NCBI RefSeq assembly: GCF_902168435.1
Contig: NZ_LR656164.1
Coordinates: 335,300-399,299 of the forward strand
Length of the DNA: 64,000 bases
Direction: 5' to 3'
DNA from: Bacillus marasmi
Lineage (GTDB): Bacteria > Bacillota > Bacilli > Bacillales > Cytobacillaceae
Under the pieces are notes generated by a model, which was not told where the DNA came from, did no database searches, and saw nothing but the letters and a program-made list of their open reading frames with translations. Below are positions 1 through 64,000 of the stretch, one piece after another. The position numbers were made by a program, and so were the translations under genes. Position 1 is the first letter of the stretch. Every line of letters begins with the position of its first letter.

Positions 1-15
1 ATGATACTTTTAACA

Positions 16-56
16 AAAGGAGTTCAGAATGTCACTATTCTGGCTCCTTTATTTTT
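16..56 (+). terminator. Rho-independent terminator of the upstream gene
   Basis: Two-part hairpin: AAAGGAG and CAGAAT pair with ATTCTG and CTCCTTT around a short loop, followed by a T-rich run. It closes a transcription unit that lies outside the window on the left. Confidence 0.75.
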
Positions 57-218
57 TAGAGAAACATAATCAGGACAGCCCATTTTTCGGAACCACTCTT
101 CGGAAAATTCATACTATGAACTATGCCTAAACATTTACCGCAACGGTTAAAATTGTCGCACACTAGTCTAATATCTCGCATAGGATGAATTGAAAATGAA
201 TGAGGAGGTTCGCTCGCA

Positions 219-761
219 ATGGGAGAATACAGAGAGATTATTACAAAAGCGGTTGTGGCGAAGGGACGTAAATATACACAGTCAAAACACACCATATGCC
301 CCGATCACGATCCGTCCAGCATTCTCGGCTGTTGGATCATTAACCATAAATACGAGGCGAAAAAGGTCGGCAAAACTGTAGAAATCAAGGGAACTTATGA
401 CATTAACGTTTGGTATTCTTATTGTGATAATACAAAAACAGAAGTCGTTACTGAATGTGTCAGATATGAGGATGTCGTAAAGCTTAAGCATCGCGACCCT
501 GGTAGTTTTGACGACCAAGAAGTTATCGCCCGCGTGCTTCAACAACCAAATTGCTGCGAAGCAGTCATTTCCCAAAGTGGAAATAAAATCATCGTCCACG
601 TTGAAAGAGAATTTCTTGTTGAAGTGATTGGTGAAACAAAGGTTTGTGTAGCCGTCAATCCAGGAAAATGCGTCAGCAAAGACGATGATTGGGGAACGGA
701 TTTAGACGACGAGTTCAAAGATATTAATCCTGATTTCCTAAAAGAAAAAAAGGATAAATAA
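219..761 (+). CDS. cotE: Outer spore coat morphogenetic protein CotE
   Basis: CotE is the scaffold on which the outer coat of the spore is assembled around the forespore. The 180-residue product matches the family's usual length of about 181. It has the conserved opening [15 protein letters not shown], the central [13 protein letters not shown] block and the acidic tail ending near DINPDFL. The start is preceded by GAGGAGG about 10 bases upstream. The next genes are mutS and mutL, as in Bacillus subtilis. The gap upstream of it contains CATA-type hexamers that could be sporulation sigma -10 elements, but I cannot assign them. Identification is secure. Confidence 0.97.
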
Positions 762-767
762 ACCAGA

Positions 768-799
768 ACTAGGAAGGTCCCACTTCCTAGTTTTTCTTT
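768..799 (+). terminator. Rho-independent terminator after cotE
   Basis: Nine-base-pair stem ACTAGGAAG/CTTCCTAGT with a short loop and a T-rich tail, seven bases after the cotE stop codon. It separates cotE from mutS. Confidence 0.85.
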
Positions 800-866
800 T
801 TATATGTATGCTTACTTATGAATTGTTTTTAATCGCTGAAAAGGAAATAATCACTGATACTGATTT

Positions 867-1034
867 TAATCGCCGATTTATGGATTTAATCGCCAAAATT
901 GCATAATAATCGCCGATTTTTGAATTTAATCGCCAAAATTGCGAAATAATCGCCGATTTATGAATTTAATCGCCAAAATTGCATAATAAACGCCGATTTG
1001 TGGATTTAATCGCCAAAATCACGATTTAATCGCC
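867..1034 (+). repeat. Nine-unit intergenic array of the word TAATCGCC, 20-bp period
   Basis: TAATCGCC (one copy reads AAACGCC in place of AATCGCC) recurs at 867, 887, 907, 927, 947, 967, 987, 1007 and 1027, exactly 20 bp apart. Alternate units carry GATTTATGGATT-like and AAAATTGCATAA-like fillers, so the sequence period is 40 bp. The array fills most of the cotE-mutS gap and contains no gene. Confidence 0.9.
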
Positions 1035-1164
1035 TTTTACCCATATCCACCTAAATTTGGTTCCATTCAAAACAGGTAAAGGTTTCATATCTTCAAGCTC
1101 CAACCGTTATGGTATAATTAGATGTCGAAAAAGAACAGAAGATAAGAGAATGTTGGAGGAAAAT

Positions 1165-3843
1165 ATGGCAGCATATACGCCGATGATACAACAATATTTA
1201 CAGGTAAAGGCAGACTACAAAGATGCCTTTTTATTTTTTCGCCTTGGTGATTTTTACGAAATGTTTTTTGACGATGCCATCAAAGCATCGCAAGAATTGG
1301 AAATTACGCTGACTAGCAGGGATGGTGGCTCCACGGAAAGAATTCCGATGTGTGGCGTCCCACATCACTCAGCAGCCCAATATATCGAGCAGTTAATTGA
1401 GAAAGGCTATAAGGTGGCGATCTGCGAGCAGGTTGAGGATCCCCGCCAAGCAAAAGGGGTTGTTAAGCGAGAGGTCGTCCAATTAATCACACCGGGTACG
1501 GTAATGGAAGGGCGCGGTTTGAATGAAAAAGAAAACAATTACCTCGCTTCCATTTCGATTTTTGCAGATGGAACTTACGGTTTTGCTTATAATGATTTAT
1601 CGACAGGGGAAAACCGAGTCGCATTATTAACGGGTGCCTTTGATGAAGTATTAAATGAATTATCGATTTCTGGTGCTAAGGAGGTTGTGGCCGCTTCAGA
1701 TTTTCCAGACGAGCTTCAGCGCAAAATTCGTGAGCGCTCAGTCGTGACGCTTTCAATTGAAGATGATACAACTGAAGCCGAGGGTAATCAACATTTATTG
1801 AAGAATTTGGATCAGCCTAACATGATTCAAACAGTGACGCGTCTGTTAAATTACTTATATCGAACGCAAAAGCGGAGCTTAGACCACTTGCAACCTGTAG
1901 TTCCATACGAAATCCAGCAATTTATGAAAATAGATTATTATTCGAAACGAAACTTAGAGTTAACGGAAACGATTCGCTCGAAAGGGAAGAAGGGCTCGCT
2001 CTTATGGCTATTGGATGAAACAAAAACGGCAATGGGTGGCCGTCTCTTAAAACAATGGGTTGATCGACCGCTCATCAGTCGCGAAGGCATTGAACGTCGC
2101 CATTCCCTTGTCGAGACATTTTTGACTCATTATTTTGAACGGCAGGACCTGCGCGAAAAATTAACCGAGGTTTACGATCTCGAACGACTTTCTGGGCGCG
2201 TTGCTTTTGGTAACGTAAATGCCCGTGATTTAGTCCAACTGAAGCGCTCGTTGTGGCAAATTCCTGCGATTAAACAATTAATGGCAAGCCTTCCAAATGA
2301 ATCTGCAGTTACGCTAGCAGAGCAGCTTGATCCATGTGAAGAGGTTACGGATTTATTGGAAAGAGCGTTAGTTGAAAATCCGCCGTTATCCCTTAAAGAG
2401 GGGAACATCATTCAGGATGGCTACAACGAGGAGCTTGATACGTATCGGGATGCGAGCCGAAATGGGAAGTCATGGATTGCCCAGCTAGAGCGTGAGGAAC
2501 GCGAAAAAACGGGCATTAAATCGCTAAAAGTCGGTTATAACCGTGTGTTTGGTTATTATATTGAAATCACCCGTGCTAATCTGCATTTGCTCACAAATGA
2601 CCAATATGAACGGAAACAGACGTTATCGAATGCTGAGCGTTTTATCACTCCGGAGTTAAAGGAGAAGGAAGCATTAATTTTAAAAGCAGAGGAAAAAATC
2701 GTTGAGCTCGAATACGAGCTGTTCACAGAAATTCGTGAAAGAATTAAAGAATATATTCCTAATCTGCAAGGCTTAGCGAAGCGAATCAGTGAGCTCGATG
2801 TGCTGCAGTGCTTCGCGACTGTGAGTGAAGAGCGTCATTATGTAAAACCACAGTTTTCTGAGGAAAGAAGAATTCACCTAGTAGACGGGCGTCATCCTGT
2901 CGTGGAAAAAGTGATGAATGCGCAGGAATACGTTCCAAATGATTGTCATATGGACAATGAACGTGAAATCCTGTTAATCACTGGACCGAATATGTCTGGT
3001 AAAAGTACGTACATGCGTCAGGTCGCGCTAACAGCAATTTTAGCGCAAATTGGCTGCTATGTCCCAGCGGCGGAAGCTGTTCTGCCGATATTTGACCAAG
3101 TCTTCACACGAATTGGCGCGGCCGATGATTTAATTTCCGGTCAAAGTACGTTTATGGTCGAGATGCTTGAAGCGAAAAATGCGATTACGAACGCGACAGC
3201 ATCTAGCTTGATTTTATTCGATGAAATCGGCAGAGGGACCTCAACTTATGATGGAATGGCGCTAGCACAAGCGATGATTGAGTATATTCATGACCGAATC
3301 GGGGCGAAAACGTTATTTTCAACCCATTATCACGAATTAACGATATTAGATGAAAGCTTACCGCGCTTGAAAAACGTCCACGTTAGCGCAATTGAGCAAA
3401 ATGGTAAAGTCGTCTTCCTTCATAAAATTAAAGAAGGCGCTGCAGACAAAAGCTACGGTATTCATGTAGCTCAACTTGCTGAATTGCCGCAAGAGGTCAT
3501 TACGAGGGCAAATGAAATTCTTCTAACATTGGAAGATAAAGAGGTTGAGCCAAAACAGCATATTCCTACGCGAAAAGCGGTTGGAGAATTAAGTGACCAG
3601 ACAAAGCCAGAGCTAGAACAATTGCCAAAATCAGAGCCAAAACCGAATCCGGAGCCTTCAATCATTGAAGACGCTCAGCTTTCATTTTTTGCAGAATTAG
3701 AGCATCCGAAAAAGAAAGACAAAGACCTTGATTCTAAAGAACGTAAAGTTATAGATCAATTAAAGGAATTAAACCTGTTGGACATGACACCGCTCCAAGC
3801 AATGAACACATTGTACGAGCTGCATAAGAAGGTGAAGAGTTAA
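1165..3843 (+). CDS. mutS: DNA mismatch repair ATPase MutS
   Basis: MutS binds mispaired bases and recruits MutL. The chosen ATG gives [12 protein letters not shown], matches the B. subtilis start, and has GGAGGA five bases upstream; an upstream in-frame start lacks both. The 892-residue product has the mismatch-reading F-x-E motif in GDFYEMF, Walker [11 protein letters not shown] near residue 605, Walker [13 protein letters not shown] near 685 and a C-terminal helix-turn-helix region. QLSFF near the end looks like a beta-clamp binding motif. It is longer than the B. subtilis protein (about 858) because of a charged Pro/Glu/Lys linker before that motif. Confidence 0.98.
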
Positions 3844-3882
3844 AAATTAGGTCTATGTTGATTCTGCGTTTGAATGATGAAA

Positions 3883-4070
3883 ATAAGTGGAAAAATTCCC
3901 GTTAATTTGGCTAACACCCATATTTTCTTAGAAATAAGGGGACTTTTTCCGTCTATTTAAGAAAAATCATTGTATTTTGGCAGATTTTGAGCAGATAAGC
4001 GGAAATTCTCCGCTTATCTCGGCTTCAGAAGCACCTGATGTATACATTAAGCGGAAATTCTCCGCTTAAT
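3883..4070 (+). repeat. Four-unit intergenic repeat, TAAGCGGAAATTCTCCGCTTA family
   Basis: Related palindromic words occur with TAAG at 3884, 3935, 3996 and 4048, so spacings are 51, 61 and 52 bp. The third and fourth copies are near-perfect palindromes (AAGCGGAAATTCTCCGCTT); the first two are degenerate. The same family with almost the same spacing occurs near 54.4 kb. No gene is seen between mutS and mutL. Confidence 0.8.
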
Positions 4071-4146
4071 AAGGGGTGGACCTCCTTACCGTGAATCATA
4101 AGGACTATTTTATCAATAGAAACAAAAAGCTTGGAGGTGAGAGCTC

Positions 4147-6111
4147 GTGGGGAAAATCATTCTGCTGGATGACGCTCTATCGAATAAAATTGCTGCTGGT
4201 GAGGTAGTCGAGCGACCAGCATCTGTCGTAAAGGAATTAGTCGAAAACTCAATCGATGCAGGCAGCACCATTATCGAAATTGACGTTGAAGAGGCTGGAC
4301 TCGCTAAAATCAGAATCATCGACAATGGAGCGGGAATTGACGAGGAGGATGTATTGCTTGCCTTTGAGCGTCATGCTACCAGTAAAATCAAGGATGAAAT
4401 GGATTTATTCCGAATTCAAACGCTCGGTTTTCGCGGAGAGGCCTTACCGAGTATCGCTTCCGTGTCCAGATTAGAAATCAAAACTTCAACTGGAAATAGC
4501 GCTGGGACTCACGTGGTCATTGAGGGGAACCAGGTCATTCAAAATGATAAGGCTCCAAGCCGTAAAGGAACAGATATTACCGTGACTGATTTATTTTTCA
4601 ATACGCCTGCACGGTTGAAATATATGAAGACGATTCATACTGAGCTCGGCAATATTACGGATTTAGTGAACCGACTAGCGCTTGCACATCCTGAAGTTTC
4701 GTTCCGACTTGTACACAACGGCAGACAGTTGCTTCATACGAACGGAAACGGTGATGTCCGCCAAGTGCTCGCGGCAATTTATGGCATGAATATTGTTAAA
4801 AAAATGGTGCCTGTTTCAGGGTCTTCATTAGACTTTACAGTAAATGGTTATATTTCTTTGCCAGAAATCACAAGGGCATCGCGTAACTACATTTCGACGA
4901 TGATTAATGGACGGTTTATTAAAAACTATTCATTGGTTAAAGCAATTCAAGAAGGCTATCATACGTTACTACCAATCGGTCGCTTTCCGATTGTCCTGTT
5001 AAATATTGTGATGGATCCGATTTTAGTCGATGTGAATGTACATCCTTCCAAGCTAGAAGTGCGTTTGAGTAAAGAGCAGGAATTAAACCAATTAGTAAGC
5101 TCAATCATCAAGGATGCTTTTAAATCAAAGGAATTGATTCCGTCGGGTTATGTTCCTCCAAAAGTCGAACGACCAAAATCGGAACAAACTTTCATGGAGC
5201 TCGACCATTTGCAAGCGCCGCCGGCTCGGAACAATAATATAGAAGAAACTGAATTACATGATAGACATTCCGAAACTCGAAAACCATTAATTCACGAGGA
5301 AAAGCAAGTCTTTGTGGACCATCATCGATTCGTTCCGGATTATGAACGAGAACACGTGCCCACAGTTGTTTCTAATGATGAGCCGTTTCAAGTCACAGAG
5401 ACAATAGTCGATGATGAACCAGAGCAACAAGAGTTTACAGCAGTCGAAGAAAATGAAACTGCACATGTATCTGAGGCAAAATCAAATACTAATCAATACA
5501 TGAATACCGGTCTCGAATCTGATGCATCAAGAGTGCCTCCGCTTTATCCAATTGGGCAAATGCATGGCACCTATATTATTGCGCAAAATGATAAAGGGCT
5601 ATATTTAATCGACCAGCATGCAGCTCAGGAACGGATTAAGTATGAATATTTTAAGGAAAAAGTAGGACAGGTTGAAAGTGAACTACAGGAATTACTTGTG
5701 CCGATTACAATTGAATATTCAACAGATGATGCGATAAAAATTAATGAAAATATCCTTGAGCTTGAAAAGGTTGGCGTGTTTTTAGAGGAATTCGGAATCA
5801 ACAGCTACATTATCCGCTCTCACCCCGTTTGGTTTCCAAAGGGAGAGGAAAAGGAAATCATTGAATCTATGATTGAGCAGCTATTGATGATGAAAAAGGT
5901 GGATATTAAAAAGCTGCGTGAGGAAGCAGCGATTATGATGAGCTGTAAAGCGTCCATCAAGGCGAACCGCCACTTGCGAAATGACGAAATCCAAGCGCTG
6001 CTTGATAAGCTTCGGACGACAACTGATCCATTTACATGTCCTCATGGACGCCCGATTATTATTCATTTATCAACCTATGAACTTGAAAAAATGTTTAAAC
6101 GGGTTATGTAA
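4147..6111 (+). CDS. mutL: DNA mismatch repair endonuclease MutL
   Basis: MutL couples MutS recognition to strand nicking. Translation starts at GTG, with GGAGGTGA upstream. The 654-residue product has a GHKL ATPase domain ([27 protein letters not shown]) in the first third, a variable acidic linker at about 340-455, and a C-terminal domain with the metal-dependent nicking motif [12 protein letters not shown] near 488. [12 protein letters not shown] and CPHGRP complete the nuclease site. It should therefore be an endonuclease-type MutL, as usual in bacteria lacking MutH. It is about 25 residues longer than the B. subtilis protein, mostly in the linker. Confidence 0.98.
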
Positions 6112-6221
6112 TCATGTTAGATGATGAAACAGAAAAAACATTTTATCGTCTAATAATATAGAAGGTTATTCTCGTCATATGAAGAATGACTAAGTATAGG
6201 GAAGTAATCTGAAGCGAGGTG

Positions 6222-6683
6222 ATGGAATTGATTGCTGTCGTACTCCTTAGTACTTTTTTACCAGCTATTATTCTTATTTTTGTCGTAGTGTATGCTGTAA
6301 AAAACAAAGAGCAAGGAGGAGAAAACGTGATTCGGAATCTTTATACTTATCTCGTATTATTCGCAACGTTAATGATGGTCATTGGTGGAGGCATTTCAAT
6401 CTTTATGGCAACAGCTGATTTAGTAAGTCCTACAGGTTATTACCAGAGCTTTTCAGATTATAAGCAAATGAGATTATCAGGAAAAGAGCCTGGTCTTGAA
6501 GAGGCGACTAAGCTGACAGAAAAGGAATTGCGAAGCGAATATAATCAAATGGTCGATGATGAAAAAGCACGTACCCAAGATCGTGCAATCAATCAAATTA
6601 TTAAAAGCTCAGGCTTCATCATTATTCCACTTCCGGTTTTTCTATACTTTAATCGCTTAAGAAAACGCATAAAAGAAGAATAG
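6222..6683 (+). CDS. Small membrane protein of unknown function
   Basis: I do not recognise a family. The 153-residue product has an N-terminal hydrophobic segment (residues about 3-24), a second at about 45-65, a charged region rich in Glu and Lys at about 75-125, and a hydrophobic segment at about 127-145. AGGTG lies directly against the ATG and a GTG one codon earlier is an alternative start, so the exact start is uncertain. It lies about 110 bases after mutL and ahead of a terminator, so it may be read through from mutL. The reading frame and membrane pattern support a real gene. Confidence 0.7.
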   Translation: MELIAVVLLSTFLPAIILIFVVVYAVKNKEQGGENVIRNLYTYLVLFATLMMVIGGGISIFMATADLVSPTGYYQSFSDYKQMRLSGKEPGLEEATKLTEKELRSEYNQMVDDEKARTQDRAINQIIKSSGFIIIPLPVFLYFNRLRKRIKEE

Positions 6684-6693
6684 TATAATAGAG

Positions 6694-6732
6694 AAAGGCT
6701 GCAGAGGGGTTTTAATCCTCGCAGCCTTTTAA
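6694..6732 (+). terminator. Rho-independent terminator
   Basis: Stem AAAGGCTGC/GCAGCCTTT with an inner GAGG/CCTC pairing and a T-rich end. It closes the mutS-mutL-side transcription unit. Confidence 0.85.
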
Positions 6733-6813
6733 TTTGCTAATTTCTGGTTTTAGGGTGGTAGTTGTGTGTTGATTTTTCGGAAAAATAAGGAGGATGGTAG
6801 AACGTCTGAAAAG

Positions 6814-6927
6814 TTTATCCACGGAATTTGGATGTTTATCCGCGCTTTTGAGCGATTTGTCCGACGAATTATGATGTTTATCCGCGCTTTTCGCTGGTTT
6901 ATCCGACGAAAATGGCCATTTATCCGA
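6814..6927 (+). repeat. Intergenic array of the word TTTATCCG, 21-bp period
   Basis: TTTATCC or TTTGTCC followed by A/G and C/A recurs at 6814, 6835, 6856, 6877, 6898 and 6919, exactly 21 bp apart. An open frame that runs through this array is low-complexity and is not counted as a gene. It fills the gap between the 6222 gene and mreBH. Confidence 0.85.
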
Positions 6928-7033
6928 TTTTCGACACTATTCTACATCTCAAACGAACAACACATCCTGTCACAAAGCCCAAACCGCGAACTAGCGTTAA
7001 CAGACTATCACCCACCAAACCACACTACACCTT

Positions 7034-8050
7034 TTAATTTGCCTCTTTCCCGGCTGAATGTAGTAAATTAATATAAGCAAGTGCTTTTCCCGCTCCAAGC
7101 GCAACCGATTCAAACGGAGATGGTGCCATATGGACCGGCACAGAGATTTTTGACCAAAGCCATTGATCGATTCCTTTAAGTAGCGATACCCCACCAGTTA
7201 AAATGATACCACGGTCCACGATATCACCACTCAATTCTGCGGGACAGTCCTCAAGCGTTGCCCGAATCGATTCCAAAATTGCCAATAGTGATTCCTTTAG
7301 AGTTTCGTGTATCCCCATTGAAGATAATGTGACCGTTTTCGGTAGCCCGGTGACTAAATCGCGTCCGCGAACTTCAAGAAACATTTCTTCGTGGTCGACG
7401 AGAGCAGTGCCAATTTCAATTTTTATTTTTTCAGCTGTACGTTCGCCGATTAACAGGTTGTACTTCTTGCGAACATATTGAATAATGTCGGCATCCATTT
7501 GATCGCCGGCAATTGGAATTGAATGAGATGCGACCACACCTCCAAAGGAAATGATTCCGACCTCTGTTGTTCCTCCGCCAATATCGACGATTACGTTAGC
7601 AATCGGTTCATCGACAGATAGACCAGCGCCAATTGCCGCAGCTACTGGCTCTTCGATTAGCTGAACTCGTTTTGCGCCAGCATTACGAACAGCATCCTGT
7701 ATTGCACGGCGGTCGACGCTGGTGGAGCCGGTTGGTGTGCAGACTATTACATTCGGCTTTCGTATTGAAAAGCCGCCAATCTTCCCTATTTTTCTAAAAA
7801 TATGTTTAAGCATTTCGGTTGTAATGTCAAAGTCGGCAATCACTCCGTCCTTTAACGGGCGGATGGCCTCAATATTTTCCGGAGTTTTACCGACCATTTC
7901 CTTAGCATCAAGACCAACAGCGACAACCTTTCTTGTATGTCGGTCAACTGCGACCACGGTTGGTTCGTTGAAAATAATGCCTTTATTTTTATTAGATACT
8001 AGGATATTTGCCGTTCCTAAATCAATACCAATCTCTGAAGTTGTTATCAT
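7034..8050 (-). CDS. mreBH: MreB-like actin homologue MreBH
   Basis: Bacterial actin of the rod-shape (MreB) family, which polymerises under the membrane and guides lateral wall synthesis. The 338-residue product has the phosphate-binding loops [12 protein letters not shown] at the N-terminus and [17 protein letters not shown] near the middle, [10 protein letters not shown], and [10 protein letters not shown] near the C-terminus. Residues such as NEPTVVAVD and [10 protein letters not shown] fit the MreBH branch best, but Mbl or MreB cannot be fully excluded. The start is chosen for GGGG eight bases upstream and for alignment to family N-termini; nine further in-frame residues lie upstream. 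It is a single gene facing the preceding genes. Confidence 0.88.
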
Positions 8051-8352
8051 TTTGTATTCCCCTTTTTTCATATTCATCTACCTGTATATACTTCACGTTG
8101 GAAAAAGGGGTATGTGGGGGTTGATAAACAGTTGTTATCGGATTGTTACCTATTCGTAAACTTGATAAGATATAGTAATATAATACGATGGTGATGGTGG
8201 TAAACTGTTGTATAAGCAAGATTTGAATTGGTGATAATGTTTAGGTGTTCATACAAGAGCTGTAATTATGTTAAGATAGGGGGGAAACCGCGCAGTAGTT
8301 TTCGTATGTAAGCTGCAGCGTGGGTTGAAATGTGTAATTAGCTAAAGGCAGT
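8051..8352. other. Divergent intergenic region between mreBH and miaA
   Basis: About 300 bases with no convincing gene. It must hold the promoters of both flanking genes. A GC-rich patch near 8280-8330 can fold on itself, but I cannot assign it to a known RNA family. Confidence 0.5.
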
Positions 8353-9315
8353 GTGAATGTATTGATAAAAAAACAAAAAATAGTCGTTATTATCGGACCA
8401 ACTGCTGTTGGAAAAACCAAGCTTAGCATCGAGCTAGCCAAACGTTATCGGGGCGAAATCATTAGTGGAGATTCGATGCAGATTTATCGAGGAATGGATA
8501 TCGGAACTGCTAAAATCAAACAAGACGAAATGGAGGGAGTTCCCCACCATTTAATCGATATCAAAAACCCAGATCAGGATTTTTCGGCGGCAGAATTCCA
8601 AGAGCTCCTTCGAAAAAAAATCAATGAAATTTCAGCGCGAAATAGGCTTCCAATTATTGTTGGGGGGACTGGTCTTTATATTCAATCAGCGATTTATGAT
8701 TATCATTTTTCAGAGGCTCCATCAGATCCAGAATTCCGAAGCAGCTTAGAGCAGCGGGCTGAAACCGAGGGCAATCAAGCGTTACATGATGAATTAATGA
8801 AAGTTGATCCCGCTAGTGCCAGTGAGATCCATCCGAATAATGTGCGCAGGGTAATCCGCGCTCTTGAAATTCATCATTGCACCGGTAAGACAAAGGTAGA
8901 AACACATGCAAATCAATCACCAGAGCTTATTTATGACACTGCGCTAATTGGTTTAACGATGGATCGCGACCAATTATATGAGCGGATAAACTATCGAGTT
9001 GACTTGATGCTTGAGGAGGGCTTGCTTGACGAGGTGAAAACCCTTCATCAACAAGGACTTCGGGAATGTCAATCGATTCAAGCGATCGGCTATAAGGAGC
9101 TTTATCTATATTTAGATGGGCAAATCAGTTTGTCTGAAGGTATTGAATTGCTGAAGCAAAATTCACGTCGTTATGCGAAAAGGCAATTAACTTGGTTTCG
9201 TAATAAAATGCAGGTAAAATGGTATGACATGGGTGAAGAAGTTTCGTTTGAAAAAAAAATCAACGAAATTTCAGCCTATATTGAAGGAAAGCTACAAATA
9301 AAATCGAATACATAA
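8353..9315 (+). CDS. miaA: tRNA dimethylallyltransferase MiaA
   Basis: MiaA adds a dimethylallyl group to N6 of A37 in tRNAs that read codons starting with U. The 320-residue product has the P-loop [11 protein letters not shown] at residues about 15-25, [22 protein letters not shown], and the second conserved block GGTGLYIQS. Length is normal for the family. hfq follows after 28 bases, the usual miaA-hfq pairing, so the two are probably co-transcribed. Confidence 0.97.
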
Positions 9316-9343
9316 TATTAGAGATAATAGAGGAGGATTAGTT

Positions 9344-9577
9344 ATGAAAACATCCATTAATATTCAAGACCAATATTTAAACCAACTCCGTAAGGACGGA
9401 ACAAATGTTACCGTATTTTTGTTGAACGGATTCCAGCTAAGAGGCCAAATTAAGGGCTTTGATAATTTTACGGTCTTGTTTGAATCTGAAGGAAAACAAC
9501 AATTAGTTTACAAACACGCAATTTCTACTTTTGCCCCTCAACGTAATGTACAATTGGATTTAGAAGGCGACAAATAA
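9344..9577 (+). CDS. hfq: RNA chaperone Hfq
   Basis: Hexameric Sm-like RNA-binding protein. The 77-residue product has the Sm1 region ([21 protein letters not shown]) and the Sm2 motif YKHAIST. AGGAGG lies just upstream of ATG. Length matches the short Gram-positive Hfq, with no long C-terminal tail. A terminator follows immediately. Confidence 0.97.
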
Positions 9578-9596
9578 TCCTTCTTAAATAGATGTT

Positions 9597-9632
9597 AAAA
9601 ACGATTCACCTTATTGGTGAGTCGTTTTTTTT
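9597..9632 (+). terminator. Rho-independent terminator after hfq
   Basis: Ten-base-pair stem ACGATTCACC/GGTGAGTCGT with one G-U pair, loop TTATT and a run of T. Confidence 0.9.
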
Positions 9633-9719
9633 ATTTTAATGTCCAAATTACATAATGAACCTATGCTTTCATGAATACATTTATAAGAAGAGTACTGTTT
9701 CATAAGTGAGGTGAAAGCT

Positions 9720-10670
9720 TTGGACGAACCAATGCGCATGAAAAATAACGGGCAGATTAGCATTGTCCTAAATTCGCAAAAGCGAAATGAGCTAACGAAA
9801 CCCCTCCAGGAATCACCCAAAGTTGTTCCAAAAAGCATTCCTCCTGAGCATACAGCCTTAAAGGAAATTGAGGAAGAGCTTGGAGCACTCGTCGGTATGG
9901 AAGAAATGAAGCGAATGATAAAAGAAATCTATGCCTGGATATATGTGAATAAAAAACGGGAAATCATTGGCTTACGTGCAGAAAAACAAGCCCTGCACAT
10001 GATGTTTAAAGGGAATCCCGGTACAGGGAAAACAACCGTAGCACGCCTCATTGGCAAGCTGTTTTTGAAAATGAATGTATTATCAAAGGGGCATTTAATT
10101 GAAGCAGAGCGTGCCGATTTAGTTGGTGAATATATCGGTCATACTGCGCAAAAGACGAGGGACCTTATTAAAAAATCAATTGGTGGCATTTTGTTTATCG
10201 ATGAAGCCTATTCGCTTGGTCGTGGCGGTGAAAAGGATTTCGGAAAGGAAGCCATCGACACTCTTGTTAAACATATGGAGGATAAGCAGCACGAGTTCAT
10301 CCTTATCTTAGCCGGATATTCAAGGGAAATGGATTATTTCTTAAGCTTAAATCCCGGTTTGCACTCACGGTTCCCACTTGTCATTGATTTTCCAGATTAC
10401 TCGATTGATCAATTAATGGAGATTACTGGTTTGATGCTCAAAGATCGAGAATATGTCTTAAGTCATGAAGCGGAGAAAAAACTACGCAATCATTTGGTTT
10501 TTGTAAAGTCAACACTAAGTCCAACCGGCTTTTCAAATGGACGCTATGTTCGGAATATCATTGAAAAATCAATCCGCTCCCAATCGATGCGCTTACTTAT
10601 GCAAAATACCTATGACCGCCACGAACTCCTAACCATCAGGAGCAATGATTTAGTGCTAGAGGAAGAGTAG
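9720..10670 (+). CDS. spoVK: Stage V sporulation AAA ATPase SpoVK
   Basis: AAA+ ATPase of the CbbX/SpoVK family, required for spore maturation in the mother cell. The product of about 316 residues has Walker A GNPGTGKTTVAR, Walker B GGILFIDEAYSL, and the conserved AERADLVGEYIGHTAQKT block. TTG is chosen as start because GAGGTG is six bases upstream and it lines up with the B. subtilis N-terminus; a GTG three codons earlier is also in frame. It stands alone between two terminators. Confidence 0.95.
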   Translation: MDEPMRMKNNGQISIVLNSQKRNELTKPLQESPKVVPKSIPPEHTALKEIEEELGALVGMEEMKRMIKEIYAWIYVNKKREIIGLRAEKQALHMMFKGNPGTGKTTVARLIGKLFLKMNVLSKGHLIEAERADLVGEYIGHTAQKTRDLIKKSIGGILFIDEAYSLGRGGEKDFGKEAIDTLVKHMEDKQHEFILILAGYSREMDYFLSLNPGLHSRFPLVIDFPDYSIDQLMEITGLMLKDREYVLSHEAEKKLRNHLVFVKSTLSPTGFSNGRYVRNIIEKSIRSQSMRLLMQNTYDRHELLTIRSNDLVLEEE

Positions 10671-10678
10671 ACGTAAAA

Positions 10679-10708
10679 AAGAAGCTGACCACAACAGGTC
10701 AGCTTCTT
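10679..10708. terminator. Bidirectional terminator between spoVK and the TRIC-family gene
   Basis: Perfect 12-bp stem AAGAAGCTGACC/GGTCAGCTTCTT with loop ACAACA, with A-rich and T-rich flanks, between two converging genes. Confidence 0.92.
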
Positions 10709-10713
10709 TACAT

Positions 10714-11349
10714 TTACTTAGTAACTCTCACGCTCTGTAGTTTTTCTTGGGTAGCCATGCTGCGAATCGGCAGCTTCCAATCATACGTATAGGAAAGTAT
10801 CCGTAACACAGTAATAATGACAAATAATATATATAGTTCTAGACTTGATTTGGCAATTCCAAGTCCGATAACAGCTCCAGCTATAATGGCCCACAGACCA
10901 TATATTTCTTCTTTTAATACGAGCGGTTTCCGTTTGGCGAGCAGGTCACGAATGATACCACCGCCTGCGCCGGTTAAAATGGCTGCCACAATGACCGCGC
11001 TAATTGGATGGTCCATTTTTTCGGCGTAAAGGGCGCCTTGAATCGCAAACGCGGACAGACCAAGCGCGTCAAAAAAGTTGCCCCAACGCTGCCAATGCTT
11101 TAGCAATTTATGTGGAAACATAAAAATAATCGTGATCGATAAAATGGCAGCGAAAAAATATATACCTTGATCCCAAAGAGCAGACACTGGGACGCCAATT
11201 AATAGATTCCGAATCGCTCCTCCACCGAATGCGGTAACGATGCCTAGAATGTAAACTCCTAATATATCATATTCCTCTTCCATCGCGACAAACGCACCGC
11301 TGGCAGCAAAGGCGATTGCGCCAATCATGCTTAAAACTTCCCAAGTCAT
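10714..11349 (-). CDS. TRIC-family cation channel protein (UPF0126)
   Basis: Polytopic membrane protein built from two repeats of three membrane helices plus one, as in bacterial TRIC channels, which conduct potassium as trimers. The 211-residue product contains the paired signatures GGGAIRNLLIG and GGGIIRDLLA, one in each half, which identify the family. Length is typical. It is a single gene converging on spoVK. The ion conducted here is an inference from the family. Confidence 0.9.
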   Translation of the reverse strand: MTWEVLSMIGAIAFAASGAFVAMEEEYDILGVYILGIVTAFGGGAIRNLLIGVPVSALWDQGIYFFAAILSITIIFMFPHKLLKHWQRWGNFFDALGLSAFAIQGALYAEKMDHPISAVIVAAILTGAGGGIIRDLLAKRKPLVLKEEIYGLWAIIAGAVIGLGIAKSSLELYILFVIITVLRILSYTYDWKLPIRSMATQEKLQSVRVTK

Positions 11350-11556
11350 TCATGCCCACTCCCAGTATATTTAAAATATTGAAAAAGTTACAATTTAGTG
11401 AATTTTTATGATTTCAATAATAAAATTTTAACACGTAAAATCGGAATTTCAACTGTTTTCTTGGTGAAAAATGTTGAATAATAGAACATTAGGGAAACTA
11501 TGATAATTTTGTTATGATAGGGAGAGAAACAAACTGAAAAGAAAGAAGGATTGCGA

Positions 11557-12816
11557 TTGGAAAGACAGAGTGAATTAGAGAGTGTCATTTTAGTCGGTTG
11601 TCAAACTCCAGAAATGGATGAGTTCCATTTCCAATATTCAATGGATGAGCTATCTTCACTAACCGATACTGCAAAAGGTGAAGTAATCATCACATTAAGT
11701 CAAAAACGGGACCGGGTCCATCCCGCTACATACATAGGAAAAGGTAAGCTTGAAGAGTTAAAAGCATTAGAGGAAGAGCTAGAGCCAGATATCATTATTT
11801 TTAATGATGAATTATCACCGAGCCAAATTAGGAATCTTGCTCGTCAATTCAATGCTCGTGTGATTGACAGAACCCAGTTAATTCTTGATATATTTGCTCA
11901 GCGTGCCCGTTCGAAGGAAGGAAAGCTGCAGGTTGAACTTGCGCAGCTTCAATATATGCTGCCACGCCTTATCGGTCAAGGTACGGCCATGTCAAGATTA
12001 GGTGCTGGGATTGGAACGCGTGGACCAGGGGAAACAAAGCTCGAATCTGATCGTCGTCATATTCGCAAACGAATTGATGACATCAAAACACAGCTAACTG
12101 TCATTGTTGGGCACCGCGAGCGCTATCGTGAGCGCCGTAAGAAAAATAATGCGTATCAAATTGCAATCGTTGGTTATACCAATGCTGGGAAATCAACCTT
12201 ATTTAATCGATTGACAGAAGCGGAAACGCTCGAAGAAAATCAGCTGTTTGCAACGCTTGATCCAACGACGCGGAAGTTGATATTGCCTAGCGGTTATACG
12301 GCGCTTATTACGGATACTGTTGGATTTTTACAGGATTTACCGACAACGTTGATCGCAGCGTTTCGATCAACACTAGAGGAGGTCAATGAAGCGGATTTGC
12401 TCCTTCATGTTGTTGATAGCTCAAATCCTGATTATTTCCAACATGAAACTACGGTGCAGAAGCTGTTAGAGGAGCTCGAGAATCAGCACCTGCCTCAATT
12501 AACCGTATATAATAAGAAGGATTTAATGCATCCAGAATTTGTCCCGAGCGCCAAAACGGATACGATTATCATGACTGCCTTTGACGAGGGTGATCGACAA
12601 AGGCTAAAGCAAAAGATAGAAGAAATGATCATTGATATGATGGAAGCATATCATGTCCTCATTCCATCAACAGAAGGAAAGCTCCTTTCCCAATTGAAAA
12701 ATGAAACGATATTGCGGGAGCTTGTGTTTGAAGAGGAACAGCAAATGTATACTTGCAAAGGGTTTGCCTATGCAAATCAAACAATTGCAGGACAATTAAA
12801 AAAATATTCAGTTTAA
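11557..12816 (+). CDS. hflX: Ribosome-associated GTPase HflX
   Basis: HflX splits stalled ribosomes. The product of about 419 residues has an N-terminal domain, the glycine-rich linker [15 protein letters not shown], and a G domain with G1 [10 protein letters not shown]3 [10 protein letters not shown] and G4 NKKDL. The TTG at 11557 is preferred over one at 11551 because AAGGA is six bases upstream; at 11551 the ribosome site would abut the codon. ynbB follows after 14 bases, so the two form an operon. Confidence 0.95.
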
Positions 12817-12830
12817 GATAGGGGATAAAC

Positions 12831-14102
12831 ATGTATCAACAGTTAGTTCATGGGGAAGCACTACAAATGTTAGTGAATCAAGTCGAAACAAAGATTTCGT
12901 CGATTCACAAACAAATTGACGAAAGGATTGAAACCAATCAATTTCGTGTATTAGCAAGTTATCAAAACAACAGGGTTAGTGACTTTCATTTTATCCCTTC
13001 CACCGGATATGGGTATGATGATATTGGCCGTGATACACTGGAAAAGATTTATGCCGAGGTGTTTGGTGGTGAGGTTGGACTAGTCCGTCCGCAAATTATC
13101 TCCGGAACACACGCGATTTCGATTGCTTTATTTGGCATTTTGCGACCAGGTGATGAACTGCTATACATTACAGGCAAACCTTACGATACCCTTGAGGAAA
13201 TCGTAGGAATTCGCGGAAATGGCGTTGGTTCGCTAAAAGAGTTTAGAATTTCCTACAAAAGCGTTGCCCTCGCTGATACTGGGGCAATCGATTATGATGC
13301 AGTTGCTTCGGCAATCGGTCCCAATACAAAAATGATCGGTATTCAGCGCTCAAAGGGATATGCGACAAGACCTTCGTTTATGATTGAAGAAATCAAGGAA
13401 ATGATTCAGTTTGTAAAAGAAATCAAACAGGACGTTGTCGTCTTTGTTGACAATTGCTATGGGGAATTTGTGGAAGATTTAGAGCCATGTCACGTTGGTG
13501 CAGATTTAATGGCAGGCTCACTAATTAAAAATCCCGGTGGAGGATTGGCTAAAACGGGCGGTTACATAGTAGGAAAGAAGGAATATGTTGATGCGTGTTC
13601 CTATCGAATGACCTCACCTGGAATTGGTGCTGAAGCAGGTGCTTCATTATATAGCCTCCAGGAAATGTATCAAGGCTTTTTCTTAGCTCCGCACGTTGTT
13701 GGACAAGCACTTAAAGGGGCAGTATTTACAGCGGCAATGCTTGAGGCGCTCGGCATGAATACACATCCAAAGTGGAACGCGACAAGAACTGATTTAATTC
13801 AATCAGTTCAGTTTGATGACCGCGATAAAATGGTAGCCTTTTGTCAGGCAATCCAATATGCATCACCGATAAATTCGCACGTCACGCCATATCCGAGCTA
13901 TATGCCAGGTTATGATGACGATGTCATTATGGCAGCTGGAACCTTCATTCAAGGTGCAAGCATTGAATTAACTGCCGATGGTCCAATAAGACCACCTTAT
14001 GTGGCATATGTTCAAGGCGGTCTAACCTATTCTCATGTAAAGATTGCTATATGCACTGCGTTAAATCACTTGCTTGAAAAGGGTTATATTAAAATATCAT
14101 AA
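12831..14102 (+). CDS. ynbB: YnbB, PLP-dependent methionine gamma-lyase/aluminium-resistance family
   Basis: Fold-type I pyridoxal-phosphate enzyme of the family often labelled aluminium resistance protein or cystathionine-lyase-like. The 423-residue product has GTHAISIALFG, the aspartate in VVFVDNCYGE that would contact the cofactor, and a putative Schiff-base lysine in NPGGGLAKTGGY. The true substrate is not known from sequence. It sits between hflX and glnR as in B. subtilis. Confidence 0.93.
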   Translation: MYQQLVHGEALQMLVNQVETKISSIHKQIDERIETNQFRVLASYQNNRVSDFHFIPSTGYGYDDIGRDTLEKIYAEVFGGEVGLVRPQIISGTHAISIALFGILRPGDELLYITGKPYDTLEEIVGIRGNGVGSLKEFRISYKSVALADTGAIDYDAVASAIGPNTKMIGIQRSKGYATRPSFMIEEIKEMIQFVKEIKQDVVVFVDNCYGEFVEDLEPCHVGADLMAGSLIKNPGGGLAKTGGYIVGKKEYVDACSYRMTSPGIGAEAGASLYSLQEMYQGFFLAPHVVGQALKGAVFTAAMLEALGMNTHPKWNATRTDLIQSVQFDDRDKMVAFCQAIQYASPINSHVTPYPSYMPGYDDDVIMAAGTFIQGASIELTADGPIRPPYVAYVQGGLTYSHVKIAICTALNHLLEKGYIKIS

Positions 14103-14219
14103 TCAAGCGTCAAAAGTTGTAAGATTATTTAAATAATACTAGCTTTTCCTTATTTTTAGTGTAAAATCATAATCGGTAATGAGTAATTTTTAACGTTAAT
14201 AAATTTTTTCTACAAAACA

Positions 14220-14270
14220 TGTTAAAAAATCTAACATAAGATTGACAGAAAACCTTACATGAAATATAAT
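14220..14270 (+). promoter_or_regulatory. glnRA promoter with two GlnR/TnrA boxes
   Basis: A sigma-A promoter is visible: TTGACA at 14242-14247 and TATAAT at 14265-14270, 17 bases apart. TGTTA-N7-TAACA at 14220-14236 fits the GlnR/TnrA consensus exactly, and TGACA-N7-TTACA at 14243-14259 is a second, near-consensus box overlapping the -35 element. This fits autorepression of glnRA by feedback-inhibited glutamine synthetase plus GlnR. Confidence 0.93.
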
Positions 14271-14309
14271 GAGAACAAGAAATAGGATAAATCAAGGAGG
14301 AGAAATCGA

Positions 14310-14723
14310 TTGAGCGGTAGTCAAATAAGACGAACAATGCCGTTATTTCCCATTGGTACGGTTATGCAACTCACGGATTTATCTGCCAGACAAATCCGTT
14401 ACTATGAGGAGCATGAACTGATTTCTCCGGCAAGGTCTGATGGGAAAAGAAGAATGTTTTCACTCAATGATATCGATAAGCTTTTGGAAATAAAAGATTT
14501 AATCGATCAAGGGGTAAACCTAGCAGGCATAAAACAAATATTTGCAAAGAACAAAGACGAAGCCGAAGAAACACAAGAAGTAACGCAAGAAACTGAAAAG
14601 GCAAGACGAGAATTGACAGATACGGAGATTCGAAAACTTCTCCGTGACGAATTACTACAAGCAGGTCGATTCAATCGTGGTGGTCCGCAACGACAAAATC
14701 ACATGTCTCGCTTTTTTAAATAA
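14310..14723 (+). CDS. glnR: Nitrogen repressor GlnR
   Basis: MerR-type repressor that shuts glnRA when glutamine is abundant. The 137-residue product has the winged helix-turn-helix ([17 protein letters not shown]...) at residues about 18-60 and a C-terminal tail ending in HMSRFFK, the segment that in B. subtilis GlnR mediates control by glutamine synthetase. The start is TTG with AAGGAGGAG upstream. glnA follows after 33 bases. Two GlnR boxes lie in its own promoter. Confidence 0.96.
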
Positions 14724-14756
14724 TAATTAACGTAAAATTAAGGGAGGAATTACGAA

Positions 14757-16094
14757 ATGCCAAAGAATTACACTAAAGAAGATATTTTTAGAATGGCGAA
14801 AGAAGAGAATGTGAAATTCATCCGTCTGCAATTTACGGATATCCTTGGAACAATCAAAAACGTAGAAATTCCTGTTAGCCAGCTTGAAAAAGCATTAGAT
14901 AATAAAATGATGTTTGATGGTTCTTCAATCGAAGGTTTCGTGCGGATCGAAGAGTCTGATATGTACCTATATCCAGACCTAAGCACTTGGGTGATTTTCC
15001 CTTGGACAGCTGAAAAAGGTAAAGTTGCACGTCTTATCTGTGACATCTACAATTCAGATTTAACACCATTTGAGGGTGATCCTCGTAACAATTTAAAACG
15101 TGTTCTAAACGAAATGAAAGAATTAGGCTTCACAAACTTTAACCTAGGGCCTGAGCCAGAATTCTTCTTATTTAAATTAGATCAACAAGGTGAACCAACA
15201 CTTGAATTAAATGATAACGGTGGATACTTTGACCTTGCTCCAACTGACCTTGGTGAAAACTGCCGTCGTGATATCGTGCTTGAACTTGAAGAAATGGGCT
15301 TCGAAATTGAAGCATCTCACCATGAGGTTGCGCCAGGGCAACACGAAATCGATTTCAAATATGCAGATGCATTAACAGCATGTGACCAAATTCAAACATT
15401 CAAGCTTGTTGTAAAAACAATTGCTCGTAAGCATGGGCTACATGCGACATTCATGCCAAAACCATTGTTCGGTGTAAACGGTTCTGGTATGCACTGTAAC
15501 CTTTCATTATTTAAAGATGGTCAAAACGCATTTTATGATACAAGCAAAAACTTAGAATTAAGTGATGATGCACTTCACTTCATCGCAGGTATCATTAAGC
15601 ATGCTCATAGCTTTACAGCTGTAACAAACCCAACTGTTAACTCATATAAGCGTTTAGTTCCTGGTTACGAAGCACCTTGTTATGTTGCTTGGTCAGCTCG
15701 CAACCGTTCACCATTAATTCGTATCCCAGCATCACGCGGATTAAGTACTCGTGTTGAAGTTCGTAGCGTTGACCCAGCTGCTAACCCATATCTAGCAATG
15801 GCTGTATTATTAAAAGCTGGCTTAGACGGAATTAAGAACAAAATTACTCCTCCAGCTCCAGTTGACCGTAACATCTACGTGATGACTAAAGAAGAGCGTA
15901 TCGAGGCGGGAATCGATGATCTACCAGCAACATTAGCAATGGCTTTAGAAAACCTTCAAGCTGATGAAGTTATCACAGCTGGATTAGGTTCGCACATTCT
16001 TGAGCACTTTGTTGAAGCGAAAGAGATTGAATGGGATATGTTCCGTACGACCGTTCACCAATGGGAAAGAGACCAGTATATGAAAATGTTCTAA
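14757..16094 (+). CDS. glnA: Glutamine synthetase GlnA (type I)
   Basis: Makes glutamine from glutamate, ammonia and ATP as a dodecamer. The 445-residue product has DGSSIEGF, the ATP-binding [12 protein letters not shown] and the glutamate loop [13 protein letters not shown]. Its length fits the GSI-alpha form controlled by feedback inhibition and no adenylylation tyrosine region is evident. The arginine in [10 protein letters not shown] corresponds to the feedback-inhibition residue known from B. subtilis (Arg62). Codon use is clearly that of a highly expressed gene. It is in operon with glnR. Confidence 0.98.
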
Positions 16095-16115
16095 TCTTAG
16101 GACTGTTTTATTTGA

Positions 16116-16151
16116 AACCGAACTTGGCGTAGTGCTGGGTTCGGTTTTTTT
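16116..16151 (+). terminator. Rho-independent terminator after glnA
   Basis: Stem AACCGAAC/GTTCGGTT followed by seven T, ending the glnRA operon. Confidence 0.9.
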
Positions 16152-16223
16152 GTATGTTTGAGTTAGACGGGCGCTAAGCGAGTGGCGAGAATGATTGAAA
16201 ATGTGACAGAGATGTGACAACGG

Positions 16224-16340
16224 CTAATAGAAGTGTAGATTCGACTAATAGAACCACGAAAACGGCAAATAGAAGTGCAGATTCGGCTAATAGAACCACA
16301 AAAACGGCTAATAGAACCACGAATTCCGCTAATAGCCGAG
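16224..16340 (+). repeat. Intergenic array of the word CTAATAG, 21-bp period
   Basis: CTAATAG (once CAAATAG) recurs at 16224, 16245, 16266, 16287, 16308 and 16329, exactly 21 bp apart, with fillers such as AACCACGAAAACGG. It fills the gap between the glnA and lexA terminators and carries no gene. Confidence 0.88.
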
Positions 16341-16375
16341 ACACTGGAAAACGTCTAATTGAATATTTGTAAAAT

Positions 16376-16412
16376 AAAAAAGGATCCAAAACCCACTTGG
16401 ATTTTGAATCCT
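16376..16412 (-). terminator. Rho-independent terminator after lexA
   Basis: On the minus strand AGGATTCAAAATCC pairs with GGTTTTGGATCCT, then a T run. It lies just beyond the lexA stop. Confidence 0.8.
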
Positions 16413-16449
16413 ATCATTAATCAATCTATGAAATTACTAGAACCGAACT

Positions 16450-17073
16450 TTAATGAATGTGGCGATAAACCCCAATTACCTTACCTAAAATGGAGACATT
16501 TTGAAGAATAATTGGCTCTAACGCTGAATTTTCTGGCTGTAAGCGAATATAGTCTTTTTCTTTAAAGAAGCGTTTTACGGTTGCTTCATCTTCCTCGGTC
16601 ATGGCGACAACAATTTCACCATTTTGAGCTGTTTTTTGCTGCTTCACGATGACGTAGTCTCCGTCCAAAATCCCTGCTTCAATCATACTATCTCCCATTA
16701 CTTCGAGCATAAATACCTGTTCATCTCCAGCAGCTAAGCGCTCAGGAAGCGGGAAAAATTCTTCAACATTCTCGATTGCTGTAATCGGAACCCCTGCAGT
16801 AACCTTACCTACAACCGGAACATTAATCACTTTGTTTTTAGGGATGTTGCTCTCTTCGTCAATATCCAGTATTTCAATCGCGCGAGGTTTTGTTGGGTCG
16901 CGGCGAATAAGTCCTTTGCTTTCTAATCTTGCTAAATGCCCATGTACTGTAGAGCTAGATGCCAAACCAACCGCTTCGCCAATTTCGCGTACGGAAGGGG
17001 GATAGCCTTTTTTTCTAACTTCTTCTTTTATGTAGTCTAATATATTCTGTTGCCGCTTTGATAACTTTGTCAT
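16450..17073 (-). CDS. lexA: SOS repressor LexA
   Basis: LexA represses DNA-damage genes and cleaves itself when RecA is active. The 207-residue product has a winged helix ([21 protein letters not shown]), the Ala-Gly cleavage site in VTAGVP, catalytic serine in GDSMIEAG and lysine in EATVKRFF. The start is set at MTKLSKRQQ because GAGGTGG precedes it and it matches family N-termini; the frame stays open 30 residues further upstream without support. It is divergent from yneA and shares a control region with SOS boxes. Confidence 0.97.
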
Positions 17074-17134
17074 TCTTCCCACCTCATATGGTTTTCTAAT
17101 TAATCTCATTATAGCACAATAAATTGGAAAAATA

Positions 17135-17205
17135 CAAACATAAGTTCGAATATTAGTTGACACAAACGGACGTTCGTAATATACTCATTTTAGAACATAT
17201 ATTCG
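17135..17205. promoter_or_regulatory. Three LexA (SOS) boxes between lexA and yneA
   Basis: The Bacillus SOS consensus is CGAACRNRYGTTYG. Matches are CAAACATAAGTTCG (17135-17148), CAAACGGACGTTCG (17163-17176, 13 of 14) and AGAACATATATTCG (17192-17205). A weaker CGAATATTAGTTGA sits at 17147. This arrangement predicts LexA control of lexA and of the yneA operon. Confidence 0.9.
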
Positions 17206-17225
17206 TAATTGTAGGGGTGCTAATC

Positions 17226-17540
17226 ATGAAGTTAATTTGGGAACGTTATTCATATGTTATTTTACTTATTGCTGTAAGTTATATTGCGATTTTTGCTGTT
17301 ATACATAAGCTCGATCATACAGATGGATTTATTAATGTAACCGTTCAAGAAGGAGAGTCACTTTGGGAAATTGCTGAGAGATATTCTGAAAGTAATAATA
17401 TGTCTTCGCAAGAATTTGTTCATTGGGTTAAACAAGAAAATGGAATCGATGAAGGTATGATTAATCCGGGTGATCAATTAATGATTCCAGTACAGGAAGG
17501 ACTTACTTCAACAGACGTAACAGTTCTCGCTGGAGAGTAA
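17226..17540 (+). CDS. yneA: SOS cell-division inhibitor YneA
   Basis: YneA delays septation during DNA damage. The 104-residue product has one N-terminal membrane segment (residues about 9-28) and an extracytoplasmic LysM domain (VTVQEGESLWEIAERY to NPGDQLMIPV) that in B. subtilis is needed for activity. The ATG at 17226 has AGGGGTG upstream; upstream in-frame codons overlap the SOS boxes and are not used. yneB follows after 18 bases. Confidence 0.95.
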   Translation: MKLIWERYSYVILLIAVSYIAIFAVIHKLDHTDGFINVTVQEGESLWEIAERYSESNNMSSQEFVHWVKQENGIDEGMINPGDQLMIPVQEGLTSTDVTVLAGE

Positions 17541-17543
17541 TAA

Positions 17544-18248
<705 letters not shown>

Positions 18249-18293
18249 TAATATGGCATTTAGTTGACTGTTTTATAAAGGAGTAAAAATTAA

Positions 18294-18527
18294 ATGCAAC
18301 TAAATGAGTTAATTGCAAGAATTAATGAATTAGCGAAGAAAGCAAAGACGACTGGATTGACAATGGAAGAAGCAAAAGAGCAATCAAAGCTTCGGGCAAA
18401 ATACCTTGAATCTTTCCGTTCGCAAGTACTCAATACGATTAAGAGTGTTAAAATCGTAGATCCTGAGGGTAATGATGTTACACCAGCTAAATTAAAAGAT
18501 TTAAAATCAAAAAAAGGCCTTCATTAA
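18294..18527 (+). CDS. ynzC: YnzC, DUF896 family small protein
   Basis: The 77-residue product is helical and charged, with the DUF896 pattern: an N-terminal [13 protein letters not shown] helix, a second helix [17 protein letters not shown], and the C-terminal [13 protein letters not shown]. The family is small, soluble and of unknown function; its SOS operon position is conserved. AAGGAG precedes the ATG. A terminator follows directly. Confidence 0.94.
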
Positions 18528-18535
18528 AAAGAAAT

Positions 18536-18567
18536 AGGGGAATGCCTTTACCGTTCATTCCCCTTTC
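18536..18567 (+). terminator. Rho-independent terminator after ynzC
   Basis: Stem AGGGGAATG/CATTCCCCT with a T-rich end; it may also serve the converging MFS gene. Confidence 0.82.
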
Positions 18568-18608
18568 TATCCTTTTCAAAACTTCCATTCAAGAACTCCA
18601 CAAACAAT

Positions 18609-19814
18609 TTAAGTTAATTCCGTATTCTTTGTTTCTTTTCCTAAAAATAAGACTGATAATGCACCAACAACAATAGCTATAGTGAAGATGGTGAACATGG
18701 TAGGGATTGCTACTTCTCTGGCTACCAAATAACCAACTAGAAGTGGACCAAATATACCGCCAATACGTCCGAACGAAGCTGCCATACCTGCTCCGGTTCC
18801 GCGGATTACTGCTGGATATTGTTCTGGTGTGTATGCATACAAGGCGCCCCATGCCCCTAAATTAAAGAAGGACAAAAGAATCCCAGCGGTAATTAATAGC
18901 CCCAATGAATCTGCAAATCCGAAGAAATAGGCACTTAAAGCCGTACCGATTAGATAGGTAACCAAGACGAATTTTCGCCCTAACCGTTCAATAAACCATG
19001 CTGCTGTAAAGTATCCTGGTAATTGCGCAAGAGTCATAATCAGAACGTATTGAAAGCTTTTAATTAAGCTAAAACCTTTCATAACCATGACGCTTGGAAG
19101 CCACATAAACATTCCGTAGTAGGAAAAGACGACACAGAACCACAAAATCCATAGCATTGTTGTTTGGGTCGTATGAGGCTTGGCCCAAACTGCCACTATA
19201 TTTTCTAAAGCACTAACCTTTACATTGTGTTTTTGAGCTAAAAATTGTGGTGAATCTGGTAGCTTGACTCTTAAATAAAGTGCATAAAATGCAGGCAATG
19301 CGCTAATAAGCAAGGCGGTTTCCCAACCGTATTTTGGGATGATAAAAAACGAAATTAATGCTGAAATCAACCAACCTCCAGCCCAAAAGCTTTCTAGGAG
19401 AACGACTACTTGACCACGTTTTTCTGCTGGGACAATTTCGGACACTAATGTTGAAGCTACAGGCAGTTCTCCACCTAGTCCCATTCCAATTAAAAATCTT
19501 AAAATCATGAACATTGTCAGCGTTGTCGAGAAGGCGGATAAGCCGCTGCCAACAGAAAAAAGCAATAAGGTGATAATAAAAACGTTTTTTCGACCGATGC
19601 GGTCTGCCATTAATCCGAAAGCAAATGCGCCAACAGCCATACCGATAGAATTGATACTGCCTATCCATCCCATTTGTTCCGTTGTTAATCCCCAGTCCTT
19701 TTGTAAAGCAGCGATAATGAAGGAAAGCATTCCGACATCCATTGCGTCAAATAACCATCCTAATCCTGCTATGCCCAAAAGCCTTTTTTGAGTTACCGAT
19801 TTTGTAGTGTTCAT
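18609..19814 (-). CDS. MFS transporter, NiaP/YceI-like
   Basis: Twelve-helix proton symporter of the sugar/aromatic acid MFS branch. The 401-residue product has DAMDVGMLSF in helix 1, the loop motif GLMADRIGRKN between helices 2 and 3, and GMGLGGELPVAS in helix 4. Overall it resembles the niacin transporter NiaP/YceI of B. subtilis, but nearby aromatic-acid transporters share these motifs, so the substrate is not settled. It interrupts the usual ynzC-tkt order, pointing to insertion in this lineage. Confidence 0.85.
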   Translation of the reverse strand: MNTTKSVTQKRLLGIAGLGWLFDAMDVGMLSFIIAALQKDWGLTTEQMGWIGSINSIGMAVGAFAFGLMADRIGRKNVFIITLLLFSVGSGLSAFSTTLTMFMILRFLIGMGLGGELPVASTLVSEIVPAEKRGQVVVLLESFWAGGWLISALISFFIIPKYGWETALLISALPAFYALYLRVKLPDSPQFLAQKHNVKVSALENIVAVWAKPHTTQTTMLWILWFCVVFSYYGMFMWLPSVMVMKGFSLIKSFQYVLIMTLAQLPGYFTAAWFIERLGRKFVLVTYLIGTALSAYFFGFADSLGLLITAGILLSFFNLGAWGALYAYTPEQYPAVIRGTGAGMAASFGRIGGIFGPLLVGYLVAREVAIPTMFTIFTIAIVVGALSVLFLGKETKNTELT

Positions 19815-20024
19815 TCATATCTCTCCAATCAAGGGCGGAATTCATTATAGAATTATTTTAACCAAATCTTGTACTTTACAAATTATTTGAGCATTTTTAG
19901 TCATACTAACAGAGAAATCGTCATTTTTTTTAAAAAAAGCAATGCTATTGGTTGTGTTAAAAAGCTTAGAACTATAATATAAAAAGTGTGTAATCTTATG
20001 TTAATTATGGAAAGGATGAAACAA

Positions 20025-22025
20025 ATGTTTGAAAAAATCGATTCCTTATCGATAAATTCCATTCGCACATTGTCGATTGATGCGATAGAAAAAGCAAATT
20101 CCGGGCATCCGGGAATGCCAATGGGTGCTGCACCTATGGCGTATACTTTGTGGACTCGTTATATGAACCACAATCCTAAAAATCCAAATTGGATTAACCG
20201 TGATCGTTTTGTGCTAGCTGCTGGACACGGATCAGCTCTATTATATAGCTTGCTCCACTTATCTGGATATGATTTATCGATGGATGATTTGAAGAACTTC
20301 CGTCAATGGGGCAGTAAAACACCTGGTCACCCTGAATTTGGTCATACTGCTGGAGTTGATGCAACTTCAGGTCCACTTGGACAAGGTATTGCAATGGCAG
20401 TTGGGATGGCTATGGCTGAAAGACATTTAGCTGCACAATATAATAAAGATAACTTTAATATTGTTGACCACTATACATATTCAATCTGTGGCGATGGCGA
20501 TTTGATGGAGGGGGTTTCTTCAGAAGCAGCTTCACTTGCTGCCCACCTTCAATTAGGTCGTTTAGTTGTTCTTTATGATTCAAATGACATTTCACTAGAT
20601 GGCGATTTACACAAGTCTTTCTCTGAAAGTGTTGAAGGTCGCTTTAAAGCATACGGATGGCAATATATCCGTGTTGAAGATGGAAATGACCTTAATGCAA
20701 TCGCAAAGGCAATTGAAGAAGCGAAGCAAGATGTAACCCATCCAGCTATCATTGAAGTAAAAACAGTTATCGGCTACGGTTCACCTAACAAATCTGGTAA
20801 GTCCGATGTACACGGATCACCGCTTGGCGCCGATGAGTTGAAACTAACTAAAGAGGCATATCAGTGGACATTCGAAGAGGACTTCCATGTTCCGGAGGAT
20901 GTATATGCTCATTTCAACCAACAAGTTGTTGAAAATGGTGCTAATAAAGAAAAAGAGTGGAACGACCTGTTTGCACAATATAAAGAGGCGTACCCTGAAC
21001 TAGCTCAACAATTTGAACTTGGAGCAAAAGGAGACCTTCCTGAAGGTTGGTCAAAAGATGTTCCTGTTTATCAAGAAGGTAAAAGTGTAGCAAGCCGCGC
21101 TTCTTCTGGTGAGGTACTTAATGCAATCGCGAAAAATGTACCATATTTCATCGGTGGATCGGCTGACCTTGCTGGATCTAATAAAACGACAATCAAAGGA
21201 GCGGGCGATTACTCTCGCGATTCATACGATGGCCGCAATATTTGGTTCGGCGTGCGTGAATTTGCGATGGGTGCTGCTTTAAATGGTATGGCTCTTCATG
21301 GTGGCTTAAAGGCGTTTGGAGGAACATTCTTCGTATTCTCCGATTACGTGAAGCCTGCTATTCGTCTTTCTGCTTTAATGGGTCTTCCAGTGACTTATGT
21401 GTTTACTCATGACAGTATCGCTGTAGGTGAAGACGGTCCAACCCATGAACCAATTGAGCAATTGGCTGGTTTGCGCGCTATGCCTAACTTGTCAGTGATT
21501 CGTCCAGCTGACGGAAATGAAACAGCGGCTGCTTGGAAGCTTGCGCTTGAATCAAAATCCGTTCCAACAGCACTTGTATTAACTCGTCAAAACCTTCCAA
21601 CAATCAAGGGTACAGATGCAGCTGCATATGAAGGTGTTTCTAAAGGTGCTTACGTTGTATCGCCTGCAACAAAAGAAACTGCCGATGCTCTCCTGATTGC
21701 TGCTGGTTCTGAAGTAGGTCTAGCAGTTGAAGCACAGAAGGCTCTTGCGCAAGATGGTATTGATGTTGCTGTTGTCAGCATGCCTTCATGGGATCGTTTC
21801 GAAAAACAAACTAAAGAATATAAAGACTCTGTCATTCCGAAAAACGTAAAGAAACGTTTAGGAATTGAAATGGGATCTTCATTAGGTTGGCACAAGTACA
21901 CTGGTGATGAAGGCGATGTATTGGCGATTGACCAATTTGGCGCATCTGCACCTGGTGAAAAAGTAATGGCTGAATACGGCTTCACCGTAGAAAACGTTGT
22001 AGCACGCCTAAAAGCTATTTTATAA
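20025..22025 (+). CDS. tkt: Transketolase
   Basis: Thiamine-diphosphate enzyme of the pentose phosphate pathway that moves two-carbon units between sugar phosphates. The 666-residue product has [13 protein letters not shown], the cofactor motif starting GDGDLMEG, and [15 protein letters not shown]. The ATG at 20025 has AAAGGATG upstream and matches the family N-terminus; a longer in-frame version lacks support. TATAAT at 19973-19978 is a likely -10 element. Codon bias indicates high expression. Confidence 0.97.
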
Positions 22026-22046
22026 AAATAAAAAAGATACTTTAGG

Positions 22047-22077
22047 AGGAACGAATCAGTGATTCGTTCCTTTTTTA
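22047..22077 (+). terminator. Rho-independent terminator after tkt
   Basis: Stem GGAACGAATC/GATTCGTTCC with a 3-base loop and six T. Confidence 0.92.
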
Positions 22078-22183
22078 TGTCAAATAACTTATTAAAAGTT
22101 CTTCACAGGACAATGTTGGAAACGCATAGGGGTTTTCCCCTATGTGCTCATTTTGTCACAATCATGCAACAAATTTAACAAAT

Positions 22184-22207
22184 TTGTGAATATTTTTATA
22201 ATATAAT
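22184..22207 (+). promoter_or_regulatory. Possible Rex-like operator over the cydA promoter
   Basis: TTGTGAA at 22184 matches one half of the Rex consensus exactly; the opposite half (TTTATAA) is degenerate. It overlaps two TATAAT-like elements upstream of the first cydA. Rex, the NADH/NAD sensor, controls cydAB in B. subtilis, so the idea is reasonable but the site is weak. Confidence 0.35.
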
Positions 22208-22249
22208 ATAGGAAGAGTTAGAATATTTTTCTAATAGGAGGGGAGCAAT

Positions 22250-23596
22250 GTGGATGTATTACTCTTGAGTCGGTTGCAGTTTGCCATTACAGTTTTTTAC
22301 CACTTCTTGTTTGTGCCGATGACAATCGGAACAGTTATTTTAGTGGCTGTAATGGAAACAAAGTATGCTCGCTCGGGAAATGTGCTTTACCGCAACATGG
22401 CAGACTTCTGGGGAAAGCTATTTTCAATTAACTTTGTCCTCGGTGTTATTACGGGTATTACAATGGAGTTTCAGTTTGGGACGAACTGGTCAGAGTATTC
22501 AAGGTATGTAGGTGATATCTTTGGATCACCATTGGCAATTGAGGCACTATTAGCATTCTTTTTAGAGTCAACTTTTATGGGAATTTGGCTTTTTGGTAAA
22601 AACAAATTCTCACCAAAGATGCGCGCATTTGCCATCTGGATGGTTGCTTTAGGTACAAATATTTCTGCACTTTGGATTATTACTGCTAATGGATTTATGC
22701 AAAACCCAGTTGGATACACCTTAGCCAATGGAAGAGTAGAGCTAGAAAGCTTTAGTGCACTAGTAACAAATCCATATGCCTGGCGAATGTTTTTCCACAC
22801 TGTAATTGGATGTTACATAGTTGGCTCATTCTTCGTGATGGCTGTATCTGCTTATCATTTATTACGCAAAAATAACGTGGAATTTTTCAAAAAATCATTT
22901 AAATACGCCCTCGTGATGGCTTTGTTCGCAAGCACAGCCACCCCATTCTTAGGTCATCAATCCGGCGTGTTCGCAACCGAGATTCAACCAGCAAAAGGTG
23001 CTGCAATGGAAGCGGTTTGGGAAACACAAACAGGAATGCCTTTTCACATCATCCAAATCCCTGATCAAGAAAACAGAACAAATTCAATTGAATGGTTAAG
23101 TATACCAAAGCTAGGAAGCTTCTTCTATACGAACGATTTTGATGGAACAGTCACTGGACTCAATGATATTCCAGCAGATGAACAGCCACCGGTAAATCTA
23201 GTTTATTATAGCTTCCGGGCAATGGTGGTCCTTGGTATGGCATTTCTTGTCATAGCGTGGTATGGATTTTATCTCTATTGGAAGAATCGTCTAGTAAATT
23301 CACCTAAATATTTAAAATTAGTACTTTATTCAGTGCTGCTACCGTATCTTACCATTAACTTAGGTTGGATGGTTGCCGAAGTTGGACGTCAGCCGTGGTC
23401 TGTATATGGTTTGATGAAAACTGCTGATGCGGTCTCACCAATTGCTACCGGACAAATTTGGTTTTCACTGGTGAGCCTTGTTGCCTTCTATACTGTACTA
23501 TTAATAGCAGACGTATATTTGCTTGTAAAATACGCGAAAAAAGGACCGGAATCCTTAATGGTTGTCAAAGGAGGTACAGAAAGCCATGTCTCATGA
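22250..23596 (+). CDS. cydA: Cytochrome bd ubiquinol/menaquinol oxidase subunit I (first copy)
   Basis: CydA carries the three haems and the quinol site of the high-affinity oxidase. The 448-residue membrane protein has the conserved N-terminal RLQFAITVFYHFLFVP with the high-spin haem histidine, ITANGFMQNPVGY, and GRQPWSVYG. The Q-loop is short, as in Firmicutes. The start is GTG with GGAGGGG upstream. It overlaps cydB by 11 bases, so the subunits are translationally coupled. A second, diverged cydAB pair follows. Confidence 0.96.
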   Translation: MDVLLLSRLQFAITVFYHFLFVPMTIGTVILVAVMETKYARSGNVLYRNMADFWGKLFSINFVLGVITGITMEFQFGTNWSEYSRYVGDIFGSPLAIEALLAFFLESTFMGIWLFGKNKFSPKMRAFAIWMVALGTNISALWIITANGFMQNPVGYTLANGRVELESFSALVTNPYAWRMFFHTVIGCYIVGSFFVMAVSAYHLLRKNNVEFFKKSFKYALVMALFASTATPFLGHQSGVFATEIQPAKGAAMEAVWETQTGMPFHIIQIPDQENRTNSIEWLSIPKLGSFFYTNDFDGTVTGLNDIPADEQPPVNLVYYSFRAMVVLGMAFLVIAWYGFYLYWKNRLVNSPKYLKLVLYSVLLPYLTINLGWMVAEVGRQPWSVYGLMKTADAVSPIATGQIWFSLVSLVAFYTVLLIADVYLLVKYAKKGPESLMVVKGGTESHVS

Positions 23597-24611
23597 TACG
23601 TTGGCCGTAATTTGGTTTGGGTTATGGGGACTCATTTGGACGGTCTACATCTTTTTGGACGGTTATGATTTAGGGACTGGCATGCTATTTCCGTTTGTTG
23701 CAAAAAATCGCCCTGAACGAAATCAGCTTCAGGAAGCAATCGGGCCATTCTGGGGTGGTAATGAAGTATGGTTATTAACAGCCGGAGGAGCAACGTTTGC
23801 GGCGTTTCCGGGTGCCTATGCGGACATGTTCTCTTTCCTTTATGAGGCGATGTTTTTAATCCTATTCTCCTTATTCATCCGGGCAGTTGGTCTTGAGTTT
23901 ATGCATAAGCATGATTCGCCAAAATGGGTTAGTACCTGGAAATGGGCGTTTGCGGTAGCGAGTTTCTTGATTGCACTTCTGTTCGGAGTAGCATTTGCGA
24001 ATCTATATCGTGGTCTATTAATTGGCGAAGCTGGCTACGAGGGAAATCTAATAAGCTTGTTAAATCCATATGGTATTCTTGGAGGCTTGTTGTTTGTTGC
24101 GATGTTCCTCTTATCTGGCTCACTTTGGATTCAATTGAAGACCAACGGAGCTGCAGCTGATCGTTGTAAAAAATTAGCCAAACCTTTCTCAATGATAGCG
24201 GCAGGATTGTTAGCGATTTTCTTTGTAGCGACAATGAACTGGACACCACTACCAGATAATTTTAATGAAGTACCTTTCCTTTGGATTGTACCAAGCTTAT
24301 CACTACTGGCCATCTTTTTGACAGTATTCTTCGTTTATACAAATAAAACTGGACTTGCTTTTACAGGAGTTTGTTTAGCGATTATTACTCAAATGGCAAC
24401 CGGGTTCGTCGGTATGTTCCCGAATATGCTTGCTTCGAAAATTGATGATGCATACAGTGTAACTTTGTATGATGCTGCGGGTAGTGCCTTGAATTTAGAG
24501 GTCATGTTCACAGTAGCATTAATTTTCGTACCGATTGTCATTGCCTACCAGGTTTGGAGCTATTACTTATTTAGAGAGAAAATTACGAAGGAAAAAGCTA
24601 AAGGGTATTAG
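23586..24611 (+). CDS. cydB: Cytochrome bd oxidase subunit II (first copy)
   Basis: CydB is the haem-free partner of CydA. The 341-residue polytopic protein begins MSHDTLAVIWFGLWG and has FLDGYDLGTGML, GPFWGGNEVWLLTAGGATFAAFPG and a late ATGFVGMFPN segment. GGAGG lies upstream of the ATG inside the end of cydA. A strong terminator follows. No cydC or cydD genes are in the window. Confidence 0.96.
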   Translation: MSHDTLAVIWFGLWGLIWTVYIFLDGYDLGTGMLFPFVAKNRPERNQLQEAIGPFWGGNEVWLLTAGGATFAAFPGAYADMFSFLYEAMFLILFSLFIRAVGLEFMHKHDSPKWVSTWKWAFAVASFLIALLFGVAFANLYRGLLIGEAGYEGNLISLLNPYGILGGLLFVAMFLLSGSLWIQLKTNGAAADRCKKLAKPFSMIAAGLLAIFFVATMNWTPLPDNFNEVPFLWIVPSLSLLAIFLTVFFVYTNKTGLAFTGVCLAIITQMATGFVGMFPNMLASKIDDAYSVTLYDAAGSALNLEVMFTVALIFVPIVIAYQVWSYYLFREKITKEKAKGY

Positions 24612-24652
24612 GATTAGAGAGAGATAGAGTGATTAAGAGAACAGTATCTATT

Positions 24653-24687
24653 AAAAATGACTAACAAATTTTGTTAGTCATTTTTTT
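24653..24687 (+). terminator. Rho-independent terminator after the first cydAB
   Basis: Perfect stem AAAAATGACTAACAAA/TTTGTTAGTCATTTTT with a T run. Confidence 0.93.
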
Positions 24688-25223
24688 GATGTTAGCGATT
24701 AATTATGATGGGGAAGGGAAGGTGATGATTGATTGATGCCTGCTGGATGTTTTTCAGCGGACATCAAAGCCGCTATTTCCTCAAAATTTAGTAGTTTTGC
24801 TTTGTTATCGGACAGGAGATTCGTTATTACCATGAATAATGGGCTTTATTCACTGATTTTTAGTTAATAAGGTATCATATGTCCGCTTAAATTTATCAAA
24901 CTAGTAAATATATTAAAATAAGGTCATTTGTGTCCGTATAATAACAAAAGACCATCCTAAGTGCCCGCGTTTTATGAGAAAAGTCCAGGATCGAATCAAG
25001 CGGTCCTGGTTTTTTGCGTCCGGAACCACCTTTTTACTATAAAGACAGTGTTTATCATAAGTACAAAACGATTTCAACTACCTATATCACGTTTTTGACA
25101 ATAGACACAAACTGTTCAAAAGTATGACACGAGTTAGACACAAGTGACTATTATCACAGAATATTTTTGTACTATAATAATTGTCATAGAGAGATATATT
25201 AATATAACAGGGAGGAAATAACG
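24688..25223. other. Intergenic region between the two cydAB operons
   Basis: No gene is visible. Degenerate GTCCGCTTA/AGCGGAC words are scattered at 24755-24950. A terminator-like hairpin CCAGGA/TCCTGG with a T run sits near 24985-25016, and a possible promoter of the second cydA ends in TATAAT at 25173-25178. Confidence 0.6.
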
Positions 25224-26570
25224 ATGGAAGAAGTATTACTGTTAAGCAGATTGCAATTTGCGATTACAGTGTTTTATCATTTTCTATTTGTACCGTTAAC
25301 AATTGGACTTGTCATTCTAGTAGCAATCATGGAGACAAATTACGCGAGGACATTGAATCCACTATATCGAAACATGGCTGATTTCTGGGGTAAGCTTTTT
25401 TCGATAAATTTTGTACTTGGAGTTATTACCGGAATTACGATGGAGTTTCAATTTGGTACGAACTGGTCTGAGTATTCACGTTACGTCGGAGACATTTTCG
25501 GATCTCCACTCGCGATTGAAGCATTACTTGCATTTTTCCTTGAATCAACATTTATGGGAATCTGGTTATTTGGAAGAAATAAATTTTCACCAAAAATGCG
25601 CGCCTTCTCAATTTGGATGGTTGCATTAGGAACGAATATTTCAGCATTATGGATTATCACCGCAAATGGATTTATGCAAAACCCGGTCGGCTATAAATTA
25701 ACCGATGGACGAGTGGAATTACAAAGCTTTAGTGCTCTAGTAACTAATCCATATGCGTGGAACATGTTTTTCCACACAGTCATCTCTTGCTATATCGTTG
25801 GTTCATTTTTCGTCATGGCAGTGAGTGCTTATCATTTATTAAGAAAGAACAAAGTGGACTTTTTCAAAAAATCATTCAAATACGGACTTATAATGGCTGT
25901 GTTCGCAGCTACCGCAACACCGTTCTTAGGACATCAATCAGGCGTTTATGCAACTAGCGTTCAACCGGCGAAGGGAGCAGCGATGGAAGCTGTTTGGGAA
26001 ACACAAACAGAATTACCATTTAGCATTATCCAAATCCCAGACCCAGAAAACAAGAAAAACTTTGAAGCATTAACCATTCCTGGCTTAGGCAGCTTCTTCT
26101 ATACAAATAGCTTTGATGGAAAAGTAACCGGACTTAACGATATTCCGGAGGATGAACAGCCGAATGTTCCTTTAGTATACTATAGCTTCCGCGCCATGGT
26201 CGCACTTGGAGTATTTTTCATGGCATTAACATGGTATGGAGTGTACGTTTATCGCAAAAACCGTTTACTTGAGTCTAAAAAATACTTAAAGCTTGTTCTT
26301 TATTCAGTGTTATTACCGTATTTAGCGATTAACCTTGGCTGGATGGTGGCAGAAGTTGGCCGTCAACCGTGGGTTGTGTATGGATTAATGAAAACAACCG
26401 ACGCTGTTTCACCAATTTCCTTAGGTCAAATTGGCTTCTCACTCGTGAGTCTAGTGGTATTCTATACGGTATTATTAATTGCTGATGTTTACTTAATTAT
26501 TAAATATGCGAAACAAGGACCTGAAGTAGCGAAAGAAGCAAAAGGAGGGGAAGTAAGCTATGTCTCATGA
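25224..26570 (+). CDS. cydA: Cytochrome bd oxidase subunit I (second copy)
   Basis: A close paralogue of the CydA encoded at 22250, with the same 448-residue length and the same landmarks: RLQFAITVFYHFLFVP, ITANGFMQNPVGY and GRQPWVVYG. Differences cluster in the region after residue 260 and in the last membrane helices. It has its own ribosome site (GGGAGG) and probably its own promoter, so the two oxidases may be expressed under different conditions. The 11-base overlap with cydB is kept. Confidence 0.95.
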   Translation: MEEVLLLSRLQFAITVFYHFLFVPLTIGLVILVAIMETNYARTLNPLYRNMADFWGKLFSINFVLGVITGITMEFQFGTNWSEYSRYVGDIFGSPLAIEALLAFFLESTFMGIWLFGRNKFSPKMRAFSIWMVALGTNISALWIITANGFMQNPVGYKLTDGRVELQSFSALVTNPYAWNMFFHTVISCYIVGSFFVMAVSAYHLLRKNKVDFFKKSFKYGLIMAVFAATATPFLGHQSGVYATSVQPAKGAAMEAVWETQTELPFSIIQIPDPENKKNFEALTIPGLGSFFYTNSFDGKVTGLNDIPEDEQPNVPLVYYSFRAMVALGVFFMALTWYGVYVYRKNRLLESKKYLKLVLYSVLLPYLAINLGWMVAEVGRQPWVVYGLMKTTDAVSPISLGQIGFSLVSLVVFYTVLLIADVYLIIKYAKQGPEVAKEAKGGEVSYVS

Positions 26571-27585
26571 TGTGCTAGCAATTACGTGGTTTGGACTTTG
26601 GGGATTGATCTGGACCGTTTATATTTTCTTAGATGGATACACTCTTGGTACAGGTATGCTATTTCCATTCGTAACGAAAAACCGTCAAGAACGCAATCAA
26701 TTACAGGAAGCAATTGGCCCGTTTTGGGGCGGAAACGAAGTTTGGTTGTTAACTGCAGGTGGCGCAACATTTGCGGCATTCCCTGGTGCATACGCCGATA
26801 TGTTCTCCTTCCTTTATGAAGCGATGTTCTTAATTCTTTTCGCATTATTCATTCGGGCAACAGGACTTGAGTTTATGCATAAGGTTGATTCAGCTCGTTG
26901 GCAAAATTCGTGGAAATGGGCATTTGCAATTGCTAGTTTCTTGATTGCGCTCCTATTCGGAGTAGCGTTTGCAAACCTGTACCGCGGTTTGTTAATCGGG
27001 GCTAACGGTTATGAAGGAAATCTATTAAGCTTGCTAAATCCATATGGATTATTGGGTGGAATCTTATTTGTATCCATGTTCCTACTTTCTGGTTCGCTTT
27101 GGATCCAGCTAAAAACAACTGGGGCAGTAGCACAGCGTGTCAAAAAGTTAGCTCGAACTTTTTCAATGCTTGCGGCTGGAGTACTTGCCATCTTCTTTGT
27201 GGCTACAATGAATTGGACGCCGATTGCTGGTAATTTTAATGAAGTACCAGTGCTATGGATTATTCCAAGTTTATCATTAATTTCGATTTTACTTTCTGTC
27301 ATGTTTGTTTTTAAAGATAAAATTGGTGCTGCCTTTACAACGGTTTGCTTGGCAATTATTTTGCAAATGGCAACTGGATTTGTCGGTATGTTCCCGAATA
27401 TGCTAACTTCAATTATCGGCGATGAATTCAGCGTAACGCTTTATTCAGCAGCGGGAAGCGCCTTAAACTTAAAGGTCATGTTCACGGTAGCGGTCATTTT
27501 CGTTCCAATCATCATCGCCTACCAAGTTTGGAGCTACTTCTTATTCAAAGATAAAATCACAAAAGAAAGTGCAAAAGGATACTAA
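26560..27585 (+). CDS. cydB: Cytochrome bd oxidase subunit II (second copy)
   Basis: 341 residues, a paralogue of the CydB at 23586. The motifs GPFWGGNEVWLLTAGGATFAAFPG and ATGFVGMFPN are unchanged; DGYDLGTG has become DGYTLGTG, changing an acidic residue near the N-terminus. It completes a tandem duplication of the whole operon. A terminator follows. Confidence 0.95.
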   Translation: MSHDVLAITWFGLWGLIWTVYIFLDGYTLGTGMLFPFVTKNRQERNQLQEAIGPFWGGNEVWLLTAGGATFAAFPGAYADMFSFLYEAMFLILFALFIRATGLEFMHKVDSARWQNSWKWAFAIASFLIALLFGVAFANLYRGLLIGANGYEGNLLSLLNPYGLLGGILFVSMFLLSGSLWIQLKTTGAVAQRVKKLARTFSMLAAGVLAIFFVATMNWTPIAGNFNEVPVLWIIPSLSLISILLSVMFVFKDKIGAAFTTVCLAIILQMATGFVGMFPNMLTSIIGDEFSVTLYSAAGSALNLKVMFTVAVIFVPIIIAYQVWSYFLFKDKITKESAKGY

Positions 27586-27588
27586 CAA

Positions 27589-27615
27589 AAAGAGAGCCGT
27601 TAAGGCTCTCTTTTT
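27589..27615 (+). terminator. Rho-independent terminator after the second cydAB
   Basis: Stem AAAGAGAGCC/GGCTCTCTTT with a T-rich tail. Confidence 0.92.
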
Positions 27616-27738
27616 CTCTCAATGACCGAAACAATGTTATTCGACAAAAGTAGTGATAGTTTTTGACGCTTTAAGACAAACCTCCCATTGACTTTTTTTT
27701 ATAATGAAAGAAAAGGTCGCAGGTTAGGGGGAGTACCA

Positions 27739-28179
27739 TTGAGATCCTATCAGCTATATTTAATAGAAGATGAGTTTGCCTCCCATTACTTTGGAAAAGA
27801 ACGGTTGTTTTTTGAATTATTCCTTGAAAAAGAACAATCGCAAGGCGAGCTTAAACAAATCATTGAAAAGCAAATCCAATTTATCACTAAGCCACTTCCA
27901 ACCTTCAACCTGCATAAGGTAATTACACAAAAATTAGGGAAAAATAAGGATTTTCGCTATGAAAACGGGGTATATTATATTCAAAGAAAAGGCGTAAAAA
28001 GTTCTGCTAGACTGAAGATTACCAATCGAGTCGCCTATTTAGAGTCGAACGGAAGCTATGATACGGAAACCATCTTTTTTGAAGCATTAAGGCAATGTGA
28101 AACGTCCTTTTTAGCGATGGATTTTGAGCATCAACGCTACGGCTGGCTTAATCCAATCAAGGAAAGAAAATTTGTCTAA
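27739..28179 (+). CDS. sirA: Sporulation inhibitor of replication SirA
   Basis: SirA blocks new rounds of DNA replication at the start of sporulation by binding domain I of DnaA. The 146-residue product has the family opening YQLYLIEDEFASHYFGKE, the AETIFFE-like block (DTETIFFEAL) and the terminal YGWLNPIKERKFV. The TTG start is chosen for GGGGGA upstream and for alignment to B. subtilis SirA (148 residues); the frame is open 17 codons further upstream. yneF follows, as in B. subtilis. Confidence 0.93.
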   Translation: MRSYQLYLIEDEFASHYFGKERLFFELFLEKEQSQGELKQIIEKQIQFITKPLPTFNLHKVITQKLGKNKDFRYENGVYYIQRKGVKSSARLKITNRVAYLESNGSYDTETIFFEALRQCETSFLAMDFEHQRYGWLNPIKERKFV

Positions 28180-28266
28180 AATGCACAAAATTTGATGCAG
28201 ATATTGTATAATTACCTTTGGTCTAGTACACTGTATGATAGACAACACGAAGGAGGAAGTTTTTAT

Positions 28267-28488
28267 ATGTGGGTTAACATTCTAGTCGGCATACTAGCGT
28301 TAGCTGCTGGTGTAGCTCTAGGATTTTTCATTGCTCGGAAATATATGATGGACTACTTAAAGAAAAATCCGCCAATTAACGAACAAATGCTAAAAATGAT
28401 GATGATGCAAATGGGTATGAAACCATCGCAAAAGAAAATCAATCAAATGATGAACGCCATGAATAAACAGGGTCAAGGAAATAAATAA
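28267..28488 (+). CDS. yneF: YneF (UPF0154) small membrane protein
   Basis: The 73-residue product has one N-terminal membrane helix (residues about 3-24), then a Met- and Lys-rich cytoplasmic helix with [15 protein letters not shown] and [14 protein letters not shown], the hallmark of UPF0154. AAGGAGGAAG precedes the ATG; an upstream in-frame start has no ribosome site. Function is unknown. Confidence 0.95.
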
Positions 28489-28495
28489 GGTAGAC

Positions 28496-28526
28496 AAGCA
28501 CTCTCATTAATGAAGGGTGCTTTTTT
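28496..28526 (+). terminator. Rho-independent terminator after yneF
   Basis: Stem AAGCACTC/GGGTGCTT with a G-U pair and six T. Confidence 0.85.
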
Positions 28527-28639
28527 CTTTCTCGAAAAATCATTCCCCAAACGCCGTATCACTGTCTAATTTTTATAAAATTTGGTAAACTGTTTTATCA
28601 ATATAATTTTCCAACACCACAAAGGAAGGAGGGCCAAAC

Positions 28640-30388
28640 TTGAAGATTTTTCTTGATTTAATGTGGTTTTTTAAAGAAGAGAAAAAAGCCTATCTATCAG
28701 GAATTTTCGTCCTGCTAATTGTTGCGTTGCTGATCTTAATTCCACCACGAGCGATTGGTATTATTGTTGACCATATCCACGACGGAACGCTAACGCTTGG
28801 CATTCTGACGTTTTGGGTCTGCATGCTACTCCTTTCCGGGCTCACGATGTATGGCCTTCGCTATTATTGGCGGATTAAAATTTTCGGTTCTGCTGTTAAG
28901 CTGGCAAGACTACTTCGGGACCGCCTTTATGAGCATTTTACGAAAATGTCTCCGGCCTTCTATCAAAAGTGGCGCGTCGGCGATCTAATGGCCCATGCCA
29001 CCAACGACCTCCAAGCAATCCAGCAGACCGCTGGAATGGGTGTGTTAACGATGGTTGACGCACTGATTACCGGTAGTATTGTCATCATCACGATGGTGGC
29101 GACGATTAGCTGGAAATTGACACTCATCTGTATGATTCCCATGCCTCTCATGGCAATCCTAACAAGCTGGTACGGTACACACTTACATAAACGGTTTCAC
29201 AAGGCACAAGAAACCTTTTCAACTTTAAATGATAAAACACAAGAAAGCATAACTGGCATTAAAGTAATCAAAACCTTCGGACAGGAACAGGAGGACATTG
29301 CTGATTTTAAAAATAAATCAGAGGACGTTGTCGAAAAAAATATTGCCGTTGCCCGAATCGATGCTTTATATGATCCAACCATCTCCATCGTCATTGGCAT
29401 ATCCTATTTTCTCGCGATTGCGTTTGGGGCAAGGATGGTGTTAAACGGGGAACTGACGATCGGCGAATTAATTTCGTTTACAACCTATTTAGGTTTATTG
29501 ATTTGGCCGATGCTAGCATTTGGCTGGCTGTTTAATATCGTAGAACGGGGTCGCGCCTCGTATGACCGTGTTATGACTCTACTAAATGAAAAAATCGAGA
29601 TTGTTGACCTAGCCGCAGCGGTAGATGAAGTACCGAGCGGGGACATCCAATACGGAATTCATAGCTTCACTTATCCTAATGAAACAAAGCCAGTGCTCCA
29701 AGATATTTCATTCACTTTAAAGCAGGGACAAACATTAGGGATTGTGGGCAAGACTGGCGCTGGAAAAACCACGTTGTTAAAGCTTTTGCTCCGAGAGTTT
29801 GAAGGACCAGATTTGAAGATTTTGTTTGGTGGAAAACCTCTTTCTTTTTATAAAATCAAGCAGCTAAGACGCGCGATTGGTTATGTGCCGCAGGACCATT
29901 TTTTATTTTCAGCAACAGTAGGTGAAAACATCGCCTTCGGTCAGCATGATGCTGCAAAGGAAGACATCATCAAGGCCGCCACAATTGCAAATATCGCAGA
30001 GGACATTGAACGATTTTCTGAAAAATATGAAACAGTTGTCGGTGAACGTGGTGTTTCGCTTTCAGGTGGACAAAAGCAGCGAATATCCATCGCTCGGGCG
30101 CTGCTTCTCAATCCTGAAGTGTTGATCCTCGATGATTCGCTATCTGCAGTCGATGCGAAAACGGAAGAGGGGATTCTCACCGCATTAAAACGCAATCGTT
30201 CCGGAAAAACAACAATCATCACCTCGCACCGATTAAGCGCAATCGCCCATGCCGATTTGATTATTGTATTAGAGCAGGGACGCATGGTCGAACAAGGGAA
30301 CCACCAGAAATTAATGGAACAAAATGGCTGGTACAAGGAAATGTATCTCCGCCAGCAACTCGAAGACCAAGTGGAACACGGAGGTTAA
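28640..30388 (+). CDS. Heterodimeric ABC exporter subunit, YheI (BmrC)-like
   Basis: Half-transporter of 582 residues: six membrane helices (about 1-300) fused to an ATP-binding domain. Walker A is GKTGAGKTTLL and the signature LSGGQKQR is canonical. The Walker B end reads ILDDSLSAVD, with Asp where the catalytic Glu is expected. This pairs with the altered signature of the next gene, as in heterodimeric drug exporters with one degenerate ATP site. The start is TTG with GGAGGG upstream. Similar to YheI/YfiB-type proteins; the substrate is unknown. Confidence 0.92.
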   Translation: MKIFLDLMWFFKEEKKAYLSGIFVLLIVALLILIPPRAIGIIVDHIHDGTLTLGILTFWVCMLLLSGLTMYGLRYYWRIKIFGSAVKLARLLRDRLYEHFTKMSPAFYQKWRVGDLMAHATNDLQAIQQTAGMGVLTMVDALITGSIVIITMVATISWKLTLICMIPMPLMAILTSWYGTHLHKRFHKAQETFSTLNDKTQESITGIKVIKTFGQEQEDIADFKNKSEDVVEKNIAVARIDALYDPTISIVIGISYFLAIAFGARMVLNGELTIGELISFTTYLGLLIWPMLAFGWLFNIVERGRASYDRVMTLLNEKIEIVDLAAAVDEVPSGDIQYGIHSFTYPNETKPVLQDISFTLKQGQTLGIVGKTGAGKTTLLKLLLREFEGPDLKILFGGKPLSFYKIKQLRRAIGYVPQDHFLFSATVGENIAFGQHDAAKEDIIKAATIANIAEDIERFSEKYETVVGERGVSLSGGQKQRISIARALLLNPEVLILDDSLSAVDAKTEEGILTALKRNRSGKTTIITSHRLSAIAHADLIIVLEQGRMVEQGNHQKLMEQNGWYKEMYLRQQLEDQVEHGG

Positions 30389-30390
30389 TT

Positions 30391-32181
30391 ATGGACAAAA
30401 CCACCGTCTTAACCGGAAAACAGCAGCGGAAGGTATTATTCCGGCTGTTAACTTATACGAAGCCGCATCGGAAATTGATTATCACAGCATTTAGCCTATT
30501 GCTACTGACAACAATTGGTGATGTCCTCGGACCGATTATCGTAAAAATCTTTATAGATGACTATTTAACACCGCGAAATCTCAGTTTTCAGCCGCTATTT
30601 ACATTAGGGGCAGCTTATCTCGCCATTCAGATTGGCAATGTGATTGTTTCCTATTTTCAATACTTCAAATTTCAGGAAATAGCGATGTACATTATTCATC
30701 AGCTCCGACTCGATGTATATACAAAGGTCCAGCAGCTGGGTCTTCGTTATTTTGACAAAACACCAGCAGGGAGCATTGTATCTAGAGTCACCAATGATAC
30801 TGAAGCAATCAAGGATATGTTTATAAACGTACTGGTTACCTTTATCCAGAGCGGGTTTATGATGCTTGGAATATTTATAGCGATGTTCAGCTTGAATGTG
30901 AAATTAGCGTTCTTTTGCTTATTCATTCTTCCAATCATTTTCTGGCTGATTCGTTCGTACCGGAAATATAGCTCTATTTTTTATCAAGATATGCGGGAAC
31001 GCTTAAGTCAACTCAATGCGAAGCTCAGCGAATCTCTACAAGGAATGGCTATGATTCAAATGTTTCGCCAGGAAAAGCGGTTGCGGCAGGAATTTGCGGA
31101 GACGAATCACCAGCATTTCTTGGCTGGCATGAAAAATATTAAAGTGGACGGACTCTTACTTAGACCTGCAGTCGATTTGATTTATATCATCGCCCTCATG
31201 ATTGTCTTAAGCTTCTTCGGAATTAGTTCGTTTAATAGTCCGATAGAAGTCGGCGTTCTGTATGCCTACGTAAATTATTTGGATCGCTTTTTTGAACCAG
31301 TCAATAATATGATGATGCGCCTGTCCATGTACCAGCAGGCGATTGTCGCGGCATCACGTGTGTTTGGGCTGTTGGATGAAAATGATGTGGCGCCGTCCCA
31401 AAAGGGTGAAGCAGCCAAGATTACCGAGGGTGAAATTGAGTTCCGCAACGTCAGTTTTTCCTATGATGGTAAGCAAGATGTACTCAAGGATATTTCTTTT
31501 AAAACAAAGCCAGGGGAAACCGTCGCACTAGTCGGGCATACCGGAAGCGGGAAAAGCTCGATAATTAATCTGCTTATGCGCTTTTATGAGTTTGAACGCG
31601 GAGATATTCTTATTGATGGTAGGTCGATAAAGGATTATTCAAAACAGGAATTACGGAGGAAAATGGGGCTTGTCCTCCAAGACCCGTTTCTGTTCTATGG
31701 GACGGTGAACGATAATATTCGACTTCATGATCAAGCGATGACTGATGAACAAATCAGCTCGGCCGCCCAATTTGTCCAGGCTCATACGTTTATTGAAAAG
31801 CTAGAAAAAGGATATCAGCATCAAGTTGTTGAAAGAGGGGCAACGTTCTCTAGTGGTCAGCGCCAGCTCATCGCCTTTGCCAGAACGATTGCGACAAACC
31901 CGAAAATCCTCGTTCTCGACGAGGCAACTGCCAATATCGATACCGAGACAGAAGAAGCCATCCAATCGGCACTGAAAAAAATGAGCGAGGGAAGAACAAC
32001 GATTGCGATTGCCCACCGACTCTCAACTATTCAAGAGGCTAATGAAATTCTGGTGCTTTATCAGGGGCGTATCGTCGAAAGAGGGAATCACCAAGAGCTA
32101 TTAGCGAAACAAGGGCTCTACTATAAAATGTACCTACTGCAAAATGGAAGCGTTGATTTAGTCGAAAGGGAAGTCCAATGA
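30391..32181 (+). CDS. Heterodimeric ABC exporter subunit, YheH (BmrD)-like
   Basis: Partner half-transporter of 596 residues, two bases after the previous gene. Walker A GHTGSGKSSI and Walker B LVLDEATANID are complete with catalytic Glu, but the signature reads FSSGQRQL rather than LSGGQ. The degenerate signature faces the degenerate Walker B of the partner, so one composite ATP site is canonical and the other is not. Likely exports drugs or lipids; the substrate cannot be read from sequence. Confidence 0.93.
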   Translation: MDKTTVLTGKQQRKVLFRLLTYTKPHRKLIITAFSLLLLTTIGDVLGPIIVKIFIDDYLTPRNLSFQPLFTLGAAYLAIQIGNVIVSYFQYFKFQEIAMYIIHQLRLDVYTKVQQLGLRYFDKTPAGSIVSRVTNDTEAIKDMFINVLVTFIQSGFMMLGIFIAMFSLNVKLAFFCLFILPIIFWLIRSYRKYSSIFYQDMRERLSQLNAKLSESLQGMAMIQMFRQEKRLRQEFAETNHQHFLAGMKNIKVDGLLLRPAVDLIYIIALMIVLSFFGISSFNSPIEVGVLYAYVNYLDRFFEPVNNMMMRLSMYQQAIVAASRVFGLLDENDVAPSQKGEAAKITEGEIEFRNVSFSYDGKQDVLKDISFKTKPGETVALVGHTGSGKSSIINLLMRFYEFERGDILIDGRSIKDYSKQELRRKMGLVLQDPFLFYGTVNDNIRLHDQAMTDEQISSAAQFVQAHTFIEKLEKGYQHQVVERGATFSSGQRQLIAFARTIATNPKILVLDEATANIDTETEEAIQSALKKMSEGRTTIAIAHRLSTIQEANEILVLYQGRIVERGNHQELLAKQGLYYKMYLLQNGSVDLVEREVQ

Positions 32182-32198
32182 GTGTGGAGGACAAACAA

Positions 32199-32237
32199 AA
32201 AAGCAGATTGGAAAAGTTTGTGCTCCAATCTGCTTTT
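32199..32237. terminator. Terminator between the ABC exporter and the Spo0E-like gene
   Basis: Perfect 14-bp stem AAAAGCAGATTGGA/TCCAATCTGCTTTT flanked by A and T, likely used in both directions by the converging genes. Confidence 0.92.
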
Positions 32238-32406
32238 AATGTGTCTGGATTTTTTTTATATAAATGTTATTGTATTTATTAAGTAATTCGTCTAGTTCTT
32301 GGCTATGGCGTATTGCTGCCGATGAACTGAGTCCTTTTTTTGAAACAACAGAAATCAATTCTGCCCGTTTCTGTTCAATGAGGGTAAGCAGGTCATGTTT
32401 TAACAA
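32236..32406 (-). CDS. Spo0E-family aspartyl-phosphate phosphatase
   Basis: Small phosphatases of this family remove the phosphate from Spo0A and delay sporulation. The 56-residue frame opens with a TTG start that has AAAGGA eight bases upstream. It contains the family signature SQELDELLNKY preceded by the helix IEQKRAELISVV, which fits the two-helix Spo0E fold. It has no ATG, so ATG-based gene finding misses it. The gene converges on the ABC exporter operon and shares its terminator. Motif and length make the family call good; the exact target is inferred. Confidence 0.85.
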   Translation of the reverse strand: MLKHDLLTLIEQKRAELISVVSKKGLSSSAAIRHSQELDELLNKYNNIYIKKIQTH

Positions 32407-32728
32407 GGTATTGGTCCTTTCACATTTTATTTGTAAAAATCGTTAACGTTTTTTGAAATAAAATGAAAAATTGTAAAGTAAATGACATTTGTGCACATTA
32501 CTTTCACTATTATAGCCGAGTTTGATTGTAAATTCAAAGACAAAACAGTAAAAAAATTCATATTCTATATATTTCGAAAAATTGTCACAATGTCTACTTA
32601 TCATTATTACTGTATTTATGTAAAATACGGTACAGGGCATAAATTGTTCACAGCTTCTTCAGTATCATTAAGAAAAAAGTTTTGTTAGAATGAGACAAGG
32701 ACAAAAGTAAAAAAGGGATGTGTAATGA

Positions 32729-33436
32729 ATGGATGAAATTAATATCTTCTTAGCACTCGGTGCGGGATTTTTAAGCTTCATTTCACCATGTTGTTTACCA
32801 TTATATCCGGCCTTTCTGTCGTATATAACTGGGATGAGTGTAGGAGAATTAAAGAGTGAAAATGGTATGCTGCAAAAGCGCAGCTTGCTACATACATTAT
32901 TCTTCCTTGTCGGCTTTTCAGCTATCTTTATCGCTCTGGGCTTTGCCACATCATTGGTTGGTCAATTCTTCAGAGAATACAATGATCTAATCCGACAAGT
33001 CGGCGCCATTTTTATTATTCTTTTCGGACTTGTAATTGTTGGTGTATTCAAGCCTGAATTTTTAATGAAGGAAAGACGCTTTGAAATTAAAAACCGCCCA
33101 TCAGGGTATTTGGGCTCCGTGTTAATCGGGATGGCATTCGCAGCTGGATGGACTCCTTGTACAGGTCCAATTCTTGGAGTGGTTATTTCACTAGCAAGTA
33201 CAAATCCAAGCTCTGGAATGCTATATATGATCGCCTATTTACTCGGCTTCGCCATTCCATTCTTCGCTCTATCATTCTTTATCGGTAGAATGCAATGGAT
33301 TCGTAAGAACAATGTGAAAATTATGAAAATCGGTGGCTGGATTATGATTGTCATGGGTATCGTGTTATTCTTTGACTGGATGACAAAAATCATTATCTTT
33401 ATCCAGCAGTTTACTGGTGGCTTTACTGGATTTTAA
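32729..33436 (+). CDS. ccdA: Cytochrome c biogenesis thiol-electron carrier CcdA
   Basis: CcdA carries reducing power across the membrane to extracytoplasmic thioredoxin-like proteins in cytochrome c maturation and spore formation. The 235-residue, six-helix protein has the two redox cysteines in matching repeats, [11 protein letters not shown] and AGWTPCTGP. Length is typical. It heads the ccdA-yneI-ccdC set conserved in Bacillus. Confidence 0.96.
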
Positions 33437-33521
33437 TAAGTAGTTTATAGTATGCTACACTAGTATCGGCACAAAATGAGTGGTTAAATCTTTCCTGGTT
33501 TTAATCGTGGGAGGGTAATGG

Positions 33522-33878
33522 ATGGCGAGAATTTTAATCATTGATGATGCACAATTTATGAGATCGATGCTAACGAATATTTTAGTAAAAGCAAATCATG
33601 AAATCGTTGGTGAAGGTGAAACCGGTAAAGAAGCAGTCCAGCTCTTTTTTGAAAAGAAACCAGATTTAACGATCATGGATATTACGATGCCGGAAATGAG
33701 CGGGGTTGAAGCAACGAAGGCCATCAAGCGTGATTTTCCAGATGCTAATATTATCATGTGCTCAGCGATGGGACAGCAAAAAATGGTTCTCGAAGCAATC
33801 GAAGCCGGCGCTAAAGACTTTATCATCAAGCCATTTAATGAAAGTAGAGTATTGGAGACCATCAAACGGTTTCTATAA
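33522..33878 (+). CDS. yneI: Stand-alone CheY-like response regulator YneI
   Basis: A single receiver domain of 118 residues with no output domain. The acidic pair is DDAQFM near residue 8, the phospho-acceptor aspartate is in TIMDITMPEMSG near 53, and the conserved Ser and Lys are in CSAMGQ and IIKPFN. The gene lies between ccdA and ccdC as in B. subtilis. A strong terminator follows, so ccdC may have its own promoter. Confidence 0.93.
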   Translation: MARILIIDDAQFMRSMLTNILVKANHEIVGEGETGKEAVQLFFEKKPDLTIMDITMPEMSGVEATKAIKRDFPDANIIMCSAMGQQKMVLEAIEAGAKDFIIKPFNESRVLETIKRFL

Positions 33879-33882
33879 GATG

Positions 33883-33920
33883 AACAAGCCATTTAAGGAT
33901 TCCTTAAATGGCTTGTTTTG
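33883..33920 (+). terminator. Rho-independent terminator after yneI
   Basis: Perfect 17-bp inverted repeat, AACAAGCCATTTAAGGA and its complement around a single base, followed by T residues. Confidence 0.92.
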
Positions 33921-34048
33921 ACTACAATTTTGCTGAAATGTTGAAATAAGGTGCGAATGATTTTGTCCATTTCAAGGATAATATGAGTTTCCATTTTTCT
34001 TTTTTGTAGTTTTGTATATAATGTTAGTGTAAAACTTAAAAGATAAGG

Positions 34049-34549
34049 ATGAAAAATATGAATTGGGTCGTTCTTTCTTCAATCGGTGCCGTCTTCATGG
34101 GGACTTTCGTCATGATTATGAGAATCCGGTCCGCAAAAAAACCAGCAAGTGCCAAGAAAATTATTCTACCACCTTTGTTTATGAGCACTGGTGCACTGAT
34201 GTTTTTATTCCCAATGTTTCGCGTGACGCCATTAGAAGTAATTGAGGCTGCCTCAGTCGGCATGCTCTTCTCGATTTTGTTAATTAAAACGTCTAAGTTT
34301 GAAATACGTGATCAAGATATTTACCTAAAACCGTCCAAGGCATTCGTTTTTATTTTAATAGGATTACTGGTTCTCCGAATCATCATGAAATCGCTCATGA
34401 GCGCATCATTCGATGTCGGCGAGCTCGGCGGTATGTTCTGGATCCTAGCATTCGGAATGATCGTCCCATGGCGCGTTGCCATGTACATGAACTTCCGCAA
34501 GCTGCAATTGCAACTGCAAGGGCAGACGACTAACGTAACGACGGTATAA
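34049..34549 (+). CDS. ccdC: CcdC membrane protein
   Basis: 166-residue protein with about five membrane helices and the CcdC features KKPASAKKIILPP and a C-terminal WRVAMYMNFRKL. In B. subtilis ccdC lies next to ccdA but is not essential for cytochrome c maturation. Its molecular role is not known. Confidence 0.92.
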   Translation: MKNMNWVVLSSIGAVFMGTFVMIMRIRSAKKPASAKKIILPPLFMSTGALMFLFPMFRVTPLEVIEAASVGMLFSILLIKTSKFEIRDQDIYLKPSKAFVFILIGLLVLRIIMKSLMSASFDVGELGGMFWILAFGMIVPWRVAMYMNFRKLQLQLQGQTTNVTTV

Positions 34550-34590
34550 GAAATAGGGGACAGACCGAATTTTGTTGAATTCCCTAAAAT

Positions 34591-34639
34591 AAAGCAAGTG
34601 GAGGAAAGATATCGTTTCTTTTTTCTCCACTTGCTTTTG
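34591..34639 (+). terminator. Rho-independent terminator after ccdC
   Basis: Long stem with AAAGCAAGTGGAG pairing with CTCCACTTGCTTT and a T-rich loop and end. Confidence 0.85.
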
Positions 34640-34664
34640 CTTATTTGAATAAGTAGGGTCTTCA

Positions 34665-35444
34665 TGAGTTCATTTGTGTTGAATTGTGGTCGGGGATTGA
34701 ACTCATGGGGCGTTTATGAGTTCATTTGTGAGGATTTGAAGCCGGGTTTTGAACTCATGAGGTGTTCATGAGTTCATTTGTGTTGATTTGTGGTCAGGTA
34801 TTGAACTCATGAGGCGTTCATGAGTTCATTTTAGGTGATTTAGAGCCGAGAATTGAACTCATGAGGCGTTTATGAGTTCATTTGTGAGGATTTGAAGCCG
34901 GGTTTTGAACTCATGAGGTGTTCATGAGTTCATTTGTGTTGATTTGTGGTCAGGTATTGAACTCATGAGGCGTTCATGAGTTCATTTTAGGTGATTTAGA
35001 GCCGAGTATTGAACTCATGAGGTGTTTATGAGTTCATTTTAGGTGATTTAGAGCCGAGTATTGAACTCATGAGGTGTTTATGAGTTCATTTTAGGTGATT
35101 TAGAGCCGAGTATTGAACTCATGAGGTGTTTATGAGTTCATTTTAGGTGATTTAGAGCCGAGTATTGAACTCATGAGGTGTTTATGAGTTCATTTTAGGT
35201 GATTTAGAGCCGAGTATTGAACTCATGAGGTGTTTATGAGTTCATTTTAGGTGATTTAGAGCCGGGTATTGAACTCATGAGGTGTTTATGAGTTCATTTT
35301 AGGTGATTTAGAGCCGAGTATTGAACTCATGAGGTGTTTATGAGTTCATTTTAGGTGATTTAGAGCCGAGTATTGAACTCATGAGGCGTTTATGAGTTCA
35401 TTTGTGATGATTTGGAGCCGGGTATTGAACTCATGAGGTCTTCA
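34665..35444 (+). repeat. Fifteen-unit tandem array, 52-bp period
   Basis: TGAGTTCA starts at 34665 and every 52 bp to 35393. Each unit holds TGAGTTCA, a filler, then TGAACTCATGAGG, so each can form a hairpin. Units 2-4 and 5-7 are nearly identical as blocks, a three-unit (156-bp) higher-order repeat. Units 8-14 are almost uniform. There are no unique spacers, so it is not a CRISPR array. A degenerate reverse copy lies at 35474-35505. It contains no gene. Confidence 0.95.
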
Positions 35445-35518
35445 TATGATTACTTCAGTAAGCAAAATAAAAAAATGAACCTATGAGATATTCATAAGTT
35501 CATTTCTAAGAATCCAGT

Positions 35519-35953
35519 CTAGAAAAATTGTTCATATGGAGTGAGGTCGATGTGACGCTCGTCCATTTTTTTACGCAAAAATTTATGATCGCGCTTTGGT
35601 GTCGCTAAAATATAGCCGCGGATAATTAAATCCTGGGTAATTACTGTGGCGTTCTCAGCTAAGGCAAGCTCACCAATTTTTCCAGCAATCTTTTGCTTAG
35701 CAACATCACGGAATAATTCAGGAACCGGGCTCACAAGATCATTTAGGAACTCTTTCTGCTCGTCACCCCAAAGCTCGAGCGTTTCATTAATATAAAATAG
35801 TTCCCAATCCATATCGGACTTGCCATCTTGCTTTGGTAATTTCTTGAAAAACTTACGAAACATAAAGTAGCCGCCAATTGTCATCAAAACAACCATGACA
35901 GCGCACCAAAAGGCGATAAACCACATAAACCAATCTTGAAGCATATCTTTCAC
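35519..35953 (-). CDS. yneK: YneK (DUF2621) membrane-anchored protein
   Basis: 144 residues: one N-terminal membrane helix (about 8-30), then a soluble domain with the conserved NETLELWGDEQKEFLNDLVSPVPELFRD and LIIRGYILATPKRDHKFL segments of DUF2621. Function is unknown. The order ccdA-yneI-ccdC-yneK agrees with B. subtilis, but here the gene is inverted and set off by the 52-bp repeat array. Confidence 0.92.
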   Translation of the reverse strand: MKDMLQDWFMWFIAFWCAVMVVLMTIGGYFMFRKFFKKLPKQDGKSDMDWELFYINETLELWGDEQKEFLNDLVSPVPELFRDVAKQKIAGKIGELALAENATVITQDLIIRGYILATPKRDHKFLRKKMDERHIDLTPYEQFF

Positions 35954-36158
35954 CTACAAAACCATTTTTTTCGGGCAGCATTGCTTGACCAACGAGAAAA
36001 ATTGATATTTACGAATTTCACAAAGCAAAGCGTATCTTTGATAAAATCAAAAATGCAAAATATTCTGCCCTTACTTAGTTTCATTATAGTCTGATTTATG
36101 AATAACTGACAAGTAAATGGCAACCTCGACACGATTCGTCATTTTTCGTATTTTCCAC

Positions 36159-36187
36159 TTGTAAATGTGGTGATATGTTAGTATAAT
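36159..36187 (+). promoter_or_regulatory. Sigma-A promoter of selC
   Basis: TTGTAA at 36159-36164 and TATAAT at 36182-36187, separated by 17 bases, place a transcription start about 20 bases before the tRNA. Confidence 0.75.
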
Positions 36188-36212
36188 AAAACTTGTCACT
36201 TCTAATAATCAT

Positions 36213-36309
36213 GGGGCTGGATGGGGTACTGGTGTCCTCCGCGGTCTTCAAAACCGTCTGTGACCTGCGTGCCAGGTCAGGTGAGTTCGATTCTCACGCG
36301 GTCCCGCCA
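36213..36309 (+). tRNA. selC: tRNA-Sec, anticodon UCA
   Basis: About 97 bases including an encoded CCA end. The anticodon arm GCGGT-CTTCAAA-ACCGT shows UCA at 36248-36250. A long variable arm with a perfect 7-bp stem TGACCTG/CAGGTCA, the T arm GTGAG-TTCGATT-CTCAC, and a long acceptor stem GGGGCTGG/GCGGTCCC (7 pairs including G-U, with a mismatch at the eighth) are the hallmarks of bacterial selenocysteine tRNA. It has its own promoter and terminator. selA, selB and selD are not in the window and must lie elsewhere. An ordinary opal-suppressor serine tRNA is unlikely given the arm lengths. Confidence 0.94.
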
Positions 36310-36332
36310 AATGTTGATACTATTACATATTT

Positions 36333-36368
36333 AACCGTACTGAGTGTATTTTGCTCGTACGGTTTTTT
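36333..36368 (+). terminator. Rho-independent terminator after selC
   Basis: Stem AACCGTAC/GTACGGTT followed by TTTTT, 24 bases after the tRNA CCA. Confidence 0.88.
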
Positions 36369-36524
36369 GATGTTTTTCTGTACCGAGATATGTTGAGAAA
36401 ACCTAAATTCTAACCTGAATTTCTTGACAAGTTTTTGAATATGGAAAAAAATATAATGAAACAGAAGAATTGGAGTAGGATGCTTCTATATTTCGATGGA
36501 AAATTTAAAAAAAGGATTGATACT

Positions 36525-36968
36525 ATGACCAGCAACAAAGAACAGATTGCAGGAAAGAAAGCACAATTAATGCAATTGGCTACTGATTTTAGTAAAGAAT
36601 ATTTAACCGAAGAATATGATGTTCTTATCGAAAAATTGATAAGCAAAATGGCTAGAAAAAGAGACGTCCCTTTTATGTCGGGTAAAATTGAAATCTGGGC
36701 AGCGGCAGTTATTCATGCGTTGGGTACTATTAATTTTTTGTTTGATAAAGATAGTGAACCCTATGTGTCAGTTCATGACATTTGTGATTTCTTTGGAACA
36801 AAACAAAGTACGACAACTCAAAGGTCAAAACAGATTAAAGACATGTTTAAACTTTCATATTTTAATAGCGATTTTTCCACCGAGTCAAATAATCAGAGTA
36901 ACCCCATGAATAATTTCATTGAGGTCAATGGTTTTCTTGTTCCGCAGGATTTTTTCAAAAAAAAATAA
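36525..36968 (+). CDS. DUF6398-like protein of unknown function
   Basis: 147-residue soluble protein. The block KMARKRDVPFMSGKIEIWAA, then AVIHALGTINFLFD and the helix-turn-helix-like DICDFFGTKQSTTTQRSKQI, resemble proteins annotated as DUF6398. The last part suggests it binds nucleic acid, but no function is known. The ATG is chosen for AAAGGA upstream; a longer in-frame version begins inside the selC trailer. It stands alone between selC and the Rad50-like gene. Confidence 0.75.
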   Translation: MTSNKEQIAGKKAQLMQLATDFSKEYLTEEYDVLIEKLISKMARKRDVPFMSGKIEIWAAAVIHALGTINFLFDKDSEPYVSVHDICDFFGTKQSTTTQRSKQIKDMFKLSYFNSDFSTESNNQSNPMNNFIEVNGFLVPQDFFKKK

Positions 36969-36988
36969 AAGGGGAATAAAGCATAGAA

Positions 36989-37053
36989 AAGAGGAGTTGG
37001 TCTGCCGTCCATGTTTGCGGTGTTTATTGTTAGGAAACGACCAAACTCCTCTT
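36989..37053. repeat. Long inverted repeat between converging genes
   Basis: Arms AAGAGGAGTTGGTC (36989-37002) and GACCAAACTCCTCTT (37039-37053) pair with one bulge around a 36-base loop. There is no T run, so it may be a structured RNA end or a small mobile remnant rather than a classical terminator. Confidence 0.5.
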
Positions 37054-37105
37054 GCCGTTGGGCATTTGCGATGATTTAGGTTCACAAGAAGGATATCCTC
37101 TTTGT

Positions 37106-38527
37106 TTAGTCCTTAACTTTCAATGTCAACGGCACTCCTTTTTTTACAGTTGCCGTAATGATTTGAATATCTTCCGGTGGTTCTAGATGAGTAACGCCTT
37201 CCATATTATCGAGGAAAAGAGGGTATTTGTAACTTGTAAATGTGTTAATTAAGGAAACAATTTCAAGAACACAACGTATTTTTTCACTATTAGAAAGGAC
37301 CCTATATGTTCTGTTCTTATAGCAAATTTGAAAATCCGGCCGTAATTCACCGTTCTTTAGCACTTTAAATAGCTCAATACTAGTATGTGTAAGGTGTTGA
37401 TTAATTTGATTTTGGTAATCGTTTGCAGCCACTCCTTGTCGATGCTTCATTCTTTTTAATTCATCTGACAAGGCTTTTTTCTTTATCGTCAAGTCATGTA
37501 ACTTATTCTCAACATTTATTAACTCCGTAGAATGCTGCGATACTTGATTAATATTTTGCTGGTAGGAAATCATCATTTGTAGCGTCTGTAGTCGCTGCTC
37601 TTTTTGGGCTTTTCTTTTTAATAAGTTGGCATAATTTTCTTGGGCATTTCCGATACCAGTTTCAACCTTATCTATTTCTTTTTTTAAATCATAATATCTT
37701 GTTTTCTTCAAATTTGTTATCGTCTCAAATTGCTCACTTGAAATCGGTTGAAAGCAAGTTGGGCATCTTTCACCACTTAATCGGACATCGCTTTCTAGTT
37801 CCGCCATTTGTTCTATGAAAGACTTCAATTGTGACTTTAATTCGATCCCATTTTCAATTTGTTCCTGTGTCTCATTTGTAATCTTTTCCAATTCAGTTTG
37901 TATGGTTTTGATCTCTGCATTAACATGTTCTATTGGTAAAATTGGATCAGGGTTATTGACCATGGCAATTGCTTGTTTTTTCAAAACGACCTTTTGGCCT
38001 TCATAAAAGGTTATGTTCGAATGAATTTGTTTTTGCTCCCTGATAATCCGTGCTTTTTCTTTTTCCAACTCATCATAATCATTCCGCTCGGAAAACATAT
38101 GATCAATCAGAAACGCTCTTGAAGAACTTTTATCTTCATCTGGAAAGAAATCCGGGAAAAAGCAATAAACAAACGCCTTATAGTCACCGACCAATCTTTC
38201 TATTTCCTTTTCTTTAACCGGTTTATTGTTTAAAAAAACAGAAGTAGTACCTTTTTGTGCAGTCATCGTTCGTTTGATAGTGTAATCTTGATTATGTATT
38301 TGGATAATCATCTCCACATACATCGTTGTTGCGCCTTCTTGTAGGTAATCCTTAATATACATTTTATATCCGTGCCTAGACACACCAAATAAACCGAAAA
38401 CAATCGCATCCCCAATCGAAGATTTTCCGGTAAAATTGTCCCCAAAAAAATGATTGGTTTTGCCGAATTGATAGCTGCTGTATGTATGACTCTTAAAATT
38501 TGAAAGTACCAGTGTTTTAATGAACAT
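37106..38527 (-). CDS. Rad50/SbcC-like mini SMC ATPase
   Basis: 473-residue protein shaped like a short Rad50: an N-terminal ATP-binding lobe with P-loop GDNFTGKSS near residue 30, coiled coil to about 230, a zinc-hook CPTC near 255, returning coil to about 370, and a C-terminal lobe with a signature-like LSNSEKIR and Walker B PLFLDN. The usual Walker B Glu is replaced by Asn in FLDNMEG. No Mre11/SbcD-type nuclease is next to it. Such small SMC ATPases are often found in phage or defence settings. Function is inferred only. Confidence 0.8.
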   Translation of the reverse strand: MFIKTLVLSNFKSHTYSSYQFGKTNHFFGDNFTGKSSIGDAIVFGLFGVSRHGYKMYIKDYLQEGATTMYVEMIIQIHNQDYTIKRTMTAQKGTTSVFLNNKPVKEKEIERLVGDYKAFVYCFFPDFFPDEDKSSSRAFLIDHMFSERNDYDELEKEKARIIREQKQIHSNITFYEGQKVVLKKQAIAMVNNPDPILPIEHVNAEIKTIQTELEKITNETQEQIENGIELKSQLKSFIEQMAELESDVRLSGERCPTCFQPISSEQFETITNLKKTRYYDLKKEIDKVETGIGNAQENYANLLKRKAQKEQRLQTLQMMISYQQNINQVSQHSTELINVENKLHDLTIKKKALSDELKRMKHRQGVAANDYQNQINQHLTHTSIELFKVLKNGELRPDFQICYKNRTYRVLSNSEKIRCVLEIVSLINTFTSYKYPLFLDNMEGVTHLEPPEDIQIITATVKKGVPLTLKVKD

Positions 38528-38714
38528 GGGATCATCCCTATTTTTTAAGAATAATAAAAAGTATCGCCAGAATACCCTTAGTATTACACATTTTCTGAAT
38601 GTTGGATATGGCGGATTTTAGTACGATCAGAAGTCTAAACTCAATACTGCAAAAATTTATTATTATTCTCCTTTTTACATCCACAAGACCCGTGGTAACC
38701 ACTACTATCATGGG

Positions 38715-38918
38715 CTAATCTTTTACATTCTCCTTATACTTACTAATAATTTCCTCATGAATTTCCGACAGCTCTTTTTTTCCTTCAATATAGTCCTCGA
38801 AAAATAGTAAGTCTTCTTCAGGTGGTTCCGGTGAATCTAATGAAGCAATGGAGAATGCATCCCTCACGAATTTTTTTCTTTGTTCTTTGGTTGTATTTTT
38901 GATGCTAAATTTATCCAT
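38715..38918 (-). CDS. VbhA-like orphan antitoxin
   Basis: 67-residue acidic protein with KEQRKKFVRDAFSIASLDSP, then EEDLLFFEDYIEGKKELSEIHEEIISKY. This pattern resembles small antitoxin VbhA-family proteins, which inhibit Fic-type AMP-transferases. No Fic gene is visible in the window. The start with AGAGGA upstream is used; the frame is open 16 codons earlier. The family call rests on pattern memory and should be treated as tentative. Confidence 0.55.
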   Translation of the reverse strand: MDKFSIKNTTKEQRKKFVRDAFSIASLDSPEPPEEDLLFFEDYIEGKKELSEIHEEIISKYKENVKD

Positions 38919-39185
38919 AGTATTTGTTCCTCTTATCCAATATTCAATATCAAATTGTCCTTGCATATATTTTATTAAAATATTAACTTTAGTAGAAATT
39001 ATTTTTCATATTAAACAAAATGTCATTATTTAATTGCTAAAATTGGTGCGTTTTTGGACAATTTCAATTTTTATCGTCTTGTTTTATTAGTATTTTAGTA
39101 TGATTAAATGACTCGAAAAATCTCCTTTTATAATACGGGGCGAAATGGTTGAATAACAGTATTTATTTTACCTGGATATAGTTGT

Positions 39186-39455
39186 TTGCCTTGCTACGAT
39201 AGCAGTTCCAAAGTGCTTTTCACGAGGGTAACCTCTAATGTAACCGGTATGAATTCGGGCTCAGCCCAAGATTATATTACTAATTTTCTATCAATGATGG
39301 ACGGAAAAGAGTATCAAAGAGTTATGAGTAATTACGCTACTACATATTGGAATATAAGAAAGGATTTTGGAGAAAGAGCGTTTCAAAAAGCATTAGAGGA
39401 AAAAAAACAGCCCCAGTGTTTCCATCAATCAAGATTAGGCGAACAGTTACTGTAG
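39186..39455 (+). CDS. Hypothetical protein, weakly supported
   Basis: An open frame of up to 89 codons starting at TTG, or 69 from an internal ATG at 39249. Neither start has a clear ribosome site. The C-terminal half (YATTYWNIRKDFGERAFQKALEEKK) looks like an amphipathic helix region of a real protein, so it may be a gene remnant. I do not recognise it. Confidence 0.3.
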   Translation: MPCYDSSSKVLFTRVTSNVTGMNSGSAQDYITNFLSMMDGKEYQRVMSNYATTYWNIRKDFGERAFQKALEEKKQPQCFHQSRLGEQLL

Positions 39456-39553
39456 CTGATCGCCATAATTATTCTTAGATTTAAAAAGGTTCAATATTGA
39501 AACTTATCTGAGTGAGTGTACGTACTACTTTATATACTTTTGGAGGTGGAAGA

Positions 39554-39739
39554 ATGAGGGAACAAGAGTTTATTGATGTAAAAATGAATGAAAGCGATTC
39601 GCTGGCAAACATTTTAGAAGAACTTGTTAATAAAAGAAGAAAAGAAACTGGATCCTACAATATTTTTGTTCAAGATGTTATACCTGTTGGACAAAATCGT
39701 TTCACTATTATCTTACGAACTGTTGTAGAAAGTTTCTAG
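39554..39739 (+). CDS. Hypothetical small protein
   Basis: 61-residue protein with an acidic N-terminal half and a strand-like C-terminal half (YNIFVQDVIPVGQNRFTIILRTV). GGAGGTGG lies just upstream of the ATG. A zinc-ribbon gene follows after 21 bases, so the two likely form an operon. I do not recognise a family. Confidence 0.6.
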   Translation: MREQEFIDVKMNESDSLANILEELVNKRRKETGSYNIFVQDVIPVGQNRFTIILRTVVESF

Positions 39740-39760
39740 CAACGAAAAGGGGATTTTATA

Positions 39761-39946
39761 ATGGAAAACTCGAGCAAAAAATGTATTAAGTGTGGTAGTA
39801 CGGAATTTACAGAGGCTACAGATTATATGCCTGTAAAACTTAGCAAGATGTCACTTAGTGGTTCAAATAAAATATACACCTTTTGTTTAGATTGCGGGGA
39901 AGTGGATTCTATTCGTATTGAAAACACAACTATTTTTAAAAAGTGA
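39761..39946 (+). CDS. Small zinc-ribbon protein
   Basis: 61 residues with two CxxC pairs, CIKCGS near residue 8 and CLDCGE near 45, which would hold one zinc ion. The linker between them is beta-rich. AAAGGGG precedes the ATG. Similar small ribbons occur as stand-alone proteins of unknown role. Confidence 0.68.
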   Translation: MENSSKKCIKCGSTEFTEATDYMPVKLSKMSLSGSNKIYTFCLDCGEVDSIRIENTTIFKK

Positions 39947-40124
39947 ATTATTAATTGTAGGGTTAAGATAATAGATTATATTGATAAATGGTGTAAGTTA
40001 ATCATTATCGGGTGCTATCCCTAGCAAGGATAAGAGTCCTTTTTCGTTTTGGGTCCATTTAAAGAGGAAGGCTTATGAAAGTAGGTTAGCGCATAATAGA
40101 AAAAACGTGATAATCAATGGAGAA

Positions 40125-40162
40125 AATGAAGCTATTTGTTAATAGAAACAAATAGCTTCATT
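40125..40162 (-). terminator. Terminator after the MATE gene
   Basis: Perfect 16-bp stem AATGAAGCTATTTGTT/AACAAATAGCTTCATT just beyond the MATE stop codon. Confidence 0.85.
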
Positions 40163-40172
40163 AGTTGTAAGT

Positions 40173-41543
40173 TTAGTTTAATAGTGCTTTTAGGGCTTTC
40201 TTTTTCCAATAGAATTGATGATAAGTAGATTGAGCTAGGAAATTGACTATGAATGCAATTGGATAGGCGAGCCATATTCCATTTATTCCAAGTGCTGTAA
40301 AATGTGACAAGGAGTATGCTACCGGAACTTCAATCAGCAAAATACTTGTGGTCGTAAAAATTGTTGGCCATAATACTGTACCTGTTGCTCTCATCGTTGC
40401 TGAAATTGCCTGAGTATGACCCAAAATAACATAACTCCAAAATGAGAACATCATAAGACTTTTAGCGATATGAATTGTTTCAGTGTTGTCTAAAAAGATA
40501 CTTAAAATAGGGGTTGGTATTAGGTAAAGAATGAGAATAAGAATACCGCCCAGTAGATAATTCAGTGTAATAGCTATTTTCGTTATATGTTTAATGTTCG
40601 TAATGTTCCCGGACCCTACGGCTTGTGCAACAAAAACTGAAATGGCAATTGAAATGCTCATCGCTGGAATTTGAACGTAGCTTGCAATTTGATTCACGAT
40701 TCCGTATGCAGCAGTTGCATTGGATCCATAATCATTTACAAAAGTTATGACTGCGATTTCTGACAAAGCTATTGAAACCATACTTATGCTAGTGGGAATG
40801 GCTAATTTCAGTAAGGTTTTCAAAACAGAGCCTTTCAAGTGATGGTGCTTCAAAATAACAGAGTCTAATTTGAGTATATGATTTGTTCTGTGCAAGTACC
40901 CTAACAGAAGTACAAATGTAATGAAATTGGATAATACAGCTGCATATGCAGCACCATTTAATCCGAATTCCGGTAAACCCAACCAACCAAAAATAAGAAT
41001 GGGTAGCATGGCAATATTTAAGATAATACTAATCAGTAAAAAATAAAAAGGTGTCTTTGAATCCCCAACACCTCTCATAAAGGTTGTATAGCACATATAC
41101 AAGAAGGTAATGGGTAATGTAACAAATAAAATACGTGCATATTCTGCACTTTCATTTAGAATATTCCGAGGCGTCCCCATCCACTTTAGAATATCTTCTG
41201 TAAAGAGTCCACCGATTAAGGCGACAGCAATGGAAACAATCATCGTAAATGCTAAAGTAACTCCTACTACTTCCTTCATTTTTTTGATGTTTCCGCTACC
41301 GTATGTTTGCCCGACTAGAATGGAGGATCCAGACCCGATTCCGATGACAAAGGATAGTAAGAAAAAGAATAGAGGGAAGAAGGCTGAAATAGCTGCTAAA
41401 GAATCTACTCCAAGTGTTCGCCCAACGAAAATAATTCCAAATACTTGACCTAATGATTGCAATACACTCGCAAATATGACAGGTATTAGAAATGTAATCA
41501 TTGGTTTTGCTAAGGCAATCGTTTCATTTAAAGGTTTATTCAT
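40173..41543 (-). CDS. MATE-family efflux transporter
   Basis: 456-residue protein with about twelve membrane helices in two similar halves, typical of the DinF/NorM-like MATE family that exports drugs or metabolites against sodium or protons. Landmarks include GSGSSILVGQTYGSG in the first half and ISVFVAQAVGSGN in the second. AGGAGC precedes the ATG. An XRE regulator gene lies about 140 bases away on the same strand and could control it. The substrate is unknown. Confidence 0.92.
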   Translation of the reverse strand: MNKPLNETIALAKPMITFLIPVIFASVLQSLGQVFGIIFVGRTLGVDSLAAISAFFPLFFFLLSFVIGIGSGSSILVGQTYGSGNIKKMKEVVGVTLAFTMIVSIAVALIGGLFTEDILKWMGTPRNILNESAEYARILFVTLPITFLYMCYTTFMRGVGDSKTPFYFLLISIILNIAMLPILIFGWLGLPEFGLNGAAYAAVLSNFITFVLLLGYLHRTNHILKLDSVILKHHHLKGSVLKTLLKLAIPTSISMVSIALSEIAVITFVNDYGSNATAAYGIVNQIASYVQIPAMSISIAISVFVAQAVGSGNITNIKHITKIAITLNYLLGGILILILYLIPTPILSIFLDNTETIHIAKSLMMFSFWSYVILGHTQAISATMRATGTVLWPTIFTTTSILLIEVPVAYSLSHFTALGINGIWLAYPIAFIVNFLAQSTYHQFYWKKKALKALLN

Positions 41544-41679
41544 TTCATATTGCTCCTAATAGGTTTCATTTCAAAAGAAACCCCCACTATTTAAATCAAT
41601 ATTATGGAAAAAGTGAGGGAAAGGTCATCGAGTATAACATTTAAGTCATAACTCGTGTATATTTAAATAAATTAAATTA

Positions 41680-42267
41680 TTATAAAAGCTGATAATATAA
41701 TCCAAATTGAGTATCATACCATAACAGTTTGCTGTGTTTGCGTTTCGGGATACGTGTTTGAAAGCCCCATTCTGGATACTGTTTAATAATCAAAATTTGA
41801 TCACCAGTAGCAACAGCAATAAATGATATATAATGATCTTTTGACATAGGATGGTCGCTTGAAATAAACCATTCATGATCAATTTCTGTAATTGATAGTT
41901 TTTCTTCGTTCGTTGCTTTCTTCGCTTCTAATCGTTCTAACTTTCTCCCACAGCAAGATATAGTTATATCTCCAGTTGCTAATACAATATTATTACATGA
42001 TGGACAGACAAAATAATTTGACTTTTTCATATTTCCTCCAATAAATTCATTCGACGATAATTCACCATCTAAAATATTTTCTATATTTACCCCTAATAGG
42101 GTAGATAAACTTGGTAATAGCGTGACATCCGGGCAGCCGCATCCACGTTCCCATTTTGAAATGGTTCGATCAGAAATGTTCATTTGATCAGCTAATTGTT
42201 TCTGTGTTAGTCCTTTTTCTTTGCGTAAATGATAAATTAACTCTCCAACCTTACTATTATCCATCAT
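41680..42267 (-). CDS. XRE-family transcriptional regulator with cysteine-rich middle
   Basis: 195 residues. The N-terminal helix-turn-helix (LTQKQLADQMNISDRTISKWERG) spans about 6-60. A middle segment has CPSCNN and ISCCGRK, which could bind a metal, and a C-terminal domain of unknown kind follows. The start at MMDNSK is used because GGAGGAG precedes it; the frame is open nine codons upstream. It may regulate the adjacent MATE gene. Confidence 0.85.
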   Translation of the reverse strand: MMDNSKVGELIYHLRKEKGLTQKQLADQMNISDRTISKWERGCGCPDVTLLPSLSTLLGVNIENILDGELSSNEFIGGNMKKSNYFVCPSCNNIVLATGDITISCCGRKLERLEAKKATNEEKLSITEIDHEWFISSDHPMSKDHYISFIAVATGDQILIIKQYPEWGFQTRIPKRKHSKLLWYDTQFGLYYQLL

Positions 42268-42561
42268 TGTCTCCTCCTGATTGATCTTTTTCATCTTAGA
42301 GGTTTATATGATTGTTATCAACAAACGCTCCGTAGAGTTAAACATAGGTATAGTTTACCTATTTTCATTTGATCATGTTTAATCTGATATAAAAGTAAAA
42401 TCAAAGTAATAAAAGGCCCTTTTGTATTAGTCAGTCTACCTTCATGTGTTTTAATTATCTATGTGCATGATACAATGAAAAATAAATAAAGTGATAGCTG
42501 GATTAGGGAGAGCGGCGACACCTGATTTTGTCAGTGATGGTAATATTGAAAGGAGTATCTA

Positions 42562-42876
42562 ATGGTAGTTGATAAAAATAAGGATCACCAACCTGCTCAA
42601 CTTATTCAATATATACAGACGGAACTGACATTCGAATGCCTAGATGCTGTGAAAAGCTTGATGGATGACGTTGTTCTTCTAATGAATAATACGAGGGAAT
42701 GGTATCTATTGGGGTATACACCAGAAGAGCTATCAGCCCATGAGAAGAAGTCAGTGCGGCCTGTGCCTGATAAAATAGGAGTGATTATTAATCTCCAGAC
42801 GGGTCAAAAAATTGGCAGAAATGATCTTTGTCGCTGTGGTAGCGGAAAGAAATTCAAGAAATGTTGTGGTGGGTGA
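42562..42876 (+). CDS. SEC-C motif protein
   Basis: 104 residues ending in the SEC-C zinc motif [16 protein letters not shown], as at the tail of SecA and many small proteins. The rest (about 1-80) is helical and looks like the C-terminal part of larger SEC-C proteins, so the gene may be a shortened derivative. AAAGGAG precedes the ATG. Function is unknown. Confidence 0.75.
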
Positions 42877-42916
42877 CGAGTCCTCGAGTCCATCAGATAC
42901 AACAAATAATTTATTA

Positions 42917-42964
42917 AAAAGGATATTTCTGTGAAATTAACCGTTGCCACAGAAATATCCTTTT
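42917..42964. terminator. Strong hairpin terminator
   Basis: Perfect 17-bp stem AAAAGGATATTTCTGTG/CACAGAAATATCCTTTT after the SEC-C gene. Confidence 0.9.
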
Positions 42965-43000
42965 ACTATTTTTCTGGAACGTAGGGCCTGTCCCTATCAG

Positions 43001-43048
43001 AAAAAATCTCCAGTTTCTAGAAATTAACTTAACAAGGAGATTTTTTGT
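43001..43048. terminator. Hairpin with A/T flanks
   Basis: AAAAAATCTCC at 43001-43011 pairs with GGAGATTTTTT at 43036-43046. It probably terminates the minus-strand gene that follows. Confidence 0.7.
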
Positions 43049-43095
43049 TTGAAAATCAGGGTGCTTTTTCAATAGTCTCGAACTGTCCCCTTGTT

Positions 43096-43554
43096 TTACT
43101 TTGGAGGGTTTACAAATTTTTCATTTAATTTTACTCCGATTCCTTCAGTGTAAACCATTTTCCCTCCATAGTAGCCAACAGACAACGTAGTTACAGTACT
43201 CAGCAACATTAAAATACAATATACGATTAACATAGTCTTTATGGGTTCCTTCTTTTTTAACAGCATCATTGTTCGAATTGCTACCACAAAAAATGTAATG
43301 AGTGTTGCAAGTAGGGCCATGTTTTCGTGTGATGAAAAAAAGTTTGAATTTCCTTCAGCGTCTTCTGCGGGACCTGTCCCAATGGCAATCCACATTGTAA
43401 AAAAACCAAGAAGCCACAGCCAATAACCTTGTTTTGGAGTGAATTTTCTCTTGATCAAAATCCAAAACAAATCATAGAAGGTAGCAATACTAATAATTGC
43501 AATTGGAAAATGCGCTACAAAAGAATGGCTGTGAGCTTGCAACTCTTGGATCAT
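43096..43554 (-). CDS. DUF2231-like four-helix membrane protein
   Basis: 152 residues with four hydrophobic segments. HSHSFVAHFPIAIISIATFYDLFW at the start and SSHENMALLATL in the middle are typical of DUF2231 membrane proteins, whose conserved histidines suggest haem or metal binding. Function is unknown. It is the last gene before the sulfur cluster. Confidence 0.75.
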   Translation of the reverse strand: MIQELQAHSHSFVAHFPIAIISIATFYDLFWILIKRKFTPKQGYWLWLLGFFTMWIAIGTGPAEDAEGNSNFFSSHENMALLATLITFFVVAIRTMMLLKKKEPIKTMLIVYCILMLLSTVTTLSVGYYGGKMVYTEGIGVKLNEKFVNPPK

Positions 43555-43865
43555 CTAATTACCTCCTTGTCAGTCAAATAAATTTCGGTTCTAGGTCTTG
43601 GTTCATATTGGAAACGGACGGATTGCCTCTTATAAAATTCATTAATAGTTTAGACTTAAGTAGAGAATATTATTTCTGTTTAATTTTAATGGTGTTGGGG
43701 TACCGGAGTCGCATTATAATTTTCTCACTATAAATAGGTGGTTGTATATTTAGCTGTTAAATGAATAAATAATAAAGATATTAAAGTGGAGCATAGGACA
43801 GATAGTTAGAATTATGTTCATTACTAACCTAGAGATATTATCTCAATATAATTTTTTGTTGACAT

Positions 43866-43883
43866 TATACCCATACGGGTATA
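43866..43883 (+). promoter_or_regulatory. CsoR/CstR-type operator before the DsrE-like gene
   Basis: TATACCC-ATAC-GGGTATA is a perfect 7-4-7 palindrome about 60 bases before the start codon. CsoR-family repressors (copper sensor CsoR, persulfide sensor CstR) bind sites of this form. The genes served are sulfur-handling, so a CstR-like sensor is the better guess. Confidence 0.8.
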
Positions 43884-43942
43884 AGATGTATTTTGTAATT
43901 AAAAAACACATTGAACACTAGGTTCGATGAGGAGGTATATTA

Positions 43943-44338
43943 ATGAGTGAAAAGGTAGCAATTATCGCAAGCAATGGTGGATTATTTGATGCATATAAAG
44001 TATTTAATATTGCAACAGCAGCAGCTTCAATGGACCAAGAGGTTGCCATTTTCTTTACGTTTGAAGGGTTAAACTTAATTCATAAAGAAGCAAATAAACA
44101 ATTGCCTATGCCGGCAGGTAAAGAGCATTTTGCAGAGGGATTTGCAAAGGCAAATGTACCTTGCATCCCTGATATGCTCGCAATGGCACAAGAATTAGGA
44201 GTTAAATTAATTGGCTGTCAAATGACTATGGATGTTATGGGACTTGAAAAAGAAGTATTTGTCGATGAAATTGAAGTTGGTGGATCTGTTACATTCTTGC
44301 AATTTGCAAAAGATGCTGATGTTACGCTGACTTTTTAA
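43943..44338 (+). CDS. DsrE-like sulfur-relay protein
   Basis: 131-residue protein of the DsrE/DsrF superfamily (DsrE2-like), which carries sulfane sulfur on a cysteine. The candidate carrier is Cys92 in LIGCQMTMDVMG; Cys74 is in NVPCIPDM. The N-terminal SNGGLFDAYKVFNIATAA matches the nucleotide-like fold opening. GAGGAGG precedes the ATG, and a CsoR/CstR-type palindrome lies upstream. The neighbour carries reductase, rhodanese and TusA domains, so it probably works in the same sulfur relay. Confidence 0.88.
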   Translation: MSEKVAIIASNGGLFDAYKVFNIATAAASMDQEVAIFFTFEGLNLIHKEANKQLPMPAGKEHFAEGFAKANVPCIPDMLAMAQELGVKLIGCQMTMDVMGLEKEVFVDEIEVGGSVTFLQFAKDADVTLTF

Positions 44339-44432
44339 AGTAAAATATAATGATGCTTGCAAGTTGGTTTCAGCATTGCCTGTTTCACTTGCAAGCGTTT
44401 GAACCTAAACTAATTTTTTTTTGCACGAAAAT

Positions 44433-44448
44433 ATACCTGTCTGGGTAT
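44433..44448 (+). promoter_or_regulatory. CsoR/CstR-type operator before the reductase-rhodanese-TusA gene
   Basis: ATACCT-GTCT-GGGTAT, one mismatch from a perfect 6-4-6 palindrome, about 60 bases before the start codon, at the same relative position as the operator before the DsrE-like gene. Confidence 0.75.
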
Positions 44449-44506
44449 TATGTAAAGTGATCATTCGTAAAAATAATAAACGAATAAATATTAGGAGGAT
44501 TCTTCC

Positions 44507-46450
44507 ATGATTCAGAAAGTAATCATCGTAGGTGGAGTTGCCGGTGGAGCAACAGCAGCAGCTAAGTTAAGAAGAATTAGTGAAGACGTGGAAATTATTC
44601 TTGTTGAACGTGGGGAATATATTTCATTTGCGAACTGTGGTTTACCTTATTATATAGGAGAAACAATTACCGATCGAAGCAAGTTATTAGTACAAACTGT
44701 AGAGGGAATGTCTAATCGTTTTAATATGGATATTCGAAATTTAAGTGAAGTAGTGAGCATTGATCCTGATCATCATACTGTAACGATTAAAAATTTACGA
44801 AATGGTGAAGAGTATAAAGAAACCTATGACAAATTATTATTATCACCTGGGGCAAGTCCGATTGTGCCACCAATTCCTGGTCTAAAGGAAAATGAAACAT
44901 TATTTACATTAAGAAATATTCCTGATACGGATAAAATAAAAAACTATGTGGATCAACAACATCCGAAGAAAGCTGTTGTTGTTGGTGGTGGATTTATCGG
45001 TATTGAAATGGCTGAGAACCTAGTTGATCGAGGGATTGAAGTAACAATTGTTGAAATGGCTAACCAAATAATGGCACCTATCGATTTTGAAATGGCAAGT
45101 ATTTTACACAGTCATTTAAAAGAAAAAGGTGTTCGGTTAATTTTAGAAAATGGAGTTCAGTCTTTTGCGGAAAATGGCAAGAAAATTATCCTATCTGATG
45201 GAACAGAAGTAGAAACAGATATGACGATTCTTTCTATTGGTGTAAGACCTGAAAATGAATTAGCGAAAAATGCCGGGCTAGAGCTCGGAGCACGTGGTCA
45301 TATTATTGTAAACGAATATCTGCAAACCTCAGATGAGGACATATATGCTGTGGGGGATGCCATTGAAGTAGTGGATTATATTAATGGCAGCAAAACAGCG
45401 ATTCCTCTTGCAGGACCGGCTAATAGACAAGGTCGAATTGCAGCGAAGAATATTATGGGACAAAAAGAGGAATATCAAGGAACTCTTGGTACATCTGTTG
45501 CGAAAGTATTCAATTTAACGGTAGCTTCAACTGGAAATAATGAAAAAACATTAAAACGAATCGGAACACCATATGAGGTTCTTCATATTCATCCAAGTTC
45601 TCATGCTGGGTATTATCCTGGGGCTGCTCAAATATCTTTAAAACTTATTTTTGACAAATCAACTGGTAAAATATATGGCGCACAAGCTGTTGGGGCAGAT
45701 GGAGTCGAAAAACGGATTGACGTTATTGCAACAGCGATCAAAGGTGGATTAACAGTAGAAGATTTAACCAATCTTGAATTATCCTATGCACCTCCATATT
45801 CTTCTGCAAAAGATCCAGTGAACATGGCAGGGTATGTTGCGACAAATTTAATGGAAGGTGAGTTAGAACATATTCAATGGCATGAAGTTGATCAAATTGT
45901 TGAAGATGGTGGACTGTTAATTGATGTCCGTGAACCAGTGGAGCGTGAATTTGGTTATATTAAGGGCTCTATCAATATTCCATTAAACGATCTTAGAAAT
46001 AGATTAAATGAAGTGCCAAAGGATAAAACGGTTTATGTAAGTTGTCAAGTTGGTTTGAGAGGATATTTAGCAAGCCAAATTTTGAAAAATAACGGATATC
46101 GTGTAAAAAACGTCGATGGTGGGTGGAAAACCTATTCTTCAGTCTTTGGCAGCAATATTCATGTTGATGTTGAGACAACAACGAATGATTTAGGTGAAAC
46201 CATTATTAGAGACGAAAATGATATAAAAGTGGATGAAGTTTTAGATGTAACCGGATTATCATGTCCAATGCCTATTGTGAAATTAAAAAAAGGCATAGAA
46301 TCAATTGAAAGTAATCAAATATTAGAACTTCACGCTACTGATAGGGGAACGTTAAGTGATTTACCTGCATGGTCAAACAATGCTGGACACACGATTCTAA
46401 AAACAGATCAAGACGGTCCGGTTATTAAATTCTGGATAAAAAAGAAATAA
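44507..46450 (+). CDS. CoA-disulfide reductase-rhodanese-TusA fusion
   Basis: 647-residue three-part protein. Residues about 1-440 are an FAD/NAD(P)H reductase of the CoA-disulfide or persulfide reductase type, with GGVAGGATAAAK and the single redox Cys44 in NCGLPYY. Residues about 450-545 are a rhodanese with Cys513 in YVSCQVGLRG. The last part, about 570-647, is a TusA-like domain with Cys586 in LSCPMPIVK. It could reduce CoA or protein persulfides and pass sulfur between domains. AGGAGG precedes ATG. It is probably induced by sulfane sulfur through the upstream operator. Rhodanese-fused CoA-disulfide reductases are known in Bacillus; the added TusA makes a complete relay. Confidence 0.93.
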   Translation: MIQKVIIVGGVAGGATAAAKLRRISEDVEIILVERGEYISFANCGLPYYIGETITDRSKLLVQTVEGMSNRFNMDIRNLSEVVSIDPDHHTVTIKNLRNGEEYKETYDKLLLSPGASPIVPPIPGLKENETLFTLRNIPDTDKIKNYVDQQHPKKAVVVGGGFIGIEMAENLVDRGIEVTIVEMANQIMAPIDFEMASILHSHLKEKGVRLILENGVQSFAENGKKIILSDGTEVETDMTILSIGVRPENELAKNAGLELGARGHIIVNEYLQTSDEDIYAVGDAIEVVDYINGSKTAIPLAGPANRQGRIAAKNIMGQKEEYQGTLGTSVAKVFNLTVASTGNNEKTLKRIGTPYEVLHIHPSSHAGYYPGAAQISLKLIFDKSTGKIYGAQAVGADGVEKRIDVIATAIKGGLTVEDLTNLELSYAPPYSSAKDPVNMAGYVATNLMEGELEHIQWHEVDQIVEDGGLLIDVREPVEREFGYIKGSINIPLNDLRNRLNEVPKDKTVYVSCQVGLRGYLASQILKNNGYRVKNVDGGWKTYSSVFGSNIHVDVETTTNDLGETIIRDENDIKVDEVLDVTGLSCPMPIVKLKKGIESIESNQILELHATDRGTLSDLPAWSNNAGHTILKTDQDGPVIKFWIKKK

Positions 46451-46581
46451 AGCAGATGCTAAACGTAAGAAGCTAATAGAAAGTAAATAATAGTTATCAT
46501 TAAGAAGGTGCAGTGAATGAAATAGATTCCTGTACCTTTTAATGATGATTTTTTCCATTACGAAAGCGATGGAGGTTTAAA

Positions 46582-47004
46582 GTGACATTTTTAATTTTAA
46601 CTACGATAATTGTACTCTTTGTATTATATAATAGATACTTTCCAGTTTATGGGGTCCGTTATATTAATGTGGAAGCCCTTGACTTATATAACATGAATGT
46701 AATAGACGTAAGAGATTTTGATGAATCGTACAGGAACGCAGTTGTTGGAGCGATAAATATCCCAATCGCCTACTTAAACAGAAATATTAAGGAAATACCT
46801 AAAGAAGACTTATTTGTAGTCGCGTCAAATTCACTTGAAAAAAATGTTGGGATACGATTGTTAAGAAAAAAGGGTTTTCGGGTCATTGGATTTTCAATTC
46901 ACAATAAGCAAGAATTATTATTAAATACTAAAGTTCTAGGTGCAAATAGTGGCTTAGGGGAACAAATGGATGAAAACCGAGTATCTGTATGCAACAAGAT
47001 ATAA
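46582..47004 (+). CDS. Membrane-anchored rhodanese-like protein without active-site cysteine
   Basis: 140 residues: an N-terminal membrane helix (about 2-20), then a rhodanese fold with NVIDVRDFDESYRNAVVGAINIPI. At the active-site loop, where a C-x4-R loop is expected, the sequence reads VVASNSLEKN, so it cannot carry sulfur there. Its only Cys is near the C-terminus. The start is GTG with GGAGG upstream. It may be a scaffold or a decayed sulfurtransferase. Confidence 0.82.
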   Translation: MTFLILTTIIVLFVLYNRYFPVYGVRYINVEALDLYNMNVIDVRDFDESYRNAVVGAINIPIAYLNRNIKEIPKEDLFVVASNSLEKNVGIRLLRKKGFRVIGFSIHNKQELLLNTKVLGANSGLGEQMDENRVSVCNKI

Positions 47005-47052
47005 TGGTGTTTATACAAAACTAACAAATGAAAAGGTGGCACGATAGCAATA

Positions 47053-47091
47053 TAGCCTGTCAACTAGCCTTAAAAGGCAGGAGACAGGCTA
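47053..47091. terminator. Terminator between rhodanese-like and cytochrome b genes
   Basis: Strong stem TAGCCTGTC/GACAGGCTA with an inner AGCCTT/AAGGC-like pairing, between converging genes. Confidence 0.82.
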
Positions 47092-47119
47092 TTACTATTC
47101 ACCTCTAATAAAATATTAT

Positions 47120-47791
47120 TTACTGCTGTTTCTCTTTTATTTTTTTATACCATATTATGTGTCTATGCTTTACATAATCTTCCTCAACATATCCAGTAAT
47201 CATCCCCGGTAGTAGTTTCCGATTTGCTTTCACGATAAAAGCTGCAAGATGAGCTATGATTAGAAAAATAAGAACAAAGGTAGCGATGTTATGAATGGTA
47301 GTTGAAATATATACAATTGAGTGTGGTATGGAAATAAAGGATACATTTTTTCCAATTTTAATAAATCCAGTGATGACAAGTGCTAGTATGGTTACCCCTA
47401 TTGCTAGATATGCAAGTCTCTGTTCTGCAAGATATTTTTCACTAGGTGGTTCCTCACCCTTAGTTATCATTGCTTTTATGATTTTCCAAGATTCCTTTAC
47501 ATCTCCACGTTTGGGAATTGCATCATACTCTTTCATGAAAAAGTGAATAAACATGTGATAAAAAACAATAAAAATCAGTAGAATAGCACCAATATAATGC
47601 ATTGCTAGTGTTATGGAATAATCTCCTAGCCATTCAGCTCCTGGTAGTTTGACAATATTGTAGCGCTTATACATGGGCATTTGACCTAGCCCGCTAATAA
47701 TAAGGGAAAAAATAGATAGAACGATTCCCCAATGAACAAGACGATTTGATAGATTTTGTCTATAAATTTTCCTCGGTTTATTCTTCATCAT
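47120..47791 (-). CDS. Formate-dehydrogenase-type cytochrome b subunit
   Basis: 223-residue membrane protein with four main helices and histidines placed as haem ligands, in NRLVHWGIVLS, LAMHYIGAILL, FYHMFIHFF, TTIHNIA and LIIAHLAAF. This is the fold of FdnI/PhsC-like cytochrome b subunits that pass electrons between a Tat-exported Fe-S/molybdenum enzyme and menaquinone. It overlaps the Fe-S gene by 14 bases. No molybdopterin catalytic subunit is next to it. Confidence 0.88.
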   Translation of the reverse strand: MMKNKPRKIYRQNLSNRLVHWGIVLSIFSLIISGLGQMPMYKRYNIVKLPGAEWLGDYSITLAMHYIGAILLIFIVFYHMFIHFFMKEYDAIPKRGDVKESWKIIKAMITKGEEPPSEKYLAEQRLAYLAIGVTILALVITGFIKIGKNVSFISIPHSIVYISTTIHNIATFVLIFLIIAHLAAFIVKANRKLLPGMITGYVEEDYVKHRHIIWYKKIKEKQQ

Positions 47792-48796
47792 GTCCTTTAT
47801 TTCCTTTCAGTTTATTATATGCGGTAAATCCTGCGGCTGCGATACCGGCAATGGGTGCAATCACTGCGCTAAGTGCCATTCCACTAAGACTGTCTAGTTT
47901 ATTATCCATTTCCACTTCCATGTGGGGAAGACCAGGTTTCAGATCATTTGTTTCTTGCTTCTTTCTTTTGATAGCGTTGTCAATTGATTCAAAAGGAACC
48001 TTTGATACATAAAACGTTGATGTTCCACCATTCTCTTTATCACCATAAACAAATCCAGATACTTCCTTTGCACGGGAGTATGCTAAATCCTTCATTTCTT
48101 GTTTCGTTCCGAATGAAATTGCCCCCTTAGGACAAGCCGTTACACAAGCGGGTTCTTTACCTTCTTTTAGAAGATCGGCGCATAAATCACATTTATACAT
48201 AACCCCTCCACCTAAGTATTCAGGAGCGAGTTTCATGTATAAACCAACTCCAGCTTGTCTTTGTGGTATATCCCAAGGACAAACATCGCGACATTTTGCC
48301 CTCCCATGCATTGCTCATCATTGATAACGACAGCCCCATTTTCATCTTTCTTAATAGCACTAAAAGGACAAACTCCACCGCAAGTAGGGTTATCACAATG
48401 CATACATCTCCTAGGAACAAATACATTTTCAGTTGTACCATTGTACTGAACTTCTACTTTGTCCACGAATGTCCAATTGTATGGAGTTAATCGGTTTGTC
48501 AAATCTTGCTTGTCTGACCAGTCTTCATATGTTTTCTGTGGCCAATACGGTTTTATTTTTTCATGATCTACCTTTGGAAATTTATCTTGGTTTTTTGTTC
48601 GACATGCTAATACACATTCAGGGGTGTCCTTTGCAGAACAGCCATCACAAAGGGTAAGATCAATCACAGTCCCTTTTTCTGATGACTGATCCGATTGTGC
48701 AAATGCTTTGTCTGCTCCTGACAAAACAACAGTCCCTAATAATACAGCACCACTAGAATTTTTTATAAAATCACGTCTTGATACTTGATTACTCAT
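47778..48796 (-). pseudogene. Tat-exported four-cluster Fe-S protein, frameshifted
   Basis: Electron-transfer subunit of the FdnH/HybA/PhsB type. A Tat signal (SRRDFIKN, then hydrophobic stretch) starts it, four cysteine clusters follow, and a C-terminal membrane helix (residues LSGMALSAVIAPIAGIAAAG) anchors it. The reading frame breaks near 48300: after QCMGG the frame shifts to AKCRDVCPWDI. The break falls on the second Cys codon of a C-x2-C-x2-C-x3-C motif and could be mended by one added base. It is either a real lesion or an assembly error. The start at MSNQ has GGAGG upstream. A CsoR/CstR-type operator lies directly upstream. Confidence 0.82.
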
Positions 48797-48810
48797 GTTA
48801 GCCTCCAATT

Positions 48811-48857
48811 ATACCTTATAGGGTATTTGTTAATAAGTAATATACTACATAGGGTAT
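48811..48857. promoter_or_regulatory. Two CsoR/CstR-type operator sites before the Fe-S gene
   Basis: ATACCT-TATA-GGGTAT at 48811-48826 lies just upstream of the Fe-S ribosome site. ATACTA-CATA-GGGTAT at 48842-48857 keeps one perfect half. Together with the site at 49010 they flank a shared divergent control region. Confidence 0.72.
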
Positions 48858-49009
48858 AATAGATAATCAATAGATTCTGAAAAAATGATATCGAAATAAT
48901 AATTTGTTGTGACAAATCTGACAAAATTAAGATGGACATTTAATAAAACTAACTCCGCTGACTTGTTTTAGAGCTAACACACCTTTTTAAAAAAATACAT
49001 CTTTACTAA

Positions 49010-49025
49010 ATACCCCTAAGGGTAT
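49010..49025 (+). promoter_or_regulatory. CsoR/CstR-type operator before the selenoprotein gene
   Basis: ATACCC-CTAA-GGGTAT is a perfect 6-4-6 palindrome about 105 bases before the start codon of the predicted selenoprotein. It matches the other sites in the cluster. Confidence 0.8.
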
Positions 49026-49130
49026 AAAATAAAGCTATAGGTAGTATGACGGCTACCTTTAGAGCAGAACAAAGTTTAATTGGAATCCTGAATAAAAATG
49101 ATGAAAATACAAAATTTAGGAGGAAATAAT

Positions 49131-49307
49131 ATGTCTAAAGAACCAAACAAAATGGATGATTGCGCGACTACTGGTTCTTGAGGAATTACGAGACCAAACG
49201 TTTCTGGCGATGGAAAACAGGTTAAACAACCGATTCCGATATGACCTGGTACGTTTGTATGGCTCCTGGTAGGAGCAATTTACTTGATATACAAAGCTTT
49301 CAGCTAA
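49131..49307 (+). CDS. Predicted small membrane selenoprotein with two selenocysteines
   Basis: An ATG with AGGAGG upstream opens a 58-codon frame that ends at TAA if two in-frame TGA codons, 49179-49181 and 49242-49244, are read as Sec17 and Sec38. The N-terminal part reads DDCATTGSUGITRPN and then QPIPIUPGTF, followed by one membrane helix (about 41-54) and YKAFS. Cys11 could pair with Sec17. Each TGA is followed at 22-24 bases by a hairpin with G in the first two loop positions, as in bacterial SECIS elements. selC is in the same window. The gene has a CsoR/CstR-type operator and sits between a divergent Fe-S/cytochrome b pair and a thioredoxin-reductase-like gene. I do not recognise the family; a redox role is inferred. 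Confidence 0.85.
49200..49218 (+). promoter_or_regulatory. SECIS-like hairpin for the first UGA
   Basis: GTTTCT pairs with GGAAAAC (one bulged A, one U-G) around loop GGCGAT. The loop starts 25 bases after the UGA and begins GG, as bacterial SECIS elements require. Confidence 0.75.
49262..49276 (+). promoter_or_regulatory. SECIS-like hairpin for the second UGA
   Basis: Perfect five-base-pair stem GCTCC/GGAGC around loop TGGTA. The loop starts 23 bases after the UGA and has G in position two. It lies inside the membrane-helix codons, so both coding and RNA structure are under constraint. Confidence 0.8.
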
Positions 49308-49379
49308 TTCTTACTTTTGATCACGCACAGAGGCTATAAATAAACCTATTAGGATACATCCCTTGGGTTGAAAATATAA

Positions 49380-50369
<990 letters not shown>

Positions 50370-50583
50370 CAGAATAAAAATAATAAAAAGGTGAGAATAT
50401 CTCCAAACTTTAGCACTCTTTTCAAGAGATGTGCCTGAGCCAATTAGGTAATAGGTAACACTTAATCTAGTAGATTTTTTTAATAAAATTATTAATGAAA
50501 GTACAATCGCGAATGATGGGTTCTTTTCTTTATGCTCTGTGACTAATCATTGTTATTTTTCAGTGGGACAAGAGATTTAATAG

Positions 50584-50655
50584 TCGGAGAATTTCCGCTT
50601 AATGTATAAAGTGTAGGATATGAAGCCGATAAAAGCGGAGAAATTCCGCTTAAAA
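50584..50655 (+). repeat. Two copies of the GCGGAGAAATTCCGCTTA word
   Basis: TCGGAGAATTTCCGCTTA and GCGGAGAAATTCCGCTTA lie about 50 bp apart, the same family as the arrays at 3.9 and 54.4 kb. Confidence 0.65.
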
Positions 50656-50661
50656 ATAAAA

Positions 50662-50700
50662 GGGTCTTGTCCATACTTTTGGCAGTTGGCAAGACCCGTT
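50662..50700. terminator. Hairpin GGGTCTTG/CAAGACCC
   Basis: Eight-base-pair stem with an inner TCC/GG region and T-rich loop, possibly a terminator for a minus-strand gene fragment that follows. Confidence 0.55.
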
Positions 50701-50721
50701 CTATTATCACAAATTCCACAC

Positions 50722-50826
50722 TTAGCTTAAATCATCATTAGGGACTGTGAATTTAGTTTGGTTCACAACTTCTCCGGTCCATGCATCCATACCGCGCTTA
50801 AAATTTGACTCTATTTTTTGAAACAA
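50722..50826 (-). pseudogene. C-terminal gene fragment, family not recognised
   Basis: On the minus strand a frame reads FQKIESNFKRGMDAW, then TGEVVNQTKFTVPNDDLS and stop, which looks like a real protein end. Upstream the frame stays open but has no start codon with a ribosome site. It is probably the tail of a deleted gene. Confidence 0.35.
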
Positions 50827-50906
50827 GGAAAATTGTCTTACTATAATCAATTTGTAACTAATAAATTTAATATAAAATCTAGTGACTAATATTGTGAGGT
50901 TGTAAT

Positions 50907-51512
50907 GTGAATCAATGGAATAAGCGTTTCCAAACAGAGAATTATGTTTATGGAAAGGAACCTAATGTTTTTTTGGCGGAAATTCAGAAAAAACTTCAAT
51001 TGTCAGGTGATGCTTTAGTGATTGCAGAGGGAGAAGGGCGTAATGGGGTTTTTCTAGCCGAGCATGGAGCAAATGTGACCACATGGGATTATGCAGAATC
51101 CGGGTTAGTAAAAACAAATAAACTTGCTAAAGAGCGTGGAGTAGCGGTACAAACTGAACTCGTTGATTTAAACCATGCAAAATGGTCTACAGATAAATGG
51201 GACCAAATTGTATGTATCTTTGGTCATTTTCCGGAGGAATTACGGAGAAAAACACTTTTAGGTGTAAAAGAGGCAGTTAAACCAGGAGGTTATTACATAA
51301 CGGAAGTATATTCACAACAGCAGATTCCTTATAATAGTGGTGGACCAAAAGATATAAATTTGTTATATCAACCTGAAGAATTTTTGCATACCTTTAGAGA
51401 TTGGCGAATCCTCCACTTTTTTACGGGAGAAGTTGTTCGGCATGAAGGCGAACTTCATAATGGTTTGTGTCACGTGATTCAGTTTGTAGGTCAAAAAACA
51501 AATACGGATTAA
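50907..51512 (+). CDS. SAM-dependent methyltransferase
   Basis: Class I methyltransferase of 201 residues. The SAM-binding loop is in ALVIAEGEGRNGVFLAEHG, followed by the acidic position in VTTWDYAE; motif IV is near WDQIVCIFGHFP. It resembles TehB/thiopurine-type small methyltransferases, which often act on tellurite, selenium or small thiols, but the substrate is not settled. GTG start; the ribosome site is GTGAGG. Its closeness to the selenium and sulfur cluster is suggestive only. Confidence 0.82.
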   Translation: MNQWNKRFQTENYVYGKEPNVFLAEIQKKLQLSGDALVIAEGEGRNGVFLAEHGANVTTWDYAESGLVKTNKLAKERGVAVQTELVDLNHAKWSTDKWDQIVCIFGHFPEELRRKTLLGVKEAVKPGGYYITEVYSQQQIPYNSGGPKDINLLYQPEEFLHTFRDWRILHFFTGEVVRHEGELHNGLCHVIQFVGQKTNTD

Positions 51513-51679
51513 TAGAGTGATTTAAATGGTTTTGAGGGTTGAAAGTATAGCTCGAAGAAAAGACGTACTTCGGGCCCTTCTTATTTGGATAAGCTAGTCG
51601 ATGATCTAGCAAAGGAAAAAGTGATGAAGAAGATTATAAAAAAATAATTATGATGACCAACTAACAGGGAGGAAGTTTT

Positions 51680-52057
51680 GTGCAGTTTATAAAAAAGATT
51701 GATATGATCCAAATACCTATTTCAGATATAAAAGCTTCGATTGAATGGTATACCAAAATACTTGGATTCAAGCCAACTTGGGAGAATGACCATGAAGCCA
51801 TTTTTAGATTCCCTGATGGTGCTTCTCCAGCACTATTTCTTGTTCAAACGGATAAATTAACACCCCTATCCTTTCAAAACACAACAACTAGTTTAGAAAA
51901 TAACATTATTGATTTTTATATACCTGACCTAGTCGGATTTCATCAGTTTTTATTAGAAAATGATGTTTTTGTATCAAGACAAACAATAAAGCCAAAAGAC
52001 GGATTTGGTTTTAAAGACCCTGATGGTAATTATTTTGGCGCATTCAACTTTGATTGA
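51680..52057 (+). CDS. VOC (glyoxalase-fold) family protein
   Basis: 125-residue vicinal-oxygen-chelate fold protein with two beta-alpha-beta units: IQIPISDIKASIEWYTKILGFKP at the start and KDPDGNYFGAFNFD at the end. Such proteins act as dioxygenases, isomerases or resistance proteins; the metal ligands are incomplete, so activity is uncertain. GTG start with GGAGGGAAG upstream. Confidence 0.85.
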   Translation: MQFIKKIDMIQIPISDIKASIEWYTKILGFKPTWENDHEAIFRFPDGASPALFLVQTDKLTPLSFQNTTTSLENNIIDFYIPDLVGFHQFLLENDVFVSRQTIKPKDGFGFKDPDGNYFGAFNFD

Positions 52058-52579
52058 GACAAGGTGAATGATTCGTGAGGTTTTTGTAAGTAAGTTTGCA
52101 ACTAAAAAAGGCCCTACCAAATGGAAGGGCATAATGCCAAATAGAGGCGAATAATAACCAATTAAAAGTATACCTAAAAAATATTAACAATCTGTTAAAT
52201 CTGAAATGAGATTTATCTAAAAGTTCGATAATCACACTGTAAATGTTTGCCAGATTGGTTTGCCAGGCCATTATTTTTGAATAGGCACTCCTACTTAGTT
52301 TCATTTCAATTAGATAATAAAATTAGTGTGCCGGAAAATATCACTCGGAACCATCAAAAGGAATTTGGTAGATATTTTGTTTGACATTACATTCTAATTA
52401 CCTCGGTTTTAGTCTAGATTCTGGAATTATCCTATCAGTGATATAATGGATTCGAAAGTGTCGGAATATTAAATGAATAATTGTCGGTGGACTTCTAGAG
52501 ATACCTAAATCTTCTTTTTTCTATTGTGGTTTTCTGAAATACACAGCCTTCTAAAAAAGGCCAAAGGGAGATGAACTAC

Positions 52580-53332
52580 ATGTCTCGATTGCTGAAAAAT
52601 CATTTGAATTATGTTGATGGGTGTGATTTGCGATGGAAGGGTCTCTGGAAGTCAGGTGGAGTGGCTGCTCTTACCATGTTGGTCTTAATGATCATTCAAA
52701 TTATTGTTTTTATTGTTTGGCCACCTCCCGACACAGTCGAAGGCTATTTTACACTATTTCACAACAACTGGCTTCTCGGCTTAGTGAGCCTTGACCTCCT
52801 TTATATAGTGGATAGCATTCTCTTAATCATCATTTATCTTGCTCTATACACAGTTTTAAAACGGTACGGTGAATCTGCTATGCTAATTGGTGTCGTCTTT
52901 GGTGTCACTGGAATTGCCACCTATTTTGCTTCGAATACAGCCTTTGAGATGCTTTCTCTCAGCAGTCAATATTCTGAAGCTATAACTGAAGCGCAAAGGA
53001 TAATGTTCCTAACCTCTGGTCAAGTAATGCTTTAAACATACAAGGGCACTGCTTTTGATATCTATTACGTTCTCAACACGATTGTTCTGTTTTTAATCTC
53101 CCCTGTCATGCTTCGTAGCAAAATTTTTAGTAAAACAACCGCCTATTTGGGAATCTTGGCAGGTATTTTGATGATTATCCCATCTACAGCAGGAACACTG
53201 GGTTTATATTTTTCGCTGGTATCTTTAGTACCTTGGTCAATTTGGTTGGTTTTGGTTGCTAGGAGGCTCTTTCAGTTGGGCTCAGCCATATCGAAAATAG
53301 AGGGAGATCAAATTGGAGGCATACAAAGATGA
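52580..53332 (+). pseudogene. DUF4386-like membrane protein, interrupted by an in-frame stop
   Basis: Two parts of one reading frame: 52580-53035 and then, after TAA at 53033-53035, the same frame continues to TGA at 53330-53332. Read through, it gives about 250 residues with six membrane helices of DUF4386 type. AAAGGGAG precedes the ATG at 52580. The second part keeps a possible internal ATG at 53108. The stop overlaps the start of the flavodoxin gene (ATGA), so the two were translationally coupled. Confidence 0.8.
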
Positions 53333-53799
53333 AGGCGATGATCATTTACGATTCATTTTATGGTAATACAGAAAAAATAGCTGAGGCAATTGGACATGCT
53401 GGTTCGCAAGACGAAATCGAAATAGTGCATGTACGTCATATGAAACTAGAACAATTAAAGGGATTGAAACTATTAATCCTCGGATCTCCCACCCAAGGGG
53501 GCAGACCTACACAGGTTATGCAGGAATTTCTGGACAGAGTACCTGAATCTATTGTTAATGGCATCCAAGTAGCAACATTTGATACAAGATTCACAACGAA
53601 ACTGGTAGCAATCTTTGGCTATGCGTCCGAAAAAATTGCTGCCACCATGGAAGGAAAAGGCTATAAACTAATCGCGCCCCCTGAAGCGTTTTTTATTAAA
53701 GGAAAAAAAGGCCCGCTAAAAGATGGCGAACTCGAACGAGCTACAAGCTGGGGCAATAAAGTAATGAACGCCTATCGACTTCATAATGACACAAAATAG
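53329..53799 (+). CDS. Flavodoxin-family protein
   Basis: 156-residue flavodoxin-like protein. The FMN phosphate loop is YDSFYGNTEKIAEAIG at about 6-21, and GSPTQGGRPTQ fits the second flavin loop. It overlaps the DUF4386 gene by four bases and may act with it. Electron partners are unknown. Confidence 0.88.
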   Translation: MKAMIIYDSFYGNTEKIAEAIGHAGSQDEIEIVHVRHMKLEQLKGLKLLILGSPTQGGRPTQVMQEFLDRVPESIVNGIQVATFDTRFTTKLVAIFGYASEKIAATMEGKGYKLIAPPEAFFIKGKKGPLKDGELERATSWGNKVMNAYRLHNDTK

Positions 53800-53948
53800 A
53801 AAAATTTTATCATATTTTTCCAAACCACTAAACTTTATCTCATGCAGGTTCATCCTCTTAATTTTAAAAAGCATAATAAATGAAATTACCGCTAAAAATA
53901 TGATTGGTGTTAATACACCAACTAACTTCGATGCGGAGGGATTTAATT

Positions 53949-54122
53949 TTGAATATTCGTGAAGGCATGATCCCAACATTATTGGGTACCGCAGTTTCTG
54001 CTACTGGTTACGCGTTGAAACAAAAACGCGGTTCCAATAAAATGATTGCAAACACAGTATTCGGTTTTGGTTTAGCCCACATAGTACTAGGAGCAATCGA
54101 CCTAGTTGAACATCGTCGTTAG
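53949..54122 (+). CDS. Small Gly-rich membrane-associated protein
   Basis: 57 residues with two hydrophobic, glycine-rich segments, GMIPTLLGTAVSATGYAL and NTVFGFGLAHIVLGAIDLV. The TTG start is preceded by GGAGGGA six bases upstream, a strong signal. I do not recognise the family. Confidence 0.68.
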   Translation: MNIREGMIPTLLGTAVSATGYALKQKRGSNKMIANTVFGFGLAHIVLGAIDLVEHRR

Positions 54123-54960
54123 TAACTAGGGGAGCATTTATCATGCTCTCCTTTTAAATTTTATTCAAATATCCTGCATTGTTAATTTAAGTACAATTCT
54201 TCATAATATCTTCCAAAGCTCATAGTGAAAATCACTTCCACAATATATGCCTAAAATAAAAAATAATCGCCGATCCTTTGTTAAAGGGTACCCTTTTATT
54301 GAAAATTGAAGTATTCAATTACTTGTCGGTCACTGTAATACCTCGAAATGAGGTTCTCTGCATTCTGGATAAAACTCCATTTAAGTAAAAAGTTTCGTCC
54401 TTAATTAAGTAATTAGCTGAAGTAAAATAAGGGGAGTTTTTCCGCTTAAATGCAGAATGGCACTCATGTTTGGGGTAAATAAGGGGAATTTTTCCCGTTA
54501 TGCAAAGAATAATCCTTCATTTTCACGTTTTTTAATTCAATAAGCGGAATTTCTCCCTCTATTCAAGCTATTTTTAATGCAATATAAAAATTAAGTGGAA
54601 TTTTTCCCTCTATTCAGCAGATCGGGCCATTAACAACCTAAAATCCCCCAAGCTATACTCATGATTCCGCACAGACCTGCTCAGATGTCCGCAAACAGTG
54701 GCTTAAAACTGCGCATAGTTGGCTCACTCATTCTGCACTACTCAACAATCAAGGAATCTTTATAAAAACTGGGTTATAATGAAGAAAAGCCATTGTAATG
54801 AATGGTCATCGGCATGATTATAGGGTGAAAAATATAGAAGAGTAATAGAGTTATTATTGGAGCAATGACCGCTATCCTTTCAGTGATTGTTACATACTAT
54901 TTTGGACCTATAGCTTAAATGGAGCATATCAAGTATTTCCATTTGTAGAGGGGGATTAAG
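54123..54960. other. Long intergenic region with repeats and no clear gene
   Basis: Contains an isolated AATCGCCG word near 54266, the four-unit GCGGAATTT array and, at 54780-54920, a short hydrophobic reading-frame remnant (MTAILSVIVTYYFGPIA from 54867) without a ribosome site. No full gene is visible. Confidence 0.6.
54426..54615 (+). repeat. Four-unit AATAAGCGGAATTTCTCC array
   Basis: Words of the form AATAAGnGGAATTTnTCC lie at about 54426, 54477, 54539 and 54589, spacings 51, 62 and 50 bp, close to the 51, 61 and 52 bp of the array at 3.9 kb. Confidence 0.75.
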
Positions 54961-55143
54961 ATGAGTAAAAAAGTTATTATTAAGAATGGCGAACAAAAGG
55001 AAATCATTAAGAAGGGTATTTCTTTCGGTTCATGTTTGGCAATAGTAATCTCGTATACTGCATGGAAATCCATCCCATGGGCGATTTTTCATGGATTGTT
55101 GGGCTGGCTTTATGTCATTTACTATTGGGTTAAGTATTTGTAG
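54961..55143 (+). CDS. Small membrane protein
   Basis: 60 residues: a basic N-terminus (KKVIIKNGEQKEIIKKG) and a hydrophobic, Trp/Tyr-rich remainder that can form one or two membrane helices. GAGGGGG precedes the ATG and a terminator follows, so it looks like a real single gene. I do not recognise the family. Confidence 0.7.
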   Translation: MSKKVIIKNGEQKEIIKKGISFGSCLAIVISYTAWKSIPWAIFHGLLGWLYVIYYWVKYL

Positions 55144-55193
55144 TAAAGATGCGGCATGATTTTTTTTCGATGATACATTCGCTGGAATTCAAT

Positions 55194-55226
55194 AAAAGAG
55201 CCACCTTTTAACGAGGTGGTTCTTTT
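55194..55226. terminator. Rho-independent terminator
   Basis: Twelve-base stem AAAAGAGCCACC/GGTGGTTCTTTT with one G-U pair after the 60-residue gene. Confidence 0.9.
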
Positions 55227-55256
55227 ATATATAGCTCCCAATTTGGATTAGTTTGT

Positions 55257-55432
55257 TCTATTTTTCTACTACGGCAAAATATTCATTTTCCAGCAAATTA
55301 AATACCGCTCCTTCAAGCAAATTGATTACTTCTCTGACTGTAAAATTTTTGCTTTGAATTCTTGATAAAGTTGATTAACATTTTTTGAAGAATAATAGAG
55401 AGGGTGTTTCCAAATTAACATCTGATGACTTA
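55257..55432 (-). pseudogene. Truncated VOC-family gene copy
   Basis: The minus strand here closely matches the 3' half of the glyoxalase-fold gene at 57552-57929 (for example GCTTTGAATTCTTGATAAAG is shared), but the frame is degraded and the 5' half is missing. It is a decayed duplicate. Confidence 0.75.
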
Positions 55433-55558
55433 TTAAGTTAAATTCGTAAATGATTTTATAGTTAATTGTGATTTATGTCATTTCTTTTTTGGAAATTCAT
55501 ATTTTCTACATAAGTTTTTTGTATTCTTTTTTTAGCAAAAAACGTCGAGGTGATAAAT

Positions 55559-56119
55559 ATGAAAATTACAAAATTAATAATTGGTATTGTCTCAATTATT
55601 ACTGCATTAACCCTATCTGCTTGTTCTGGAAATAACGAGCATGAAGATCAAAATGAGGAAACAATGCAAGACCATAGTTCGATGATGGATCATTCGGGAA
55701 ATGGCGATGTACCAGACACTTTAAAAGCTGCAGAAAATTCAACCTATAAGGTAGGAGACAAAGTTATCATTAAAGAAGGGCATATGGATGGAATGAAAGG
55801 TGCTGAGGCAACCATAGTTGGTGCCTATGATACAATTGTATATACAATTTCTTATAATCCAACAAATGGCGGAAAAAGAGTTGAAAATCATAAATGGGTG
55901 ATTCATGAAGAACTTCTTGATGCAGGAACGGAACCTTTCCGACCTGGAGCTGAAGTACAGATAAATGCCGATCACATGAAAGGGATGGAAGGTGTAACAG
56001 CGGTAATAGATTCAGCTGAAGAAACTACGGTATATATGATCGATTTCACCCTAACTACTAATGGGGACAAGGTGACGAACCATAAATGGGTGACAGGCAG
56101 CGAGCTTAAAGCAAAATAA
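55559..56119 (+). CDS. YdhK-like lipoprotein (DUF1541)
   Basis: 187 residues. A lipoprotein signal peptide ends at LSACSG, so it is tethered outside the membrane. A His/Met-rich linker (QDHSSMMDHSG) is followed by two tandem DUF1541 repeats, each with VGDKVIIKEGHMDGMKGAEA-like and HKWV motifs. The His-Met-rich linker suggests metal, perhaps copper, binding. GAGGTG precedes the ATG. Confidence 0.9.
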   Translation: MKITKLIIGIVSIITALTLSACSGNNEHEDQNEETMQDHSSMMDHSGNGDVPDTLKAAENSTYKVGDKVIIKEGHMDGMKGAEATIVGAYDTIVYTISYNPTNGGKRVENHKWVIHEELLDAGTEPFRPGAEVQINADHMKGMEGVTAVIDSAEETTVYMIDFTLTTNGDKVTNHKWVTGSELKAK

Positions 56120-56133
56120 TAAATATTCCATTG

Positions 56134-56172
56134 GTGCATTAATCCTAAAAAGGGTTAATGCACTATTTTTTT
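56134..56172 (+). terminator. Rho-independent terminator
   Basis: Nine-base stem GTGCATTAA/TTAATGCAC extended by TCCT/AGGG, followed by a T run. Confidence 0.9.
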
Positions 56173-56454
56173 ATTCGGAGAATGCGATTAATCTCACTTC
56201 CTTAACTATTAGTGGCTTAATAGCAATTGTGTTTTTTATTTTACAATATTGATATAATTATCGGCTCTTTCTTCATATGTTCTTTATATTTTTGTAATAG
56301 AGTAAAAACTAATGGGATTAACAAAATTTTGTGACATTAATAATAGGGTAGATTTAAAAATATTAATAAAATAAATATATTGCTAAAAAGAAAAAAGGAG
56401 AATGGATTGGGGGCATTTCTCGTTATTAAAAGTAGAGTTGAAGGGGAGTTTTAC

Positions 56455-57309
56455 ATGAGAATAAATGATAAAACTAAGACAAAGTTACAAAAACACTCTA
56501 GAACCTTATTTTTCCTGTTAGCATTGATTCTTTTGCTTGGAATCGCCACTCAAATTGTTTTAGCATGCTTAGCTGTTTTTGTTGATGGTGGACTTTGGCA
56601 GATACATAGAACAATCATGAATGTAATTGAGTTTATTCCAGCTATTATGTTTATTTTGGGGATTGTTGGTGGGATTACTAAATTGCATCATGCATTGAGC
56701 TTTTTGTTATTCTTTATGATCCAATTCCAATACTATAATAAATATGGTTGGCAGGGTGCTATACATGCATCTCTTGCCATCTTCTTATTTATGATTTCCT
56801 TATATGTAGCCTGGAGTTCATATCGATTTGTTGTAAGCAAAAAGAAAGAAAATAATGATATTATGCAGCAGCTACAAAGCACTAGTACAGGAAAGATTCA
56901 AAAACACTTTCAAACCTTATTTATACTGTTAGCATGGCTGCTTTTAATTGGTCTCTTTATCCAAATTTCTTTAGCAGGTTTGGCTATATTTTTTGATGGT
57001 GGACTTTGGAAATACCACAAAGACTTAGTATACATTATGGAGTTTGTTCCAGTCGTAATGTTTGTTGTCGGTAATCTTGGTCAAATTCATAAATTGTATC
57101 GAGCATTGACCTTTTTGTTATTCTTTATTTTCAACTTCCAATATTATACTACATTCAGTTGGATTGGTATTTTTCACGCAGTATTCACACTCCTCATATT
57201 TATGATGACTTTGTTTATTGCTTGGGGTTCGTACCGGAGTGTTGCAAACAGCAAGAAAGAAAATAGTGACAATAAGCAGCAGTTCCAAAAAACCGGTACA
57301 GGAATATAA
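56455..57309 (+). CDS. Internally duplicated eight-helix membrane protein (DUF6220-like)
   Basis: 284 residues made of two similar halves. Each begins KLQKHSRTLFFLLAL or KIQKHFQTLFILLAW, continues VFVDGGLWQIHR or IFFDGGLWKYHK, and ends YVAWSSYRFV or FIAWGSYRSV. Each half has four membrane helices and resembles the DUF6220 unit, normally a single-copy protein. The ATG is chosen for AAGGGGAG upstream. Function is unknown; the conserved histidines in the paired loops might bind a cofactor. Confidence 0.82.
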   Translation: MRINDKTKTKLQKHSRTLFFLLALILLLGIATQIVLACLAVFVDGGLWQIHRTIMNVIEFIPAIMFILGIVGGITKLHHALSFLLFFMIQFQYYNKYGWQGAIHASLAIFLFMISLYVAWSSYRFVVSKKKENNDIMQQLQSTSTGKIQKHFQTLFILLAWLLLIGLFIQISLAGLAIFFDGGLWKYHKDLVYIMEFVPVVMFVVGNLGQIHKLYRALTFLLFFIFNFQYYTTFSWIGIFHAVFTLLIFMMTLFIAWGSYRSVANSKKENSDNKQQFQKTGTGI

Positions 57310-57430
57310 GGTAAGGACTGTTGTAGTTCAAGTCAATTAACGTTAACTGTAAGCTCGAATTCAAACTACGCATATTAACGAGCAGCATCTCCTTGTACGA
57401 TACTTGTATCCATTAAGGAGGTGCTTTCTT

Positions 57431-57475
57431 ATGCCACAATATTTACTCCTTAAGCGGAATTCCTCCGCCTATTAA
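57431..57475 (+). other. Short reading frame with perfect ribosome site, running into a repeat
   Basis: AAGGAGGTG followed by ATG opens MPQYLLLKRNSSAY and then stop. The last half is made of the GCGGAATTCCTCCGC repeat word, which suggests a gene start cut by repeat insertion, or a leader peptide. Confidence 0.3.
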
Positions 57476-57551
57476 ACTAATCGGTTGCAATATTTGAGTG
57501 ACTAAATAATCTTTCTCAAGTTATCATTTATTTGTGTTGTAATTCGCATTA

Positions 57552-57929
57552 TTATTTTTCAACTATGGCAAAATAATTATTTTCATTATCAGCAAAATTA
57601 AATACCTTTCCTTCAGGCATATTGATGACTTCACCGACTGTAATATTTTTAGCTTTGAATTCTTGATAAAGCTGATCAACATTCTTTGTGAAGAACATTA
57701 ATGAAGGTGTTTCTAAATTGACACCCGGCGAAAATTTCGCAACCATTTCCTTATTATGCAAGACGATACTTGTTTGAGCATCCTTTGATGGAGCAATTTC
57801 ATACCATTTCATGCCTTGCCCGTTATCAGTTTCACCTATAAGTGTAAACCCTAGTTTATCCCTCCAAAATTTCAACGATTCTTCCTGATTATTTACATAA
57901 AGCATGATCTGACCCACGATATTAATCAA
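57552..57929 (-). CDS. VOC (glyoxalase-fold) family protein
   Basis: 125 residues with two beta-alpha-beta units: VGQIMLYVNNQEESLKFWRDKLGF and then NFADNENNYFAIVEK. A TTG start with GGAG upstream is preferred; ATG five codons earlier overlaps the ribosome site. A decayed partial copy lies at 55257. Substrate is unknown. Confidence 0.85.
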   Translation of the reverse strand: MINIVGQIMLYVNNQEESLKFWRDKLGFTLIGETDNGQGMKWYEIAPSKDAQTSIVLHNKEMVAKFSPGVNLETPSLMFFTKNVDQLYQEFKAKNITVGEVINMPEGKVFNFADNENNYFAIVEK

Positions 57930-58251
57930 TGTGCAACACTCCATGACATGAGATTTTTCATTTTACAGTGTAGACAAATATAGGATTTATATTCAACTTA
58001 ATAGAATACGTTTCTAAACAAGTTCGTTAGTGTGATAAATTCCATAACTGTAAATAGATTACTAGTGATGAGGATCTATAGGTATCATAAAATTATGTGG
58101 GGTGGTCTATTTTTTTGTAACCACTACTTTTAAAAAAAAAAGAACTGTATAACGGAACGGAATGCTAGGTTCTAGCGGAAATTCAAGATTAGTGAATTTT
58201 TATATAAATAACATAAACAGTGTAAAACCAAAACCGTCGGAGGGAAAAAGG

Positions 58252-59790
58252 TTGGCGATACTGGAAAAAGAAGTTGAGATAGTTTTAGCAGGTAGAACAA
58301 TGAAGTATTTTGAAAACTTGGGGTATTCCATTCCTAGACGTATAGATAATCGTGGGCGTACAAGAACCCCAAAAGGAACAAAAATATGGGTTAAGGTCGA
58401 GCATTTGCAAAAAGGGTCAGATGTAAAACTAACTAAAATTTGTGATGATTGTGGGATACAAATCCCTAACCAAAAATACGATAACATCCAAAGGAAACGA
58501 AATTTAGATGGGAAAGATCGCTGTCAAAAATGTGGAGCGGTAGCAGGCGGAATATATAGAAAAGAAAATCCTGCATATGAAAAATCACTAGAATATTTTG
58601 CTTTAAATAATAATATGGAATATTTATTGTTAGAGTTTAGTCATCATAATTCGAAACCCCCACAAGATATTTCGTATGGAAGTGCTGATGATTATTTATG
58701 GATATGTCCTGAGTATAAACACGAATATGATATGAGCGTTGCCTTAAGAACATCAATGGGGTGTAATTGTCCTTATTGTGCAGGACAAAGATTGTTAGTA
58801 GGATTTAATGATTTATGGACCACACATCCTCATATAGCTAAATTGTTAAAAAACAAACAACAGGGTTATGAACTTATTGCAGGAACGCATAAAAAAGAAG
58901 ATTTTCAATGCGAACATTGTGGTTTTGAAAAAAATGTAGTAGTTAAAAGAGTCACTCTATCTGGATTTTCATGTCCACGATGTTCGGATGGGATTAGTTA
59001 TCCGGAAAAGTTTGTTTTTAATTTATTAGAACAATTAGGGATTGATTTTAAATATCAACAAATATTCGAATGGTCGAAAAACATTCTACATGATAATTCT
59101 AAGTTAAGTGGAAATAAGCAATATGATTTTTATATTCCATTACTCAACTGCATTATTGAAACACATGGTAAACAACATTCTAATGAAAAGGGTTTTAGTG
59201 CTTTTGGCGGCAGAACTGGCGAAGAAGAAGTAGAGAACGATATCCTAAAAGAAAAACTTGCAAAAGAAAATCACATTGGAAATTACATTTCATTAGATTG
59301 TGGAGAGTCAACAATTAAATATATCAAAAAAAGTATCGAATCAAGTACTCTGAAAACCTTGATAAAGTTAGAAAATATTAATTGGGAAAAATGTCATGAA
59401 GCAGCTTGTCATAGTTTAGTGAAAACAGTTTGTGATTTATGGAATGAAGGAAAAAAAACAACTGAAATTATTGGGGCTACAAGATTAGATAGAAGTACGA
59501 TAATTAAATATCTAAAACAAGGAAAAATTCTAAGTTGGTGTGATTACGATTCAAAAGAAGAGTTAAGATTAAGTAATATTGCTAAAGCTAAAATCAGTGC
59601 TAAAAAGCGTTCAAGAAAAGTTGTACAGTTAACTTTAGATGGAGAGTTTATCAAGGATTGGGACAGTATAATTGAAGCACAAAAGTCATTAAATATCCAT
59701 AGCATATCAGCGGTATGTAAAGGTAAACGGAAATCAACCTGTGGCTTCAAATGGATGTACAAAGAAGAATACGAAGGATTGTTAGAATGA
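58252..59790 (+). CDS. Homing-endonuclease-like protein with zinc ribbons and NUMOD1 domain
   Basis: About 512 residues. The N-terminal part has a beta domain and CxxC pairs (CDDCG, CQKCG), then a DUF4379-like zinc ribbon (CPEYKHEYDMSV to CNCPYCAG) with another CxxC pair following. A nuclease domain of PD-(D/E)XK/Vsr type follows (SYPEKFVFNLLEQLG, QYDFYIP, IIETHGKQH). The C-terminus holds a helix-turn-helix and a NUMOD1-type DNA-binding domain (VVQLTLDGEFIKDWDS to CGFKWMYK). Together this is the plan of a free-standing homing endonuclease. TTG start with GGAGGG upstream; a longer ATG form lacks a good site. Codon use is more AT-rich than in the core genes. Confidence 0.82.
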   Translation: MAILEKEVEIVLAGRTMKYFENLGYSIPRRIDNRGRTRTPKGTKIWVKVEHLQKGSDVKLTKICDDCGIQIPNQKYDNIQRKRNLDGKDRCQKCGAVAGGIYRKENPAYEKSLEYFALNNNMEYLLLEFSHHNSKPPQDISYGSADDYLWICPEYKHEYDMSVALRTSMGCNCPYCAGQRLLVGFNDLWTTHPHIAKLLKNKQQGYELIAGTHKKEDFQCEHCGFEKNVVVKRVTLSGFSCPRCSDGISYPEKFVFNLLEQLGIDFKYQQIFEWSKNILHDNSKLSGNKQYDFYIPLLNCIIETHGKQHSNEKGFSAFGGRTGEEEVENDILKEKLAKENHIGNYISLDCGESTIKYIKKSIESSTLKTLIKLENINWEKCHEAACHSLVKTVCDLWNEGKKTTEIIGATRLDRSTIIKYLKQGKILSWCDYDSKEELRLSNIAKAKISAKKRSRKVVQLTLDGEFIKDWDSIIEAQKSLNIHSISAVCKGKRKSTCGFKWMYKEEYEGLLE

Positions 59791-59803
59791 AAGAATATAA
59801 AAT

Positions 59804-59838
59804 GACGGGCACTAACCAAAATTTGGATAGTGCCCGTC
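59804..59838 (+). terminator. Rho-independent terminator
   Basis: Perfect stem GACGGGCACTA/TAGTGCCCGTC, 13 bases after the homing-endonuclease-like gene. Confidence 0.9.
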
Positions 59839-60102
59839 ACATATTTTAACTCAACATTTTCCACCTGAATTGTTAGGATCCGCCCGTAACACAATTCAGA
59901 TGGAGTTTGCTTGGCAAATAGGTTTAAAAGGTCAGTACAAGAATAAGGTTCTATGTACTGACTTTTTTTCATTTTTAATATTAAGGATAGAAAATGATTT
60001 AAAAACAGACAGTTACTTAGACGCGTTCTTTTCCCTATATAACTTTTGTGGAAAATAGTAGAATGATATTATTGAGAGATAATTCACAAGGCGGGTAAGC
60101 GT

Positions 60103-61242
60103 ATGAATTTAGTATATAACTTGGGCATAAATATCTATTCAATAATACTTTTGATTATTATCTACTTTCATTCTTTAAGTCATGATGAAAAAGAATCCCT
60201 GCAGTATAAGCTTTTTATGAGGATGTTACAAATTACGATACTAATGCTAGCGGCGGATATATTCAGTCGGTTTGATGGGAATTCATATTTAATGTATTCA
60301 GTCATAAATCGGTTTGGGAATTTTTTAGTTTTCCTGCTGAATGCAATCTTACCGTCATTATGGTTACTATATGTTCATTTCCAAGTGTTTCAGGATGAGG
60401 GGAAAACGAGGCGGTTGTATTATCCTTTAATAGCTATTAATGGTGCAAATGCGGTAATGGTAATATTATCGCAATTTTTTGGCTGGTTTTACTATATTGA
60501 CTCAAATAATATTTACCACCGTGGTCCTCTCTTCTTGCTTTCTGCTTCTATTACTATTGTGCTGCTTCTCATCGCCTTTGTTATCATAATCGTTAATCAT
60601 AAAAAAATTGAAAAGAAACATTTTTTCTCGCTTGTGTTTTTTGCGGTTCCACCATTTGTGAGTATCTTTTTGCAAATTGCATTTTATGGAATATCACTAA
60701 TGTTAAACAGTGTTGTGATTTCCCTATTGATTGTATTTTTAAATATACAGAATCGCAGCCTCCACATTGATTATCTTACAGAAGCAAATAACCGCAAAAA
60801 TCTAGAAATATACTTAAAGGAAAAAATCAGAAAGTGTACCGAGGATAAGACTTTTTCAGCAATTATGATAGATTTGAATGATTTTAAATCAATAAACGAT
60901 ACTTTCGGTCATGATTTAGGAGACAGTGCATTGAAGATGTCTGTGAAACTTCTCAAAAGCTGTCTAAGATCAAATGATTTTATCGCTCGCTATGGCGGGG
61001 ATGAATTTTGTATTGTTCTAGATATATCAAACAGGGATGAATTAGAAGAGATTGTTTGCAGAATTAATAGCTCTATTGAAAAATATAATGAATCTAGTGC
61101 CCAGCCTTATAAGCTTGGCTTCAGTATGGGCTACACGGTCTATGATTACCATTCCCACATGAAAGCAGAGGAATTTCAAAAACAAATCGATAAACTGATG
61201 TATGAGAACAAGCAGGTCTATAAACAAAACAAGCTACAATAG
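60103..61242 (+). CDS. Membrane-bound diguanylate cyclase
   Basis: 379 residues. Residues about 1-215 hold seven or eight membrane helices. The C-terminal GGDEF domain has DFKSINDTFGHDLGD and the intact active site RYGGDEFC near 297-302. The inhibitory I-site RxxD (RSND) lies five residues upstream, so product feedback is expected. It should make cyclic di-GMP; what the membrane part senses is unknown. There is no EAL domain. Confidence 0.93.
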   Translation: MNLVYNLGINIYSIILLIIIYFHSLSHDEKESLQYKLFMRMLQITILMLAADIFSRFDGNSYLMYSVINRFGNFLVFLLNAILPSLWLLYVHFQVFQDEGKTRRLYYPLIAINGANAVMVILSQFFGWFYYIDSNNIYHRGPLFLLSASITIVLLLIAFVIIIVNHKKIEKKHFFSLVFFAVPPFVSIFLQIAFYGISLMLNSVVISLLIVFLNIQNRSLHIDYLTEANNRKNLEIYLKEKIRKCTEDKTFSAIMIDLNDFKSINDTFGHDLGDSALKMSVKLLKSCLRSNDFIARYGGDEFCIVLDISNRDELEEIVCRINSSIEKYNESSAQPYKLGFSMGYTVYDYHSHMKAEEFQKQIDKLMYENKQVYKQNKLQ

Positions 61243-61318
61243 GGTGCCAGGCACCGCCCGAAAAATCTTGTTTCACAAAAATCTGTGAAACAAGAAAAAT
61301 CGGGTGGTGCCAGGCACC
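61243..61318. repeat. Palindromic GGTGCCAGGCACC element
   Basis: GGTGCCAGGCACC at both ends (61243-61255 and 61306-61318) frames a near-perfect inverted repeat, CCCGAAAAATCTTG with its complement around TTTCACA/TGTGAAA. This small hairpin element is common in Bacillus genomes. Directly after the cyclase stop codon it may also end transcription. Confidence 0.8.
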
Positions 61319-61913
61319 TTTTGAATTTTTTGTGAATTGTGATTTAGATTGTAGTTATTATTTTCACTACAAATTATAATAACGATGTTACTTCAATTTT
61401 TCTGCGATACTCTTCGTACTTCAGCATTCAATCATTTTTTCATCTTATTTTTCATCCATTTATTTAGAAATCCTTTATGTTATAATCTAGAGCCTAAATC
61501 TATTTTTATTGGAGAGCTATTTAGTTATTGCTACTTGTTGCCATTGATATTTTATCCAAGAACCTCATCTGGTGATGGTATTTATTTGCTACCAACGCTA
61601 CTGCTCCTCATCATGCTGAACTCGCCATAAGATACTACTACCCAAGGAAGTACCATAATTTTGAAATATAGCAAAATGTAATTTACATCCTTCAGAATGG
61701 AGGTAAAAAAATGCCAAAACGAAATAATATTTGTTCAATCCAGCATTCCTTCTATTAAATCTGAATTCTCCCCTTTCATTTCTATTATTCTCAAACCTGC
61801 TATCAAGACATCTCATCAAAACCTCTCTTAATAACTAAAAAAAAGTCATTTAATCACTTGGAAAAGGGGACTGTTTCCTGTTCGACCAAAATTTTTTATA
61901 AAGGAGCCGTTTT
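61319..61913. other. Intergenic region without a convincing gene
   Basis: Short frames on both strands lack ribosome sites. A GGGGACTGTTTCCTGTTCGACC-like word lies near 61866. Nothing else is assigned. Confidence 0.5.
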
Positions 61914-62303
61914 ATGAATCCAGTAATGAGTAAGATTGTTAGAGGTCTCAGTGTTTGTTATTCTGAAGTTTTTCCAAATCCAGATACTGATTATTTCGAA
62001 TTAGAGTACAACGGAAAGTTATTTTTGATTGCTGACTCATATTGTATGAATCCTGATTGTACGTGCCAGGAGGCAGTATTGAATTTTGTTCAAATCATAC
62101 CAAAAAGAGGGAGGAAAGCCGAAAGTTTTATGATAAGGTATAAACTTAACGGAAGGGGATATAAAATCCATGATCAGGGAAATTTCAATAGACATGAATT
62201 ACGGTCTATAGTAAGGCAGTTTACCTCTGACGGAATGATCCTCGAACCATTAAATGAACGATTCAATGAGATGAAGGAAAAAGCAAAAGAGATTTTTAGT
62301 TAA
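61914..62303 (+). CDS. Hypothetical protein with clustered cysteines
   Basis: 129 residues. The segment DSYCMNPDCTCQEA has three cysteines close together, a possible metal site, followed by strands and a C-terminal helix. AAAGGAG precedes the ATG. I do not recognise the family; it resembles small proteins found near SEC-C genes. Confidence 0.65.
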   Translation: MNPVMSKIVRGLSVCYSEVFPNPDTDYFELEYNGKLFLIADSYCMNPDCTCQEAVLNFVQIIPKRGRKAESFMIRYKLNGRGYKIHDQGNFNRHELRSIVRQFTSDGMILEPLNERFNEMKEKAKEIFS

Positions 62304-62433
62304 CAAGCTATCGTGACTTACCGTTGTTTGGCCGACAGACAGAGTTGGCAGCGGTCAATGCTATTCATCATCAACTAAGAGCAATAAAATACATACGTAC
62401 TTCTTATTACTCCCCTGAAAGGAATATCCTCAA

Positions 62434-63414
62434 ATGAAAAAAGAATACTTAGATTTGAAATTGGATTTTATGTTTAAACAACTTTTTGGACAACCTAGCC
62501 GAAAGCATATTACGATAGCTTTTCTAAATGCTATTTTAGGGAGGAAGGGGACCGATCGTATTATTGACCTAACCTTCGAAAATACAGAAAAAGTAAAAGA
62601 TCGCACCGATGGTAAAACAGTAAGATTCGATGTCACTGTATTCACGACACTAGGAGAAAGGATTAATGTCGAAGTCCAAATCAAGGACCAGCAAGATATG
62701 CCAGAACGGACACTTTATTACTGGTCACGAATGTTTTCCTCTTCCCTAAATTCAGGCGATTCATACAAGCTACTACCACCCACCATTTTCATCACGATAG
62801 TTAACTACCCTTTATTCCCATCGGAAACTGACCGCTTTCATACGAAATTCCATATCATGGAAGATGAAGAAGGATTTCTTTGGTCTGACCGACTTGAATT
62901 CCATTTGATTGACCTGAGCAGTTTCATGGTACAATGGAAAAAATATAGGCGGAAATTAAAAGAACAGAATGAACACGAATTGCCATGGTTGATGATGTTA
63001 TCAGCGGCTGATGCAAAACGGAAAATTCAATACAGTGACATTTTGGCAGAACTGGAGGAATGGGCGATGAATATCGAAGAAGTTCGTGAAGCCTTGATTG
63101 AATGGGAAAATTTAAGCGCGGACAAGAAGAACCGTGACGAATACGAAGCGAGACTGAAGGAACTGCGTGATCAATTGAGCAATCTCCAGGGCTATCATCG
63201 TAAGGGGAAAGAAGAAGGGATTAAAGAAGGTATTAAGTTAGGAGTTGAAAAAGGAAAAATAGAAGGAATAAAAGAAGGAAAAAAAGAGGGAATAAAAGAA
63301 GGAATAATGGAAGGCAGCAGAATCATTGTAAGAAATTTGCTGAAAAAAGGATTAACAACGGCGGAAATTGCTGAGTTAACAGGATTAACTGAAGATGAAA
63401 TTCGCGAACTTTAA
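62434..63414 (+). CDS. Rpn-family recombination-promoting nuclease
   Basis: 326 residues. The N-terminal PD-(D/E)XK nuclease fold opens with LDFMFKQLFGQ and has the active-site D in RFDVTVFT and E-x-Q in NVEVQIK. The C-terminal part has EGIKEGIKLGVEKGKIEG-type repeats, which form a long amphipathic helix, then a helix-turn-helix-like GLTTAEIAELTGLTEDEI. Members move or recombine within genomes in an Rpn-like way. A 5'-truncated copy of it follows at 63656. Confidence 0.9.
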   Translation: MKKEYLDLKLDFMFKQLFGQPSRKHITIAFLNAILGRKGTDRIIDLTFENTEKVKDRTDGKTVRFDVTVFTTLGERINVEVQIKDQQDMPERTLYYWSRMFSSSLNSGDSYKLLPPTIFITIVNYPLFPSETDRFHTKFHIMEDEEGFLWSDRLEFHLIDLSSFMVQWKKYRRKLKEQNEHELPWLMMLSAADAKRKIQYSDILAELEEWAMNIEEVREALIEWENLSADKKNRDEYEARLKELRDQLSNLQGYHRKGKEEGIKEGIKLGVEKGKIEGIKEGKKEGIKEGIMEGSRIIVRNLLKKGLTTAEIAELTGLTEDEIREL

Positions 63415-63544
63415 ATGATTCCTCTTGAGTTGAAGCAAGGGGTCGGTTTGTATATTTGCCTGAATATTATCAATCATAGACTCTTGCAATAATAAGTTTT
63501 TAACTTTTCAGTGCTCAATCCAGTTACATTGAAAAACGATAAAA

Positions 63545-63587
63545 GGTCATGACAGGGAATTTGGTTCTTAGTCATGACCATTTTTTT
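63545..63587 (+). terminator. Rho-independent terminator
   Basis: Nine-base stem GGTCATGAC/GTCATGACC followed by seven T. Confidence 0.88.
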
Positions 63588-63655
63588 GCCGTTTTTCATT
63601 TGTGAATTGTAAAATATTAGGTTAATAGTGGGACAATAGCGCTGTTTTGCTTTGA

Positions 63656-64000
63656 TCTGACCGACTCGAATTCCATTTGATTGACCTTAGCAGTTTCATG
63701 GTACAATGGAAAAAATATAGACGGAAATTGAAAGAACTAAATGAAATCGAATTGCCATGGCTAATGATGTTATCAGCGGCTGATGCAAAACGGAAAATTC
63801 AATACAGTGACATTTTGGCAGAACTGGAGGAATGGGCGATGAATATCGAAGAAGTTCGTGAAGCCTTGATTGAATGGGAAAATTTAAGCGCGGACAAGAA
63901 AAACCGTGCTGAATACGAAGTGAGATTAAGAGAACTGCGTGATCAATTAAGCAATCTCCAGGGCTATCATCGTAAGGGGAAAGAAGAAGCAAAAAAACAA
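63656..64000 (+). pseudogene. 5'-truncated second copy of the Rpn-family gene (runs off the window)
   Basis: From SDRLEFHLIDLSSF onward the DNA matches the Rpn gene at 62434 almost base for base, with scattered substitutions (for example ELNEIELPW in place of EQNEHELPW). The nuclease domain is missing and no start with a ribosome site is present. The end beyond 64000 is not visible. Confidence 0.85.

Follow-up and report, generated by a model that had tools for sequence, protein, structure and literature searches.

A small gene with two in-frame UGA codons, mostly near sulfur genes in Bacillus relatives, and a SECIS hairpin that may serve both

A short reading frame at positions 49131 to 49307 of a Bacillus marasmi sequence is interrupted by two UGA codons, which raises the questions of whether it is a gene for a protein with two selenocysteine (Sec) residues, how two stop codons in one small gene could be recoded, and what such a protein would do. 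The whole stretch of DNA that was analysed, 64,000 nucleotides long, is called the window here. The original prediction, made from the sequence alone, was that of an overlooked membrane protein with two selenocysteines. The short frame, the ribosome site, the two in-frame UGAs and the UAA end that it described were all confirmed by reading the sequence, and the selC gene that it placed in the same window was located. The features of the gene are:

49131..49307, + strand: gene for a membrane protein with two selenocysteines, 58 codons and a TAA stop (direct reading and homologues)
49118..49123, + strand: ribosome-binding site AGGAGG, 7 nt upstream of the ATG (direct reading)
49179..49181, + strand: first Sec-UGA (U1), residue 17, motif C-x5-U-G (reading; Cys in Halalkalibacter oceani, L153)
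49242..49244, + strand: second Sec-UGA (U2), residue 38, motif P-x-U-P-G, where the membrane helix begins (replaced by Cys in Peribacillus saganii, L128)
36213..36309, + strand: selC, tRNA-Sec

The frame starts with ATG at 49131 and ends with TAA at 49305-49307; with UGA read as U, its translation is MSKEPNKMDDCATTGSUGITRPNVSGDGKQVKQPIPIUPGTFVWLLVGAIYLIYKAFS (58 residues). The clean membrane helix expected after the second UGA was recovered by AlphaFold2, which, with a 39-member alignment, modelled residues 39-57, directly behind U38, as the single confident helix and everything before it with low confidence (mean pLDDT 67.8, pTM 0.33; final two blocks 95 and 94). For 92 named members, the top-scoring 19-residue segment has a mean Kyte-Doolittle value of 2.05, and the net charge of the part ahead of it averages +3.5; by the positive-inside rule, this charge ahead of the helix suggests that the N-terminus is probably inside the cell. 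It is very probable that this is a real, conserved gene with two Sec codons, accompanied by hairpin B, helix A and the operon and palindrome context described below, for a small, predicted membrane-anchored double-Sec protein.

Conservation of the frame across genomes was found to exceed what chance would give. Homologues with both UGAs aligned in register, one per genome, were found in 26 of 101 genomes (the window's own plus 100 relatives); the alignment, A1, excluded L002, L023, L028 and L030 of L001-L030. Searched against the order (397 genomes), the 26-member profile gave 54 matches, spread over 53 genomes; of these matches, 47 have exactly two TGAs and no further stop, three have two TGAs and an extra stop or a third TGA (the second copy in G713, G757 and G062), and two have a single TGA (G762 and G763). 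The TGA-less matches in G684 and G832 were left uncounted, giving 51 family genomes in the order set, and weak TGA-less matches in general (G684, G832, G046, G075, G086 and the like) were excluded from the family. The copy in G062 (L016) has its third in-frame TGA soon after the likely start, which could represent a third Sec, a different start or a broken copy. The same profile, at E 0.01, matched 30 of the 101 genomes of relatives, of which 29 were counted, including a remnant in G020. Across the phylum (398 genomes), it recovered the window's own genome, G007 of the same family and one clear member from another class (G447), along with five additional, weak matches. A match in a viral contig (L205), the only one in viral contigs, was rejected as a chance hit outside the family.

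A DNA pattern scan of 84,980 species genomes, which accepted any of TGA, TGC and TGT at U2, yielded 97 stretches; the second half of the gene is in frame in all 97 and the first half is too in 93. At U2, 96 of these loci have TGA and one has TGT (Peribacillus saganii); at U1, which is unreadable in L108, L147, L155 and L202, TGA is present in 92 of 93 loci and TGT in one (Halalkalibacter oceani). The original prediction had named random codons or stops at the UGA positions of homologues as an outcome that would speak against it, and what was found instead, with U and Cys both allowed, is that U, rarely C, is retained at both positions. Each change from Sec to Cys is a single case, and each Sec thus has a Cys counterpart, which is the usual criterion for a selenoprotein; no homologue with Cys at both sites was seen in the searches of relatives, order and phylum or in the 97-locus scan. 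Bacillota is named in 78 of the 80 titles listed for the 97 loci, and members include Neobacillus, Mesobacillus (M. selenatarsenatis SF-1 among them), Cytobacillus, Robertmurraya, Rossellomorea, Alkalihalophilus pseudofirmus OF4, Salipaludibacillus and Aneurinibacillus. Two records that carry the gene are titled Chryseobacterium sp. ISL-80 (L123) and Pseudomonas sp. ISL-84 (L156); the Chryseobacterium title is probably wrong. One member (L138) has no Cys ahead of the first Sec.

Differences between the linkers of related copies (200 pairs of linkers) fall mostly at third codon positions (1417, vs 485 and 299 at the other two). An ordinary gene, another frame and a chance open reading frame were ruled out by this codon-position statistic, by the conservation described above and by the frozen codons of hairpin B.

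The genome that contains the window encodes the machinery for selenocysteine: the search for selA, selB and selD called for by the prediction found all of them (562, 361.5 and 392.5 bits, respectively) in addition to selC. In this genome, selD too is a selenoprotein gene and contains a single in-frame TGA (G000:C33:149065-149991, L204). SelB exceeded the cut-off in 179 of the 397 genomes of the order, namely in 48 of the 51 family genomes vs 131 of the 346 others (Fisher P 2.4e-15, uncorrected for kinship). Among the relatives, it was found in 28 of 29 family genomes vs 45 of 72 others (P 2e-4), a count that includes G002, whose SelB match contains five stops. G648, an exception in the SelB count, has selC and a fragmented assembly (480 contigs). 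In three family genomes, G713, G785 and G056, neither selB nor selC was found over the cut-offs, and G713 holds an intact and a broken copy of the gene together, without Sec machinery. All three have one island in common: over stretches exceeding 3 kb, the copy in G056 is 92.6-96.6% identical to the copies in G785, G713 and the SelB-bearing G515. This sulfur island with the Sec gene thus occurs in different genera (L088, L094, L097, L098 and L207), three of the hosts being without selB and selC, and the 387-kb plasmid pBO1 of Cytobacillus oceanisediminis has a peptide and gene order identical to that island. The gene is also present on two further Cytobacillus plasmids (377 and 383 kb) and on one of Mesobacillus foraminis (551 kb). 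The presence of the island in hosts without selB and selC, along with the plasmid copies, is read as transfer into hosts that would be expected to be unable to decode the gene, which can thus apparently come to occupy genomes where it should be unreadable.

With regard to how the two UGAs could be recoded, three RNA elements are relevant:

49260..49278, + strand: hairpin B (SECIS), UGGCUCC-UGGUA-GGAGCAA, 15 nt after U2 (bSECIS model, frozen codons)
49195..49201, + strand: helix A 5' arm, CAAACGU, beginning 13 nt after U1 (pairing and coevolution)
49251..49257, + strand: helix A 3' arm, ACGUUUG, past U2 and ahead of hairpin B (pairing and coevolution)

The bSECIS model, as set out in a 2026 inventory, specifies a loop of 3-9 nt with G in the first two positions, a distance of 16-37 nt and a cut-off of -7.5 kcal/mol (PMC13188914). 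Hairpin B resembles the standard bacterial SECIS described there in having a stem of at most 7 bp, a UGGUA loop with G as the second base and 22 nt from UGA to loop (PMC13188914). Its energy in the window is -9.6 kcal/mol, and the second pair from its base is a G-A mismatch. The model was satisfied by hairpin B in 47 of 49 members vs 24% of 735 synonymous shuffles. These 49 distinct members are a protein-similarity set retrieved with a pattern in which U is obligatory at the first site, so the constancy of U1 was taken from the order profile and the 97-locus scan; conversely, the pattern behind the 97 loci fixes hairpin B, so hairpin B was assessed on the 49 members. The hairpin's codons, TGG-CTC-CTG-GYA-GGA, are nearly frozen (CTG in 49/49, CTC in 45/49, GYA in 48/49 and GGA in 49/49), whereas among the Leu codons elsewhere in the genes of the family CTC accounts for 2/109 and CTG for 12/109. 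Across members, the RNA folds as UGGCUCC-UGGYA-GGAGUCA, and the freezing of these codons suggests that part of the conservation of the WLLVG protein motif may be driven by RNA.

The original prediction had placed a SECIS hairpin behind each UGA. The second of these (loop UGGUA) stood and is strongly conserved, but the first (loop GGCGAU), which can be drawn in the window at -5.3 kcal/mol vs the published cut-off of -7.5, is weak and unconserved, and within the window the bSECIS model was satisfied at U2 only. A hairpin that conforms to the model lies behind U1 in 21 of 49 members vs 22% of synonymous shuffles. A separate standard SECIS at U1 is not supported, as it is not conserved across the 49 members.

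Instead, the regions of the two UGAs are connected by helix A, in which bases starting 12-15 nt past U1 (in 27/43 and 26/48 members) pair with the approximately 14 bases that follow U2. Its mean energy is -12.7 kcal/mol, vs -8.8 in synonymous shuffles, and it reaches -9 kcal/mol or lower in 43 of 49 members vs 41% of shuffles. The two arms coevolve: none of 20,000 re-pairings of arms between members was as good (z -12.2; -8.6 when re-paired within linker length and -11.1 within GC class), whereas three control pairings gave z values of -1.7 (1059/20,000 as good), 0.4 and -0.2. This test used 56 members thinned from 109 such that arms were less than 70% alike, with the tree not modelled. RNAalifold, run on fixed columns by linker length, found helix A in none of seven classes and hairpin B in all seven, two of the classes giving other, weak pairings; the position of helix A shifts between members. 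The fold of the window's own copy is by itself unexceptional (z -1.39, 24/200 shuffles as good), its centroid holds both helix A and hairpin B, and a search of 48700-49500 against Rfam in evalue mode gave no match.

When helix A is formed, the most frequent distance from U1 to hairpin B is 15 nt (13/43 and 12/48 members), the same as that from U2 to hairpin B; it lies within 14-18 nt in 51% of members vs 20% of shuffles. The values scatter widely, between 4 and 21 nt, with a single case of 40 nt. The match in spacing between U1 and U2 suggests that one SECIS may serve both UGAs. Hairpin B would be the SECIS of the gene, and helix A would loop out the segment that contains U2 and bring U1 to about 15 nt from hairpin B, so that SelB bound there could decode U1; the ribosome would then melt helix A and reach U2, with hairpin B once more 15 nt ahead. 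A shared role of hairpin B for both UGAs is put at a little under even odds. Helix A with its inner loop could also be a non-standard SECIS of U1's own, leaving hairpin B to serve U2 only. The position at which helix A begins relative to U1 is indeed like that of a SECIS stem, and the rate at which some model-conforming hairpin is found behind U1 is twice that in shuffled sequences. On the other hand, the loop of helix A, compared by eye, has only the bases that code for P-P-I-Sec in common, its length tracks that of the linker, and the member with Cys at U2 (L055) retains hairpin B, even if it is among the weakest of the family at -7.5 kcal/mol. Two elements are a real possibility, judged somewhat less likely than not. 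The arrangement differs from the standard bacterial SECIS in that a coevolving long-range helix links the UGA regions and can give U1 a spacing to hairpin B similar to that of U2.

The genes around the selenoprotein gene point to sulfur metabolism, a setting that is absent from the original prediction. In the window, these include:

43943..44338, + strand: DsrE/DsrF/DrsH-like protein of the sulfane-sulfur carrier type (PF13686)
44507..46450, + strand: fusion of pyridine nucleotide-disulphide oxidoreductase, rhodanese and TusA (PF07992, PF00581, PF01206)
46582..47004, + strand: rhodanese-like protein (BLAST cluster; no Pfam match)
49392..50369, + strand: thioredoxin-reductase-like flavoprotein, downstream of the selenoprotein gene (PF07992; CAVCDG motif by reading)

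The fusion is taken by us to be CoA-disulfide-reductase-like, and the CAVCDG motif presumably marks the flavoprotein as thioredoxin-reductase-like. By eye, a gene at 47778-48808 on the - strand looks like that of an iron-sulfur subunit with a twin-arginine-like start; it consists of two overlapping frames, with a frameshift at the cysteine cluster, and is divergent from the selenoprotein gene, with which it has the palindromes in common. Elsewhere in the window, adjacent similar gene pairs at 22250-24611 and 25224-27585 look, again by eye, like duplicate cytochrome bd oxidase operons.

Neighbourhoods were compared in 41 regions minus the broken copies L066, L084 and L099, that is, in 38 regions with an intact gene, the window included; neighbours were named from Pfam scans of representatives and from plasmid annotation. 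Of the 38 regions, 31 contain a gene of the sulfur set no more than 6.5 kb away, vs none of 20 control stretches from elsewhere on the same contigs, with at least three such genes in 22 regions and at least five in 16; in seven regions, no member of the set was found within 6.5 kb. The families represented are rhodanese (23 of 38 regions), DsrE (21), persulfide-dioxygenase-type MBL-rhodanese (19), TauE (17), TusA-rhodanese (17), TusA (15), CsoR-type repressor (11), glutaredoxin (10) and the CoA-disulfide-reductase-like fusion (6). Among clustered neighbours, the rhodanese, DsrE, MBL, TauE, TusA, repressor and glutaredoxin genes are all on the same strand as the Sec gene, as is the fusion in three of its six regions. 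In 22 of 38 regions, a sulfur gene is the nearest gene upstream, on the same strand and no more than 300 nt away; in three (L077, L083 and L096), one comes next downstream. Genes for TrxR-, TlpA-, CcdA- or glutaredoxin-like proteins (redoxin and CcdA by annotation) adjoin the Sec gene in some regions.

Operator-like palindromes were found in the same part of the window:

49010..49025: palindrome ATACCCCTAAGGGTAT, operator-like, 105 nt ahead of the start codon
48811..48826: operator-like palindrome with 1 mismatch, in the divergent promoter region
48842..48857: operator-like palindrome with 2 mismatches
43867..43882: operator-like palindrome immediately ahead of the DsrE gene

The palindrome ATACCC-N4-GGGTAT is a putative CstR/CsoR operator. 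With up to two mismatches, it occurs 136 times in the 38 regions vs 5-14 times in five base shuffles. A similar pattern has five matches in the window vs 0.39 expected, four of which precede the DsrE gene and the Sec gene. A copy of the palindrome also precedes the core of the Sec gene, by 67-166 nt, in four of the seven regions without the sulfur set (L068, L071, L075 and L078); in the other three (L086, L090 and L104), none was found close to the gene.

As selenols react rapidly with sulfane sulfur, the persulfides of TusA, DsrE or rhodanese could donate sulfur to the protein. Genomic context and motifs together tentatively suggest a membrane-anchored redox relay for sulfane sulfur, a role that is conceivable without being favoured by the odds. 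Persulfide stress would lift a CstR-type repressor and the gene would be read with two Sec; the flexible basic N-terminal arm would carry the Cys-x(2-5)-Sec pair, and Pro-x-Sec-Pro-Gly would sit at the start of the transmembrane helix. Such a relay could be charged with sulfane sulfur by carriers encoded nearby (TusA, DsrE and rhodanese), and Cys together with thioredoxin- or glutaredoxin-type partners could re-reduce it, releasing sulfide. The TrxR-, TlpA-, CcdA- and glutaredoxin-like neighbours in some regions fit this re-reduction step.

The main rival to a sulfane-sulfur role is that Cys and Sec act as ligands for metals or metalloids, the protein handling metals, tellurium or selenium. 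The repressor family is annotated as metal-sensitive, copper genes lie farther along in L206, and several hosts are reputed metalloid reducers; the near neighbours, however, are dioxygenase-like MBL-rhodanese, TusA, DsrE, rhodanese and TauE, as in the sulfane-sulfur cluster of YrkD, and metal handling is considered unlikely. A different proposal, that the short gene with its two UGAs and RNA structure is a selenium-sensing leader or attenuator whose read-through regulates downstream genes while the protein itself is irrelevant, would fit the three regions with a sulfur gene next downstream. Yet the sulfur gene is directly upstream in far more regions, and the residues flanking the UGAs are conserved as protein, which makes a leader very improbable. 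The broken copies in L066, L084 and L099 could be taken to mean that UGA is decoded as another amino acid or that the frame is a chance or dead one, but UGA apparently also terminates the selenoprotein gene in L003, L004 and L014, and the Sec/Cys pairs at both sites, the association with SelB and the frozen SECIS codons leave this reading, refuted in the main, with next to no probability. The sulfane-sulfur relay remains the preferred, if tentative, role for the protein.

The expectation that no known selenoprotein family would fit was borne out in NCBIfam, Pfam, PDB and the 119-family inventory. Pfam searches with 39 members gave only five scattered weak families (best E 0.015), a PDB profile search with the family gave no match, and a description of the family was not found in the literature searched, a scope that left out most subscription journals and all preprints. 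The gene had also been expected to be missing from normal annotation, and in all four plasmid records that carry it no feature is annotated there, the gene table being incomplete by its own description. Homology searches for selenoproteins lean on Cys forms (PMC12013277). The near absence of Cys forms here is likely why such searches overlooked the family, and the gap in the catalogues is thus likely due to this method. The full reading, that one SECIS would serve two UGAs in turn by means of a coevolved helix and that the product would be a near-obligate double-selenol protein of persulfide operons missed by the catalogues, is given a probability of roughly 0.4. The analysis adds a conserved family of predicted selenoproteins outside the catalogues searched and ties selenocysteine to bacterial persulfide handling. 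It also presents a small coding RNA in which a single signal may suffice for the recoding of two stop codons.

Compared with known selenoproteins, the family shares UGA-encoded Sec, a SECIS behind the UGA, a Cys-x-x-Sec-like motif and a host with SelA/B/C/D with the 119 prokaryotic families and subfamilies listed in Table 1 of the 2026 inventory (PMC13188914). By name, domain and motif, none of the families in that table combines approximately 45-60 residues, Cys-x(2-5)-Sec, P-x-Sec-P-G and one membrane helix, and the near absence of Cys forms sets the present family further apart from those listed (PMC13188914). A similar local motif is found in the selenobacteriocin TIGR04081 of the same table, which has two Sec and an SGUG motif (PMC13188914); TIGR04081 was not among the matches when 26 members were compared with NCBIfam up to E 10; the only matches were two unrelated weak ones. 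With regard to operons, the neighbourhood resembles the yrk cluster of Bacillus licheniformis, whose YrkD is a sulfane-sulfur sensor (PMC9918477), and the Staphylococcus aureus cst operon (PMC5480029) in its CsoR-type repressor, DsrE and TusA-rhodanese, as well as in its dioxygenase-like MBL, TusA and TauE. In the portions of these two sources that are available, no selenoprotein is listed for YrkD-YrkE-YrkF-YrkH-YrkI-YrkJ or for cst (PMC9918477, PMC5480029), whereas here a two-Sec gene is added to the set, which suggests that in Bacillus relatives the operons for sulfane sulfur often contain one gene beyond the annotation examined.
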